Assembly (NCBI RefSeq): GCF_001514065.1
Contig: NZ_KQ948433.1
Location: 270,113 to 314,915, forward strand
Length of the DNA stretch: 44,803 nt
Source of the DNA: Streptomyces antibioticus
Lineage (GTDB): Bacteria > Actinomycetota > Actinomycetes > Streptomycetales > Streptomycetaceae
Direction: 5' to 3'
This document shows, in pieces, positions 1-44,803 of the stretch; position 1 is the first letter of the stretch, and each line of letters starts with the position of its first letter. Position numbers and translations under genes: made by a program. The notes under the pieces are model-generated. The model was not told where the DNA came from. It searched no databases and saw only the letters and a list, made by a program, of their open reading frames with translations.

Positions 1-72
1 CGCCTTGAGAGCCCGCCGGTTCGACAGTGGAAGCCCTCCCCAGGGCGCTGTGGCCCGCCGGCCGACTACGGG

Positions 73-732
73 CTACTGCCCGAGGTAGCGCAGCACTGCC
101 AGGACTCGCCGGTGCTGCCCCGTGGCCGTCTGGCTGAGGCCCAGTTTCATGAAGATGCCGGTCACATGCCGTTCCACGGCGGCGACACTGACGAAGAGCT
201 GCTCGGAGATACCGGAGTTGGAGTGTCCTTCCGCCATCAGCGCCAGGACCTCGCGCTCCTTCGGAGTCAGTGCGGCCAGCGGGTCCTCCGGACGCTTGCG
301 CCCCAGCAGCGCCGCGATCACATCGGGGTCCAGGGCCGAGTCACGGGCCAGCACCCGCTCGACGGCGTCGATCAGAATCTGCGGGCTGGCCACTTTCTCC
401 TTGAGGAGATAACCGACCCCGCTCGGGTCGTCCCCGACCAGGTCCAGCGCGTAAGAGGCGTCCAGGTACTGGGAGAGGACGATGACAGCCGTCTCCGGCC
501 TGGCAGCGCGGATCTTCTGCGCGGCCCGCAGTCCGTCCGCCTCCAGACCCGGCGGCATCCTGATGTCGGTGATCACCACGTCGGGGCGGTGTTCCGCGGC
601 GGCCCGAACGAGGTCAACCGCGTTGTCGACGGCCTCGACGACGTCGATGCCCGACTTCCGCAGGATCGCCGCGATGCCTTCGCGCATGAACGGCTGGTCT
701 TCGCCGAGCACCGCCCGTAGTGGTTGGCTCAT
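73..732 (-). CDS. NarL/FixJ-type response regulator
   Basis: A 219-residue two-component response regulator. Residues about 5-125 form a receiver domain: acidic pair E11/D12, phosphoacceptor Asp56 in ITDIRMPP, and the conserved Lys in YLLKEK. Residues about 150-215 are a LuxR-type helix-turn-helix (LTPKEREVLALMAEG, then VAAVERHVTGIFMKLGL). When phosphorylated by a histidine kinase such proteins dimerise and bind DNA. No partner kinase is adjacent; the closest kinase-like gene, at 11748, has a degenerate catalytic core, so this is an orphan here. The length is normal for the family. The start is the first Met; the ribosome-binding site is weak. The function is certain at family level, the target genes are unknown. 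Confidence 0.93.
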   Translation of the reverse strand: MSQPLRAVLGEDQPFMREGIAAILRKSGIDVVEAVDNAVDLVRAAAEHRPDVVITDIRMPPGLEADGLRAAQKIRAARPETAVIVLSQYLDASYALDLVGDDPSGVGYLLKEKVASPQILIDAVERVLARDSALDPDVIAALLGRKRPEDPLAALTPKEREVLALMAEGHSNSGISEQLFVSVAAVERHVTGIFMKLGLSQTATGQHRRVLAVLRYLGQ

Positions 733-1178
733 GCCGGGATCCTAATACTGCGGCGATATATGCCGTGACCGGCGTCAGGTTTCCCGCCGGACCACGCTGT
801 CGGTGTCTCTCCGCCTCGGCGAGACACATGCGTCGCATCGGAGCGTCACCGCCGGTCCTGCACCGCACCCCTTCGGAGCCGCGGCACCTGAGAGCGGTGC
901 ATATGGTTCTTGCCGCGAAACACACGGGCACCATCGGACGGACCGCACGCGATGCCTCTGCGGCCCGACTTCGCCAACGCCCCCGACGGCGGGGCGGTCG
1001 CCGTACTGCGGCTGCCCGGTGGCCCCCAGGGCCGCAACGACCTCGGCGCGCGCTTTCCCGCCCCGACCGCGGGGTGGACCGAACTCGTCCCGGAGCTGGG
1101 TACGGGCGTCAACGACCACCTGATCACCAAGTGCTCGCGCACCCGCCCGGCGGCCAGTGCGGGTACGTGTTCACCTGC
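733..1178. other. Intergenic stretch with a possible gene remnant
   Basis: Gap of about 446 bases between the divergently placed response regulator start and the stop of the LuxR-family gene. On the plus strand, about 952-1140 has GC-rich third positions and a plausible amino-acid composition (PDFANAPDGGAVAVLRLPGG and following), but no good ribosome-binding site, and the reading runs out near the LAL stop. I read it as a possible decayed gene fragment, not a functional gene. No RNA gene or strong terminator is evident. Confidence 0.3.
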
Positions 1179-3914
1179 TCACACCGAGACGCCGAGCGAC
1201 TCGACCTCGTGCGCGTAGAGGCGGGCCAGCTGTACCCGGGAGCGAACCCCCAGCTTCTCGAAGACGTGGCGCAGATGGGTATTCACCGTGTGCGGGGAGA
1301 TGAACAGCCGTTCCGCCGCCTCCCGATTGGTGGCCCCCTGCGCGATGAGCTGCACCACGCCCAGCTCCGACCTGGTCAGCCCACGCCACTCAGCGGCCGG
1401 TACCGCGGCCCCGGAGGACGCGGTGGACGCAGCGGCCAGGGGCCGGGCGCCGAGTGCGCGCAGTCTTCCGCGCACCCGCTGGGCGTCGCGTTCGGCCCCG
1501 CAGGCGGCGTAGCCGCTGAGCGCCTCCTCAAAACGGGACTCGGCACCGCAGGCGTTGGCCGCCGCGAGACACTCACCGGCGTCCTCCAGTGCACGGGCCC
1601 GCAACAGGGGACGGAGGTCCCCGTAGCTCTCCGCCGCCGCCACGAGCAGTTCCGCATCCCCCGCGTACAGGCCCCGCGCATGCGTGGCGGCGCTGCTGAA
1701 CAGCGGCAAGCCGGGGTTGAACCTGGCCCGTTCCTCGGTGAACCGCACTGCCGCGGCGGCCACCTCACGCCGCCCCGAGGCGAGCGCCGCCGCCACCAAC
1801 AGGACGACGTCCCCCGCATCGACGCAGGCCACGTGCAGGAAGCCGCGGCGCAGATAAGCCGCGGCGCCGTTGAGCCGCTCCTCACTCACGGGCTCGTCCC
1901 GGTACAGCGCGGTCAGGACCGACATCCAGGCTCCGGCCCGGCGCAACTGCCGGTCGTCACTGGCCAGACAGACCTCCGCGCGCGCCGCACACGCCTCCAT
2001 CTCCCGGTCATCGCCGGTATGGAGGGCGGCCCGGGCCCGCGCACAGAGCACGGCCGCCTCGGCGGTGGCGTCCGAGGTGCCCGCCACGGCCGGCTGCCGT
2101 CGCCCGGCGGTCTCGTGGCTGACGGCGAGTTCCTGTGCCGCCTCCCGCAGTCGGCCGCCGCCCAGCAGCAGCCGGGCCCGCGCGGGCCGCCACAGCGCCG
2201 CGTACGCGGCACGGCCTCGCTGTTCCGCCTCCGTCAAACCGCCGTCGATGAGATCCGCGGCGCCCTGCTGGTCGCCCGTCAGACCCAGCAGCTCGGCTCT
2301 CCAGACCAGCGACAGGACGGCCTCGGGCAGCATGGGCCCGTACACCGGATCGAGTTCGGCGGCCTGCGCCGGCACCAACTCGCTGTGCCGAAGGGCGTCA
2401 CTCCAGCGCTGTCGGTGACAGGCGCTCATCGACCTGAGAGTGCGCTGCGTGAGGTCGTTCAGCGGGTGAGTGCCACGGGCGTGTGTCAGGGCACCGGCCA
2501 CGGCCCCGCCGGCCTCCTCGGCCGCACCCGCCAGCAGACGGTTCAACAGCATCGTCGACCGCAACTGGTCCTTGACCGGCAGCGGGACATCGGGATGGTG
2601 CAGGGCCCGACGCAGGTGAGCCTCGGCCTGGGGCACCGGGAACGGGCCGCCCATCCGGGCCAGTTCCAGACAGACGTGCGCGTGCGTCATCGGGTCGGGC
2701 GGGGCCTGGAGCACCTCACGGGCCAGGGCGCGGGCCGCGTCGGTGTCGCCCGTCTCCCACAGCAGGGGCACCAGCCGCGCCGCAAGTCGTGAGCGGCGGG
2801 GCGTGGCGGGCAGGGCCAGTTCCATGGCCCGGCGTACGTAGTCCGCGCCAGTCGCCGGGGCGAGGGGGGCGGCCTCTCCGGCGGCGGCCTCCAGCACACG
2901 GATCGCCCGCTCGTCGCCAGGGTCAGCCAGCGCGCCGATCTCGGCCGCGAGAGCCGTCGCAGGGGTGCCGTCCGCGAGCCGGAGGTCGACTGAACGCCGA
3001 CGCAGGGAGACGCGTACCGGCGGGGGCAGCGTCGCGACGACGGCCGCTCGCAGCGACGGGTGCACAAAGGTGAGGTGGTCCTGCTCGGCGCGCATGAGCC
3101 CCGCGGCGAGCACCTCGCGCAGCGGCCTCAGCAGGGCTGGTTCCCTGAGCTCCAGCATGCGGGACAGATGCCGCACGCTGATGGTGTCGCCGAGCAGTGA
3201 GGCGGTGAGCACCAGTTCTCGAGCGGGCGGCGTCAACTGGTCGAGTCGGCGGGTGACGACGGCCGAGGCCACCTCCTCACGTCCGTGCGGCGAGGTGAGC
3301 AGAGAACACGCGTGCCGGATGGTGCCTGGCAGCCCGCCGAGCAGCGGCAGATACGGTGCGGCCTCCGCGGCCCGCGGGCCGATCAGGTCCGTCACGAGCC
3401 GTCGTACGGCATCGGGGTCGAGGGCGGTGAGTTCGAAGCCGTCCGTCCGCTCGGCCGGCAGGTCGCGGCGCAGGGCGGTGACTGCGGGCGCGTCGAGGTG
3501 GGAGCGTGCGGCAAGCACCCACAGCACGGGCAGCTCGACCAGCCGGGCGGTCAGGGTGCGCAGGGCGAGCAGTGTCAGGTCGTCGCAGTGGTGCACGTCG
3601 TCGTGGACGACGAGGACCGGTCGCTGTCGGCCGAGCTCCCGCAGTCTGTCCTCGAACTGCCGCAGCACCTGGTACGGAGAGCCCGACTCCCCGGCCCTCG
3701 CCTCGGATGGCTGCTGCGCGAGGGCATCCAGCAGCGGGCCCGTCAGGACGGTCACTCCCGTCTCGGCCGCCTGCTGGGCAGCGAGGGTCAGCAGATGGGA
3801 CTTGCCGGAGTCGGCTGGTCCCTCGATCCACACCACTCCACCCTCATGACGGTGGACGAGACGCAGCACGCGCCGTAGGAGCAGCTCCGGGGTGTCGGTC
3901 ATCGTCGCCTTCAT
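1179..3914 (-). CDS. Large ATP-binding LuxR-family regulator (LAL type)
   Basis: A 911-residue regulator of the LAL/MalT-like class. Near the N terminus (about residues 32-39) lies a Walker A motif, GPADSGKS, followed by a Walker B-like VLVVHDD. The middle is a long Ala/Leu/Arg-rich helical region typical of TPR-like repeats. The last ~65 residues form a LuxR helix-turn-helix (LTRSELGVVQLIAQGATNREAAERLF, then SPHTVNTHLRHVFEKLGV). Such proteins act as ATP-dependent transcription activators, often pathway-specific in Streptomyces. I chose the ATG at 3914 because GGAGG sits eight bases upstream; an in-frame Met at 4022 would add 36 unlikely residues. A 21-bp inverted repeat lies about 40 bp upstream. 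The ligand and targets cannot be read from the sequence. Confidence 0.9.
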   Translation of the reverse strand: MKATMTDTPELLLRRVLRLVHRHEGGVVWIEGPADSGKSHLLTLAAQQAAETGVTVLTGPLLDALAQQPSEARAGESGSPYQVLRQFEDRLRELGRQRPVLVVHDDVHHCDDLTLLALRTLTARLVELPVLWVLAARSHLDAPAVTALRRDLPAERTDGFELTALDPDAVRRLVTDLIGPRAAEAAPYLPLLGGLPGTIRHACSLLTSPHGREEVASAVVTRRLDQLTPPARELVLTASLLGDTISVRHLSRMLELREPALLRPLREVLAAGLMRAEQDHLTFVHPSLRAAVVATLPPPVRVSLRRRSVDLRLADGTPATALAAEIGALADPGDERAIRVLEAAAGEAAPLAPATGADYVRRAMELALPATPRRSRLAARLVPLLWETGDTDAARALAREVLQAPPDPMTHAHVCLELARMGGPFPVPQAEAHLRRALHHPDVPLPVKDQLRSTMLLNRLLAGAAEEAGGAVAGALTHARGTHPLNDLTQRTLRSMSACHRQRWSDALRHSELVPAQAAELDPVYGPMLPEAVLSLVWRAELLGLTGDQQGAADLIDGGLTEAEQRGRAAYAALWRPARARLLLGGGRLREAAQELAVSHETAGRRQPAVAGTSDATAEAAVLCARARAALHTGDDREMEACAARAEVCLASDDRQLRRAGAWMSVLTALYRDEPVSEERLNGAAAYLRRGFLHVACVDAGDVVLLVAAALASGRREVAAAAVRFTEERARFNPGLPLFSSAATHARGLYAGDAELLVAAAESYGDLRPLLRARALEDAGECLAAANACGAESRFEEALSGYAACGAERDAQRVRGRLRALGARPLAAASTASSGAAVPAAEWRGLTRSELGVVQLIAQGATNREAAERLFISPHTVNTHLRHVFEKLGVRSRVQLARLYAHEVESLGVSV

Positions 3915-4444
3915 CAAGGCAGCCTCCAGTGTTCCGTGTCCGCACGGTCGGCTGGGACACATGTGAAGTGTCCCGACGGCGCCGTGGGTGTGTCGCCGCG
4001 ACTCAGCATGTGTCCTCGTCACGGCCGGTGGCTGTCAAGGACACCGGAGCCGCACAGAGGGCCCACCTGACGGAGGGGGTAGGGAAAACCCGAGTTCTGG
4101 GTGTGGTCCGGCCTGGATCCGACGGTTCCGGTACGGCTGAGGTCCGGAGGCCGCCGCAGTTCACACGGCTGCTGCCCGCAGCAGGGTGGGGTGGGCCCTA
4201 CAAAGCCCTGGGGGAACCCCGAGGAAGGCCGAGGGAACACACGACAGACCGGGTTGCGGCCTGCTCAGAAACTTGTGCTCGGCTCGGGAGTTCCACCCGA
4301 AAGGAACGTGAAGCCGGGGGACGGCCGGTCCCACGGAACGTTCGTGGGCCGCCACCCCCACAGGCAACAAGGGTTTCACCGGCAGCACGAGAAAACGTGC
4401 CGCAGGACATCGAACACCTGTGAATCAGGAACGGGGAACAAGGA
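3915..4444. other. Intergenic region between divergent LAL and DUF308 genes
   Basis: About 530 bases without a convincing gene. It must hold the promoters of two divergent genes. Visible structure: the inverted repeat at 3954-3974, an imperfect palindrome around 4331-4349 (CCCACGGAACGTTCGTGGG) and a short hairpin around 4382-4402 (GCACG, six-base loop, CGTGC). No clear sigma-70-like promoter was found. Confidence 0.4.
3954..3974. promoter_or_regulatory. Inverted repeat, likely operator of the LAL gene
   Basis: GGGACAC and GTGTCCC form perfect 7-bp arms around a 7-base spacer, about 40 bp upstream of the LAL start codon. Position and symmetry fit a binding site for a dimeric regulator; which one is unknown. 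Confidence 0.45.
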
Positions 4445-5095
4445 ATGGCTCAACTGGAAACACCTCCCCATGAGGTGCACGACCGGATGCGCCACTCCGT
4501 GCCCTCCCCGGCGCCCCACCAGGTGCGCCGAACCGGCGCCCGGTGGGGAGCCCGCCCGGGTGGTGCCCTCACCAGGGCGACGATGCTGGCCGGCTCGCTG
4601 GTCTCGGCGACTGTGGGCGGCCTGCTGATCGTCGCCCCCGTGCGCTCCCCGGCCGCGGCCGGGGCCCTGTTCGGGGTGCACATCGCGGTCCAGGGGGTGC
4701 TCCAACTGCTGGCCGTTCGCCGGTCCACGGCCTCGCCGGGCGTCCGGTGGCTGCTGGCCGGCGGTGGCGCCGCCGCGCTGCCCCTGGGCGCCGTTCTCTT
4801 CGCCGGCCGGGCGGACACGGTGTTCCTGCTCGCCCTGTGGACCGGCTGCGCCTGGCTCCTGCGGGGACTGACCATGGCGATCTCCGTCACCTCGCCCTCG
4901 GTGAGCCACGTGTTCGTCTACGACGACGTCCTGAACGCGGTGATCGTCTCGGCGGGTCTGCTCATGACCGCTTTCCCCTTCGTGTCACCGGAGCAACTGG
5001 CCCATGTCGGCGGCTTCGTGCTGGTGGCCACCGCGGCCTTCGAAGGCCTTGCCGCCGCCCGCCGAAACTCCCGCGCACTGCGCGCCATTGACTGA
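4445..5095 (+). CDS. DUF308/HdeD-like membrane protein
   Basis: A 216-residue integral membrane protein. After a ~40-residue hydrophilic, Arg/Pro-rich N terminus come about six hydrophobic segments (for example LAGSLVSATVGGLLIVAP, WLLAGGGAAALPLGAVLF, FLLALWTGCAWLLRGLTMAI, VIVSAGLLMTAFPFV and FVLVATAAFEGLAAA). The repeated pattern of paired helices with LLI.AP / LRG.. motifs matches the HdeD-like DUF308 family, linked in enterobacteria to acid resistance; in Streptomyces its role is not established. It lies upstream of an SsgA-like and a WhiB gene on the same strand, with 83 bp to the next gene. The start is the first Met after GGGGAACAAGGA. Confidence 0.78.
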   Translation: MAQLETPPHEVHDRMRHSVPSPAPHQVRRTGARWGARPGGALTRATMLAGSLVSATVGGLLIVAPVRSPAAAGALFGVHIAVQGVLQLLAVRRSTASPGVRWLLAGGGAAALPLGAVLFAGRADTVFLLALWTGCAWLLRGLTMAISVTSPSVSHVFVYDDVLNAVIVSAGLLMTAFPFVSPEQLAHVGGFVLVATAAFEGLAAARRNSRALRAID

Positions 5096-5178
5096 GTTCA
5101 CCACTGCGCGGCACCGCTCACAGCAGCAATCCACGTTCCACGCCGAGCGACCGGCTGAGGCCCTACCAGGAGGCGACC

Positions 5179-5583
5179 ATGAAGAAGTCCCATCTCGCAC
5201 TGGAGATCACCCACTGGGTGTGCTCCGAGCTCGACCTGCCGCTGCACTGCGAGTTCTCCTACGACACCCAGGACCCGCTGGCCGTCACCGTGGTCTTCGA
5301 CACCGAGGGCGTGCGTCCGGTCACCTGGGCGTTGTGCCGGGACCTGCTGGCCGACGGCCTGGCCGCCCGCGTGGGCGAGGGCGACGTGGTGCTCTGGCCG
5401 GTGCTCGACCTCGACGGCGAGCCGTCGTCCTTCTGCATCCGCGTGGGCAGCACCCGCAAGGCGGTGTTCGAGATTCCCGCCGAGCCGGTCACGACCTGGC
5501 TGGCCGGGACGTACGCCATGGTCCCGCGGGGCACCGAGCTGGATGGCGTGGACTGGGACGAGTGGGCCCAACTTGCGGAGTGA
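5179..5583 (+). CDS. SsgA-like (SALP) sporulation/cell-division regulator
   Basis: A 134-residue protein of the SsgA/SsgB family found only in morphologically complex actinomycetes, where members steer septum placement and peptidoglycan remodelling during sporulation. Hallmarks are the N-terminal CEFSYDTQDPLAVTVVF segment, a central W..CRDLLADGL helix, the DVVLWPV strand and the C-terminal TYAMVPRGTELDGVDWD motif. Length is typical. A clear AGGAGG stands just before the start. Which paralogue this is cannot be told from sequence alone; it is not next to an ssgR-type regulator, so it is unlikely to be ssgA itself. Confidence 0.9.
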   Translation: MKKSHLALEITHWVCSELDLPLHCEFSYDTQDPLAVTVVFDTEGVRPVTWALCRDLLADGLAARVGEGDVVLWPVLDLDGEPSSFCIRVGSTRKAVFEIPAEPVTTWLAGTYAMVPRGTELDGVDWDEWAQLAE

Positions 5584-5648
5584 CGCCGACGGGTCCGGTG
5601 ACCGAGGCCGGACCGGCACAAGGACAGGCACAGGGAGAGAGGAAGACC

Positions 5649-5963
5649 ATGCGGAACACCCCGAAGAACACACTGCGCCCCTTGCTGGCCGACTGGCAGT
5701 GGCAGCAGCGCGCTGCCTGCCGCGGGATGAGCAGCTCCCTCTTCTTCTCGCCGCCGGGCGAGCGGGGTCGGGCACGCCGCCTGCGCGAGGAGCGGGCCCG
5801 AGCCGTCTGCGGCGGATGCGAGGTCGTCGACATCTGCGCGGCCACGGCCCTGAAGCAGGGGGAGACCTACGGCGTCTGGGGCGGGCTGTCCGACGACGAA
5901 CGCCGTCAGCTCGGCACGAGCGTGGAAAGCGCCGGCAGGACCGCCGCGGACAACGCGGCCTAG
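5649..5963 (+). CDS. WhiB-family iron-sulphur transcription regulator
   Basis: A 104-residue WhiB-like (Wbl) protein. It has the four cysteines that bind a [4Fe-4S] cluster: one in RAACRGM and three in the C-G-G-C-x5-C arrangement, followed by the GVWGG turn and a basic/polar tail. Wbl proteins are nitric-oxide- or oxygen-responsive partners of sigma factor region 4 in actinobacteria. The start ATG follows GGGAGAGAGGAAGACC. The gene is 65 bp after the SsgA-like gene, suggesting co-transcription in a developmental or stress operon. It could be a plasmid- or stress-type paralogue; the exact subclass is undetermined. Confidence 0.92.
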   Translation: MRNTPKNTLRPLLADWQWQQRAACRGMSSSLFFSPPGERGRARRLREERARAVCGGCEVVDICAATALKQGETYGVWGGLSDDERRQLGTSVESAGRTAADNAA

Positions 5964-6024
5964 CGGTGACGAACGGGCCGAGCCGGCGACCGTGCCGGCG
6001 GCCCCGCCGGGCCGCCCGCCGGGG

Positions 6025-6657
6025 CTACTGCCCGACGGGGCGCCGGTAGGCGCCGTACCACCAGATCCGGGCGAGTTCGCGAGCGAAGACGACGTCACCG
6101 CTGCCGTCGTCGACACGGATGTGGTGCGCGATCGCCTGGGCGCCTCCCCAGACGATGATCCGGCTCGCGGCGACGGCGTCGAGATCGGCCGGCGTCGACC
6201 CGGCTGTCTGTTCCGCCAACAGCGTCCGCAGCACCGCCTCGTCGAAACCTTCCAGGTCAGCGGTGTAGAAGTCGCCGATAGCGGAGTCGTAGGCCGCCGC
6301 CTCGCGGACCGCGCTGAGCACACCCTGGTGGGCCCGGTGGATCGCGATGACCTCCTCGAAGAACCCGGCGAAACGATCTGCCCCGTTCCCGGCGCCTGGA
6401 TCCCACTGCCGCGCCAGGGCCAGCAGCGACTCGCGCAGTTCGTCTGTGAGCCGCACGAGGACGTCCGACTTGCCCTGGAAGTGCGCATAGAACGTGGCCC
6501 GGGACACCCTCGCCTCCTCGAGGATCCGCTGGACGCTGATCTCGGAGAACGCCTCACCGGAATCGAGCAGCCCCTCCAGAGCGGACATGACCTGCGCCCG
6601 CGTCGCGGCCGACCGCGCGGCATGGTGGTCGGCCTGGCGTCGGGTCACGGGTCTCAT
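6025..6657 (-). CDS. TetR-family transcriptional regulator
   Basis: A 210-residue TetR-type repressor. The N-terminal helix-turn-helix lies around residues 20-60 (ISVQRILEEARVSRATFYAHFQGKSDVLVRL), followed by an all-helical ligand/dimer domain ending in WWYGAYRRP. I chose the ATG at 6657 because GGAAGG stands six bases upstream; a Met at 6678 has no such site. It lies downstream of, and on the same strand as, a short-chain dehydrogenase whose upstream region holds a 17-bp palindrome. The simplest model, an inference, is that it represses that dehydrogenase and is relieved by a small hydrophobic compound. Confidence 0.9.
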   Translation of the reverse strand: MRPVTRRQADHHAARSAATRAQVMSALEGLLDSGEAFSEISVQRILEEARVSRATFYAHFQGKSDVLVRLTDELRESLLALARQWDPGAGNGADRFAGFFEEVIAIHRAHQGVLSAVREAAAYDSAIGDFYTADLEGFDEAVLRTLLAEQTAGSTPADLDAVAASRIIVWGGAQAIAHHIRVDDGSGDVVFARELARIWWYGAYRRPVGQ

Positions 6658-6882
6658 CGGACACCTTCCGGTCGTCATGCGGTTCCGCGGCCCGCAGGCC
6701 GCTCGAGCACCCTATGCCGGAACGCCGTGCGTGATCCGTTCGAGGAGACCGCCTGGTTGCCGGGCGGGCAGAGGGGCGGTGTGCTGGTGATGGGGAGGCA
6801 GTATGCGGCACCCGTCCGCTCGGCAAACGGCCCCTGATGGGACATGGCAGCGGCACCGGCAGCCTGCGGTCGTTCTAGCGGA

Positions 6883-6900
6883 GCACGTCACACGACGTGC
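6883..6900. promoter_or_regulatory. Inverted repeat between SDR and TetR genes
   Basis: GCACGTC, four bases, GACGTGC: perfect 7-bp arms, 62 bp past the SDR stop and about 225 bp before the TetR start. It could be a terminator hairpin for the SDR or an operator for the TetR gene; there is no following T-run to decide. Confidence 0.4.
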
Positions 6901-6962
6901 ACATGTCGGCGGCTCCCGGAGGGGCCGTGCGGGACAGCCCCGCAGCGTCGACCGAGGAGCGG

Positions 6963-7898
6963 TCAGCGCACCGCGGGAAGGGCGTACTCCCACAGCCGGT
7001 CCGAGGCGACGGGGTCGACCGACCACTTGGCGACGCCCGCCATCACCTCGGGACCCCCGTCGACGACCTCCGACTCCTGGTTGTCCTCGAAATAGCTCCC
7101 GCTCACACCCTCGACGAGGGGCGACGCGGCCAGCAGCACCGTAGTGGCGGCGCCCTGCACCGGGGTCTTGTAGTAGTCGGGGGTGACCAGGTTGCCCTGC
7201 GCGTCCATGGCACCGAACGCCTGCATGGTCGCCTCGTCGAGGTGGCGCTGCAGCTTGGTGTGGATGAACCCCGGGGCACAGGCATTGGCGGCGATGCCGT
7301 GTTCGGCCCACCGGCGGCTGATGCCTACGGCGAGCAGCACGTCGGCGGTCTTCGACTGCGCGTAGGCGGCGAACGGGTTGTAGGGGCGCCGCTCGAACTG
7401 CGGGTCCTCGAAATCGAAGCCCGCCCGCAGCTGGGCGCCGGAGCTGACCACGACCACGCGCGGCCTCTCGGCCGCCGCGAGGGCCGTGCGCAGGCCGTTG
7501 GCCAGGGCGAAGTGGCCGAGGTAGTTGACGGCGAGCTGCATCTCCCAGCCCTGCGTGTTGACCTGCCGGGTCGGGAGCATCATCACACCGGCGTTGGCGA
7601 CGAGGGCGTCGAGCGGCCCGCTCCAGTCGTCGCAGAAGGCGCGTATGGAAGCCGGGTCGGCGAGGTCGAGCGCGACGGCCCGCGTGCCCGGGAACTCCTT
7701 GATCAGCGGCTCTGCGTCAGCGGGGTTGCGGGTGGCGACGGTCACCTGCGCTCCCGCGCCGGCGAGTGCGCGCACCGTCTCGGCACCGAGACCGGAGGCC
7801 CCTCCGGTGACGATCATCCGGTGCCCGGTCAGGTCTACTCCGTCCAGCACTTCCGCGGCAGTGGCGCGTGTTCCGAACGGGGTGGTGGTCAGTGCCAT
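6963..7898 (-). CDS. Short-chain dehydrogenase/reductase (SDR)
   Basis: A 311-residue classical-to-extended SDR, most like the retinol-dehydrogenase/WWOX-type oxidoreductases common in actinobacteria. Visible are the Rossmann glycine motif TGGASGLG (about residues 31-38), NAG in the fourth strand (VANAGVM), the catalytic Ser in VVVVSSGA and the Tyr-x3-Lys pair in YAQSK. It should oxidise or reduce an alcohol/carbonyl with NAD(P); the substrate is unknown. The product is cytoplasmic, with no signal peptide. Next on the same strand is a TetR regulator, and a palindrome lies 86 bp upstream of the start. Confidence 0.9.
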   Translation of the reverse strand: MALTTTPFGTRATAAEVLDGVDLTGHRMIVTGGASGLGAETVRALAGAGAQVTVATRNPADAEPLIKEFPGTRAVALDLADPASIRAFCDDWSGPLDALVANAGVMMLPTRQVNTQGWEMQLAVNYLGHFALANGLRTALAAAERPRVVVVSSGAQLRAGFDFEDPQFERRPYNPFAAYAQSKTADVLLAVGISRRWAEHGIAANACAPGFIHTKLQRHLDEATMQAFGAMDAQGNLVTPDYYKTPVQGAATTVLLAASPLVEGVSGSYFEDNQESEVVDGGPEVMAGVAKWSVDPVASDRLWEYALPAVR

Positions 7899-7983
7899 AG
7901 CGAGTGTCCTGCCTTCGGAGGAGTGATAGCGCTCGGCGGGACATCACACACGTGTCGCTTCCGCCAAGACATCCTACGGAAAA

Positions 7984-8000
7984 CCATACATCGTGTATGG
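7984..8000. promoter_or_regulatory. Palindromic operator upstream of the SDR gene
   Basis: CCATACA TCG TGTATGG, perfect 7-bp arms around three bases, set in a locally AT-richer stretch 86 bp upstream of the SDR start. The size and symmetry fit a TetR-dimer site; the TetR gene just downstream of the SDR is the obvious candidate (inference). Confidence 0.55.
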
Positions 8001-8132
8001 ACAGACTGTATTCATGGTGGTGTGCGCGGCTGGCACACGTGTCTGAAGTCGGTGACCAGCCGCGGCCCTCTCGGCGCCCCGACACCCTTTCGTTCTCGGC
8101 GCCTTCGAGTAGGCGGCGGAGCGGCAGGCGGA

Positions 8133-8993
8133 TCAGCCCTGGTGCGCGGGTGCCATCGCCGGCGCGGCGGTGGGCCCGGAGACGTTCTCCGGTCGGGACA
8201 GGCCTGCAAGTCGATGGGTGGTGTACACCAGCAGGGACAGGCTGACGGTCGCCAGCGCCGCGTAGACCGTGTCGTCGTCAAAGCTGTCCCAGGTGGTGTG
8301 CAGACCCACGGCGACCGCGTAGACCAGAACCAGCACCCCGACCGAACCGCGACGCCAGTGACGCTCCGCGGCCCACCACAGAGCCGCGCTCGTCAGCCCG
8401 GTCCACGCCATGTGGGCGGCCGGGCTCAACAGGCCGCGCACCACCAGCAGATGATCCACCACATGCAGGTCTCCGCCGGATTGCACGAGTTCGACGAAGG
8501 CGTATCCCATCGTCTCGAACACCGCGAAGCCCGCGCCCGACGCGACCCCGATGAGCAGGCCGTCACCGGGGGAGCGGCGCCGGATGAACAGCAGCAGGAC
8601 GAGCGGCATGACGAGTTTCGCCGCCTCCTCGATCACCCCCACGGCGACCATCGGCAGGACGTCCAGCAGGATCAGCGTCCGGTACTCCAGGAACCCGGCC
8701 GTGGTCACCCCGATGGCGCCGCCGACCAACGCCGTGACGGCCACGACGGACGATCCGACGCCGAAGTCGAGCCGCCGTCCGGCGACGAAGCTCACGAAAG
8801 CCGTCGGCACCAGGGCCGCCCCGAAGAAGAGCAGGGCCGGGACCAGATTGGGGTTCCCGGTGGAGATCAGCGCCGAGTGGATCAGCCAGAACAGCAGCAG
8901 GCCCACGGTCAGGACGGCCAGCCAGCCCCAGCGCCGGCCTACCCGGACCAGTCTGCCGTCGTCCCTGCGGACCGGGCTCTGTGTGTCGGACAC
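8133..8993 (-). CDS. PrsW-family intramembrane protease
   Basis: A 286-residue polytopic membrane protein with about eight hydrophobic segments. It carries the PrsW/CPBP-like glutamate motifs: EEAAK in one helix, FETMGY (F-E-x3-Y) in a later one, and conserved His residues in AHMAWTG and GLHTTWD. In Bacillus, PrsW cleaves an anti-sigma factor; in actinobacteria the substrates are mostly unknown. The start is a GTG at 8993, chosen because AAAGGAGG precedes it by five bases; translation from an ATG at 9125 would add 44 non-membrane residues. It is divergent from the SPW-repeat gene and FtsH, so three membrane-quality or stress genes cluster here. Confidence 0.85.
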   Translation of the reverse strand: MSDTQSPVRRDDGRLVRVGRRWGWLAVLTVGLLLFWLIHSALISTGNPNLVPALLFFGAALVPTAFVSFVAGRRLDFGVGSSVVAVTALVGGAIGVTTAGFLEYRTLILLDVLPMVAVGVIEEAAKLVMPLVLLLFIRRRSPGDGLLIGVASGAGFAVFETMGYAFVELVQSGGDLHVVDHLLVVRGLLSPAAHMAWTGLTSAALWWAAERHWRRGSVGVLVLVYAVAVGLHTTWDSFDDDTVYAALATVSLSLLVYTTHRLAGLSRPENVSGPTAAPAMAPAHQG

Positions 8994-9209
8994 GGGATCC
9001 TCCTTTCGGGAGAACGAAGTGTGCTGCGGCCGAGGGTGCCCTCTGAGGCAACGGATCACATCGCATGAACGTGTCAAAAGGGGCAGAAAGGGGGCGTAGG
9101 CCTTCTCTGGTCGGCAGCCAATCACTCACATGTGTGATGCCCCGCCTCAGGTGCCGACGACACCATGTGCGTATCCAGCCCCGGGACGGCGAGTGTGAGG
9201 AGCCCTCAG

Positions 9210-9650
9210 GTGCCAGGATTCACGCAGGAAAGGGGCGACAGCACATTCCCGCCCGACGCCTTCGAGGCACCGGCACGCCGTATCCGCGTGCTGAGCGGTC
9301 ACGATGTGGCGCTGGTCAACGGGCCCGTCTTCCTGGTCGGCCTGTTCTACGCGGTCTCCCCCTGGGTGCTTGGCTTCGCCCACACCCATCACGACCTCGC
9401 GGTGCACGACCTGGCGGTGGGCGGCGCCATCTGCCTGTTGGCCGTCGGCTTCACGGTGGCCCCTGAACGCATGACCGGGCTGAGCGGCGCGCTCAGTGTC
9501 ACCGGCCTGTGGATGGCCATATCGCCCTGGCTGGTGGGCCATGCCCCGAGCCGCGCCACCGCCGTCGGGGGAGTGGTCCTCGGCGTGCTCGCCCTGATGC
9601 TCGGCCTGGTGTCGACCGCCCTGGTCCGCCGCGCCAACCGATTCCCCTGA
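9210..9650 (+). CDS. SPW-repeat membrane protein
   Basis: A ~146-residue membrane protein with four hydrophobic segments arranged as two repeats, each containing the Ser-Pro-Trp signature (SPWVLGF and SPWLVGH). This is the SPW repeat family, of unknown function, frequent in Streptomyces and other bacteria. I prefer the GTG at 9210, which has GAGGAG seven bases upstream; the in-frame ATG at 9165 lacks a ribosome-binding site. Only 30 bp separate it from ftsH, so the two are probably co-transcribed. Confidence 0.8.
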   Translation: MPGFTQERGDSTFPPDAFEAPARRIRVLSGHDVALVNGPVFLVGLFYAVSPWVLGFAHTHHDLAVHDLAVGGAICLLAVGFTVAPERMTGLSGALSVTGLWMAISPWLVGHAPSRATAVGGVVLGVLALMLGLVSTALVRRANRFP

Positions 9651-9680
9651 CGTCCGTGCCCCGCTTGTGAGGAGAGGCCG

Positions 9681-11591
9681 ATGGCCGCACCCGTACCACC
9701 CCGCCACGACCCGCGGTCCCCCTGGCGCTCCGAGGGAGTCCCGGGCGGATCGCCCGCCCCGGACGGCCGCCGTTCCCGCAACGGCCGCCTGCTGCAAGTC
9801 CTGATCTTCCTGGCCATCTATCTGGGAACCGGCTTCCTCTACAACGGCATGCACGGCGACGGCACCACGTCCGTCGACTACACGGTCTTCACCGCCCAGC
9901 TGGACGCTGGCAACGTCAAAACGGTCTACTCACGCGGCTCACAGATCCAGGGCACCCTGAAGCAGGCTCGCAAGGTGCCCGGCAGCACGCAGGACACGAC
10001 GTACGTCCACTTCAATACGTACAAGCCCGCCTTCGCCGACAACGACCAGTTGTGGAGGGAGATCGAGCAGAAGAAGGTGTCGGTCTCCGCCTCGCCGGTC
10101 GCGCAAGGACCCGGGCTGGGGCAGTCGCTGCTGGTGTCGCTGCTGCCGACCGCGCTGCTGATCGGGGTGTGGGTGTTCGTGGCCCGCAAGGCGGGCGGCA
10201 TGAGCGGCGTACTGGGCCGTAAGCCGCCCAAGCCGGTCGAGGCGGAGCAGGAGCGCACGAGCTTCGCCGACGTGGCCGGCATCGACGAGGTGCAGGACGA
10301 ACTCAACGACGTCGTCGACTTCCTCAAGCGCCCCGACGCCTACCGCAGCATGGGCGCCAAGATGCCGCGCGGCGTGCTGCTGGCCGGTCCGCCCGGCACC
10401 GGCAAGACGCTGCTCGCGCGGGCGGTCGCGGGAGAAGCAGGGGTCCCCTTCTTCTCCGCCTCCGCCTCCGAGTTCATCGAGATGATCGTCGGCGTCGGCG
10501 CGTCCCGGGTGCGGGAGCTGTTCGCCGAGGCGCGCAAGGTGGCCCCGTCGATCGTCTTCATCGACGAGATCGACACCATCGGGCGGGCCCGCACCGGCTC
10601 CTCGGTCGGCGGCCATGACGAGCGCGAACAGACCCTCAACCAGATCCTCACCGAGATGGACGGCTTCTCCGCCTCCGAGGGTGTCATCGTCATCGCCGCC
10701 ACCAACCGCGCCGAGATCCTCGATGCGGCGCTGACCCGCCCCGGCCGCTTCGACCGGGTGGTGACTGTCTCCCCTCCGGACCGCACGGGCCGCGAGGCCA
10801 TCCTGCGGATCCACACCCGCTCCATGCCGCTCGCCCCGGACGTCGACCTCGCCCAGGTCGCCAAAACCACCCCGGGCATGACCGGCGCCGAACTCGCCAA
10901 CCTCGCCAACGAGGCCGCCCTCCTCGCGGTCAAGCGAGACCAGACCCGCGTCACGCGGCACGACCTCTCCGACGCCTTGGAGAAGGTCCAACTGGGCGCC
11001 GAACGCCCGCTGGTGATGCCCGAGGAGGAACGCCGCCGCACGGCGTACCACGAGAGCGGACACGCCCTCCTCGGCATGCTCCAGCCGGGCGCCGACCCCG
11101 TCCGCAAGATCACCATCGTGCCGCGCGGCAGAGCGCTGGGCGTGACCCTGTCGACGCCGGACGCCGACAAGTACGCGTACACCGAGGAGTACTTGCGTGG
11201 CCGGATCATCGGCGCGCTCGGCGGCATGGCCGCGGAACAGGTCGTCTACGGCGTGATCACGACCGGCGCCGAGAACGACCTCGAACAGGTCACCAGCATC
11301 GCGCGCGGCATGGTCGCCCGGTGGGGCATGAGCGAACGGGTGGGCCGGCTGTCCGCGCTTCCCAACGACGCCCAGCAGGCCTACGGGCTGGCCGCCGCCC
11401 CGCAGACCCTCGACGTCATCGACGGCGAGATGCACCGGATCGTCGACGAGTGCTACGAGGAGGCCTGCCGCAAGCTCCGCGACCACCGCGGCCAGTTGGA
11501 CGCCCTCGCGCACGCCCTGCTGGAACACGAGACCTTGGATGAGGCGGACGCCTATCGCATCGCCGGGGTCATGTCCCTCATGAAGGACTGA
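9681..11591 (+). CDS. ftsH: ATP-dependent zinc metalloprotease FtsH
   Basis: A 636-residue membrane-anchored AAA+ protease that degrades misfolded and regulatory membrane proteins. Order: N-terminal transmembrane helix (VLIFLAIYLGTGFLY), periplasmic-type domain, second helix around residue 150 (LVSLLPTALLIGVWVFVA), AAA domain with Walker A GPPGTGKT, Walker B IVFIDEID and the second region of homology (ATNRAEILDAALTRPGRFDR), then the M41 peptidase with zinc motif HESGH. All catalytic residues are present. GAGGAG precedes the start. The primary ftsH of Streptomyces normally sits by hpt/folE, so this is probably an additional paralogue (inference). Confidence 0.96.
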   Translation: MAAPVPPRHDPRSPWRSEGVPGGSPAPDGRRSRNGRLLQVLIFLAIYLGTGFLYNGMHGDGTTSVDYTVFTAQLDAGNVKTVYSRGSQIQGTLKQARKVPGSTQDTTYVHFNTYKPAFADNDQLWREIEQKKVSVSASPVAQGPGLGQSLLVSLLPTALLIGVWVFVARKAGGMSGVLGRKPPKPVEAEQERTSFADVAGIDEVQDELNDVVDFLKRPDAYRSMGAKMPRGVLLAGPPGTGKTLLARAVAGEAGVPFFSASASEFIEMIVGVGASRVRELFAEARKVAPSIVFIDEIDTIGRARTGSSVGGHDEREQTLNQILTEMDGFSASEGVIVIAATNRAEILDAALTRPGRFDRVVTVSPPDRTGREAILRIHTRSMPLAPDVDLAQVAKTTPGMTGAELANLANEAALLAVKRDQTRVTRHDLSDALEKVQLGAERPLVMPEEERRRTAYHESGHALLGMLQPGADPVRKITIVPRGRALGVTLSTPDADKYAYTEEYLRGRIIGALGGMAAEQVVYGVITTGAENDLEQVTSIARGMVARWGMSERVGRLSALPNDAQQAYGLAAAPQTLDVIDGEMHRIVDECYEEACRKLRDHRGQLDALAHALLEHETLDEADAYRIAGVMSLMKD

Positions 11592-11747
11592 GCGCGGTCG
11601 ATCCCCCTCCTGGGCGCACTGTCAAGTCACCAAGGTGTTCTTTCAAGTCAAATGACTGATGCGTGCTCCCGGACTGGATGTGACAGTCAGGTCAGTGGTG
11701 GGGCGCGGTGGGCGAGCCGCCGGGTCCGGGGGGAAGGAACCTGCGCG

Positions 11748-12722
11748 ATGAGGTCGATCGCCGGCGATTGGGGAAACGTCTTCGACGTCATACGGCAGCC
11801 CGTCTGGGCCGTGGACGCCGCGCACGTCGTGCGCTACGCCAACCCGGCGGCTGCCGAAGCCATGGGATACGGCGACCCCTCCGAACTGCTGGGGCTCGAC
11901 GGCCGCCCGTCCTCCGCTGCCGACCTCGACCGGCCCGGCCGCGGCGCCCTCGCCCGGAGCGACGGCTCGCTGCTGCCGGTCGAGTGGGCCCTGCTGCCGC
12001 TGCCCGGAGCGGTCGACGACGCGGCCCTGTACGTCTTCCACCCGCTCGGCGCCGAGCCGCCCCTCGGCGGGCGCCGCTTGGAGGAGAAGCGACCGCCGTA
12101 CCGGGGCCTCGCGCACCGGCAGGCGGAGCGGGAACGCCACCACGCCGAAATCCTCCAGCACCAGGTGCAGGAAGGGATGGTCAGGGCGCTGCTCGGGTTG
12201 AACATGGCCCGCGAGCAGCTGACCACTGCCCCGGCGCAGGCGGTGGGCCTGCTGAGCGACGCGGTCCGTGACACCGGGGAGGCGCTGGCCACCGTTCGGG
12301 AGGTTACCGACGCCCTATGCCCCGGCGCCCTGCGCGCCGGAGGACTGCCCGCGGCGCTCGCCGCCCTCGCCCGGCGTCGGCCCGGTCGTACGACCGTCTC
12401 GGACAGCCTCTCCGGACGGCTGCCCGAGCTGGTCGAGACCCACGTGTACCTCCTTGTCGCGGAGGTCGTGGAGAAGGCGGTGGACCACGGTCACGCCGAC
12501 CACGTCCACGTCACCGCCGACTTCGGCCCCGACGGCCCGGACGGCACCGGACTGGTGGTCACCGTAGCGGACGACGGAACGCAACCCGCGGCGGACCCGG
12601 ACCTGTGCGCTCTGCGTGAGCGGATGGCAGCCCTCGGCGGCACTCTGACGGTACGGCACATCCCCGGCACCGGGAGCACGGTCATTGCGACCGTCCCGCT
12701 GGACCCCGCAGGCACCGCCTGA
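11748..12722 (+). CDS. PAS-domain protein with degenerate histidine-kinase core
   Basis: A 324-residue cytoplasmic protein. Residues about 10-100 form a PAS domain (FDVIRQPVWAVDAAHVVRYA, and EAMGYGDPSELLGLDG). Residues about 125-215 look like the HisKA_3 dimerisation region, and about 235-320 like a GHKL ATPase. Both are altered: where NarL-type kinases have E-L-H-D there is I-L-Q-H, the N-box Asn position reads Lys (EVVEKAVDHG), and the G1 box is DDGTQ instead of DxGxG. It may be a non-canonical sensor or binding partner instead of an active kinase. The start at 11748 follows GGGGGAAGGAAC; an earlier ATG at 11652 is possible. Confidence 0.7.
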   Translation: MRSIAGDWGNVFDVIRQPVWAVDAAHVVRYANPAAAEAMGYGDPSELLGLDGRPSSAADLDRPGRGALARSDGSLLPVEWALLPLPGAVDDAALYVFHPLGAEPPLGGRRLEEKRPPYRGLAHRQAERERHHAEILQHQVQEGMVRALLGLNMAREQLTTAPAQAVGLLSDAVRDTGEALATVREVTDALCPGALRAGGLPAALAALARRRPGRTTVSDSLSGRLPELVETHVYLLVAEVVEKAVDHGHADHVHVTADFGPDGPDGTGLVVTVADDGTQPAADPDLCALRERMAALGGTLTVRHIPGTGSTVIATVPLDPAGTA

Positions 12723-13067
12723 GGAGCCGGGCGGGGAAGGCGGCACGGCGCGCTGCTTGAGGGCGGGGCAGTGCGGCGGCGCCGCTCAAGAGGCGGGCCG
12801 GGTGACGGCGTCGCGTCCGGAGCGGGCCTGGTCAGCTGAACCTGTTGGTCCGGCCCGGCCTCAGGGCCGCGTGCGGCATCGGCCTGCTGGCTTGCCGCGC
12901 CGCGCCGTCCGTGCCCTTCAGCGTCCGTGTCACAGGTCTCAGGTGTCCCAGCGGAGCATCAGCTACACCCCTGATCAGGTCAAGTCGGTCTAATTGCCTA
13001 CGGGAAAATGCGCCGGCTGCGTGGATCGAACCGAGCAAGCCGCACGAGTGGATGGCGCAGGGGCTGC
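12723..13067. other. Intergenic region left of the replicon-like element
   Basis: About 345 bases between two convergent genes. A CTTGAG/CTCAAG inverted pair around 12757-12791 and GC-rich palindromic patches could serve as terminators. A run around 13020-13040 weakly resembles a tRNA T-loop on the minus strand, but no tRNA folds around it. No gene is seen. Confidence 0.35.
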
Positions 13068-13640
13068 TCAGGCCGCGAACCCGACGTTGGTGACGTACTC
13101 GTACTGACCCCACTGAGAGCCCAGGTCCACGATCTGGTCGACCCAGGCGTCGTCCAAGGCCTGGAGGTTGTCCGCGGCCCAGGCCTCGACGATGCGGTCC
13201 CAGTGGCGGATGTTGAGGGTGCGGAACTCCACCACGCGCTGTCGGGGACGGGGGACCTGCGACTGGTTGAGGGGGTGGATCTCGACGCGGGTGCCGCGGC
13301 CCTCGCGGTTGAGGCGGGCCAGGAGGTAGCGGGCGGTGTTGTGGCGGCGGACAGTGCGGTAGGCCTGCTCGATGCGGTCGAGGTTCTTCTTGGACGGGCT
13401 GCGCTTGCCGTCCAGCCAGGCCTTCAGGGTGCGGTCTGTGACCGTCAGGCCCGCGGCGCGGGCGGCGGCGCGGGCGTGGTCGGTGCGGGTGAGGTAGTGC
13501 AGACGGGCCAGCAGACCACGCTTGGCGGTGATGGGGGTGGCGATGTACCCGGCAAGGGCGTCCAGGCGGCGGGCGACGGCCTCATGGCCCTTGATGCCAC
13601 GGGCGCCGTACAGGCCGAACTCGTTAGTGCGCTCCGGCAT
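13068..13640 (-). CDS. HTH-type DNA-binding protein of unknown function
   Basis: A 190-residue basic protein I cannot place in a named family with certainty. Its centre (about residues 65-95) reads as a helix-turn-helix: VTDRTLKAWLDGKRSPSKKNLDRIEQAYRTV split as two helices, reminiscent of the HTH in Streptomyces telomere terminal proteins (Tpg) and of phage/plasmid repressors. The C-terminal ~90 residues (VVEFRTLNIRHWDRIVEAW and following) are a separate, Trp-containing alpha/beta region. AGGAG lies five bases before the start. It is transcribed away from the 800-bp iteron region and the prim-pol gene, which suggests, as inference, an initiator, copy-control or repressor protein that binds the iterons. 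Confidence 0.65.
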   Translation of the reverse strand: MPERTNEFGLYGARGIKGHEAVARRLDALAGYIATPITAKRGLLARLHYLTRTDHARAAARAAGLTVTDRTLKAWLDGKRSPSKKNLDRIEQAYRTVRRHNTARYLLARLNREGRGTRVEIHPLNQSQVPRPRQRVVEFRTLNIRHWDRIVEAWAADNLQALDDAWVDQIVDLGSQWGQYEYVTNVGFAA

Positions 13641-14113
13641 TTCCTCTCCTAGCTCGCCCGGCGTCCTTGCTCGCCCGGGTTTCCCGCAGGAGATCAGTAT
13701 GGGCCAGGAGGGGAAGAAGGTGGCCGTACGGGGTAGCGGTGTTGCCGCTTGGCCCGAAACCGGGGCTGCGGGGCTTGGGTCGCTTCGGTCCGCTCTCAGT
13801 CGCTGCCAAGAAGGCCCAGTTCAGGGAGGCTTCGGGGGAAACAGCGACTGAAGCGATTGAAATCCGAAGATGTGCGAAGGAATCGGCGCGCGCACCGCTG
13901 CTTTTCGGACGGGCAGGCTCCGCCCGGCTTCAGGTCGGATGCAGAGTCGCTTGAGTCGCTTCGGTAGCTGGGCCCGCGAGCGGCGTGGGCTTCGGTCGCT
14001 GACCTCCGATCGGCCCGAGGAGTGGCCAGCGACTGAAGTCCAGCTACCGAAGCAGGTTCGGTAGCTACTCAGTCGCTGGGAAGAAAAGCCTGGTCAAGTG
14101 GGATGCGTCCCGG

Positions 14114-14238
14114 AAAACAGCGACTGAAGCGACTCAAGGTCCAGGTATATGGAGACATTGGCGTGTGCGTGCGTGCGTGTGCGTGTGCGCGTGTGCGCGT
14201 CATATATTCAGTCGCTCAGTCGCTTCAGTCGCTGTTTT
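14114..14238. repeat. Perfect 21-bp inverted repeat flanking an 83-bp core
   Basis: The left arm 14114-14134 (starting AAAACAGCGACTGAAGCGAC) and the right arm 14218-14238 are exact reverse complements, each containing two iterons. The 83-bp interval holds TATATG on one side, CATATATT on the other and the alternating purine-pyrimidine tract between. The symmetry suggests a bidirectional origin core or a large protein-bound loop. Confidence 0.75.
14161..14200 (+). repeat. Alternating purine-pyrimidine (GT/GC) tract
   Basis: Forty bases of uninterrupted purine-pyrimidine alternation made of GT and GC steps, beginning GCGTGTGCGTGCGTGCGTGT. Such runs can adopt left-handed Z-DNA under negative supercoiling. 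It sits in the middle of the 21-bp inverted repeat and is unlike anything else in the window. Confidence 0.85.
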
Positions 14239-14358
14239 GGTCTCTCCACCGCCTCTGACCTGCTGGTTTATCCGAGCGACTGAACAGCTACCGAAGCTGC
14301 CTCAGTCGCTGGGTCGCTCCTCGTCCAGTAGCTGGCCCCAGCTCGAATCGAATCTTTG

Positions 14359-14367
14359 TTTTCCACA
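14359..14367 (+). promoter_or_regulatory. DnaA-box-like site
   Basis: TTTTCCACA, one base from the Streptomyces DnaA box TTGTCCACA and from the E. coli TTATCCACA, 78 bp before the prim-pol start. Only one copy was seen, so this is suggestive only. Confidence 0.4.
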
Positions 14368-14444
14368 GGGGACTCTCCGCCCCCACTTGCTTCGCTAGGC
14401 TGTTCCGGTCGCTCAGTCGCTTCGGTCGCTGGTGGGGGGTGCGC

Positions 14445-15542
14445 ATGGCCTCTGAGCTGCACAACTGGCGTAGCTACTCATCTGTGTCCGCCCCGCTCAC
14501 GGGCGCGCTGATGACAGCTCGGTGGTGTGCCAGCCGCGGATGGCCCGTCCATCCACTGGCCCCGGGGCGCAAGACCCCCGCGGGCAACTGCGAGGACTGC
14601 CGACGCCCCGGCCATCACCACACGGGCTGCGGCTGCCCGGCCGCGGGCCGCTGGTGCCACGGATTCCACGCCGCCACCCTCGACTTCGCCCGCATCGAGC
14701 GCTGGTGGGGCGCCAACTCCGGCTTCGGCGTCGGCATCTCCTGCGGGCCCGCGAACCTGCTGGTCATCGACATCGACGCGCACGAACGCCAACTGCCGGG
14801 CCGGGACCGGCTCTTACCGGGCATCGGCATCGCCGACAGCATCGACCTGACCGGGCTCGCCAACGGCTTCCACACCATCGGCGTGCTGGCCGCCCTGCGC
14901 GGCTTTCCCAGCCCCGCCGACGACGAGACCACCCTGCGCGTGCGGACCCCCTCGGGCGGGCTGCACGTCTGGTACCGGGCCCACAGCGGGCACCGCTGGC
15001 AGTGCTCCACCGGCTCCGGCGTCCGCGCGCTGGCCTGGCAGGTCGACGTACGGGCGCACGGCGGGTACATCGTCGCCCCCGGCACCGTGACCGACGCGGG
15101 CGTCTACGAGCCTGTGGGCCCCGCCCGCGAACCCGCGCCGCTGCCCGACTGGCTGGCCCGCGAACTGGAGCGCACGGGCCATCTGCCGCCCGCGTACGTC
15201 CCCGCGCCCCGACCGGTCCCCCCGCGGGCCCGGCAGGCCGTCCTGGCCGCAGGGGGCGGCGAGGGCGCCGCAGGCAGGATCCTGGCCGCGCTGCTCGCGG
15301 AGGTGGCCGGCTGTGCCGCCGTGGCCGAAGGAGCCGCGTTCTCGGAGAAGTTGAACCGGGCCGCCTTCACCGCGGGCGGGCTGGTGGCCGGTGGGCAGCT
15401 CGCCGCGGACGAGGCCGAGCACGCCCTCAAGGAAGCCGCCGAACACGCCAGACCGGGCCAGGAACGCCGCTACACGGCCATCATCCGCAGCGGGCTCAAC
15501 GCCGGCCGCACCCGTCCACTGCTGCCGGGAGGTCGCGCATGA
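14445..15542 (+). CDS. Bifunctional DNA primase/polymerase (prim-pol)
   Basis: A 365-residue protein whose first ~200 residues are an archaeo-eukaryotic primase-polymerase domain as in phage, plasmid and AICE replication proteins. The metal-binding pair is D109-x-D111 (VIDIDAH), preceded by WWG..SGFGVGISCG and followed by a GGLHVWY strand. Residues 49-71 hold several Cys/His (CEDC, CGC, CH) that could bind zinc. The C-terminal ~120 residues are helical. It should make primers and extend them at the adjacent origin. Codon 124 is TTA (14814-14816), so translation depends on bldA tRNA. The stop overlaps the next start (ATGA). The ATG at 14445 follows GGTGGGGGG. Confidence 0.9.
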   Translation: MASELHNWRSYSSVSAPLTGALMTARWCASRGWPVHPLAPGRKTPAGNCEDCRRPGHHHTGCGCPAAGRWCHGFHAATLDFARIERWWGANSGFGVGISCGPANLLVIDIDAHERQLPGRDRLLPGIGIADSIDLTGLANGFHTIGVLAALRGFPSPADDETTLRVRTPSGGLHVWYRAHSGHRWQCSTGSGVRALAWQVDVRAHGGYIVAPGTVTDAGVYEPVGPAREPAPLPDWLARELERTGHLPPAYVPAPRPVPPRARQAVLAAGGGEGAAGRILAALLAEVAGCAAVAEGAAFSEKLNRAAFTAGGLVAGGQLAADEAEHALKEAAEHARPGQERRYTAIIRSGLNAGRTRPLLPGGRA

Positions 15543-17119
15543 CGCCCCGCCAGGAAGACACCCTCTTCGATGCGCAGACCTACGACGCTGAGACCTACGA
15601 CGCCGAGACGTACGAGGCCCAGGCGTACGACCCGAAGGCTTTCGACCCCCAGGCCGTCGCCGCACAGATCCTCGCCCAGCCCGTGCCCCGCTCCGGCTCC
15701 GGCTCCGAGGAGACGGCCCCGGCGTCGGGGGAGGCCACCTCCGACGGACTGCTGCCCGACACCCTCAGCGACCGCGGCAACGCCAAACTGTTCGTCAGGC
15801 TCTACTCCAACGACTACCGGCACGTCCCCGGCCTCGGCTGGTTCCGCTGGGACAGCACCCGCTGGCAGATGGACGAGGACGACACCGTGATGTGGGCGGC
15901 CGGTGACCTGGCCGAGTCCCTCGCGAGCCACGACCCGCGCGGCGTGTTCACGACCGTGGCGCTCCAGCAGCACCGCCGCCGGGCCCTGAGCACCAGCGGC
16001 ATGAACGCGATGCTCGCGCAGGCCAAGTCCGCCCCCGGCATGGTCCTCAACGCCGCCCGGCTGGACGCCGACCCGTACGCACTGTGCACCCCGGGCGGAG
16101 TCGTCGACCTGCGCACCGGGCTGGTCCGCGCCCCCGACCCCGACAAGGACTTCCACTCCCGCTCCACCACCGCGGCGCCCCAGGCGATGCCCACCCCGCG
16201 CTGGGACCGCTTCCTCACCGACACCTTCGGCGACGGTCCCGAAGGCGCCGAGATGATCGACTTCCTGCATCTGCTGCTGGGCTACTCCATCACCGGCGAC
16301 GTCGGCGGGCAGGTCATGCCGTTCCTGTTCGGCTCCGGCAAGAACGGCAAGTCGGTGCTCCTGGACGTCCTGATCAAGCTCATCGGCGACTACGCGGACG
16401 CCGCCCCGCCCGGCTTCCTGATGGCCCGCCCCTACGAGGGGCATCCCACCGACCTGGCCGAACTGCACGGCCGACGCGTCATCGTGTGCAGCGAGGTCAA
16501 GCCCGGCGACCGCTTCGACGAGGCCCGGGTCAAGCTCCTGACGGGCGGTGACCGCATCAAGGCCCGCCGGATGCGCCAGGACTTCTTCAGCTTCCAACCC
16601 ACCCACAAACTCTGGCTGCTGGGCAATCACCGGCCCGAAGTGGGCACCGGAGGCTTCGCGTTCTGGCGGCGCATGCGGCTGATCCCGTTCCAGCGGGTCG
16701 TCCCGGACGACCGCAAGATCGACAACCTGGCGGACATCCTCGTCACCGAGGAGGGCCCCGGCATCCTCAACTGGCTGATTCTGGGCGCCCGTCGCTACCT
16801 GGGCGGCCAGAAGGACCTCACGGGCCCCGAGCGGGTACGGATCGCCACGACGGCGTACGCGGAGACCGAGGACCACACCGGCCGCTTCCTGTCGGAGTCC
16901 TGCCGGCTGGAGCCCGCGCTGCGGGCCGAACAGACGCAGCTCTACGCGGTTTATAAGACTTGGTGCCAGAATGAGGGCGCCCCGGCGATCTCGTCCCGGG
17001 CCTTCGCGGCGCGGGTCCGAGAAGTGGTGGGACTGGTATCGCCCAAGGAGATGATCCTGTCCAACCAGCGCAAGTACTACCCGGGCATCGGACTTGTCGC
17101 CGACGAGGAGACAGCATGA
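15539..17119 (+). CDS. Phage/plasmid-type replicative helicase (P4/D5 family)
   Basis: A 526-residue superfamily 3 helicase of the phage P4 alpha / D5 primase C-terminal type. Residues ~80-220 match the D5_N region; the ATPase has Walker A GSGKNGKS at 265-272, an acidic B-type strand (GRRVIVCSEVKPGD) and the sensor LWLLGNHRPE. The C-terminal ~80 residues resemble a winged-helix tail. Residues 11-40 are six tandem pentads (DAQTY, DAETY, DAETY, EAQAY, DPKAF, DPQAV), an odd acidic-aromatic tail. It is translationally coupled to prim-pol, as expected for a two-subunit primase-helicase acting at an origin. No integrase or transfer gene accompanies it. Confidence 0.9.
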   Translation: MTPRQEDTLFDAQTYDAETYDAETYEAQAYDPKAFDPQAVAAQILAQPVPRSGSGSEETAPASGEATSDGLLPDTLSDRGNAKLFVRLYSNDYRHVPGLGWFRWDSTRWQMDEDDTVMWAAGDLAESLASHDPRGVFTTVALQQHRRRALSTSGMNAMLAQAKSAPGMVLNAARLDADPYALCTPGGVVDLRTGLVRAPDPDKDFHSRSTTAAPQAMPTPRWDRFLTDTFGDGPEGAEMIDFLHLLLGYSITGDVGGQVMPFLFGSGKNGKSVLLDVLIKLIGDYADAAPPGFLMARPYEGHPTDLAELHGRRVIVCSEVKPGDRFDEARVKLLTGGDRIKARRMRQDFFSFQPTHKLWLLGNHRPEVGTGGFAFWRRMRLIPFQRVVPDDRKIDNLADILVTEEGPGILNWLILGARRYLGGQKDLTGPERVRIATTAYAETEDHTGRFLSESCRLEPALRAEQTQLYAVYKTWCQNEGAPAISSRAFAARVREVVGLVSPKEMILSNQRKYYPGIGLVADEETA

Positions 17120-17505
17120 GCGCCCTCATCGCCGAGGACGAGCTCGTCCACGAGGACGAACTCGTCTGGCTCGAGGACATCAGCACGCTCGACTACGTAC
17201 GTCAGAGCCTTGACCGGCTGCCGACGCGCCGCGGCAAGCCCGCCTACCACCGCGACGGACGCATGGTCGGCTACGCGGTGCTGGGTCCCCGCGCCAAGCC
17301 CTCCCGCTCCTCGGGCACGTTCCGGCGCCGGGTGTTCTGGCTGCTGCCGCACGACCGGGACACCGCGCCCGAGGGCCTGTACACGACCGGCGCCCCCGCC
17401 GAGGCGATAGACCCGCGCACCCTGGCGCCGGGCAGCAAGGGCTGCAAGACCGAGCGTTCTGAGGGCGGCCCCCTGTCGTCGGACGTGGCCCAGCTGCTCC
17501 CCTGA
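17116..17505 (+). CDS. Small protein of unknown function, coupled to the helicase
   Basis: A 129-residue protein whose ATG overlaps the helicase stop (ATGA), so it is part of the same transcript. The N terminus is acidic (DELVHEDELVWLEDIS); the middle is basic (RRGKPAYHRDGRMVGYAVLGPRAK, FRRRVFWLLPHDRD). No signal peptide or membrane segment. I recognise no domain. The position suggests an accessory to the replication module, for example a helicase regulator or DNA-binding helper (inference). Confidence 0.7.
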   Translation: MSALIAEDELVHEDELVWLEDISTLDYVRQSLDRLPTRRGKPAYHRDGRMVGYAVLGPRAKPSRSSGTFRRRVFWLLPHDRDTAPEGLYTTGAPAEAIDPRTLAPGSKGCKTERSEGGPLSSDVAQLLP

Positions 17506-17516
17506 GCATTCACCTT

Positions 17517-17680
17517 CATTCATTGCAATGAATGGCGCACTCTCCGTTGCATTCAATTCAGGTCAGTTGCAACAGTTTTGCTGCCTTGAGCTGCAAGAAT
17601 ATGGATTGCTTGCAACAACTGTGTTGTCGGAATGTGGAAAGCAACGTAGCTTTTCCGTCATCGGAAATAACGACCGCGCA
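17517..17680 (+). promoter_or_regulatory. Duplicated regulatory block, copy A (upstream of DUF4097 gene)
   Basis: Begins with a perfect 18-bp palindrome, CATTCATTGCAATGAATG (17517-17534), then GCAA/TTGC motifs at about 17547, 17567 (TTGCAACA), 17591 (CTGCAAG), 17610 (CTTGCAACA) and 17637 (GAAAGCAACGTAGC), roughly every two helical turns. A second copy at 25791-25956 has the same elements at identical offsets from the palindrome centre. It starts 11 bp past the preceding stop codon and ends just before the DUF4097 ribosome-binding site, so it is the promoter/operator of that gene. Confidence 0.75.
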
Positions 17681-17695
17681 ACACAGGAGAACATC

Positions 17696-18361
17696 ATGCA
17701 GACGTACGACACCCCCGCCCCGATCTCCGCCGTCCTCGACATCCCCGCCGGCCGCATCCAGTTCGTCGCCGCCGACCGCGCCGACACCACTGTCGAGGTC
17801 CTGCCCGCCGACCCCGCCAAGAAGCGCGACGTCGAGGCCGCCGAGCGGACCGGCGTCGACCTGGCCGACGGCATGCTGACCATCCGTACCGCCGAGCCCG
17901 GCAGCCAACTCCTCGGCGCCGGTGGGTCCGTGGAGGTCCGCGTCCAACTCCCCGCCGGTTCCCGCGTCGAGGCCAAGACCGCCAGCTCCGAGCTCAGCGG
18001 CGTCGGCCGTCTGGGAGAGGTCGTCTTCGAAGGCGCGTACCGGCGGATCAGCATCGAGGAGGCCGCGAGCGTCCGCCTCACCGCGATCGACGGCGACGTC
18101 GAGATAGGCCGCCTGGACGGCCCGGCCGAGATCAGCACCGCGCGAGGTGACATCCGGATCGGCGAAGCCGTACGTGGCGCCGTCGTCCTGCGCACCCAGT
18201 CCGGCAGCATCACGGTCAGCGCCGCCGCCGGCGTCTCCGCCACCCTCGACGCCGACACCAGCTACGGCCGCGTCAGCAACGCCCTCAAGAACGACGGCAC
18301 CGCCGAGCTCGACATCCGCGCCACCACCTCCCAGGGGGACATCACCGCCCGCAGCCTGTGA
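17696..18361 (+). CDS. DUF4097 beta-strand-repeat protein
   Basis: A 221-residue soluble protein dominated by short beta strands (VEVRVQLPAGSRVEAKT, ISTARGDIRIGEAVRG, LRTQSGSITVSAAAG, LDIRATTSQGDITAR), the DUF4097/adhesin-like beta-helix fold. No signal peptide is present, so it is probably cytoplasmic. In Streptomyces such genes often accompany MarR-like regulators with an IS30-type HTH; one lies 8 kb away and shares this gene's upstream block. AGGAG precedes the ATG at 17696. It converges on the MFS gene with only 33 bp between stops. The biochemical role is unknown. Confidence 0.85.
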   Translation: MQTYDTPAPISAVLDIPAGRIQFVAADRADTTVEVLPADPAKKRDVEAAERTGVDLADGMLTIRTAEPGSQLLGAGGSVEVRVQLPAGSRVEAKTASSELSGVGRLGEVVFEGAYRRISIEEAASVRLTAIDGDVEIGRLDGPAEISTARGDIRIGEAVRGAVVLRTQSGSITVSAAAGVSATLDADTSYGRVSNALKNDGTAELDIRATTSQGDITARSL

Positions 18362-18394
18362 GGGAGTGACATGAGCTCCGTACGACGGCCGGGA

Positions 18395-19798
18395 TCACTG
18401 CCACGGAGCGGCGGTCCCGGCTCCGGCGGCAGGCGATCCGTCGGCGCGCGGCAGCAGCGCCGCGGCGGTCAGCCCGCCCAGGCCGATGACCATGAGCGCC
18501 GCCATCGCCGCCGCGTACCCGCCTCTGCTGAGCTCAGAGACCAGGATCGTGCCCGCCACGGCGGTGCCGAGCGAGGAGCCGAGGTTGGAGACGCTGCGCG
18601 ACAGGCCGGAGATCTCGCCCTGCTGCGTCTCGGGGAAACACGACTGGACCACGTTCACCGACGGGGTGAGCATCACGCCCAGCCCCAGCCCGATCAGCAG
18701 CAGGCCGGGGGCGAACGCCCAGGCAGCGGGCTTCCACGCGACCAGCGCCAACAGCACGGCGATCCCGGCGATCGTCACGATGAAGCCCGTCATGATGAGG
18801 GTGCGCTGGGTCCGGCGCACGGCCAGCTTCTCGGCGGCCAGTGAGGAAGCGAGGATGCCGAGGGTCGCGGCGGTGAAGATGACGCCGGTCTCGATCGCGT
18901 CGTAGCCGCGGACGACCTGGAGGTAGGCGGCGACGGTGAACGAGACGCCCATCAGCATCAGCCACTGCGTGTTCTGGGTGACCAGGCCGAGATTGGAGGT
19001 GCGGTTGCGGAACAGGTCCGTCGACAGCAGCGCCTCCCGGCCGGCGCGCTCGCGGCCGCGTACCCAGGCGAAGAAGCCGGCCAGCACCAGCACACCGGCC
19101 AGCAGCAATCCCAGCGCCAGCCAGCCGTTGTTGTCGACGGCGAGGATGCCGGTCACCAGCAGCACCAGGCCCGCCGCCGACAGCAGCGCACCGACGGTGT
19201 CGAAGGGCCGGGAGGGGTCGGGCGGCAGGGGATCGGTGATTTTGCGGCTGAGTGCCACGATCACCACGATCACCAGCGCCTGGAACACGAACGCGGCCCG
19301 CCAGCTGATCGCGCTCGTGATCAGCCCGCCGATCAGCGGACCGGCGGCCGCCCCGATCCCGCCCATCGCCATGATCGCGCCGAACGCGCGCGCCCGGGAC
19401 GCCGTGTCGGTGAACAGCAGGGTGGTCAGGATGTAGACCGGCGGGATCAGCAGGGCCGTACCCACACCCTCCAGAATCGAGTTCCCGAGGATCAGCACGC
19501 CCAGCCCCGGCGCGGCCGCACTGAGCACCGCCCCGATCCCGTAGATCACGAGTCCCGCCAGCAGGCAGCGCTTGCGCCCCCATTTGTCGGTCAGCTTGCC
19601 GCCCGGGATCATCAGCGCGGCCATCACCAGCAGGAAGATCGTGATCGCGACCTGCACACCCTGCACGGTGGTGTCCAGGTCCTCGCTGATGTCGTTGATC
19701 ATCACGTTCATGTTCGAGCCGGCGAAGCTGCAGATGAACTGCGCCAACGCCAGCGGAGCAAGCACCCGTCGTGCCCCCGCTGCTGCTGCCTCTGCCAT
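18395..19798 (-). CDS. MFS multidrug exporter (DHA2, 14-TMS type)
   Basis: A 467-residue major-facilitator transporter of the EmrB/QacA drug:H+ antiporter type. The N terminus reads LAPLALAQFICSFAGSNMNVMINDISEDL, followed by about fourteen hydrophobic helices. The motif A loop is GGKLTDKWGRKR and the antiporter motif C-like GGIGAAAGPLIGGLI is present. It exports small molecules, plausibly the product of the neighbouring biosynthetic genes. I placed the start at 19798 after GGTGG; the frame stays open to 19960 but the extra residues are not membrane-like. No operator was found directly upstream. Confidence 0.9.
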   Translation of the reverse strand: MAEAAAAGARRVLAPLALAQFICSFAGSNMNVMINDISEDLDTTVQGVQVAITIFLLVMAALMIPGGKLTDKWGRKRCLLAGLVIYGIGAVLSAAAPGLGVLILGNSILEGVGTALLIPPVYILTTLLFTDTASRARAFGAIMAMGGIGAAAGPLIGGLITSAISWRAAFVFQALVIVVIVALSRKITDPLPPDPSRPFDTVGALLSAAGLVLLVTGILAVDNNGWLALGLLLAGVLVLAGFFAWVRGRERAGREALLSTDLFRNRTSNLGLVTQNTQWLMLMGVSFTVAAYLQVVRGYDAIETGVIFTAATLGILASSLAAEKLAVRRTQRTLIMTGFIVTIAGIAVLLALVAWKPAAWAFAPGLLLIGLGLGVMLTPSVNVVQSCFPETQQGEISGLSRSVSNLGSSLGTAVAGTILVSELSRGGYAAAMAALMVIGLGGLTAAALLPRADGSPAAGAGTAAPWQ

Positions 19799-20363
19799 GC
19801 CGCCACCTGCCCATCCACGACGTTCGGGGTATCGAGAAGGGCGGTCCATGACAGCCCGGCGCTGACGAAACGCAAGCGCCGCGTCGACCGTCGCATGACC
19901 AACCGCCCTCGGCCTGAAGGCGCGCAGCGGACGCCGCAGCGTTGCCACCGAGGAGGTCATCCGTGCCGGGCGAGGTGCAAGGACACCGGCCTTGGCCCTC
20001 GCGAGGCATCGGCGCCCTGCTGAGAGGCCGTTTCCGGCAGGCCCGGTGACGTCCGAGCCCGGAAGCGCGCTGTGGTAGTAGCGTCGCTGCGCGTGGTGCA
20101 GACCTACTCCCGAACCTCCGGCAGGGGCGAGTGGTCACTCAGCGGCAGGCAAAGAACAGTTCAGGGATCCCGGCAGGCGTTGCAAAGAACCGTCCATCCG
20201 GTATATTTCTTCGCTGTCCGCACTCATGAGCGAATGGGGCAGCTCAACTCCCTGAGGGAGCCGGGGAGTTGATCCGGACGGGGGACCCGCTGAGCGGTCG
20301 TACGCCTGGGTTTTCCGCCTGCCCTGTGCGTCATTGGTCCACGACTGGGGGAGGCGCGCAACG
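19799..20363. other. Divergent intergenic region between MFS and monooxygenase genes
   Basis: About 565 bases holding the promoters of both genes. The only distinct element is the ARE-like site at 20187-20206. No gene or RNA was recognised. Confidence 0.4.
20187..20206 (-). promoter_or_regulatory. GBL-receptor operator (ARE-like), site 1
   Basis: On the minus strand it reads ATATACCGGATGGACGGTTC, close to the ArpA/ScbR-type autoregulatory element pattern (AYAC...GGACGGTTT). It lies 157 bp before the FAD monooxygenase start. Confidence 0.55.
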
Positions 20364-21899
20364 ATGCGCGGTATGCAGGCTCAAGTGGTGATCGTCGGCG
20401 GAGGACCCGTGGGGATGGTCCTCGCCCGCGAACTGGCGGGATACGGCATGCGCACGGTTGTCTTCGAGGCGGAGACCCAGGTCTCCCGGCAGCCCAAGGC
20501 GACCACACTGCACGCCCGTACGGTGCAGACACTGGTCCGGCGCGGTTATCTCAGCGGCATCGCGACGAAAGGGAGGACAGGGGACCTCAGCGGCTCGGCG
20601 GTGACGAACAGGCCGTTCCACTTCGCGGGCATGCCAGGGCTGGCCATCTCGGCGCCCGCCGCGGAGCCGGAACCGATTCTGAAGTGCGCGCAGGACGACC
20701 TCGAGCGTCACTTCGAGCAGCGGGCACGGGTCGCCGGTGCGCGGATCATGCGCGGGTACCGGGTGACCGAGGTCCGGCAGGGAGCGGACGGGGTGGCCGT
20801 CGTGGCCGAGGGCCCGGACGGCCGGGTGACGTGCACGGGCGACTATCTCGTGGGGACGGACGGGGCGCGCAGTCTCGTACGGAAGGGAGCGGGCTTCACG
20901 TCCCGGACCTACCCGGCCACCGTCTCGGCGATGGCCGGTGACGTCCGCCTCGACAGTGCTGAGGACCTTCCACCCGGCTGGCACCGCACGGCGCGCGGCT
21001 GGATCGTCACCAAGCACCTGGGAGCGGGCGCGGTCCGGCTGCGGACCCTCAACTGCGAGGGCGCCCATCCGGACCGGCACGCGCCGCTGACGCTGGAGGA
21101 GTTGCGTGCGGAGGTGTCGTGGCTGGCCGGTCGGGACATCGCGATGAGCGAGCCGCGGTGGCTGAGCAGGTTCAGCGACTTCTCGCGGCTGGCCGACAGT
21201 TACCGAAAGGACCGGGTGTTCCTGGCCGGGGACGCGGCGCACCTGCACTTCCCGATCGGCGGTCAGGGGCTGAGCACCGGTCTGCTGGACGCCGTCAACC
21301 TCGGCTGGAAGCTCGCCTTCACGGTGCGCGGGACCGCCGGCGAAGGGCTGCTCGACACCTATGACGAGGAGCGCCGGCCCGCCGCGCAGCGGGTCATCGA
21401 CAACACCCGGGCCCAGCTTGCGCTGATGCGGCCCGCACCCGAGATCGACCCGCTGCGGGACCTGTTCGGCGAGCTGCTGGCCGGAGGCCGCGAGAGCGGG
21501 GTGCTGGCGTCCATGATCAGCGCCCAGGACACGGTGCTGCCGGCCCGCGGCGCGGATTCCTCTCCCTGGGGAGGAAGGTTCCTCCACAACGTCGACCTGA
21601 TGACCGACAAAGGACGGACCGATGTGATCTCGCTGCTGGGCGAGGGGCGGCCACTGCTGCTCGTCTTCGGCGACCTGGGCCACGACTACGCGGAACAGGC
21701 ACGAGGCTGGGCGGGGCTGGTGCAGGTGGTGTACGCCGAACCGGTGCCCCAGCTGTCCTGCCCCGCCCTCCTGGTGCGGCCCGACGGCTACATCGCCTGG
21801 GCCGCCGGGAGTGACGGGCCGACCGCCGCTCTGACCGGCTACTTCGGGCCGGGCGCGGCGGCGGAGGCCAGGAGTGTGCTGGCCGGGACCGTCAGCTGA
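20364..21899 (+). CDS. FAD-dependent monooxygenase (aromatic polyketide type)
   Basis: A 511-residue class A flavoprotein hydroxylase like those that oxidise aromatic polyketides (PgaE/RdmE/MtmOIV relatives). Motifs: N-terminal GxGxxG (VIVGGGPVGMVLA), the DG motif (LVGTDGARSLVRKGAG) and the GD motif that binds the FAD ribityl chain (VFLAGDAAHLHFPIGGQGLSTG). The C-terminal ~120 residues are the thioredoxin-like domain of this subgroup. It uses NAD(P)H and O2. GGGGGAGG precedes the ATG at 20364. It converges on the GBL-receptor gene with stops overlapping by 8 bp. An ARE-like site upstream suggests GBL control. Confidence 0.92.
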   Translation: MRGMQAQVVIVGGGPVGMVLARELAGYGMRTVVFEAETQVSRQPKATTLHARTVQTLVRRGYLSGIATKGRTGDLSGSAVTNRPFHFAGMPGLAISAPAAEPEPILKCAQDDLERHFEQRARVAGARIMRGYRVTEVRQGADGVAVVAEGPDGRVTCTGDYLVGTDGARSLVRKGAGFTSRTYPATVSAMAGDVRLDSAEDLPPGWHRTARGWIVTKHLGAGAVRLRTLNCEGAHPDRHAPLTLEELRAEVSWLAGRDIAMSEPRWLSRFSDFSRLADSYRKDRVFLAGDAAHLHFPIGGQGLSTGLLDAVNLGWKLAFTVRGTAGEGLLDTYDEERRPAAQRVIDNTRAQLALMRPAPEIDPLRDLFGELLAGGRESGVLASMISAQDTVLPARGADSSPWGGRFLHNVDLMTDKGRTDVISLLGEGRPLLLVFGDLGHDYAEQARGWAGLVQVVYAEPVPQLSCPALLVRPDGYIAWAAGSDGPTAALTGYFGPGAAAEARSVLAGTVS

Positions 21900-22560
21900 C
21901 GGGGACGCGCATGGGCGCGGCTTGCAGGGCCTCGAGCTCGGTCTGGACCGCGGCACCGCGGTGCTCGGTGATGTCGACCGTGGCCAGCACGGAGGGGACC
22001 ACCACGCTGGGCAGCAGATGCTGCAGCAGGCAGCTGACCCGGCGTGGCAGGTCCTGGTAGTTGCACAGGGCCTGGGACATCGCCTGCACGCCGGCGAAGG
22101 CGCCGACCAGTACGTCGGCGGTCTCGGTCGGGTTGACGTGGGAGAGCAGTTCCCCCTGGGCCTGGGCCTTCTCCAGCAGCTCCGTGCCGGTCTCGCTCCA
22201 GCGCAGGAAGGGGCCGCTGCGGTCGAGCCCCTGAGCCTGCTGGTCCAGCGACAGCCGCACGCTCGCCCGGACCATCGGATCGGTCTGCAGGTGGTAGGCG
22301 TGCAGAACAACGGTGTCCACGAGCCGCTGCATCGTGCAGGGGCGCTCGGGGATGGGCAGCCTGTGGCCCTGCTCGAGGAGCACCCCTTCGGCGAGGTGTT
22401 CCTTCGAGGGGAAGTGGAAGTACAGAGCACCCTTGGTCACTCCGGCGACCGCCAGGATCTCGTTGATGGTCGCGGCCTGGTAGCCGCGCTCCTCGAAGAC
22501 CTTCGCCGCGGCCGTCAAGATCGTGTGTCGAGTCCGGATAGCCCGGTCCTGCTTGACCAA
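21892..22560 (-). CDS. scbR-like: Gamma-butyrolactone receptor (ArpA/ScbR family)
   Basis: A 222-residue TetR-family receptor that represses until it binds a gamma-butyrolactone. The HTH at residues 25-55 (AATINEILAVAGVTKGALYFHFPSKEHLAEG) is almost diagnostic of ArpA/ScbR/FarA proteins, and Trp121 (FLRWSE) corresponds to the ligand-pocket Trp described for ArpA. The start codon is TTG, with AGAGGAGG six bases upstream and no better start. A strong ARE lies 39-60 bp upstream, consistent with autorepression. The adjacent NmrA-like and AfsA-type genes complete a GBL signalling locus. Confidence 0.93.
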   Translation of the reverse strand: MVKQDRAIRTRHTILTAAAKVFEERGYQAATINEILAVAGVTKGALYFHFPSKEHLAEGVLLEQGHRLPIPERPCTMQRLVDTVVLHAYHLQTDPMVRASVRLSLDQQAQGLDRSGPFLRWSETGTELLEKAQAQGELLSHVNPTETADVLVGAFAGVQAMSQALCNYQDLPRRVSCLLQHLLPSVVVPSVLATVDITEHRGAAVQTELEALQAAPMRVPVS

Positions 22561-22599
22561 CTTCGGCCTCCTCTAGTCGATGAGCCCGGAGACCCAACA

Positions 22600-22619
22600 A
22601 AAAACCGTCCAGTTTGTAT
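22600..22619 (-). promoter_or_regulatory. GBL-receptor operator (ARE), site 2, at the receptor gene
   Basis: Minus strand ATACAAACTGGACGGTTTTT is an excellent match to ScbR/ArpA-type AREs. It lies 39 bp upstream of the TTG start of the receptor, so it is the expected autoregulatory site, and faces the divergent NmrA-like gene. Confidence 0.75.
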
Positions 22620-22765
22620 ATTACAGCTGGTCGGCTCTCGCGCAGCCCCCTGGCTCGTAACAGATTCAAGGAGTTGCCAAAAAACGCCTACAGGGAGGGG
22701 ATCCAGATGGCGGAGATCAGCTGGGGTGCCGGTGCGACCGGGACCCGGACGGGGGAGGGACCGCG

Positions 22766-23632
22766 ATGATCCTGGTGACCGGAGCCACCGGAACGGTGGG
22801 GCGGGCTTTGGTTGAGCGGCTTCCCGCCGATTTACGCGTTCGCCTCATGTCCAGGGACCCCGCGAGGATCGTGGGGGCGGCGCCGACGGCGGAGAAGGTC
22901 GCCGGGGACTTCGAGGACCCGCAGTCGCTGGCCCGGGCTCTCCAGGGGGTGCGCACCGCGTTCCTCGTCACCACGCGCCCCTCCGGCGAGGACGACGCGC
23001 GGTTCGTGCGTGCCGCGCAATTGGCCGGAGTGCGACGGGTGGTGAAGCTCTCGGCGGCGGCCGTGCTCGATGGGGAGGCCGACGACCTCATCACCCGGTG
23101 GCAGCGGGCCGGCGAGGAACTCCTGCGGGCCTCCGGCCTGGAGTGGACCCTGCTGCGCCCGCGCGCCTTCATGTCCAACTCCCTTTCCTGGGCTGCATCC
23201 ATACGGTCCGAGCGCACCGTCCGCGCGCTGTACGGAACCTCGGGCAACGCCTGTGTGGACCCGCGGGACATCGCCGAAACCGCCGTACGCGTCCTGACCG
23301 AGGAGGGACACGCGGGGCGCGCCTACACCCTGACCGGACCCGAGGCCGTCACCGCCGCTGGACAGACCCGGCAGCTCGCCGGGCTGCTGGGGATCCCGCT
23401 GCGCTTCGCGGAGTCGACGCTCGACGAGGCACGTGCCGGTCTGGCCCGGCGCTATCCGGCACCGGTGGTCCAGGCCCTGCTGGACAGCGCCGAGCGGCAG
23501 CGCGCGGGCGCCAAGGCGGCGGTCGACGGCACGGTCGAGGCCCTGACGGGACACCCGGCACGCACCTTCCGCTGCTGGGCGGAGGACCATCTCGCCGCCT
23601 TCGCACCGGCCACGGAACCGGTGGGAGCGTAG
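22766..23632 (+). CDS. NmrA-like NAD(P)-binding reductase
   Basis: A 288-residue atypical short-chain dehydrogenase of the NmrA/HSCARG type. It begins directly with the Rossmann strand and glycine motif VTGATGTVG; next comes a basic MSRDPAR loop and VVKLSAAAV. The Tyr-x3-Lys catalytic pair of classical SDRs is absent. It sits between the GBL receptor and afsA, divergent from the former, so a role in GBL synthesis or interconversion is likely but inferred. Codon 23 is TTA (22832-22834), making it bldA-dependent. GGGGGAGGGA precedes the ATG. A strong hairpin terminator follows seven bases past the stop. Confidence 0.85.
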   Translation: MILVTGATGTVGRALVERLPADLRVRLMSRDPARIVGAAPTAEKVAGDFEDPQSLARALQGVRTAFLVTTRPSGEDDARFVRAAQLAGVRRVVKLSAAAVLDGEADDLITRWQRAGEELLRASGLEWTLLRPRAFMSNSLSWAASIRSERTVRALYGTSGNACVDPRDIAETAVRVLTEEGHAGRAYTLTGPEAVTAAGQTRQLAGLLGIPLRFAESTLDEARAGLARRYPAPVVQALLDSAERQRAGAKAAVDGTVEALTGHPARTFRCWAEDHLAAFAPATEPVGA

Positions 23633-23638
23633 CCGCGG

Positions 23639-23686
23639 TGCGGGGCGCTGGGGGAGGGCCGCACTGGCCTGCCCCAGCGCCCCGCA
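23639..23686. terminator. Bidirectional terminator between NmrA-like and afsA-like genes
   Basis: TGCGGGGCGCTGGGG (23639-23653) pairs perfectly with CCCCAGCGCCCCGCA (23672-23686), an 18-base loop between. A 15-bp GC-rich stem between two convergent genes is a textbook intrinsic terminator in Streptomyces, which often lacks T-runs. Confidence 0.85.
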
Positions 23687-23784
23687 TCTCCCTGTCTCCG
23701 GCGACCCGCACGGGACGTGGAACGGCCCCCCTCGGGACGACCGTGGCGTCGGGAGGGAGGCCGGGTACGGCGGGAAGAAGGGCG

Positions 23785-24783
23785 TCAGTCGGTGGGCGTT
23801 GCCATGGTCACGGTGCAGCGGAACACGGCCGTCTCGCCCTGGTAGGCGGTCACGAGCACGGTCTCGCCGCCGTCCTGGTTCACCTCGGAGAGGCGGCGGG
23901 CCTCGACGACGCACGGTGCGTTCAGTTCGACGTAGCGCAGGAACTCACTGGAAATGGACAGAGGCAGAGAAACATGGCCCAGCGTGGCAGCCGCGGCCTG
24001 GCGGGACGCTTCGAGGAGCACCATGCCCGGCACATGGTCGACCATGTGGTCGAAGAGCACCGGGTGCCGGGTGTCCACGCGCAGCTGCCAGCGGTCCGGT
24101 TCCCCGATGGGGGACAGGACCACGTCCGTCGGGGACATACGGCCGACGGTCTGCGGGGCCTCCGGGGCCGTCAGCGCGATGACCTCGGGGCCTTCACCCG
24201 TGGGCACCCGGGCGGCACGCAGCCGCTCGTAGACCCGGGGGGCCATGCAGGTGAGTGCGCCGCCCCCGGTCGCGGCGAGGGCACCGTCGCGGTAGATCGA
24301 GACCTCGACGCGGAACCCGGACACGTTGGCACCGCGCCGCTTGATGTCGACGCAACGGACGTCGAGTTCGAGAGAGGCGGGAGTCCAGTCGACACGCACA
24401 TGCTCCGGTCGGACGGCCACGCTGAGGTCGCTCACCAGAAAGTGGTGGCCGAGGGGGACGCCGTACTCGGCGTGCGCCAGCAGGATGCCGGCTTGCCGAA
24501 TCGTCTCCGCGGCGATCAGCGGGTCGTGGCAGTCGTCCACGGTGGCGAAGAAGCTGTGCCCCCGGGGCCACTGGGCATCGACGGCGAAGTGGTCTTCAGC
24601 GAGGGGCCGCCAGTCGGTCAGCATGACCTCGGCGACGCTCGCACGGTGGACGAATTCCTTTGGAACAGTAGTGGTCAGGGACTGGTAGAGCGGGGCTCGG
24701 GAGCTCGTCGGCTCCGTCGTAGCGCTCCCTGTGACTGCTGCGCTGGGTATCGCGCGGTGCATGCGGAACGTACTCGCAGACAT
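23785..24783 (-). CDS. afsA-like: AfsA-family gamma-butyrolactone synthase
   Basis: A 332-residue homologue of AfsA/ScbA/BarX, which condenses a beta-ketoacyl-ACP/CoA with dihydroxyacetone phosphate to start GBL synthesis. Two A-factor hotdog repeats are visible: residues about 30-165 (KEFVHRASVAEVMLTDW, HDPLIAAETIRQAGILL) and about 190-325 (HPVLFDHMVDHVPGMVLLEA followed by SRQAA). The conserved Glu/Arg positions of ScbA-type enzymes appear intact (AEV, LLEASRQA). I chose the ATG at 24783, preceded by AGGGGGAACT. An ARE lies about 58 bp upstream, implying receptor control and a feedback loop. Confidence 0.94.
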   Translation of the reverse strand: MSASTFRMHRAIPSAAVTGSATTEPTSSRAPLYQSLTTTVPKEFVHRASVAEVMLTDWRPLAEDHFAVDAQWPRGHSFFATVDDCHDPLIAAETIRQAGILLAHAEYGVPLGHHFLVSDLSVAVRPEHVRVDWTPASLELDVRCVDIKRRGANVSGFRVEVSIYRDGALAATGGGALTCMAPRVYERLRAARVPTGEGPEVIALTAPEAPQTVGRMSPTDVVLSPIGEPDRWQLRVDTRHPVLFDHMVDHVPGMVLLEASRQAAAATLGHVSLPLSISSEFLRYVELNAPCVVEARRLSEVNQDGGETVLVTAYQGETAVFRCTVTMATPTD

Positions 24784-24841
24784 AGTTCCCCCTGAGCCGC
24801 TCGTGGCTTGATTTTCGGTGGTGGATCCCAGGTCTGCGAAG

Positions 24842-24861
24842 ATACATACCATCCGGTTTAA
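24842..24861 (+). promoter_or_regulatory. GBL-receptor operator (ARE), site 3, at afsA
   Basis: ATACATACCATCCGGTTTAA, matching the ARE pattern ATAC-ATACC-N-CGGTTT, 58 bp upstream of the afsA-type start. Confidence 0.7.
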
Positions 24862-24972
24862 TTTCTAGATGGAACGGGACGCTCCGGCGAACGATAAATG
24901 GAGCGCCCCGTTCCCCGGAGTGGAGACGACGCCCCATATCTGCGGCGGCGGCAAGAAACCCGCAGGTCCTCG

Positions 24973-25728
24973 CTACTCCTGGTCCTGCCGAGCGGTGGCA
25001 GTGCCGTCCGAGTCCGTTTTCGGTGCGGTGTGCAGGACCTCGCGGGCCTGCTCGGCCGCGCGCAGGATGCTCTCGCTGATGAAGTCCAGGAAGCGGGCGA
25101 CGTTCTCGAGGCGGGTCGCGGCGGGAGTGTGGGCGCCGAGGATGGCAACGCCCTGGCGGGCGGTCGCGACGAGCTGGTCGTTGGCGCGGGCACTGGCGAT
25201 GGTCGCCTGATAGAAGAGCTCGTCGTCGACGAAGTAGCGGTCGCGGCGGCGTTCGTCGCGTTCGCGGCGGACCAGGCTCTGGCTCTCCAGGAACGCGATC
25301 GCCTTGGAGATGGACGCCGGGCTGACCTGGAGGCGCTGGGCGAGCTGGGAGGCGCTGAGACTGCCCGCGTCGGTGGTGAACAGGCACGTCAGTACCCGGG
25401 CCGTCATCTTGGGCAGACCGGAGCCCATGAGAACGGTCGTGAGCGTCTCCTCGTACTCTGCCACGGCCTCCGCGTCGCGCCCATCCCGCTGGGGGGTGGC
25501 CTGCGCGCCGCGCGCGGGGGTGGCGCGACGCCGGTGGGAGCGCTGCTCGGTGGCGCGTTGGGCCAGGTCGGCGCGGTAGGCGGTGGGGCCGCCGTTGCGC
25601 ATCACCTCACGCGTGACGGTCGAGGTCGGGCGATCGATACGACGCGCGATCTCGGCGTAGGCGAGGCTGTCGGCCAGTCCCAGCGCGATCTGCTGGCGTT
25701 CCTGCTGGGTGAGTCTGCCTCCTGGCAC
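24973..25728 (-). CDS. MarR-like regulator with an IS30-type HTH
   Basis: A ~251-residue two-headed DNA-binding protein. The N-terminal ~50 residues are an IS30-transposase-like HTH_38 (RLTQQERQQIALGLADSLAY, EIARRIDRPTSTVTREVMRN), and residues about 100-170 a MarR/GbsR-type winged helix (LTCLFTTDAGSLSASQLAQRLQVSPASISKAIAFLESQSLVRRERDERRRDRYF). A helical C-terminal domain follows. I place the start at the GTG at 25728, which has GAGGAG six bases upstream; an in-frame ATG at 25788 lacks a ribosome-binding site. Upstream lies copy B of the duplicated GCAA-rich block; copy A precedes the DUF4097 gene, so this protein probably controls both (inference). Confidence 0.85.
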   Translation of the reverse strand: MPGGRLTQQERQQIALGLADSLAYAEIARRIDRPTSTVTREVMRNGGPTAYRADLAQRATEQRSHRRRATPARGAQATPQRDGRDAEAVAEYEETLTTVLMGSGLPKMTARVLTCLFTTDAGSLSASQLAQRLQVSPASISKAIAFLESQSLVRRERDERRRDRYFVDDELFYQATIASARANDQLVATARQGVAILGAHTPAATRLENVARFLDFISESILRAAEQAREVLHTAPKTDSDGTATARQDQE

Positions 25729-25790
25729 GGGGGTCTCCTCGGTGGTCCCTGGGTGGTGGTGCGCGTGCTCCTCGACTATAGCGTTCATCT

Positions 25791-25956
25791 TTCATTCATT
25801 GCAATGATCAGGTTTCATTTTGTTGCGTTACCCTCAAGGCTATTGCAACATCTGCAAGTATCTGGGCTGCAAGTATGTGGATCTCTCGCAATAGATCCGT
25901 TCCATAGAAATAGAAAGCAACGTAGCGTTTCTCTCATAAGAAACGATTGGCGAAAC
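25791..25956 (+). promoter_or_regulatory. Duplicated regulatory block, copy B (beside the MarR-like regulator)
   Basis: A partner of the block at 17517-17680. Measured from the centre of the palindrome (TTCATTGCAATGA, centre 25801/25802), TTGCAACA begins at +41 (25843), CTGCAAG at +65 (25867) and GAAAGCAACGTAGC at +111 (25913), exactly as in copy A. Extra GCAA motifs are at 25823, 25852 and 25888. It fills the divergent region between the regulator and accE, so it may control both. The rest of this 325-bp gap holds nothing recognised. Confidence 0.72.
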
Positions 25957-26113
25957 GTGCGGACCGCCGAATGGACACCGTCGAGTCCTCGGCGTTTCGG
26001 CCGGTGCGGGGTTCCCCGGGGGGCACTCCGGAGCGGACTTCAAGCGGAACGAGACCGGTTCTTGAGCACTCCGGCAGACCGTGTCCACAAGCCTGAGAAG
26101 GGAAGTGGGGGAC

Positions 26114-26302
26114 ATGGGCAACGGCGAACCGGTGCTGCGCGTCGAGCGCGGACAGGCCGGGCCGGAGGAGCTCGCCGCTCTCGCGGTTGTTCTGCTCGCG
26201 TTGCAGGGGGCCGGTGAGGAGCAGCCCGAGGAGCCGCGTCGCGGCGGCCCTGGCGGGTGGCGGTCACCGGGCATTTACAGGGCCCCCGACAGCTGGCGCT
26301 GA
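26114..26302 (+). CDS. accE: Acyl-CoA carboxylase epsilon subunit
   Basis: A 62-residue epsilon subunit of actinobacterial acyl-CoA carboxylase. It shows the family pattern: a short strand VLRVERGQAGPEELAALAVVLLAL followed by a low-complexity acidic linker and a C-terminal WR..G.YRAPDSW. It stabilises the complex between the biotinylated alpha subunit (encoded elsewhere) and the beta subunit encoded 118 bp downstream. GGAAGTGGGGGAC precedes the ATG at 26114; an in-frame GTG at 26081 is less likely. Confidence 0.85.
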   Translation: MGNGEPVLRVERGQAGPEELAALAVVLLALQGAGEEQPEEPRRGGPGGWRSPGIYRAPDSWR

Positions 26303-26333
26303 CAGAGGTTCAGGAAAGTACCCCCCTCCAGCT

Positions 26334-26353
26334 AGAAACCGCATGGGCGGTTT
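26334..26353 (+). promoter_or_regulatory. GBL-receptor operator (ARE), site 4, at the carboxylase beta gene
   Basis: AGAAACCGCATGGGCGGTTT: perfect AAACCGC/GCGGTTT arms around ATGG, followed by TTAAT and TATAC. It lies between accE and accB, 66 bp before the latter, implying a separate GBL-controlled promoter for the beta subunit. Confidence 0.65.
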
Positions 26354-26419
26354 GTTAATCTGATCTATACGGACCTGGGGCGGAGCTTCTCATTGGCCTT
26401 GCCTCAGAAGGGACCTGGT

Positions 26420-28012
26420 ATGGCGATGACAACCGCCCCGGCGCCGATCGACCTGGAGTCGACCGGCATGTACGGGCGAGTGGCCGAACTGGACGGCATC
26501 CGTGCCCAGGCACTGGCCGGACCGAGCGAGAAGGCGACCGAGGCGCAGCATGCCAAGGGCAAGCTGACCGCTCGGGAGCGCATCGAACTCCTTCTCGACC
26601 CGGGGTCGTTTCAGGAGGTCGAGCAGCTGCGCCGGCACCGTGCGACCGGTTTCGGCATGGATGTGAAGAAGCCGTACACGGACGGTGTGATCACCGGCTG
26701 GGGCACGGTGGAAGGGCGTACCGTTTTCGTGTACGCGCACGACTTCCGGATTTTCGGCGGCGCGCTGGGCGAGGCCCACGCCACCAAGATCCACAAGATC
26801 ATGGACATGGCCATCGCTACCGGTGCTCCGCTGGTGTCGCTCAACGACGGCGCCGGTGCTCGTATTCAGGAGGGCGTCTCCGCTCTCGCGGGCTACGGCG
26901 GCATCTTCCAGCGCAACACCAAGGCGAGCGGGGTCATCCCGCAGATCTCGGTGATGCTCGGTCCGTGCGCCGGTGGCGCGGCCTACAGCCCCGCCCTCAC
27001 GGACTTCGTGTTCATGGTCCGTGAAACCTCGCAGATGTTCATCACCGGCCCGGACGTGGTCAAGGCCGTGACCGGTGAGGAGATCACGCAGAACGGGCTG
27101 GGCGGCGCCGACGTCCACGCCGAGACCTCCGGCGTCGCGCACTTCGCGTACGACGACGAGGAGACCTGCATCGCCGAGGTGCGCTACCTGCTGTCACTGC
27201 TCCCGCAGAACAACCAGGAGGCGCCGCCGAGGGTTTCGGCCGACGACCCCGTGGAGCGGCGCTCGGAGGTGCTCCTGGACCTGGTGCCGGCGGACGGCAA
27301 CCGGCCGTACGACATGGCCAAGGTCATCGAGGAGATCGTCGACGACGGCGAGTACCTGGAGGTCCACGAGCGCTGGGCCCGCAACATCATCTGCGCGCTC
27401 GCCCGCCTCGACGGCCAGGTCGTCGGCATCGTCGCCAACCAGCCCCAGACGCTGGCCGGGGTGCTCGACATCGAGGCCTCGGAGAAGGCCGCGCGGTTCG
27501 TCCAGATGTGCGACGCCTTCAACATCCCGCTCGTGACACTGCTGGACGTCCCCGGGTTCCTCCCGGGCGTCGACCAGGAGCACGGCGGCATCATCCGCCA
27601 CGGCGCGAAGCTCCTCTACGCCTACTGCAACGCGACCGTGCCGCGGATCTCGCTGATCCTGCGCAAGGCGTACGGCGGTGCCTACATCGTCATGGACAGC
27701 CAGTCCATCGGCGCCGACCTCACCTACGCGTGGCCGACCAACGAGATCGCCGTGATGGGCGCCGAGGGCGCGGCCAACGTCATCTTCCGCCGGCAGATCG
27801 CCGAGGCCGAGGACCCCGAGGCCATGCGGCAGAAGATGGTCAAGGAGTACAAGTCCGAGCTGATGCACCCGTACTACGCGGCGGAGCGCGGCCTGGTGGA
27901 CGACGTGATCGACCCCGCCGAGACCCGCGAGGTCCTCATCAAGTCCCTGTCCATGCTCCGCAGCAAGCACGCCGACCTGCCCTCCCGCAAGCACGGCAAC
28001 CCACCGCAGTAG
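26420..28012 (+). CDS. accB/pccB-like: Acyl-CoA carboxylase beta subunit (carboxyltransferase)
   Basis: A 530-residue carboxyltransferase of the acetyl-/propionyl-CoA carboxylase complex, transferring CO2 from biotin to acyl-CoA to give malonyl- or methylmalonyl-CoA, the extender units of polyketides. Typical signatures: KGKLTARERIELLLDPGSF, FGGALGE, the oxyanion-hole loops GAGARIQEGV and GPCAGGAAYSPA in the N half, and PGFLPGVDQE, AYGGAYIVM and the C-terminal KHGNPP in the C half. The ATG at 26420 follows AGAAGGGA. A dedicated copy inside a cluster suggests boosted malonyl-CoA supply. Substrate choice depends on one pocket residue I did not try to assign. Confidence 0.95.
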   Translation: MAMTTAPAPIDLESTGMYGRVAELDGIRAQALAGPSEKATEAQHAKGKLTARERIELLLDPGSFQEVEQLRRHRATGFGMDVKKPYTDGVITGWGTVEGRTVFVYAHDFRIFGGALGEAHATKIHKIMDMAIATGAPLVSLNDGAGARIQEGVSALAGYGGIFQRNTKASGVIPQISVMLGPCAGGAAYSPALTDFVFMVRETSQMFITGPDVVKAVTGEEITQNGLGGADVHAETSGVAHFAYDDEETCIAEVRYLLSLLPQNNQEAPPRVSADDPVERRSEVLLDLVPADGNRPYDMAKVIEEIVDDGEYLEVHERWARNIICALARLDGQVVGIVANQPQTLAGVLDIEASEKAARFVQMCDAFNIPLVTLLDVPGFLPGVDQEHGGIIRHGAKLLYAYCNATVPRISLILRKAYGGAYIVMDSQSIGADLTYAWPTNEIAVMGAEGAANVIFRRQIAEAEDPEAMRQKMVKEYKSELMHPYYAAERGLVDDVIDPAETREVLIKSLSMLRSKHADLPSRKHGNPPQ

Positions 28013-28032
28013 CACCACCGTCCGTGGGACTT

Positions 28033-28066
28033 GGGACGTCGGCGCGGCGCCGGCCCTCGACGTCCC
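28033..28066 (+). terminator. Hairpin between accB and the second GBL-receptor-like gene
   Basis: GGGACGTCG and CGACGTCCC form a perfect 9-bp stem with a 16-base loop, 20 bp after the carboxylase stop and 19 bp before the next ATG. It may end accB transcription or attenuate read-through. Confidence 0.6.
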
Positions 28067-28085
28067 GGTTCTCAGGAGACACCAC

Positions 28086-28781
28086 ATGGTCAAACAGGAG
28101 CGAGCGGCCCGTACCCGGCATGCACTGATCCAGGCCGCCGCCGCGGTCTTCGCCGAGGAGGGTTTCGTCACTGCGTCGCTGAGCACCATCAGCAGGCGGG
28201 CCGGTGTGAGCAACGGGGCGCTGCACTTTCACTTCGCCAACAAGAGCATGCTCGCCGAGGAGGTCGAGGCGGAGGCCGCCAAGACCCTGCGCGGCATCAC
28301 CGAGGCGGCCCTGGCGCGGCACGGCGACTCCCTCCAGACGGTGGTGGACGCCACGCACGAGCTGATGGGGGCGCTCGCCCACGACATCGTGGTCCGCGGC
28401 GGGTTCGAGCTCGCCAACGACAGCGCCTACCGCGGTGCGCGCTCCCTGCGGGCGCACTGGCAGGGGTGGATCGAGGCCACCCTCCGCGTGGCCGAGCGCA
28501 ACGGGGCCTTGGCGGAGGGAGTGTCCTGGGCGGACGCCGCCCGGGTCATCGTCGCCGCGACCGCGGGCTTCGAGGTGCTCGGCGGCGCCGACGCCTCCTG
28601 GCTGTCCCGGCAGAACGTGACCCGCTTCTGGGACGTGATCCTGCCGCGGCTCGCCGGGCACCAGCACCTGGACGGCCTGACAAGCGCCGGCACCTGGCCG
28701 CAGGCCGTCAGCCCCGCTCCGGACCGGCCTTCCGCGCCGACGAGCCGCGAGCAGGAGAAGACCGATCAGTCTGTTTTTTGA
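28086..28781 (+). CDS. GBL-receptor-like TetR regulator (ScbR2/pseudo-receptor type)
   Basis: A 231-residue homologue of the GBL receptor at 21892: it shares the MVKQ.RA.RTRH opening, the HTH VTASLSTISRRAGVSNGALHFHFANKS, and Trp residues near 125-128 in the ligand-pocket region. Divergence from the first receptor suggests the pseudo-receptor class (ScbR2, JadR2), which respond to antibiotics or intermediates instead of GBLs; that assignment is inferred. It lies 73 bp after accB, separated by a hairpin, and upstream of the two SARP genes, which it probably controls together with the first receptor through the ARE before SARP-1. Confidence 0.9.
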   Translation: MVKQERAARTRHALIQAAAAVFAEEGFVTASLSTISRRAGVSNGALHFHFANKSMLAEEVEAEAAKTLRGITEAALARHGDSLQTVVDATHELMGALAHDIVVRGGFELANDSAYRGARSLRAHWQGWIEATLRVAERNGALAEGVSWADAARVIVAATAGFEVLGGADASWLSRQNVTRFWDVILPRLAGHQHLDGLTSAGTWPQAVSPAPDRPSAPTSREQEKTDQSVF

Positions 28782-28917
28782 TCAGGGTGACAGGTCGAAC
28801 CTCTGAGTCCGCGCCTCAAGGAGCCTTGGAGATCCGCTCCGGGGCTCCCTGGGTACCACCAGAGATTTTGCATCTTCGCAGGTCAGAGCAGTGAGAGAGG
28901 ATTGACTTCTACTTGGA

Positions 28918-28971
28918 AAATACGGGGCATGCGGTTTGATATTGACAGACCACGCGTGCTGTTTTTAGTCT
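28918..28971 (+). promoter_or_regulatory. SARP-1 promoter with overlapping ARE (site 5)
   Basis: The ARE AAATACGGGGCATGCGGTTT (28918-28937) ends four bases before a perfect -35 box TTGACA (28942-28947); an 18-base spacer leads to TAGTCT (28966-28971). A receptor bound there would block RNA polymerase. The SARP start is 78 bp further on. Confidence 0.68.
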
Positions 28972-29048
28972 AGTCACGGCGCCGGACTGACATCTGACGA
29001 CGGTTACGGAAACGACCGGAGCACACGGCACTAGACACGGGAGATCGC

Positions 29049-29891
29049 GTGGACATCGAGGTACTCGGCGCATTGGCCGTAAGGGAGAACGGGGTCTCCA
29101 TCACGCCGACGGCACCCAAGCCCCGACAGGTTCTGGCCCTGCTGGCGCTCCACGCCGACCAGGCGGTGCCGGTCACCACCCTGATCGAGGAGCTGTGGGG
29201 TGCCACCCCGCCGCGCAGCGCCCGTACCACCCTCCAGACCTACATCCTCCAGCTGCGCGAACTCATCGCCGCGGCCCTGGAGAAGGGCGAGCAGGAAGGG
29301 ACGGGGGAGGGCGGCACGCAGCGCACCGCCAAGGACGTGCTGATGACGATGCCCAGCGGATACATGCTGGCGGCCAACGGCGGCCAGAGCGACGTCCGCA
29401 CCTTCGAGCGCCTGGCGGGCACGGGCTATCGGGCCATGGACGCGGGGGACTTCCCCGACGCCGCCCGGCACCTGCGCGAGGCGCTGGCGCTGTGGTCCGG
29501 CACCGCCTTCGCGGACGTCCAGGCCGGGTCGCAGCTGGAGATGGAGATCAGGCGCCTTGAGGAGAGCCGGCTGTGCGCGCTCGACCAGCGCATCGAAGCC
29601 GATCTGCGACTGGGGCGGCACCGCGAGCTGCTGTCCGAGCTGACCGTTCTGGTGAACCGTTACCGCACCCATGAGAGCCTGCACGCCCAGTTCATGCTCG
29701 CCCTGCACCGCTCGGGGCGGCGCGGCGAGGCCCTGGAGGTCTACCAGCGGCTGCGCGCCACGCTCGTACGGGACCTCGGTCTGGAGCCGTCGGCGGGGCT
29801 GCGGCGTCTGCAGCGCTCCATCCTCACGGCGCACCCCGAGGCCGCGCCGGCGCCCAACGCGACGAAGGAGCGTCTCGTGCCCGCGAGTTGA
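29049..29891 (+). CDS. SARP-family pathway activator 1
   Basis: A 280-residue Streptomyces antibiotic regulatory protein. Residues about 1-100 are an OmpR-like winged helix (EVLGALAVRENGVSI, PRQVLALLALHADQAVPVTTLIEELWG, ARTTLQTYILQLRE), with an insertion rich in Glu/Gly at ~78-90; residues 110-260 form the bacterial transcriptional activation domain (DAARHLREALALWSG, HESLHAQFMLALHRSGRRGEAL). GTG start with GGGAGA upstream. It should bind heptameric repeats and activate biosynthetic operons. Its promoter overlaps an ARE, so it is likely the link between GBL signalling and product formation. Confidence 0.95.
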   Translation: MDIEVLGALAVRENGVSITPTAPKPRQVLALLALHADQAVPVTTLIEELWGATPPRSARTTLQTYILQLRELIAAALEKGEQEGTGEGGTQRTAKDVLMTMPSGYMLAANGGQSDVRTFERLAGTGYRAMDAGDFPDAARHLREALALWSGTAFADVQAGSQLEMEIRRLEESRLCALDQRIEADLRLGRHRELLSELTVLVNRYRTHESLHAQFMLALHRSGRRGEALEVYQRLRATLVRDLGLEPSAGLRRLQRSILTAHPEAAPAPNATKERLVPAS

Positions 29892-29907
29892 ACGCACGCA
29901 CCAGCCG

Positions 29908-29942
29908 GGCCGGCACCTGGGACGCAGTCCCTCGGGCCGGCC
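29908..29942 (+). terminator. Two-tier hairpin after SARP-1
   Basis: Outer arms GGCCGGC/GCCGGCC and an inner GGGAC-GCA-GTCCC stem form a nested hairpin 17 bp past the SARP-1 stop. A likely terminator separating the two SARP genes. Confidence 0.6.
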
Positions 29943-30198
29943 TGCTGCATTCGGGGGTGAGATGTCCCATCTCGACAAACGGCGCTTAGCATTCCGCAAT
30001 TTTCTTTCTTCGCAACGGAATTAAAAAGAGCGGAGAACAGCGCATGCTTCAGCTCGTCAATTTGCCCACAGAATAGGCAAGTTGAAGCGTCCTCAAGCCC
30101 CGGTTGAGGAAAGTAGGGACTGGCGTCATTCCGGCTAGTGTGCTTATGGCGACGGAATTCAGCCACGAGAGGAACTCGACGAGCTACGGAGGAAAGCA
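29943..30198. other. SARP-2 upstream region
   Basis: Non-coding. It contains ATTCCG...CGGAAT arms (about 29991-30020), TTGCC/GGCAA arms (30062-30080) and a perfect hairpin CCTCAA-N7-TTGAGG (30091-30109). It is AT-richer than its surroundings. No convincing ARE or sigma-70 promoter was found, so SARP-2 may be under different control from SARP-1. Confidence 0.4.
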
Positions 30199-31020
30199 GT
30201 GAAGATTCAGGTTCTGGGACCCTTGAGTGCCGAGGTCAACGGGGGGTCGATCGTCCCGACGGCCGGCAAGCCGCGGCAGATCCTTTCCCTGCTCGCCCTC
30301 TACCCCGGGCGGGTGATGCCCGTACCCACGCTCATGGAGGAAATCTGGGGGACCGAGCCGCCGCAGAGCGCGCTCACCACATTGCAGACCTACATCCTCC
30401 AGCTGCGTCGGCGCCTGGGCACCGCGATGGGCCCCGACGCACCTGACGCGGCCAAGGAGGTCCTGGCCACCCGGCACGGAGGCTATCTGCTGCAAATACC
30501 ACCCGAGAGCGTGGACGTGCACGAGTACGAGCGCATGGTCACCGAAGGGCGGGCGGCCTTCGAAGCGGGCGACGACGAGATGTCGGCCGACCGCTTCCGC
30601 AAGGCGCTGGAGCTGTGGCGCGGCCCCGCCCTGGTCGACGTCAGGGTCGGACCGATCCTCGGGATCGAGGTCATGCGCCTGGAGGAGAGCCGGCTCGGCA
30701 CCATCGAGCGCCGCATCGACGCCGACCTGCGACTCGGCCGGCACTCCGAACTCATCGCGGAGCTCGCCGAACTGACGGCCCGTTACCCACAGCACGAAGG
30801 ACTGCACTCGCAGGCCATGGTCGCGCTCTACCGGTCGGGACGTCAGGCCTCCGCGCTCGCCGTCTACCGCAAGCTGCGCATCCGCCTCATCGAGGAGCTG
30901 GGCGTCGAGCCGTCCCCGCAGGTCCAGCGGCTGCACCAGGCCATGCTGGCGGTCGACCCGCAACTGGACGTCGTCGCCGGAGAACGGCGCACCTCGACGT
31001 TCGATCTCTTCGCCGCCTGA
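30199..31020 (+). CDS. SARP-family pathway activator 2
   Basis: A 273-residue SARP paralogous to its neighbour: the same winged helix (KIQVLGPLSAEVNGGSIVP, PRQILSLLALYPGRVMPVPTLMEEIWG, ALTTLQTYILQLRRRL) and activation domain (RFRKALELWRGPALVDV, HEGLHSQAMVALYRSGRQASALAVYRKL). GTG start preceded by CGGAGGAAAG. Tandem SARPs are usual in aromatic polyketide clusters; one may activate the other. It ends 264 bp before the thioesterase-like gene. Confidence 0.95.
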   Translation: MKIQVLGPLSAEVNGGSIVPTAGKPRQILSLLALYPGRVMPVPTLMEEIWGTEPPQSALTTLQTYILQLRRRLGTAMGPDAPDAAKEVLATRHGGYLLQIPPESVDVHEYERMVTEGRAAFEAGDDEMSADRFRKALELWRGPALVDVRVGPILGIEVMRLEESRLGTIERRIDADLRLGRHSELIAELAELTARYPQHEGLHSQAMVALYRSGRQASALAVYRKLRIRLIEELGVEPSPQVQRLHQAMLAVDPQLDVVAGERRTSTFDLFAA

Positions 31021-31062
31021 GGCCGGCCGGAGCGGGGGCCCTGTCGTACTCACTGCTTGATC

Positions 31063-31098
31063 GCCGACGAAGCAGCCGGTGCCGACGAAGCAGCCGGT
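31063..31098 (+). repeat. Two tandem 18-bp repeats
   Basis: GCCGACGAAGCAGCCGGT occurs twice head to tail, with a third partial copy after it, in the gap between SARP-2 and the thioesterase-like gene. It is probably replication slippage; a regulatory role is possible but unsupported. Confidence 0.7.
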
Positions 31099-31283
31099 GC
31101 CGACGGACGCGACGGCCACGGGAGACCGGCGCGGCGGCTGCGGACCGCCGAGGAGACCAGGTGGTCCCGGTGCCGGCCCCGGTCTCACCGGCCTCTCCGA
31201 TCAAGTTCAAGCGGCATTTGAGGCAGTCCGGCAATCCTCGGATCCCACCCCGTGCGACACCGGTCGGGGTAGAGGAGGATGCC

Positions 31284-32033
31284 ATGTCGGACGAACGGTT
31301 GGTGCGCCTGTACTGTTTCGCGCACTCCGGAGGGGGCGTCTCGGTCTTCGACCACTGGGCGGAGAACGTCGGCCCCGGAGTGGAGGTGGTTCCGGTCCCC
31401 CTGCCGGATCCGCAACACCACCGCGCCGACGCCCGGACGACGGCGTACGAGCACCTCCTCGCCGAGTTGCTGCCCCAATTCACCGAGCCCGACCCCGGCC
31501 CGTACGTCCTCTACGGACACGGGCTCGGTGCGATGGTCGCCTTCAGCGTCACCCGCGTCCTGCACGAAGCGGGCCTGCCCGGCCCGGCGCTCCTCGCGGT
31601 CGCGGCCTGCCCGCCGCCCCGCGTGGCCCTCGCGCTGCCAAACGCCCGCACCGCGACGGACGACGAACTGCTGGGCGCCCTGAGCGAGCCGGGCGCCGTG
31701 CCGTCCACCAGCGACGAGGGCATCTGGCTGCGCGCGATGCTGCCGGTGCTCCGCGCCGACCTGGAACTCGCCCAGGCTCTTGAGGACGCCGCCGCCAGAC
31801 CCTCTCCGGCCGGGCCGCTCACCACCCCGATACTGGTCGTCGCCTCCCAGGCCAACCCGCTGGCCCCGGCCGCGATCGCCGACGGCTGGCAGCGGTGGAC
31901 CGAGGGGCCGTCCCGGCTGCGCACCGTCCCGCTGCACCACTTCTTCACGCGCGGCCGTGAACTGCCCCGCCTGCTGGGCCGTGCCTGCCGGGTCACCGGC
32001 CGTCTCGCGCGGGAGATCGCGCCGGTCGGCTGA
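31284..32033 (+). CDS. Type II thioesterase-like protein lacking the nucleophile
   Basis: A 249-residue alpha/beta hydrolase of the GrsT/TEII family that normally clears wrong acyl groups from PKS or NRPS carrier proteins. It starts with the typical LYCFAHSGGGVSVFDHW and has YVLYGHGLGAMVAF, but the catalytic Ser of GHSLG is Gly80 (codon GGG at 31521). The usual Asp region reads VVASQANPLAP with no Asp; the final His region LHHFFTRG is kept. It therefore looks catalytically dead or repurposed. GAGGAGGATGCC precedes the ATG. The next gene is a polyketide cyclase. Confidence 0.88.
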   Translation: MSDERLVRLYCFAHSGGGVSVFDHWAENVGPGVEVVPVPLPDPQHHRADARTTAYEHLLAELLPQFTEPDPGPYVLYGHGLGAMVAFSVTRVLHEAGLPGPALLAVAACPPPRVALALPNARTATDDELLGALSEPGAVPSTSDEGIWLRAMLPVLRADLELAQALEDAAARPSPAGPLTTPILVVASQANPLAPAAIADGWQRWTEGPSRLRTVPLHHFFTRGRELPRLLGRACRVTGRLAREIAPVG

Positions 32034-32232
32034 GCCGTGCCCGCGGACATCCCGTACGGGGCCATGGCTCCCGCCCTCCCGTGAATTCCGGCAATACACG
32101 TCGGCCGCGGCCGACCACTGCGCCCTGGCGTTTTGTTCGAGGCGCACTCTGTTCATCGGCGAGCAGTCTTCAGCCGGCCACGAAAACCCCGTTCATGTTC
32201 CCGTCGGCGCCGAAAGGGGAGGGACATCTCAA

Positions 32233-33189
32233 ATGATTGCTGAGCATGCGGACGAAACGGCGCGCACAGTCCATGCGTCCGCACCGGCCGGCGTGGCCTA
32301 TGCGCTGATGGCGGACGCGCCCAACTGGCCGCTCTATTTCTCCTCGGTCATCCATGTGGAGCAGCTGGAATTCGACGACGGCGTACGGGAGCGGATGCGG
32401 ACCTGGACCCTCCTGGACAGTCAGGTCAAGTCGTGGACCACACAGCGGTGCCTGGACCCCGTGGCGCGCCGCATGGAGTTCTGTCAGGAGATCCCCGCGC
32501 CCCCCTTCCGTACGGCGGGCGGCACCCTGAGCGCCCGCCCGGTCGGCCCGCACGACAGCGAACTCGAACTGCGCTACGGCTACAGCCTCGGCGCCGACGG
32601 GCCCGAGGACCTGGAGTGGGCGCGACGGGTCACCGACGCCCACTGCCGCGCCCAGCTCAGCGACCTGAAGGCGTTCGCCGAACGGTGGTCACGCCTGGAC
32701 GAACTCGTGCTGTCCTTCGAGGACACGGTGCACATCAAAGGCCCCGCCGAACTCGTCTACGACTTCCTCTACCGGGCCGCGGACTGGCCCGACCTGGCAC
32801 CCCACGTCCGCCAGGTCGACCTCACCGAGAGCGTCCCCGGCATCCAGCACATGACCATGCGGACGGTCACCGAGTACGGCACCCACACCACGGCCTCGGT
32901 ACGGATCTGCTTCCCGCACGCCGAACGCATCGTGTACAAGCAGACGGTGCCACTGCCCCTGCTGGAGGCCCACACCGGCGAATGGTCCGTCGTCGCCGAC
33001 GAACACGGCGTGACCGTCACCGCCCTGCACAGCGTCGTACTGAGCGAGGAGCAGATCCCCGACGTGCTGGGCGAACGGGCGACCCTGGCCGACGCCCGCC
33101 GGCATGTGCGCGAGGTGCTCGGCCGGAACAGCCGGGTCCTGCTCGCCCACGCCAAGACGCACGCGGAGAGTGCCGTCCGCATGCTGTGA
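32233..33189 (+). CDS. Didomain aromatase/cyclase (SRPBCC type)
   Basis: A 318-residue protein of two START/Bet-v1-like (SRPBCC) domains, the layout of didomain aromatase/cyclases that fold the first ring of aromatic polyketides in type II PKS systems. Domain 1 about 1-150 (ARTVHASAPAGVAYALMADAPNWPLYF), domain 2 about 160-305 (EDTVHIKGPAELVYDFLYRAADWPDLAPH), each starting with the same helix-strand signature. GAAAGGGGAGGGA lies upstream of the ATG. No ketosynthase, chain-length factor or ACP is in the window, so its PKS must be further right, or elsewhere. Confidence 0.9.
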   Translation: MIAEHADETARTVHASAPAGVAYALMADAPNWPLYFSSVIHVEQLEFDDGVRERMRTWTLLDSQVKSWTTQRCLDPVARRMEFCQEIPAPPFRTAGGTLSARPVGPHDSELELRYGYSLGADGPEDLEWARRVTDAHCRAQLSDLKAFAERWSRLDELVLSFEDTVHIKGPAELVYDFLYRAADWPDLAPHVRQVDLTESVPGIQHMTMRTVTEYGTHTTASVRICFPHAERIVYKQTVPLPLLEAHTGEWSVVADEHGVTVTALHSVVLSEEQIPDVLGERATLADARRHVREVLGRNSRVLLAHAKTHAESAVRML

Positions 33190-33447
33190 ACGCCGGATGG
33201 AGAACCGGGTGCCCGCTCCCGGACGACCTCTGCCGCACTCGGGCAGCGCTCCACAGCCGCTTGGGAAATCGGACGCCGGGCCAGAACTGCCCTAGCGTGC
33301 TGAGCATGCCGTCCCCCACCCCGTAGACACGGCGCCCGGCTCCCGCACGAGCCGTGTGAGCGCCATCCAGCAGCCCGTCCACCAGTTATCGAGAGGAGGA
33401 GAGGGGACCGCGCCGGTCACGGCGGACCGTCACGTCCCTGGACGCGC

Positions 33448-36400
33448 ATGACCGTTCCTCGCTCCTCACACACGATGATGTCCGTGGTCGTGGACCCCGG
33501 ACCGGTCCCGCACGACACCCCATGGGACCTGGAGCTGCGCGGGCCGCTCGACCCTGCCGCCCTGGCAGGCGTCCTGGGCGAACTCGCCGACGGCGACCCC
33601 GCGCGGGCCGGTGGGCAGCACCGGCTGCTGCGGCACAGCCCCGACCACCACACACTCCGGTTCACCCCAGGCGAGGACGCCACCGCCGCCCTCGTGGTGG
33701 GTCGTCTCGCCGACCTCCTCACCGAGCGGTCCGGAGCCGACCATCCCCTCACGCCCGCCCAGTGCGCAGCCCTCGCCTCCGGCGGCTTCCGGTACGAGGC
33801 GGTCGCCGTCGAACCGGCCGCCCCCCTGGACGCGCAGGTGGTGCGCGAGGCGCTGCGTGCCGTCCTGGCGGCCCACCCCCAGCTGCGTTTCCACCTCGAC
33901 AGCACGGGCGGACGGCTGCGGGCGCTGGACCCAGCGGGGCACCGGGAGGACGGGCAGGCCGAGCAGGACCTGCTGGTGGAGGGCGAGTTCGCCGACGAGA
34001 CCGGCTTCAACGCCGCCGTCGACGCCGTCGGCCGCACCCTCGACGCCTACGCCGGCGTCCAGTTGCGCGCCCTGCTCGCCAGGGACCGCCGCCCGACGGG
34101 GGAACGCGCCGACCGGCTTGTCCTGGTCGCCCATGAACTCGCCGTGGACGCGGCGTCCTGGCGGATCGTCCTCGACGACCTGCTCACCTCCCTCGGCACC
34201 GCGCCGGCCACAGCTCCCGTACGGCCGCTACGGCCGCGGCGCGCACCGGGCGGTCTGGCCGACTGGGTCACCGAACTGCGGGAGCTGGCCCGCGATCCCG
34301 CCGAGATGCGCCACTGGTCGGCCGTCGCCGACCGCAGGGCCGCGGGGACCGGCCTCCGCAAGTCGGCCCAGGTCGCCCGGTCCAGCGATGCCGCCGATAC
34401 CACCTCGGCGCAGGCCCGCTCCAGCGACGCCGCCGACACCACCTCGGCGCAGGCCCGCTCCAGCGACGCCGCCTACACCACCTCGGCGCAGGGCCAGGCA
34501 CGGTCGGCGCAGGCACCGGGCGCGGGCCCGTCCGGTACTGCCACCGCGCGGCACCTACGGGACGCCGGGCTGGCCGGTGTCCCGCGCACCGGCTTCGCGC
34601 TGGCCCAGAGTTCCACCGAGCGGATCACCCACCGTCTGGCCCAGCGGCTCGCACTGACCGTCGGACAGCTGCTGACCGGGGTGTTCGCCCTGGCCCTGGC
34701 CCGCTGGCAACACACCGACGACATCAGCTTCGATGTCCGCAGCGGACCGCGGACCGGTCACCCGGGACTGCGCCGCCACGTCGGCCGACTCACCGATGTG
34801 CACCCCGTCCAGCTCACCCTGGACCGCACTCTCACCCCTCTGGGACAACTGGCCGCCCTGGCAGGCCCCTTGGCAGCCGCCACCGGACAGGCGCCGGGCG
34901 GCGCGGGGTTCGGAGCCTGCCGGGAGTGGAGCCCCGACCCGCTGCTGCGCACCACGCTGCGTGAACTGGCGCCCGCCCAGGCCTGCTTGACCCTGCACGA
35001 GCCGGACGAACTGCTGCCGCACTCCGCCCGCTCCGTCCACGGCGACGGCGACGACGGCGACGACGACGACCGGGACAGCGACAGCAGCAACGGCGGTCAG
35101 GGCGGCGAGAACGGCAGCACGCGCCGTCCCTCCCCGCACCGGCTGCGGGCTTCCGCCCATGTCGCCGACGGACGTCTGCACTTCGGCCTGGACTGGGTGC
35201 CCGACCCCGTCGAAGGCATCACCGACACCTCCGTGGCCGACCTCTCCGAGCTGCTGTGCACTGTGCTGGAGGAGCTGGCCGACGCCATCGACGCCCCGAT
35301 TCCGTCCGCCTTCAGTCCCACCCCCCAGCAGGTGGCGCTGTACCTGGGCGGCGACGGCCGGCCGGGCACCGGACGCCATGTCGAGCAGGTCGTATGGGTC
35401 TGGCACGGCCCGCTCGACATCGAGCGCTTCACCGCGGCCTGGCAGTCCGTCTTCGACTGTGAATCCGTGCTGCGCACCGCGTTCACCGGCGGTCCCGAGC
35501 CGCAGCTCATGGTGCACAGCCGGGTCGTGCCCGAGATCACCCGCCGGGTCCACCGCGGCGACGACTGGTCCCCGCTGCTGGAACGGGACCGGCTGCGCGG
35601 CTTCGACCTGCGCTGCCCCGGAGCACTGCGACTCACCCTCCTGGACACGGACGGGCCCCACCGGGCCGCCGTACCGACGGCCCTCACCCGGATCGTGCTC
35701 ACCTACCACCGGGCCCTGCTCGACAACTGGAGCGTGCACATCCTGCTGCGCGAGTTCTACCGCGCCTATCTCGCCGGCGGCACCCTGCCCGGCGGCGAAC
35801 GCCGTCCCGACCTGCGTGACTACAGCGCCTGGATCGCGGCCCAGGACCTGGAGGACACCCAAGCCTTCTGGGCGCGGTCCGCACCATCCGAGTCGGCCGC
35901 CTCCAGGCCGGGCCGCTTGGCCGGAGGAACCGCGGCACTGACCGGTGTGGGCCGGGCACGGCTGCGGCTGACCCTTGCAGAAACCATCCGCCTGGCACGC
36001 TGGGCAGGCCACTGGGGCATCGCCGAGAGCACGGTCCTCCAAGCCGTCTGGGCGATGCTCATCTACCGGGCCACCGGCGCGACCGGCCCGGTCCCCGTCC
36101 GCTTCGCGGTGACCGCCCCAGGCCGGGGCATCCCGCTCGACGGCGCCACCCGGCTGCTGGGACCGCTGCGCAACGCCCTGCCGATGTCCGTCGAGGTGAA
36201 CCCGGCCGGCACCGTACCGAACCTGCTGCGCCAACTCCGGGATAGGGCCCTGGACATGGCCGGCTACGAATGGGTCCCCCTCAGCTGGATCAGGCCCCAC
36301 GACCAGGACGAGCCGGCCGTCAGCGACACCGACACCGTCATCGTCTTCGAGGATCTGCCGCACCCGGTGAAGGGCTTGGAGGCCGAACTCGCCGCCCACG

Positions 36401-37068
36401 GCATCAAGACCGAGTTCCCAGGCACCGTACCCGCCCGCTCCGTGCTGCCCATCGGGCTGCTCGCCCACCACGACAGCGCCGGCCGCCTCGTCCTCACCCG
36501 CGTGCACGACCGCGATGTACTCGACGAGGACGCGGCTGCCGAGCTGCTCGTGCAGAGCGCCACCCTGCTGCGCGAACTCCCCGCCAGGGCCGGGGATCAC
36601 ACCACCGTCGCCGAGGTCCTCGGCCTCCTCGAAGGCAGGACCGTACCGCGCATGACGGAGCCGCCCGGACCTGGCCGGAGCAGCCCTCTGATCACCCTGC
36701 GTGCGGCCCGGCGCGAGCAGACGGGCACGATCTGTCTGGTCCCGCCGCCCGGCGCCCCGACGACCTGTTACGACCTGCTGTCCCGCGCCTATACAGGCCC
36801 CGACGAGCTGCTGGTGCTCACCACCGACGCCGTAGGAGCTCGCTCCGCTCTGGCCGCCCACGGAACCGGCCGCTTCCTGCTGCTCGGCGGCTTCTCCGGG
36901 GCCGGCGCCCTCGCCTGCGACCTCGCCCGGCGCATCGCGGCCGACGGCGGCCCTGCGGCGAAGGTGGTGATCGCCGGTGTGTCCGCGGACGACGAGGAAC
37001 GGGTTCGCGAACTGGCCCGAGCCCTCAAGAGCGCCGGGATGAACTACGGCGGGGCGACCGGCGATTGA
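33448..37068 (+). CDS. Stand-alone NRPS condensation-like didomain protein with a truncated thioesterase
   Basis: A 1206-residue protein of nonribosomal-peptide-synthetase ancestry without adenylation or carrier domains. Residues ~95-615 resemble an epimerisation/condensation domain (PLTPAQCAAL at 100); the HHxxxDG core reads HELAVDAASW (H229, E230, D234). Residues ~620-1080 form a second condensation domain (FSPTPQQVALYL) with HRALLDNWS (H754, R755, D759). In both, the catalytic second His is lost (Glu, Arg). The last ~110 residues look like the first half of a thioesterase, with FLLLGGFSGAGALACDLAR keeping a Ser. A 13-residue repeat and an acidic linker interrupt domain 1. It may be a scaffold or a divergent acyltransferase. 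The start is uncertain; 33475 is an alternative. Confidence 0.8.
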   Translation: MTVPRSSHTMMSVVVDPGPVPHDTPWDLELRGPLDPAALAGVLGELADGDPARAGGQHRLLRHSPDHHTLRFTPGEDATAALVVGRLADLLTERSGADHPLTPAQCAALASGGFRYEAVAVEPAAPLDAQVVREALRAVLAAHPQLRFHLDSTGGRLRALDPAGHREDGQAEQDLLVEGEFADETGFNAAVDAVGRTLDAYAGVQLRALLARDRRPTGERADRLVLVAHELAVDAASWRIVLDDLLTSLGTAPATAPVRPLRPRRAPGGLADWVTELRELARDPAEMRHWSAVADRRAAGTGLRKSAQVARSSDAADTTSAQARSSDAADTTSAQARSSDAAYTTSAQGQARSAQAPGAGPSGTATARHLRDAGLAGVPRTGFALAQSSTERITHRLAQRLALTVGQLLTGVFALALARWQHTDDISFDVRSGPRTGHPGLRRHVGRLTDVHPVQLTLDRTLTPLGQLAALAGPLAAATGQAPGGAGFGACREWSPDPLLRTTLRELAPAQACLTLHEPDELLPHSARSVHGDGDDGDDDDRDSDSSNGGQGGENGSTRRPSPHRLRASAHVADGRLHFGLDWVPDPVEGITDTSVADLSELLCTVLEELADAIDAPIPSAFSPTPQQVALYLGGDGRPGTGRHVEQVVWVWHGPLDIERFTAAWQSVFDCESVLRTAFTGGPEPQLMVHSRVVPEITRRVHRGDDWSPLLERDRLRGFDLRCPGALRLTLLDTDGPHRAAVPTALTRIVLTYHRALLDNWSVHILLREFYRAYLAGGTLPGGERRPDLRDYSAWIAAQDLEDTQAFWARSAPSESAASRPGRLAGGTAALTGVGRARLRLTLAETIRLARWAGHWGIAESTVLQAVWAMLIYRATGATGPVPVRFAVTAPGRGIPLDGATRLLGPLRNALPMSVEVNPAGTVPNLLRQLRDRALDMAGYEWVPLSWIRPHDQDEPAVSDTDTVIVFEDLPHPVKGLEAELAAHGIKTEFPGTVPARSVLPIGLLAHHDSAGRLVLTRVHDRDVLDEDAAAELLVQSATLLRELPARAGDHTTVAEVLGLLEGRTVPRMTEPPGPGRSSPLITLRAARREQTGTICLVPPPGAPTTCYDLLSRAYTGPDELLVLTTDAVGARSALAAHGTGRFLLLGGFSGAGALACDLARRIAADGGPAAKVVIAGVSADDEERVRELARALKSAGMNYGGATGD
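34375..34491 (+). repeat. Three tandem 39-bp repeats inside the condensation-like gene
   Basis: Three in-frame 39-bp units encode ARSSDAADTTSAQ, the same again, and ARSSDAAYTTSAQ, then a decayed fourth (GQARSAQAP). The units differ by only a few bases, so the expansion is recent; it lengthens a linker within the first condensation-like domain. Confidence 0.92.
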
Positions 37069-37194
37069 CCCCCTCCACCCCCGTTCCGCCGCACTTCGAG
37101 TGCTCCTCTTTCGCGGTCGTCCATCGTTGCCTGACACGGGTCAATTCACCCGGCCTGTGACGCCGCTCGTTGGTCTGCAATCAACTGGAGTGTC

Positions 37195-38403
37195 ATGTCT
37201 CGTCGTCTGTTCACCTCGGAGTCCGTGACCGAGGGGCATCCTGACAAGATCGCGGACCGGATCAGTGACACGATCCTGGACGCGTTGCTGGCCGCGGATC
37301 CCGCGTCCCGGGTCGCGGTCGAGACCCTGATCACGACCGGTCAGGTGCATATCGCCGGCGAGGTCACCACGACCGCCTACGTGCCCATCGCGCAGCTGGT
37401 GCGCGAAGCGATCCTGGACATCGGCTACGACTCCTCCGCCAAGGGTTTCGACGGCGCCTCGTGCGGGGTGTCGGTGTCGATCGGGGCGCAGTCCCCGGAC
37501 ATCGCCCAGGGCGTGGATGCCGCGTACGAGGCGCGGGTGGAGGGCGAGGACGATGCGCTGGACCGGCAGGGCGCCGGTGACCAGGGTCTGATGTTCGGCT
37601 ACGCCACGGATGAGACGCCGTCCCTGATGCCGCTGCCGATCGAGCTGGCCCACCGTCTGTCCTACCGGCTCACCCAGGTCCGCAAGGACGGCGCCGTCCC
37701 CTACCTGCGCCCGGACGGCAAGACGCAGGTCACCATCGAGTACGACGGTGACAAGCCGGTCCGTCTGGACACCGTGGTGGTCTCCTCCCAGCACGCTGCC
37801 GACATCGACCTCGACACCCTGCTCACCCCCGACATCCGCGCCCACGTGGTCGAGCCGGTCCTGGCCCAACTGGCCGCTGACGGCATCAAGCTGGAGACCG
37901 ACGGCTACCGTCTCCTGGTCAACCCGACGGGCCGGTTCGAGATCGGCGGTCCGATGGGGGATGCGGGCCTGACCGGCCGGAAGATCATCATCGACACCTA
38001 CGGTGGCATGGCCCGCCACGGCGGCGGCGCGTTCTCCGGCAAGGACCCCTCCAAGGTCGACCGCTCCGCCGCCTACGCCATGCGCTGGGTCGCCAAGAAC
38101 GTGGTCGCCGCGGGGCTCGCCCGCAGGTGCGAGGTGCAGGTCGCGTATGCGATCGGCAAGGCCGAACCCGTAGGGCTGTTCGTGGAGACCTTCGGCACGA
38201 ACACCGTGCCCGTCGAGGCGATCGAGCAGGCCATCACCGACGTCTTCGACCTGCGCCCCGCCGCGATCATCCGCGACCTCGACCTGCTCCGCCCGATCTA
38301 CACCCAGACCGCCGCCTACGGCCACTTCGGCCGTGAACTCCCCGAGCTGACGTGGGAACACACCAACCGCGCCCAGCAGCTCAAGGCAGCCGTGGGCAAC
38401 TGA
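37195..38403 (+). CDS. metK: S-adenosylmethionine synthetase
   Basis: A 402-residue methionine adenosyltransferase (ATP + Met to S-adenosylmethionine). Diagnostic motifs: [14 protein letters not shown] near the N terminus, [12 protein letters not shown] in the centre, and [18 protein letters not shown] with the P-loop-like SGKD/KVDRS later. Full length and intact. It opens a five-gene methyl-cycle cassette and is likely a pathway-dedicated second copy (inference), as the housekeeping metK of Streptomyces is located with other primary genes. TGGAG precedes the ATG. No SAM or B12 riboswitch was recognised in the 126 bp upstream. Confidence 0.97.
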
Positions 38404-38492
38404 CCCCGACACCTCGACGGCCGGGCCCGGCGCTGTCGGCCGGCCCACGCACCACCCGGTGATCAGCGACCTAAGCGACCCAAGGAGTGCCC

Positions 38493-39476
38493 GTGCGCAT
38501 CGCGGTGACAGGATCCATAGCCACCGACCACCTGATGGTCTTCCCCGGACGGATAGCGGACCAGCTGCTCCCCGAGCAGCTCGCCCACGTCTCGCTCTCC
38601 TTCCTCGTCGACCGTCTTGAGGTGCGCCGGGGCGGCGTCGCCGCCAACATCGCCTACGGGCTCGGCGGCCTCGGCCTCGCGCCGCTGCTGGTCGGAGCGG
38701 TGGGTACGGACTTCGCCGAATACGAGCTGTGGCTCAAGGAGCACGGCGTCGACACCGGCGGCGTCCACGTCAGCGCCGAACGGCAGACGGCCCGCTTCCT
38801 GTGCATCACCGACGAGGACGCCAACCAGATCGCCGCGTTCTACGCGGGTGCCATGGCCGAGGCCTCCGACATCGATCTGCGCCCCCTGGTCACCGGACCC
38901 GACCGCCCCGGCCTCGTCCTGATCTCGCCCGACGACCCGGCGGCGATGCTCCGCCACACCGCCGAGTGCCGCGACCTCGGCATCCCCTTCGCGGCCGACC
39001 CCTCGCAGCAACTGGCGCGGCTCGACGGCGCCCAGATCCGTGACCTCGTGGACGGCGCCACCTGGCTGTTCACCAACGAGTACGAAGCCGCGCTGCTGAA
39101 GGAGCGCACCGGTTGGAGCCGTGCCGACGTCCTCGCGACCGTCGGCACGTGGGTCACCACCCTGGGCGAGAAGGGCGTACGCCTCGAACGCCTCGGACAG
39201 GCCCCCCTTGTCGTCCCCGCGGTCCCCGACGCCCCGACGGCCGACCCGACCGGTGTCGGTGACGCCTTCCGCGTCGGTTTCCTGGCCGCGGTCGGCCAGG
39301 GCGCCCCGCTGGAGCCCGCGGCCCGCCTTGGCTGCGCGCTGGCCTCCGTCGTCCTCGGCGCGGTCGGCTCGCAGTCCTACGAGATCGACCGGGCGCAGCT
39401 GTCCGCCATCGTCGAGCGCACCTACGGCCCCGGGGCGGCCCAGCCACTCGGCGGAGTCCTGGGCGAGCGGTCATGA
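38493..39476 (+). CDS. PfkB-family kinase, probable adenosine kinase
   Basis: A 327-residue ribokinase/PfkB sugar kinase. The N-terminal GSIATDHL and the two-glycine signature GGVAANIAYGLGGLGL are present, with the ATP/catalytic anion hole DPTGVGDAFRVGFLAA near the C terminus (catalytic Asp in GDAF). Next to metK, metH and sahH, adenosine is the logical substrate, since SahH releases it and its removal pulls the methyl cycle forward; that is inferred from context. GTG start chosen because AAGGAG ends five bases before it. It overlaps metH by 4 bp (ATGA). Confidence 0.88.
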   Translation: MRIAVTGSIATDHLMVFPGRIADQLLPEQLAHVSLSFLVDRLEVRRGGVAANIAYGLGGLGLAPLLVGAVGTDFAEYELWLKEHGVDTGGVHVSAERQTARFLCITDEDANQIAAFYAGAMAEASDIDLRPLVTGPDRPGLVLISPDDPAAMLRHTAECRDLGIPFAADPSQQLARLDGAQIRDLVDGATWLFTNEYEAALLKERTGWSRADVLATVGTWVTTLGEKGVRLERLGQAPLVVPAVPDAPTADPTGVGDAFRVGFLAAVGQGAPLEPAARLGCALASVVLGAVGSQSYEIDRAQLSAIVERTYGPGAAQPLGGVLGERS

Positions 39477-42400
39477 CCGCCGGCCACCGAACCCGCGTCA
39501 CCGCCCTCCGCGAGGCGCTCGCCACCCGAGTGGTGGTCGCCGACGGAGCCATGGGCACCATGCTCCAGGCGCAGGACCCCACCCTTGAGGACTTCGAGAA
39601 CCTCGAAGGCTGTAACGAGATCCTCAACGTGACCCGCCCGGACATCGTCCGCTCGGTGCACACGGAGTACTTCGACGCAGGCGTCGACTGCGTCGAGACC
39701 AACACCTTCGGCGCGAACCACGCGGCCCTCGGCGAGTACGACATCGCCGACCGCATCCACGAGCTGTCCGAGGCCGGCGCCCGCATCGCCCGCGAGACGG
39801 CCGACGAGTTCACCGCCCGCGACGGCCGCCCGCGCTGGGTCCTGGGCTCCATGGGCCCCGGCACCAAGCTGCCCACTCTCGGCCACGCCCCTTACCCCAC
39901 CCTGCGCGACGCCTACCAGCAGAACGCCGAGGGCCTGCTGGCGGGCGGCGCCGACGCGCTGCTGGTGGAGACGACCCAGGATCTGCTCCAGACCAAGGCC
40001 GCCGTCCTCGGCGCCCGGCGCGGCCTCGAAGCCCTCGGAGTGGACGTCCCGCTCATCGTGTCGGTGACGGTGGAGTCCACCGGCACCATGCTGCTCGGCT
40101 CGGAGATCGGCGCCGCGCTGACCGCGCTGGAGCCGCTCGGCATCGACATGATCGGCCTCAACTGCGCCACCGGCCCCGCCGAGATGAGCGAGCACCTGCG
40201 CTATCTCGCCCGGCACTCCCGCATCCGCCTCTCCTGCATGCCGAACGCGGGCCTGCCCGTGCTGACCAAGGACGGAGCCCACTATCCGCTGGCCCCGGCG
40301 GAGTTGGCGGACGCCCAGGAGAACTTCGTACGCGACTACGGTCTGAGCCTCGTCGGCGGCTGCTGCGGCACGACGCCTGAGCACCTGCGCCAGATCGTCG
40401 AGCGAGTACGCGGAATGGCACCGGGGGAGCGGGAGCCCCGTCCGGAACCAGGGGCGGCCTCGCTCTACCAGACGGTGCCGTTCCGTCAGGACACCTCGTA
40501 TCTGGCGATCGGTGAGCGGACGAACGCGAACGGGTCGAAGAAGTTCCGTGAGGCGATGCTGGAGGGCCGCTGGGACGACTGTGTGGAGATGGCCCGCGAC
40601 CAGATCCGCGAGGGCGCGCACATGCTCGACCTGTGCGTGGACTACGTCGGCCGCGACGGGGTGGCCGACATGAAGGAACTCGCCGGCCGCTTCGCCACCG
40701 CGTCCACGCTGCCGATCGTGCTGGACTCCACCGAGGTCGACGTCATCCAGGCCGGCCTGGAGAAGCTGGGCGGGCGCGCGGTCATCAACTCGGTCAACTA
40801 CGAGGACGGCGACGGCCCCGAGTCCCGCTTCGCGAAGGTCACCCAGCTGGCCCGGGAGCACGGGGCGGCGCTGATCGCGCTGACCATCGACGAGGAGGGC
40901 CAGGCCCGCACCCCGGAGACCAAGGTCGCCATCGCCGAGCGGCTGATCGATGACCTGACGGGGAACTGGGGCATCCACGAGTCGGACATCCTCATCGACA
41001 CCCTGACCTTCACCATCTGCACCGGTCAGGAGGAGTCCCGCAAGGACGGCATCGCCACCATCGAGGCGATCCGTGAGCTCAAGCGGCGCCACCCGGACGT
41101 GCAGACCACGCTGGGGTTGTCGAACATCTCCTTCGGTCTGAACCCGGCCGCCCGGATCCTGCTGAACTCGGTGTTCCTGGACGAGTGCGTGAAGGCGGGT
41201 CTGGACTCGGCGATCGTGCACGCCTCGAAGATCCTGCCGATCGCCCGGTTCTCCGAGGAGGAGGTGCAAACAGCCCTCGACCTCGTCTACGACCGTCGCG
41301 CCGAGGGCTATGACCCGTTGCAGAAGCTGATGGCGCTGTTCGAGGGCGCCACCGCGAAGTCGCTGAAGGCGGGCAAGGCCGAGGAACTGGCGGCGCTGCC
41401 GCTGGAGGAGCGCCTCAAGCGCCGCATCATCGACGGCGAGAAGAACGGCCTCGAAGCCGACCTCGATGAAGCCCTCCAGAACACGCCTGCTCTCGACATC
41501 GTCAACAACACTCTCCTGGACGGCATGAAGGTGGTCGGTGAGCTGTTCGGCTCGGGCCAGATGCAGCTGCCGTTCGTGCTCCAGTCCGCCGAGGTGATGA
41601 AGTCGGCGGTCGCCTACCTCGAGCCGCACATGGAGAAGTCGGACGCGGAGGGCAAGGGCACCATCGTGCTGGCCACGGTCCGCGGGGATGTCCACGACAT
41701 CGGCAAGAACCTGGTGGACATCATCTTGTCCAACAACGGCTACAACGTGGTCAACCTGGGCATCAAGCAGCCGGTCTCGGCGATCTTGGAGGCGGCCGAG
41801 GAGCACAAGGCCGATGTGATCGGCATGTCCGGGCTGCTGGTGAAGTCCACGGTGATCATGAAGGAGAACCTGGAGGAGCTCAACTCCCGGGGCATGGCCG
41901 CCGATTACCCGGTCATCCTCGGCGGCGCCGCCCTCACCCGCGCCTACGTAGAGCAGGACCTCCACGAGATCTACCAGGGCGAAGTCCGCTACGCCCGCGA
42001 CGCCTTCGAGGGGCTGCGCCTGATGGACGCCCTCATGGCCGTCAAGCGCGGGGTGCCCGGAGCCACGCTGCCCGAGCTCAAGCAGCGCCGGGTCAAGAGC
42101 GTCGCCGCCACCGTCGTACTCGACGAACGTCCCGAGGCCGGGCAGGTCCGGTCCGACGTGGCCCTGGACAACGCGGTGCCCGCACCGCCCTTCTGGGGTT
42201 CGCGGGTCGTCAAGGGCATCCAGCTCAAGGAGTACGCCTCCTGGCTCGACGAGGGCGCCCTCTTCAAGGGCCAGTGGGGCCTCAAAGGCGAGACCATCGA
42301 GCGGGAGGGGCGGCCGCGGCTGCGAATGTGGCTCGACCGGCTGCGCACCGAGAACCTGCTGGAAGCGGCCGTGGTGCACGGCTACTTCCCGTGCGTGTCC

Positions 42401-42945
42401 AAGGGCGACGACCTGATCATCCTCGACGAGCACGGCAACGAGCGCACCCGCTTCACCTTCCCGCGCCAGGGCCGTGGCCGCCGGCTGTGCCTGGCGGACT
42501 TCTTCCGGCCGGAGGAGTCGGGGGAGACGGATGTGGTCGGGCTTCAGGTCGTCACCGTCGGCTCCCGGATCGGGGAGGAGACCGCCAAGCTCTTCGAGGC
42601 CAACGCCTACCGCGACTACCTCGAACTGCACGGCCTGTCCGTCCAGTTGGCCGAGGCACTCGCCGAGTACTGGCACGCCCGCGTGCGCGCCGAACTCGGG
42701 ATCGCGGACGGCGACCCGGACTCGCTCTCCGGCATGTTCCGCACCGAGTACCAGGGCTGCCGCTACTCGCTCGGCTACCCGGCCTGCCCCGACCTGGAGG
42801 ACCGCGCGAAGATCGCCGACCTGCTGCGGCCGGAGCGCATCGGCGTCCACCTGTCGGAGGAGTTCCAGCTGCACCCCGAGCAGTCCACCGACGCGATCGT
42901 GGTCCACCACCCCGAGGCGAGCTACTTCAACGCGGGAGGCCGCGT

Positions 42946-42949
<4 letters not shown>
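39473..42949 (+). CDS. metH: Cobalamin-dependent methionine synthase
   Basis: A 1158-residue four-module enzyme that methylates homocysteine with 5-methyltetrahydrofolate. Order: homocysteine-binding module with zinc Cys pair in [13 protein letters not shown] (~residues 1-310), pterin module ([19 protein letters not shown] onward, ~340-620), cap and B12 module with the cobalt ligand His in [11 protein letters not shown] (~660-890), and the SAM-dependent reactivation module ([21 protein letters not shown], ~920-1158). All modules are present. It overlaps both neighbours by 4 bp, so translation is coupled. It recycles homocysteine made by SahH. Confidence 0.97.

Positions 42950-44803
<1,854 letters not shown>

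Follow-up and report, generated by a model that had tools for sequence, protein, structure and literature searches.

A candidate terminal protein for Sg2247-type telomeres encoded beside the replication genes of a giant linear Streptomyces plasmid

What kind of replicon is formed by an iteron-rich intergenic region, a primase-polymerase, a helicase and a divergent helix-turn-helix (HTH) gene packed into 4.4 kb of Streptomyces antibioticus DNA, and what does the HTH protein do? These questions were addressed in a window of 44,803 nucleotides, i.e., the whole stretch of DNA that was analysed. Open reading frames and a profile scan placed the replication parts and the HTH gene exactly where a preliminary description of the locus had put them (positions count from the first letter of the window):

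13068..13640, minus strand: gene of a candidate terminal protein (TP) with an XRE-like HTH, 190 aa
13641..14438, no strand: replication-origin region, a 798-bp intergenic region with iteron core repeats
14439..15542, plus strand: prim-pol (bifunctional DNA primase/polymerase), GTG start, PF09250 E=6.7e-36
15539..17119, plus strand: P4-family/D5 replicative helicase, D5_N E=6.6e-36, NCBIfam 'phage/plasmid primase, P4 family' E=2.4e-84
17116..17505, plus strand: DUF6009 protein, the overlapping third replicon gene, PF19472 E=6.3e-63

The prim-pol and helicase genes overlap by 4 bp (ATGA), as do the helicase and DUF6009 genes; a literature search on DUF6009 found no paper. In the intergenic region the iteron core AGTCGCT/AGCGACT is present at 14 sites (the first at 13798, the last at 14415), some arranged as inverted repeats, and there is a GT-rich stretch at about 14160-14200. 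Since 500 dinucleotide shuffles of the region yielded a mean of 0.15 copies and a maximum of 2, the iterons described earlier are real, and each of 11 further origins inspected contained 7 to 15 copies. Origin, prim-pol and SF3/P4-type helicase together make the locus a replicon, as had been suggested. The profile scan of eight proteins, four of them neighbours, detected no integrase and no FtsK, which upholds the described lack of an integrase within that set. An AICE was rejected on this ground, on the homology of the contig with linear plasmids and on the telomere at its right end.

This homology was found in all four blocks tested of the contig that carries the window (C12, 424,694 bp). 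Specifically, the linear plasmid NZ_CP108294 has homologous blocks at four places along the contig, and homology to the linear plasmids NZ_CP108303 and NZ_CP109028 was also detected. DNA similar to the replicon occurs in 369 plasmid records, five of which cover at least 80% of the four-gene set. In the four best records (85-90% identity) the annotation lists these four genes too, and all three of them that were inspected share the gene order. The set, for which the preliminary description knew of no named family, is therefore not unique. A stretch of 45 nt is common to the right end of the contig and the left end of pSCAT, a plasmid documented to be of the Sg2247 type. As single-stranded DNA, this contig end folds into seven hairpins with GNA loops (-78.7 kcal/mol, z = -9.6), so that both its sequence and its fold are those of an Sg2247-class telomere. 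At the left end, viewed by eye, no hairpin array was seen; the plasmid is incomplete in this assembly. Iterons lie beside the replication genes and are conserved on linear plasmids, as in a linear-plasmid replicon whose origin activity is predicted from sequence. These features identify the locus as the core replication region of a giant linear plasmid of Streptomyces.

The 190-aa HTH protein is predicted to consist of an XRE-like HTH, a long helix and a beta/helix C-terminal domain. Among the database entries inspected, its relatives are labelled transcriptional regulator, HTH protein or hypothetical, and none is labelled terminal protein. The family includes a pSCAT member 77% identical to the protein of the window, and a member on the documented Sg2247 plasmid pSGZL that is 67% identical to the L192 subfamily. 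A query from the 45% subfamily matched 160 plasmid records. In 33 of the 60 entries listed, the gene was no more than 30 kb from an end, and in every one of these 33 it read outward.

Comparison with Tpg, the archetypal terminal protein, gave a resemblance well below family membership. The Tpg model NF047541 scored the protein at 15.2 bits (E=0.016) against a cut-off of 90, which led us to reject plain Tpg membership, and no match to this model above the cut-off was found in its own genome. Alignment with hhalign gave P=0.001 (reversed control 0.44), and a separate hhalign comparison matched the HTH region (residues 24-96) at P=2.2e-4. Beyond the HTH, the resemblance lies in the predicted order of structural elements, which in the AF2 model equals that of Tpg except for one extra low-confidence N-terminal helix. 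Fold and sequence searches of the PDB with the protein returned only HTH-domain or chance matches and nothing informative for the C-terminal domain; no match of the fold search had E <= 0.001, and a PDB fold search with Tpg itself likewise gave no match at that level.

Of the 99 family loci, 59 have a Tap-homologue gene immediately upstream of the HTH gene: 44 among the 80 named loci (the 80 best of 218) and 15 among the 19 terminal ones. The other 40 have no Tap-like gene within 400 bp, and the locus of the window itself has no Tap-like neighbour. Here the Tap homologue is encoded on another contig (G000:C6:116472-117995), which is probably chromosomal. The NCBIfam Tap model matched five of six partners tested (E=8e-20 to 6e-22), with no Tap match for the sixth, L187, and hhalign aligned the Tap homologue with Tap over 215 columns (P=4.9e-15, against 0.22 for a reversed control). 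A sequence search of the PDB with the Tap homologue yielded nothing beyond HTH-domain or chance hits. Among 295 Streptomyces genomes, 103 had both the candidate TP and the Tap homologue, 8 the TP only, 2 the partner only and 182 neither (p=6e-67, a value that ignores kinship).

These distributions bear on the possibility that the HTH protein has no part at telomeres and instead binds the iterons, as a repressor or copy-number regulator of the prim-pol replicon. In favour of this, gene and replicon point away from each other across the iterons, and the protein is XRE-like and annotated in records as a transcriptional regulator. Against this, the divergent layout beside a prim-pol replicon recurs in just 7 of the 80 named family loci (the best 80 of 218), the replicon also occurs with no HTH gene beside it, as in NZ_CP108250, where the surroundings of the replicon were inspected, and the family is found near ends and with the Tap homologue. 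Because its replicon neighbourhood is thus facultative, the repressor reading was downgraded and we regard it as improbable. The divergent HTH gene of the preliminary description is confirmed, but its product is better read as a TP candidate than as a replicon regulator.

Next to the partner gene, telomere type also tracks the family across the 295 genomes, in tests whose thresholds were chosen after inspecting the lists: it was present in 28 of 29 genomes with an Sg2247-like motif versus 93 of 266 others (p=3.5e-11, ignoring kinship). Genomes with the archetypal motif had a strong Tpg in 28 of 29 cases and the HTH family in 2 of 29. The family occurred in 67 of 83 genomes without a strong Tpg versus 54 of 212 with one (p=2.8e-18, again ignoring kinship), and 16 genomes had neither. 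Telomere and protein subtypes co-vary as well (Mantel r=0.52, reached in 0 of 10,000 permutations, for a 24-nt telomere stretch).

Correlations of this kind would also arise if the family had no part in priming end patching and simply travelled with telomeres, as a linked passenger, when ends are exchanged. Streptomyces ends are described as exchanging by recombination (PMC7205883), and any subtelomeric gene would then correlate with telomere type. However, the HTH gene of the window lies ~140 kb from the single telomere of its contig, with its Tap homologue encoded elsewhere on a separate contig, the pair is likewise split between contigs in genomes G103 and G122, co-occurrence with the Tap homologue holds at whatever distance, and the family complements Tpg across genomes; a passenger is thus very unlikely. 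The least probable reading is the one first suggested, a minimal satellite or a domesticated replicon lying in the chromosome. The compact gene set and the lack of an integrase among the eight scanned proteins would fit it, but the linear-plasmid homology on both sides, in all four blocks, and the telomere at the contig end speak against it.

We therefore consider it highly likely that Sg2247-type telomeres have as their terminal protein the 190-aa protein encoded beside this linear-plasmid core, with the Tap homologue as its partner. Replication would start at the iterons, where the helicase would open the origin and prim-pol would prime. Once the forks reach the two telomeres, 3' overhangs would remain and form hairpins with GNA loops. 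The divergent Tap homologue may then bind the folded overhang and add the first nucleotides to a Ser or Thr of the TP, and the end would be patched with the TP left attached at its 5' terminus. Ser127 is a plausible priming residue; it is predicted to lie in the loop that joins strands one and two of the C-terminal domain, the site of the priming Thr of Tpg (T114, a correspondence by topology only). In 112 family sequences this position is Ser in 108, Thr in 3 and Asp in 1 (L191). The plasmid carries the sole TP gene found in this genome, and the Tap homologue is encoded by a different contig, so the two should act in trans.

More tentatively, and with the odds somewhat against it, the pair may be an Sg2247 end-patching machine in which the Tap homologue is a true template-directed polymerase with a family-B-like palm. 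Its candidate polymerase motifs are A (D301-x-N303, LDINGAYLSA), B (K427..Y430.K432..S435-T436.G438) and C (T483-D484-E485), and canonical Tap, which has no polymerase motif according to a 2015 paper, shows similar D-x-N, K...G and D positions. Should this hold, protein-primed polymerases would have minimal relatives in the TP/TAP systems of Streptomyces, and the linearity of the whole chromosome here would rest on a plasmid-borne TP.

According to a 2021 survey (PMC8743542), the proteins that patch Sg2247-type ends have been elusive and undiscovered end-patching systems are likely; the same survey assigns Sg2247 ends to the chromosome of S. albidoflavus J1074. Our search of titles and abstract beginnings, covering few subscription journals, found no report of a TP for these telomeres. 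The present analysis names a candidate TP and a Tap-type partner, a pair found in about one third of the species sampled. If correct, it would account for linear chromosomes in most species lacking Tpg, require the widespread 'transcriptional regulator' annotation to be corrected, and aid in building and maintaining linear vectors. Since the TP gene is plasmid-borne, the linearity of other replicons with the same telomere would depend on the plasmid, a dependence suggested by the location of the partner on another contig.

Among known systems, iteron replicons of Streptomyces linear plasmids share an iteron origin with a helicase, and AICE replicons share the prim-pol, but here prim-pol, P4 helicase and DUF6009 occur together. 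AICEs carry an integrase, an FtsK-like transfer gene and att sites; the eight scanned proteins include neither an integrase nor an FtsK. The GtpA/GtpB pair (SGR_RS00470/SGR_RS00475) of Streptomyces griseus IFO 13350 is likewise a two-gene non-archetypal TP system (PMC7205883), a likeness by description only that limits the novelty of the HTH family; the 50% identity cut-off in that account means that it cannot decide kinship with GtpA. Tpc/Tac of SCP1 is also a non-archetypal TP/TAP pair for a non-archetypal telomere, set apart by description only: Tpc has 259 aa versus 190 aa here, and is described as having no homology with Tpg (PMC3572947). Tpg/Tap differs in telomere sequence and in having no sequence match to the C-terminal domain of our candidate; in this genome, moreover, separate contigs encode the candidate and its Tap homologue. 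On the other hand, the candidate and Tpg are alike in size (190 versus about 185 aa), N-terminal HTH and nearly the same predicted element order, and both systems have a hairpin telomere and a TP gene that often follows a Tap homologue and is often subtelomeric and outward-reading.

Gene calls and domain searches in the source genome, Streptomyces antibioticus (10.1 Mb in 29 contigs, Streptomyces-type), bore out all five features named by the preliminary description, which had placed a primase-polymerase, a P4/D5 helicase, a coupled small gene and a divergent HTH protein around an iteron origin. The origin-like region was likewise borne out, with 14 iteron cores against 0.15 expected from sequence shuffles, and other origins (11 examined) carry 7 to 15 each. 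A nucleotide search retrieved 369 plasmid records with DNA resembling this replicon, of which five spanned 80% or more of its length; the best four, at 85-90% identity, were annotated with the same four genes. The window origin is predicted to fire. A second helicase and DUF6009 module was found on the same contig, C12, at 245686-247846, about 40 kb from the replicon of the window; its helicase is P4-type (63% identity) and DUF6009 follows it. Second prim-pol/helicase modules were also observed in plasmid NZ_CP109028 (adjoining parAB) and in loci L047 and L050, and plasmids with two replicon modules each may be common. The same replicon with iterons occurs at 46462-57821 of NZ_CP108250 (L230), a record labelled circular, and within this stretch genes for a MarR protein and an alpha/beta hydrolase take the place of the HTH protein gene; this record and the window plasmid possibly represent a natural linear/circular contrast. 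Downstream, window positions 17520-42000 are kept on several linear plasmids and, according to annotations (gamma-butyrolactone regulators, metK/metH-type genes, aromatase/cyclase), would be a plasmid-borne biosynthetic cluster.

The window corresponds to C12:270113-314915. Nucleotide searches matched linear plasmids to C12 (424,694 bp) in four blocks, namely upstream of the locus (72% of 12.5 kb in NZ_CP108294), downstream of it (82% of 24.5 kb in NZ_CP108303), and two 20-kb pieces at 100-120 kb and 330-350 kb. NZ_CP108294 (338 kb, linear) matched all four, but there the upstream block lies in a different place and on the opposite strand, so that block order is only partly kept relative to C12; in NZ_CP108303, by contrast, this block is adjacent. 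Read inward, the right end of C12 starts GCGCGGTCTGCTCCGCAGACACGACGCG... and is identical over 45 nt to the left end of pSCAT, a plasmid classed as Sg2247-type in PMC8743542. The terminal 180 nt, folded as single-stranded DNA, give seven hairpins with GNA loops (z = -9.6). Among related plasmids, NZ_CP109028 has ends of similar type, and NZ_CP108294 does so in part. Judged by sequence, C12 has a linear-plasmid context with a telomere of the Sg2247 class. Contig C22 (3,011 bp) bears a second, different Sg2247-type end, which shares 75% identity with that of C12 across about 190 nt.

Against Pfam and NCBIfam, the 190-aa HTH protein of the window gave only weak HTH matches, among them Tpg (E=0.016), the archetypal terminal protein. 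Its homologues, the candidate terminal protein (TP) family, were matched at E <=1e-3 in 121 of 295 evenly drawn Streptomyces genomes, and strong Tpg matches in 212 (at about 1e-25, a threshold that we set; the search's own cut-off gives 213). The distributions are complementary (both 54, Tpg only 158, family only 67, neither 16; p=2.8e-18). Sg2247-like end motifs were detected in 29 genomes, and the family occurred in 28 of these versus 93 of the 266 others (p=3.5e-11). A missing motif says little because draft genomes frequently lack their ends. The one motif genome without the family, G178, encodes a strong Tpg, and the motif match found there does not form the palindrome. Among 29 genomes with an archetypal end motif, 28 have a strong Tpg and two the new family. 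These two, G221 and G256, also encode the Tap-type partner described below; no Tpg match was found in G221, so its telomere classes may be mixed. The documented Sg2247 plasmids pSCAT and pSGZL both encode family members.

In 20 genomes assembled as a single contig, with a strong match whose position was listed (counted by hand; G080, where no position was given, is left out), a TP gene copy lies within 40 kb of an end in 14 and within 0.5 Mb in 19; in G207 it stops 540 bp short of the chromosome end. Chromosomal matches read outward in 34 of 36 cases, from a list picked partly for terminal look and therefore unusable for a distance test. With the L192 member as query, 33 of the 60 plasmid matches listed (of 160 records) were no more than 30 kb from an end, and all 33 read outward, compared with 42 over all 60. 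A 79.5% homologue was also observed at position 78131 of NZ_CP041652 (pRLB1-9.2), a 106-kb plasmid of RLB1-9, at whose left end no telomere motif was seen by eye; PMC7205883 describes the plasmid of this strain, written pRLB1-9.1, as encoding no Tap or Tpg homologue.

Protein distance was correlated with telomere distance (first 24 nt) across 28 genomes (Mantel r=0.52, 0/10,000 permutations), with one gene copy per genome, sometimes on a different contig from the telomere. This set took in 25 of the 29 genomes with the Sg2247-like motif, together with G025, G065 and G179; G023 and G259 (gene position not listed), G027 (gene in two pieces) and G178 (no gene) were dropped. Terminal palindromes had a GC-closed loop in 19/19 cases with at least 50% protein identity to the window protein and a CC/GG-closed loop in 6/6 below 50%, as read by eye where a palindrome was visible, often partially. 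Because the sequences compared are related, this shows that protein and telomere are inherited jointly and is not by itself proof of recognition.

Directly upstream of the TP gene, on the same strand and within 400 bp, one gene family was found at 44 of 80 named loci (the best of 218) and 15 of 19 terminal loci (the twentieth ends before the gene). Its products have a median of 532 aa, with 4/59 short (104-329 aa). Five of six tested matched NCBIfam telomere_Tap under the equivalog cut-off (E 8e-20 to 6e-22), and the sixth, from L187, gave no such match. In profile comparison, 215 C-terminal columns aligned with canonical Tap (P=4.9e-15). The HTH at the N-terminus aligned as well (P=5.4e-5), and the reversed control gave 0.22. 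Across the 295 genomes TP and partner co-occurred (both 103, TP only 8, partner only 2, neither 182; p=6e-67) at thresholds chosen after the lists were seen (partner E <=1e-40; TP E <= about 1e-25, ten weaker TP genomes counting as absent). Weak partner matches (E <=1e-3) occur in 282/295 genomes, as would follow if the search also captures canonical Tap and HTH domains. By sequence, the TP gene is frequently in an operon with a Tap homologue. Tap and Tac each deoxynucleotidylate their own TP in vitro (PMC4513846), and the same paper reports no polymerase motif in either. Nonetheless, motifs resembling those of polymerases (D-x-N; K...G; and, close to the C-terminus, a conserved D) were noted by eye in the Tap homologues L118:6402-7997 and A3 and in canonical Tap (L271, L272). 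Loci differ in the placing of a small XRE protein: in some its gene stands by itself ahead of that for the Tap homologue, in others the two appear fused, for example:
L186:1194-2546, XRE/Tap homologue example
G000:C6:117992-118297, XRE/Tap homologue example in the source genome

The source genome encodes the partner in an open gene of 507 aa (C6:116472-117995), preceded by a 101-aa XRE gene and followed by no TP gene. This 718-kb contig starts in what by eye is a cytochrome oxidase-like gene and is therefore probably chromosomal. In searches for the TP family and for Tpg, the only family member found is on C12 and no Tpg exceeded the model cut-off; the two genes are therefore separated, and their products should work in trans. 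The best TP and Tap homologue are likewise far apart or on separate contigs in G207, G208, G015, G103 and G122, so the arrangement recurs.

AF2 models had a pLDDT of 90 for the window protein and 83 for Tpg, lower near the priming loop. The priming residue of Tpg is a Thr (PMC3572947), located in the model in the loop joining two strands. S127 of the window protein lies in the putatively equivalent loop and is on this basis a candidate priming residue; among 112 sequences the position is Ser in 108 and Thr in 3, and S175, Y180 and Y94 are also conserved. The protein is predicted to cap the telomere covalently. Its model differs from that of Tpg by one additional N-terminal helix of low confidence and otherwise follows the same order: helix, three HTH helices, long helix, strand, loop, strand, helix, helix and strand.
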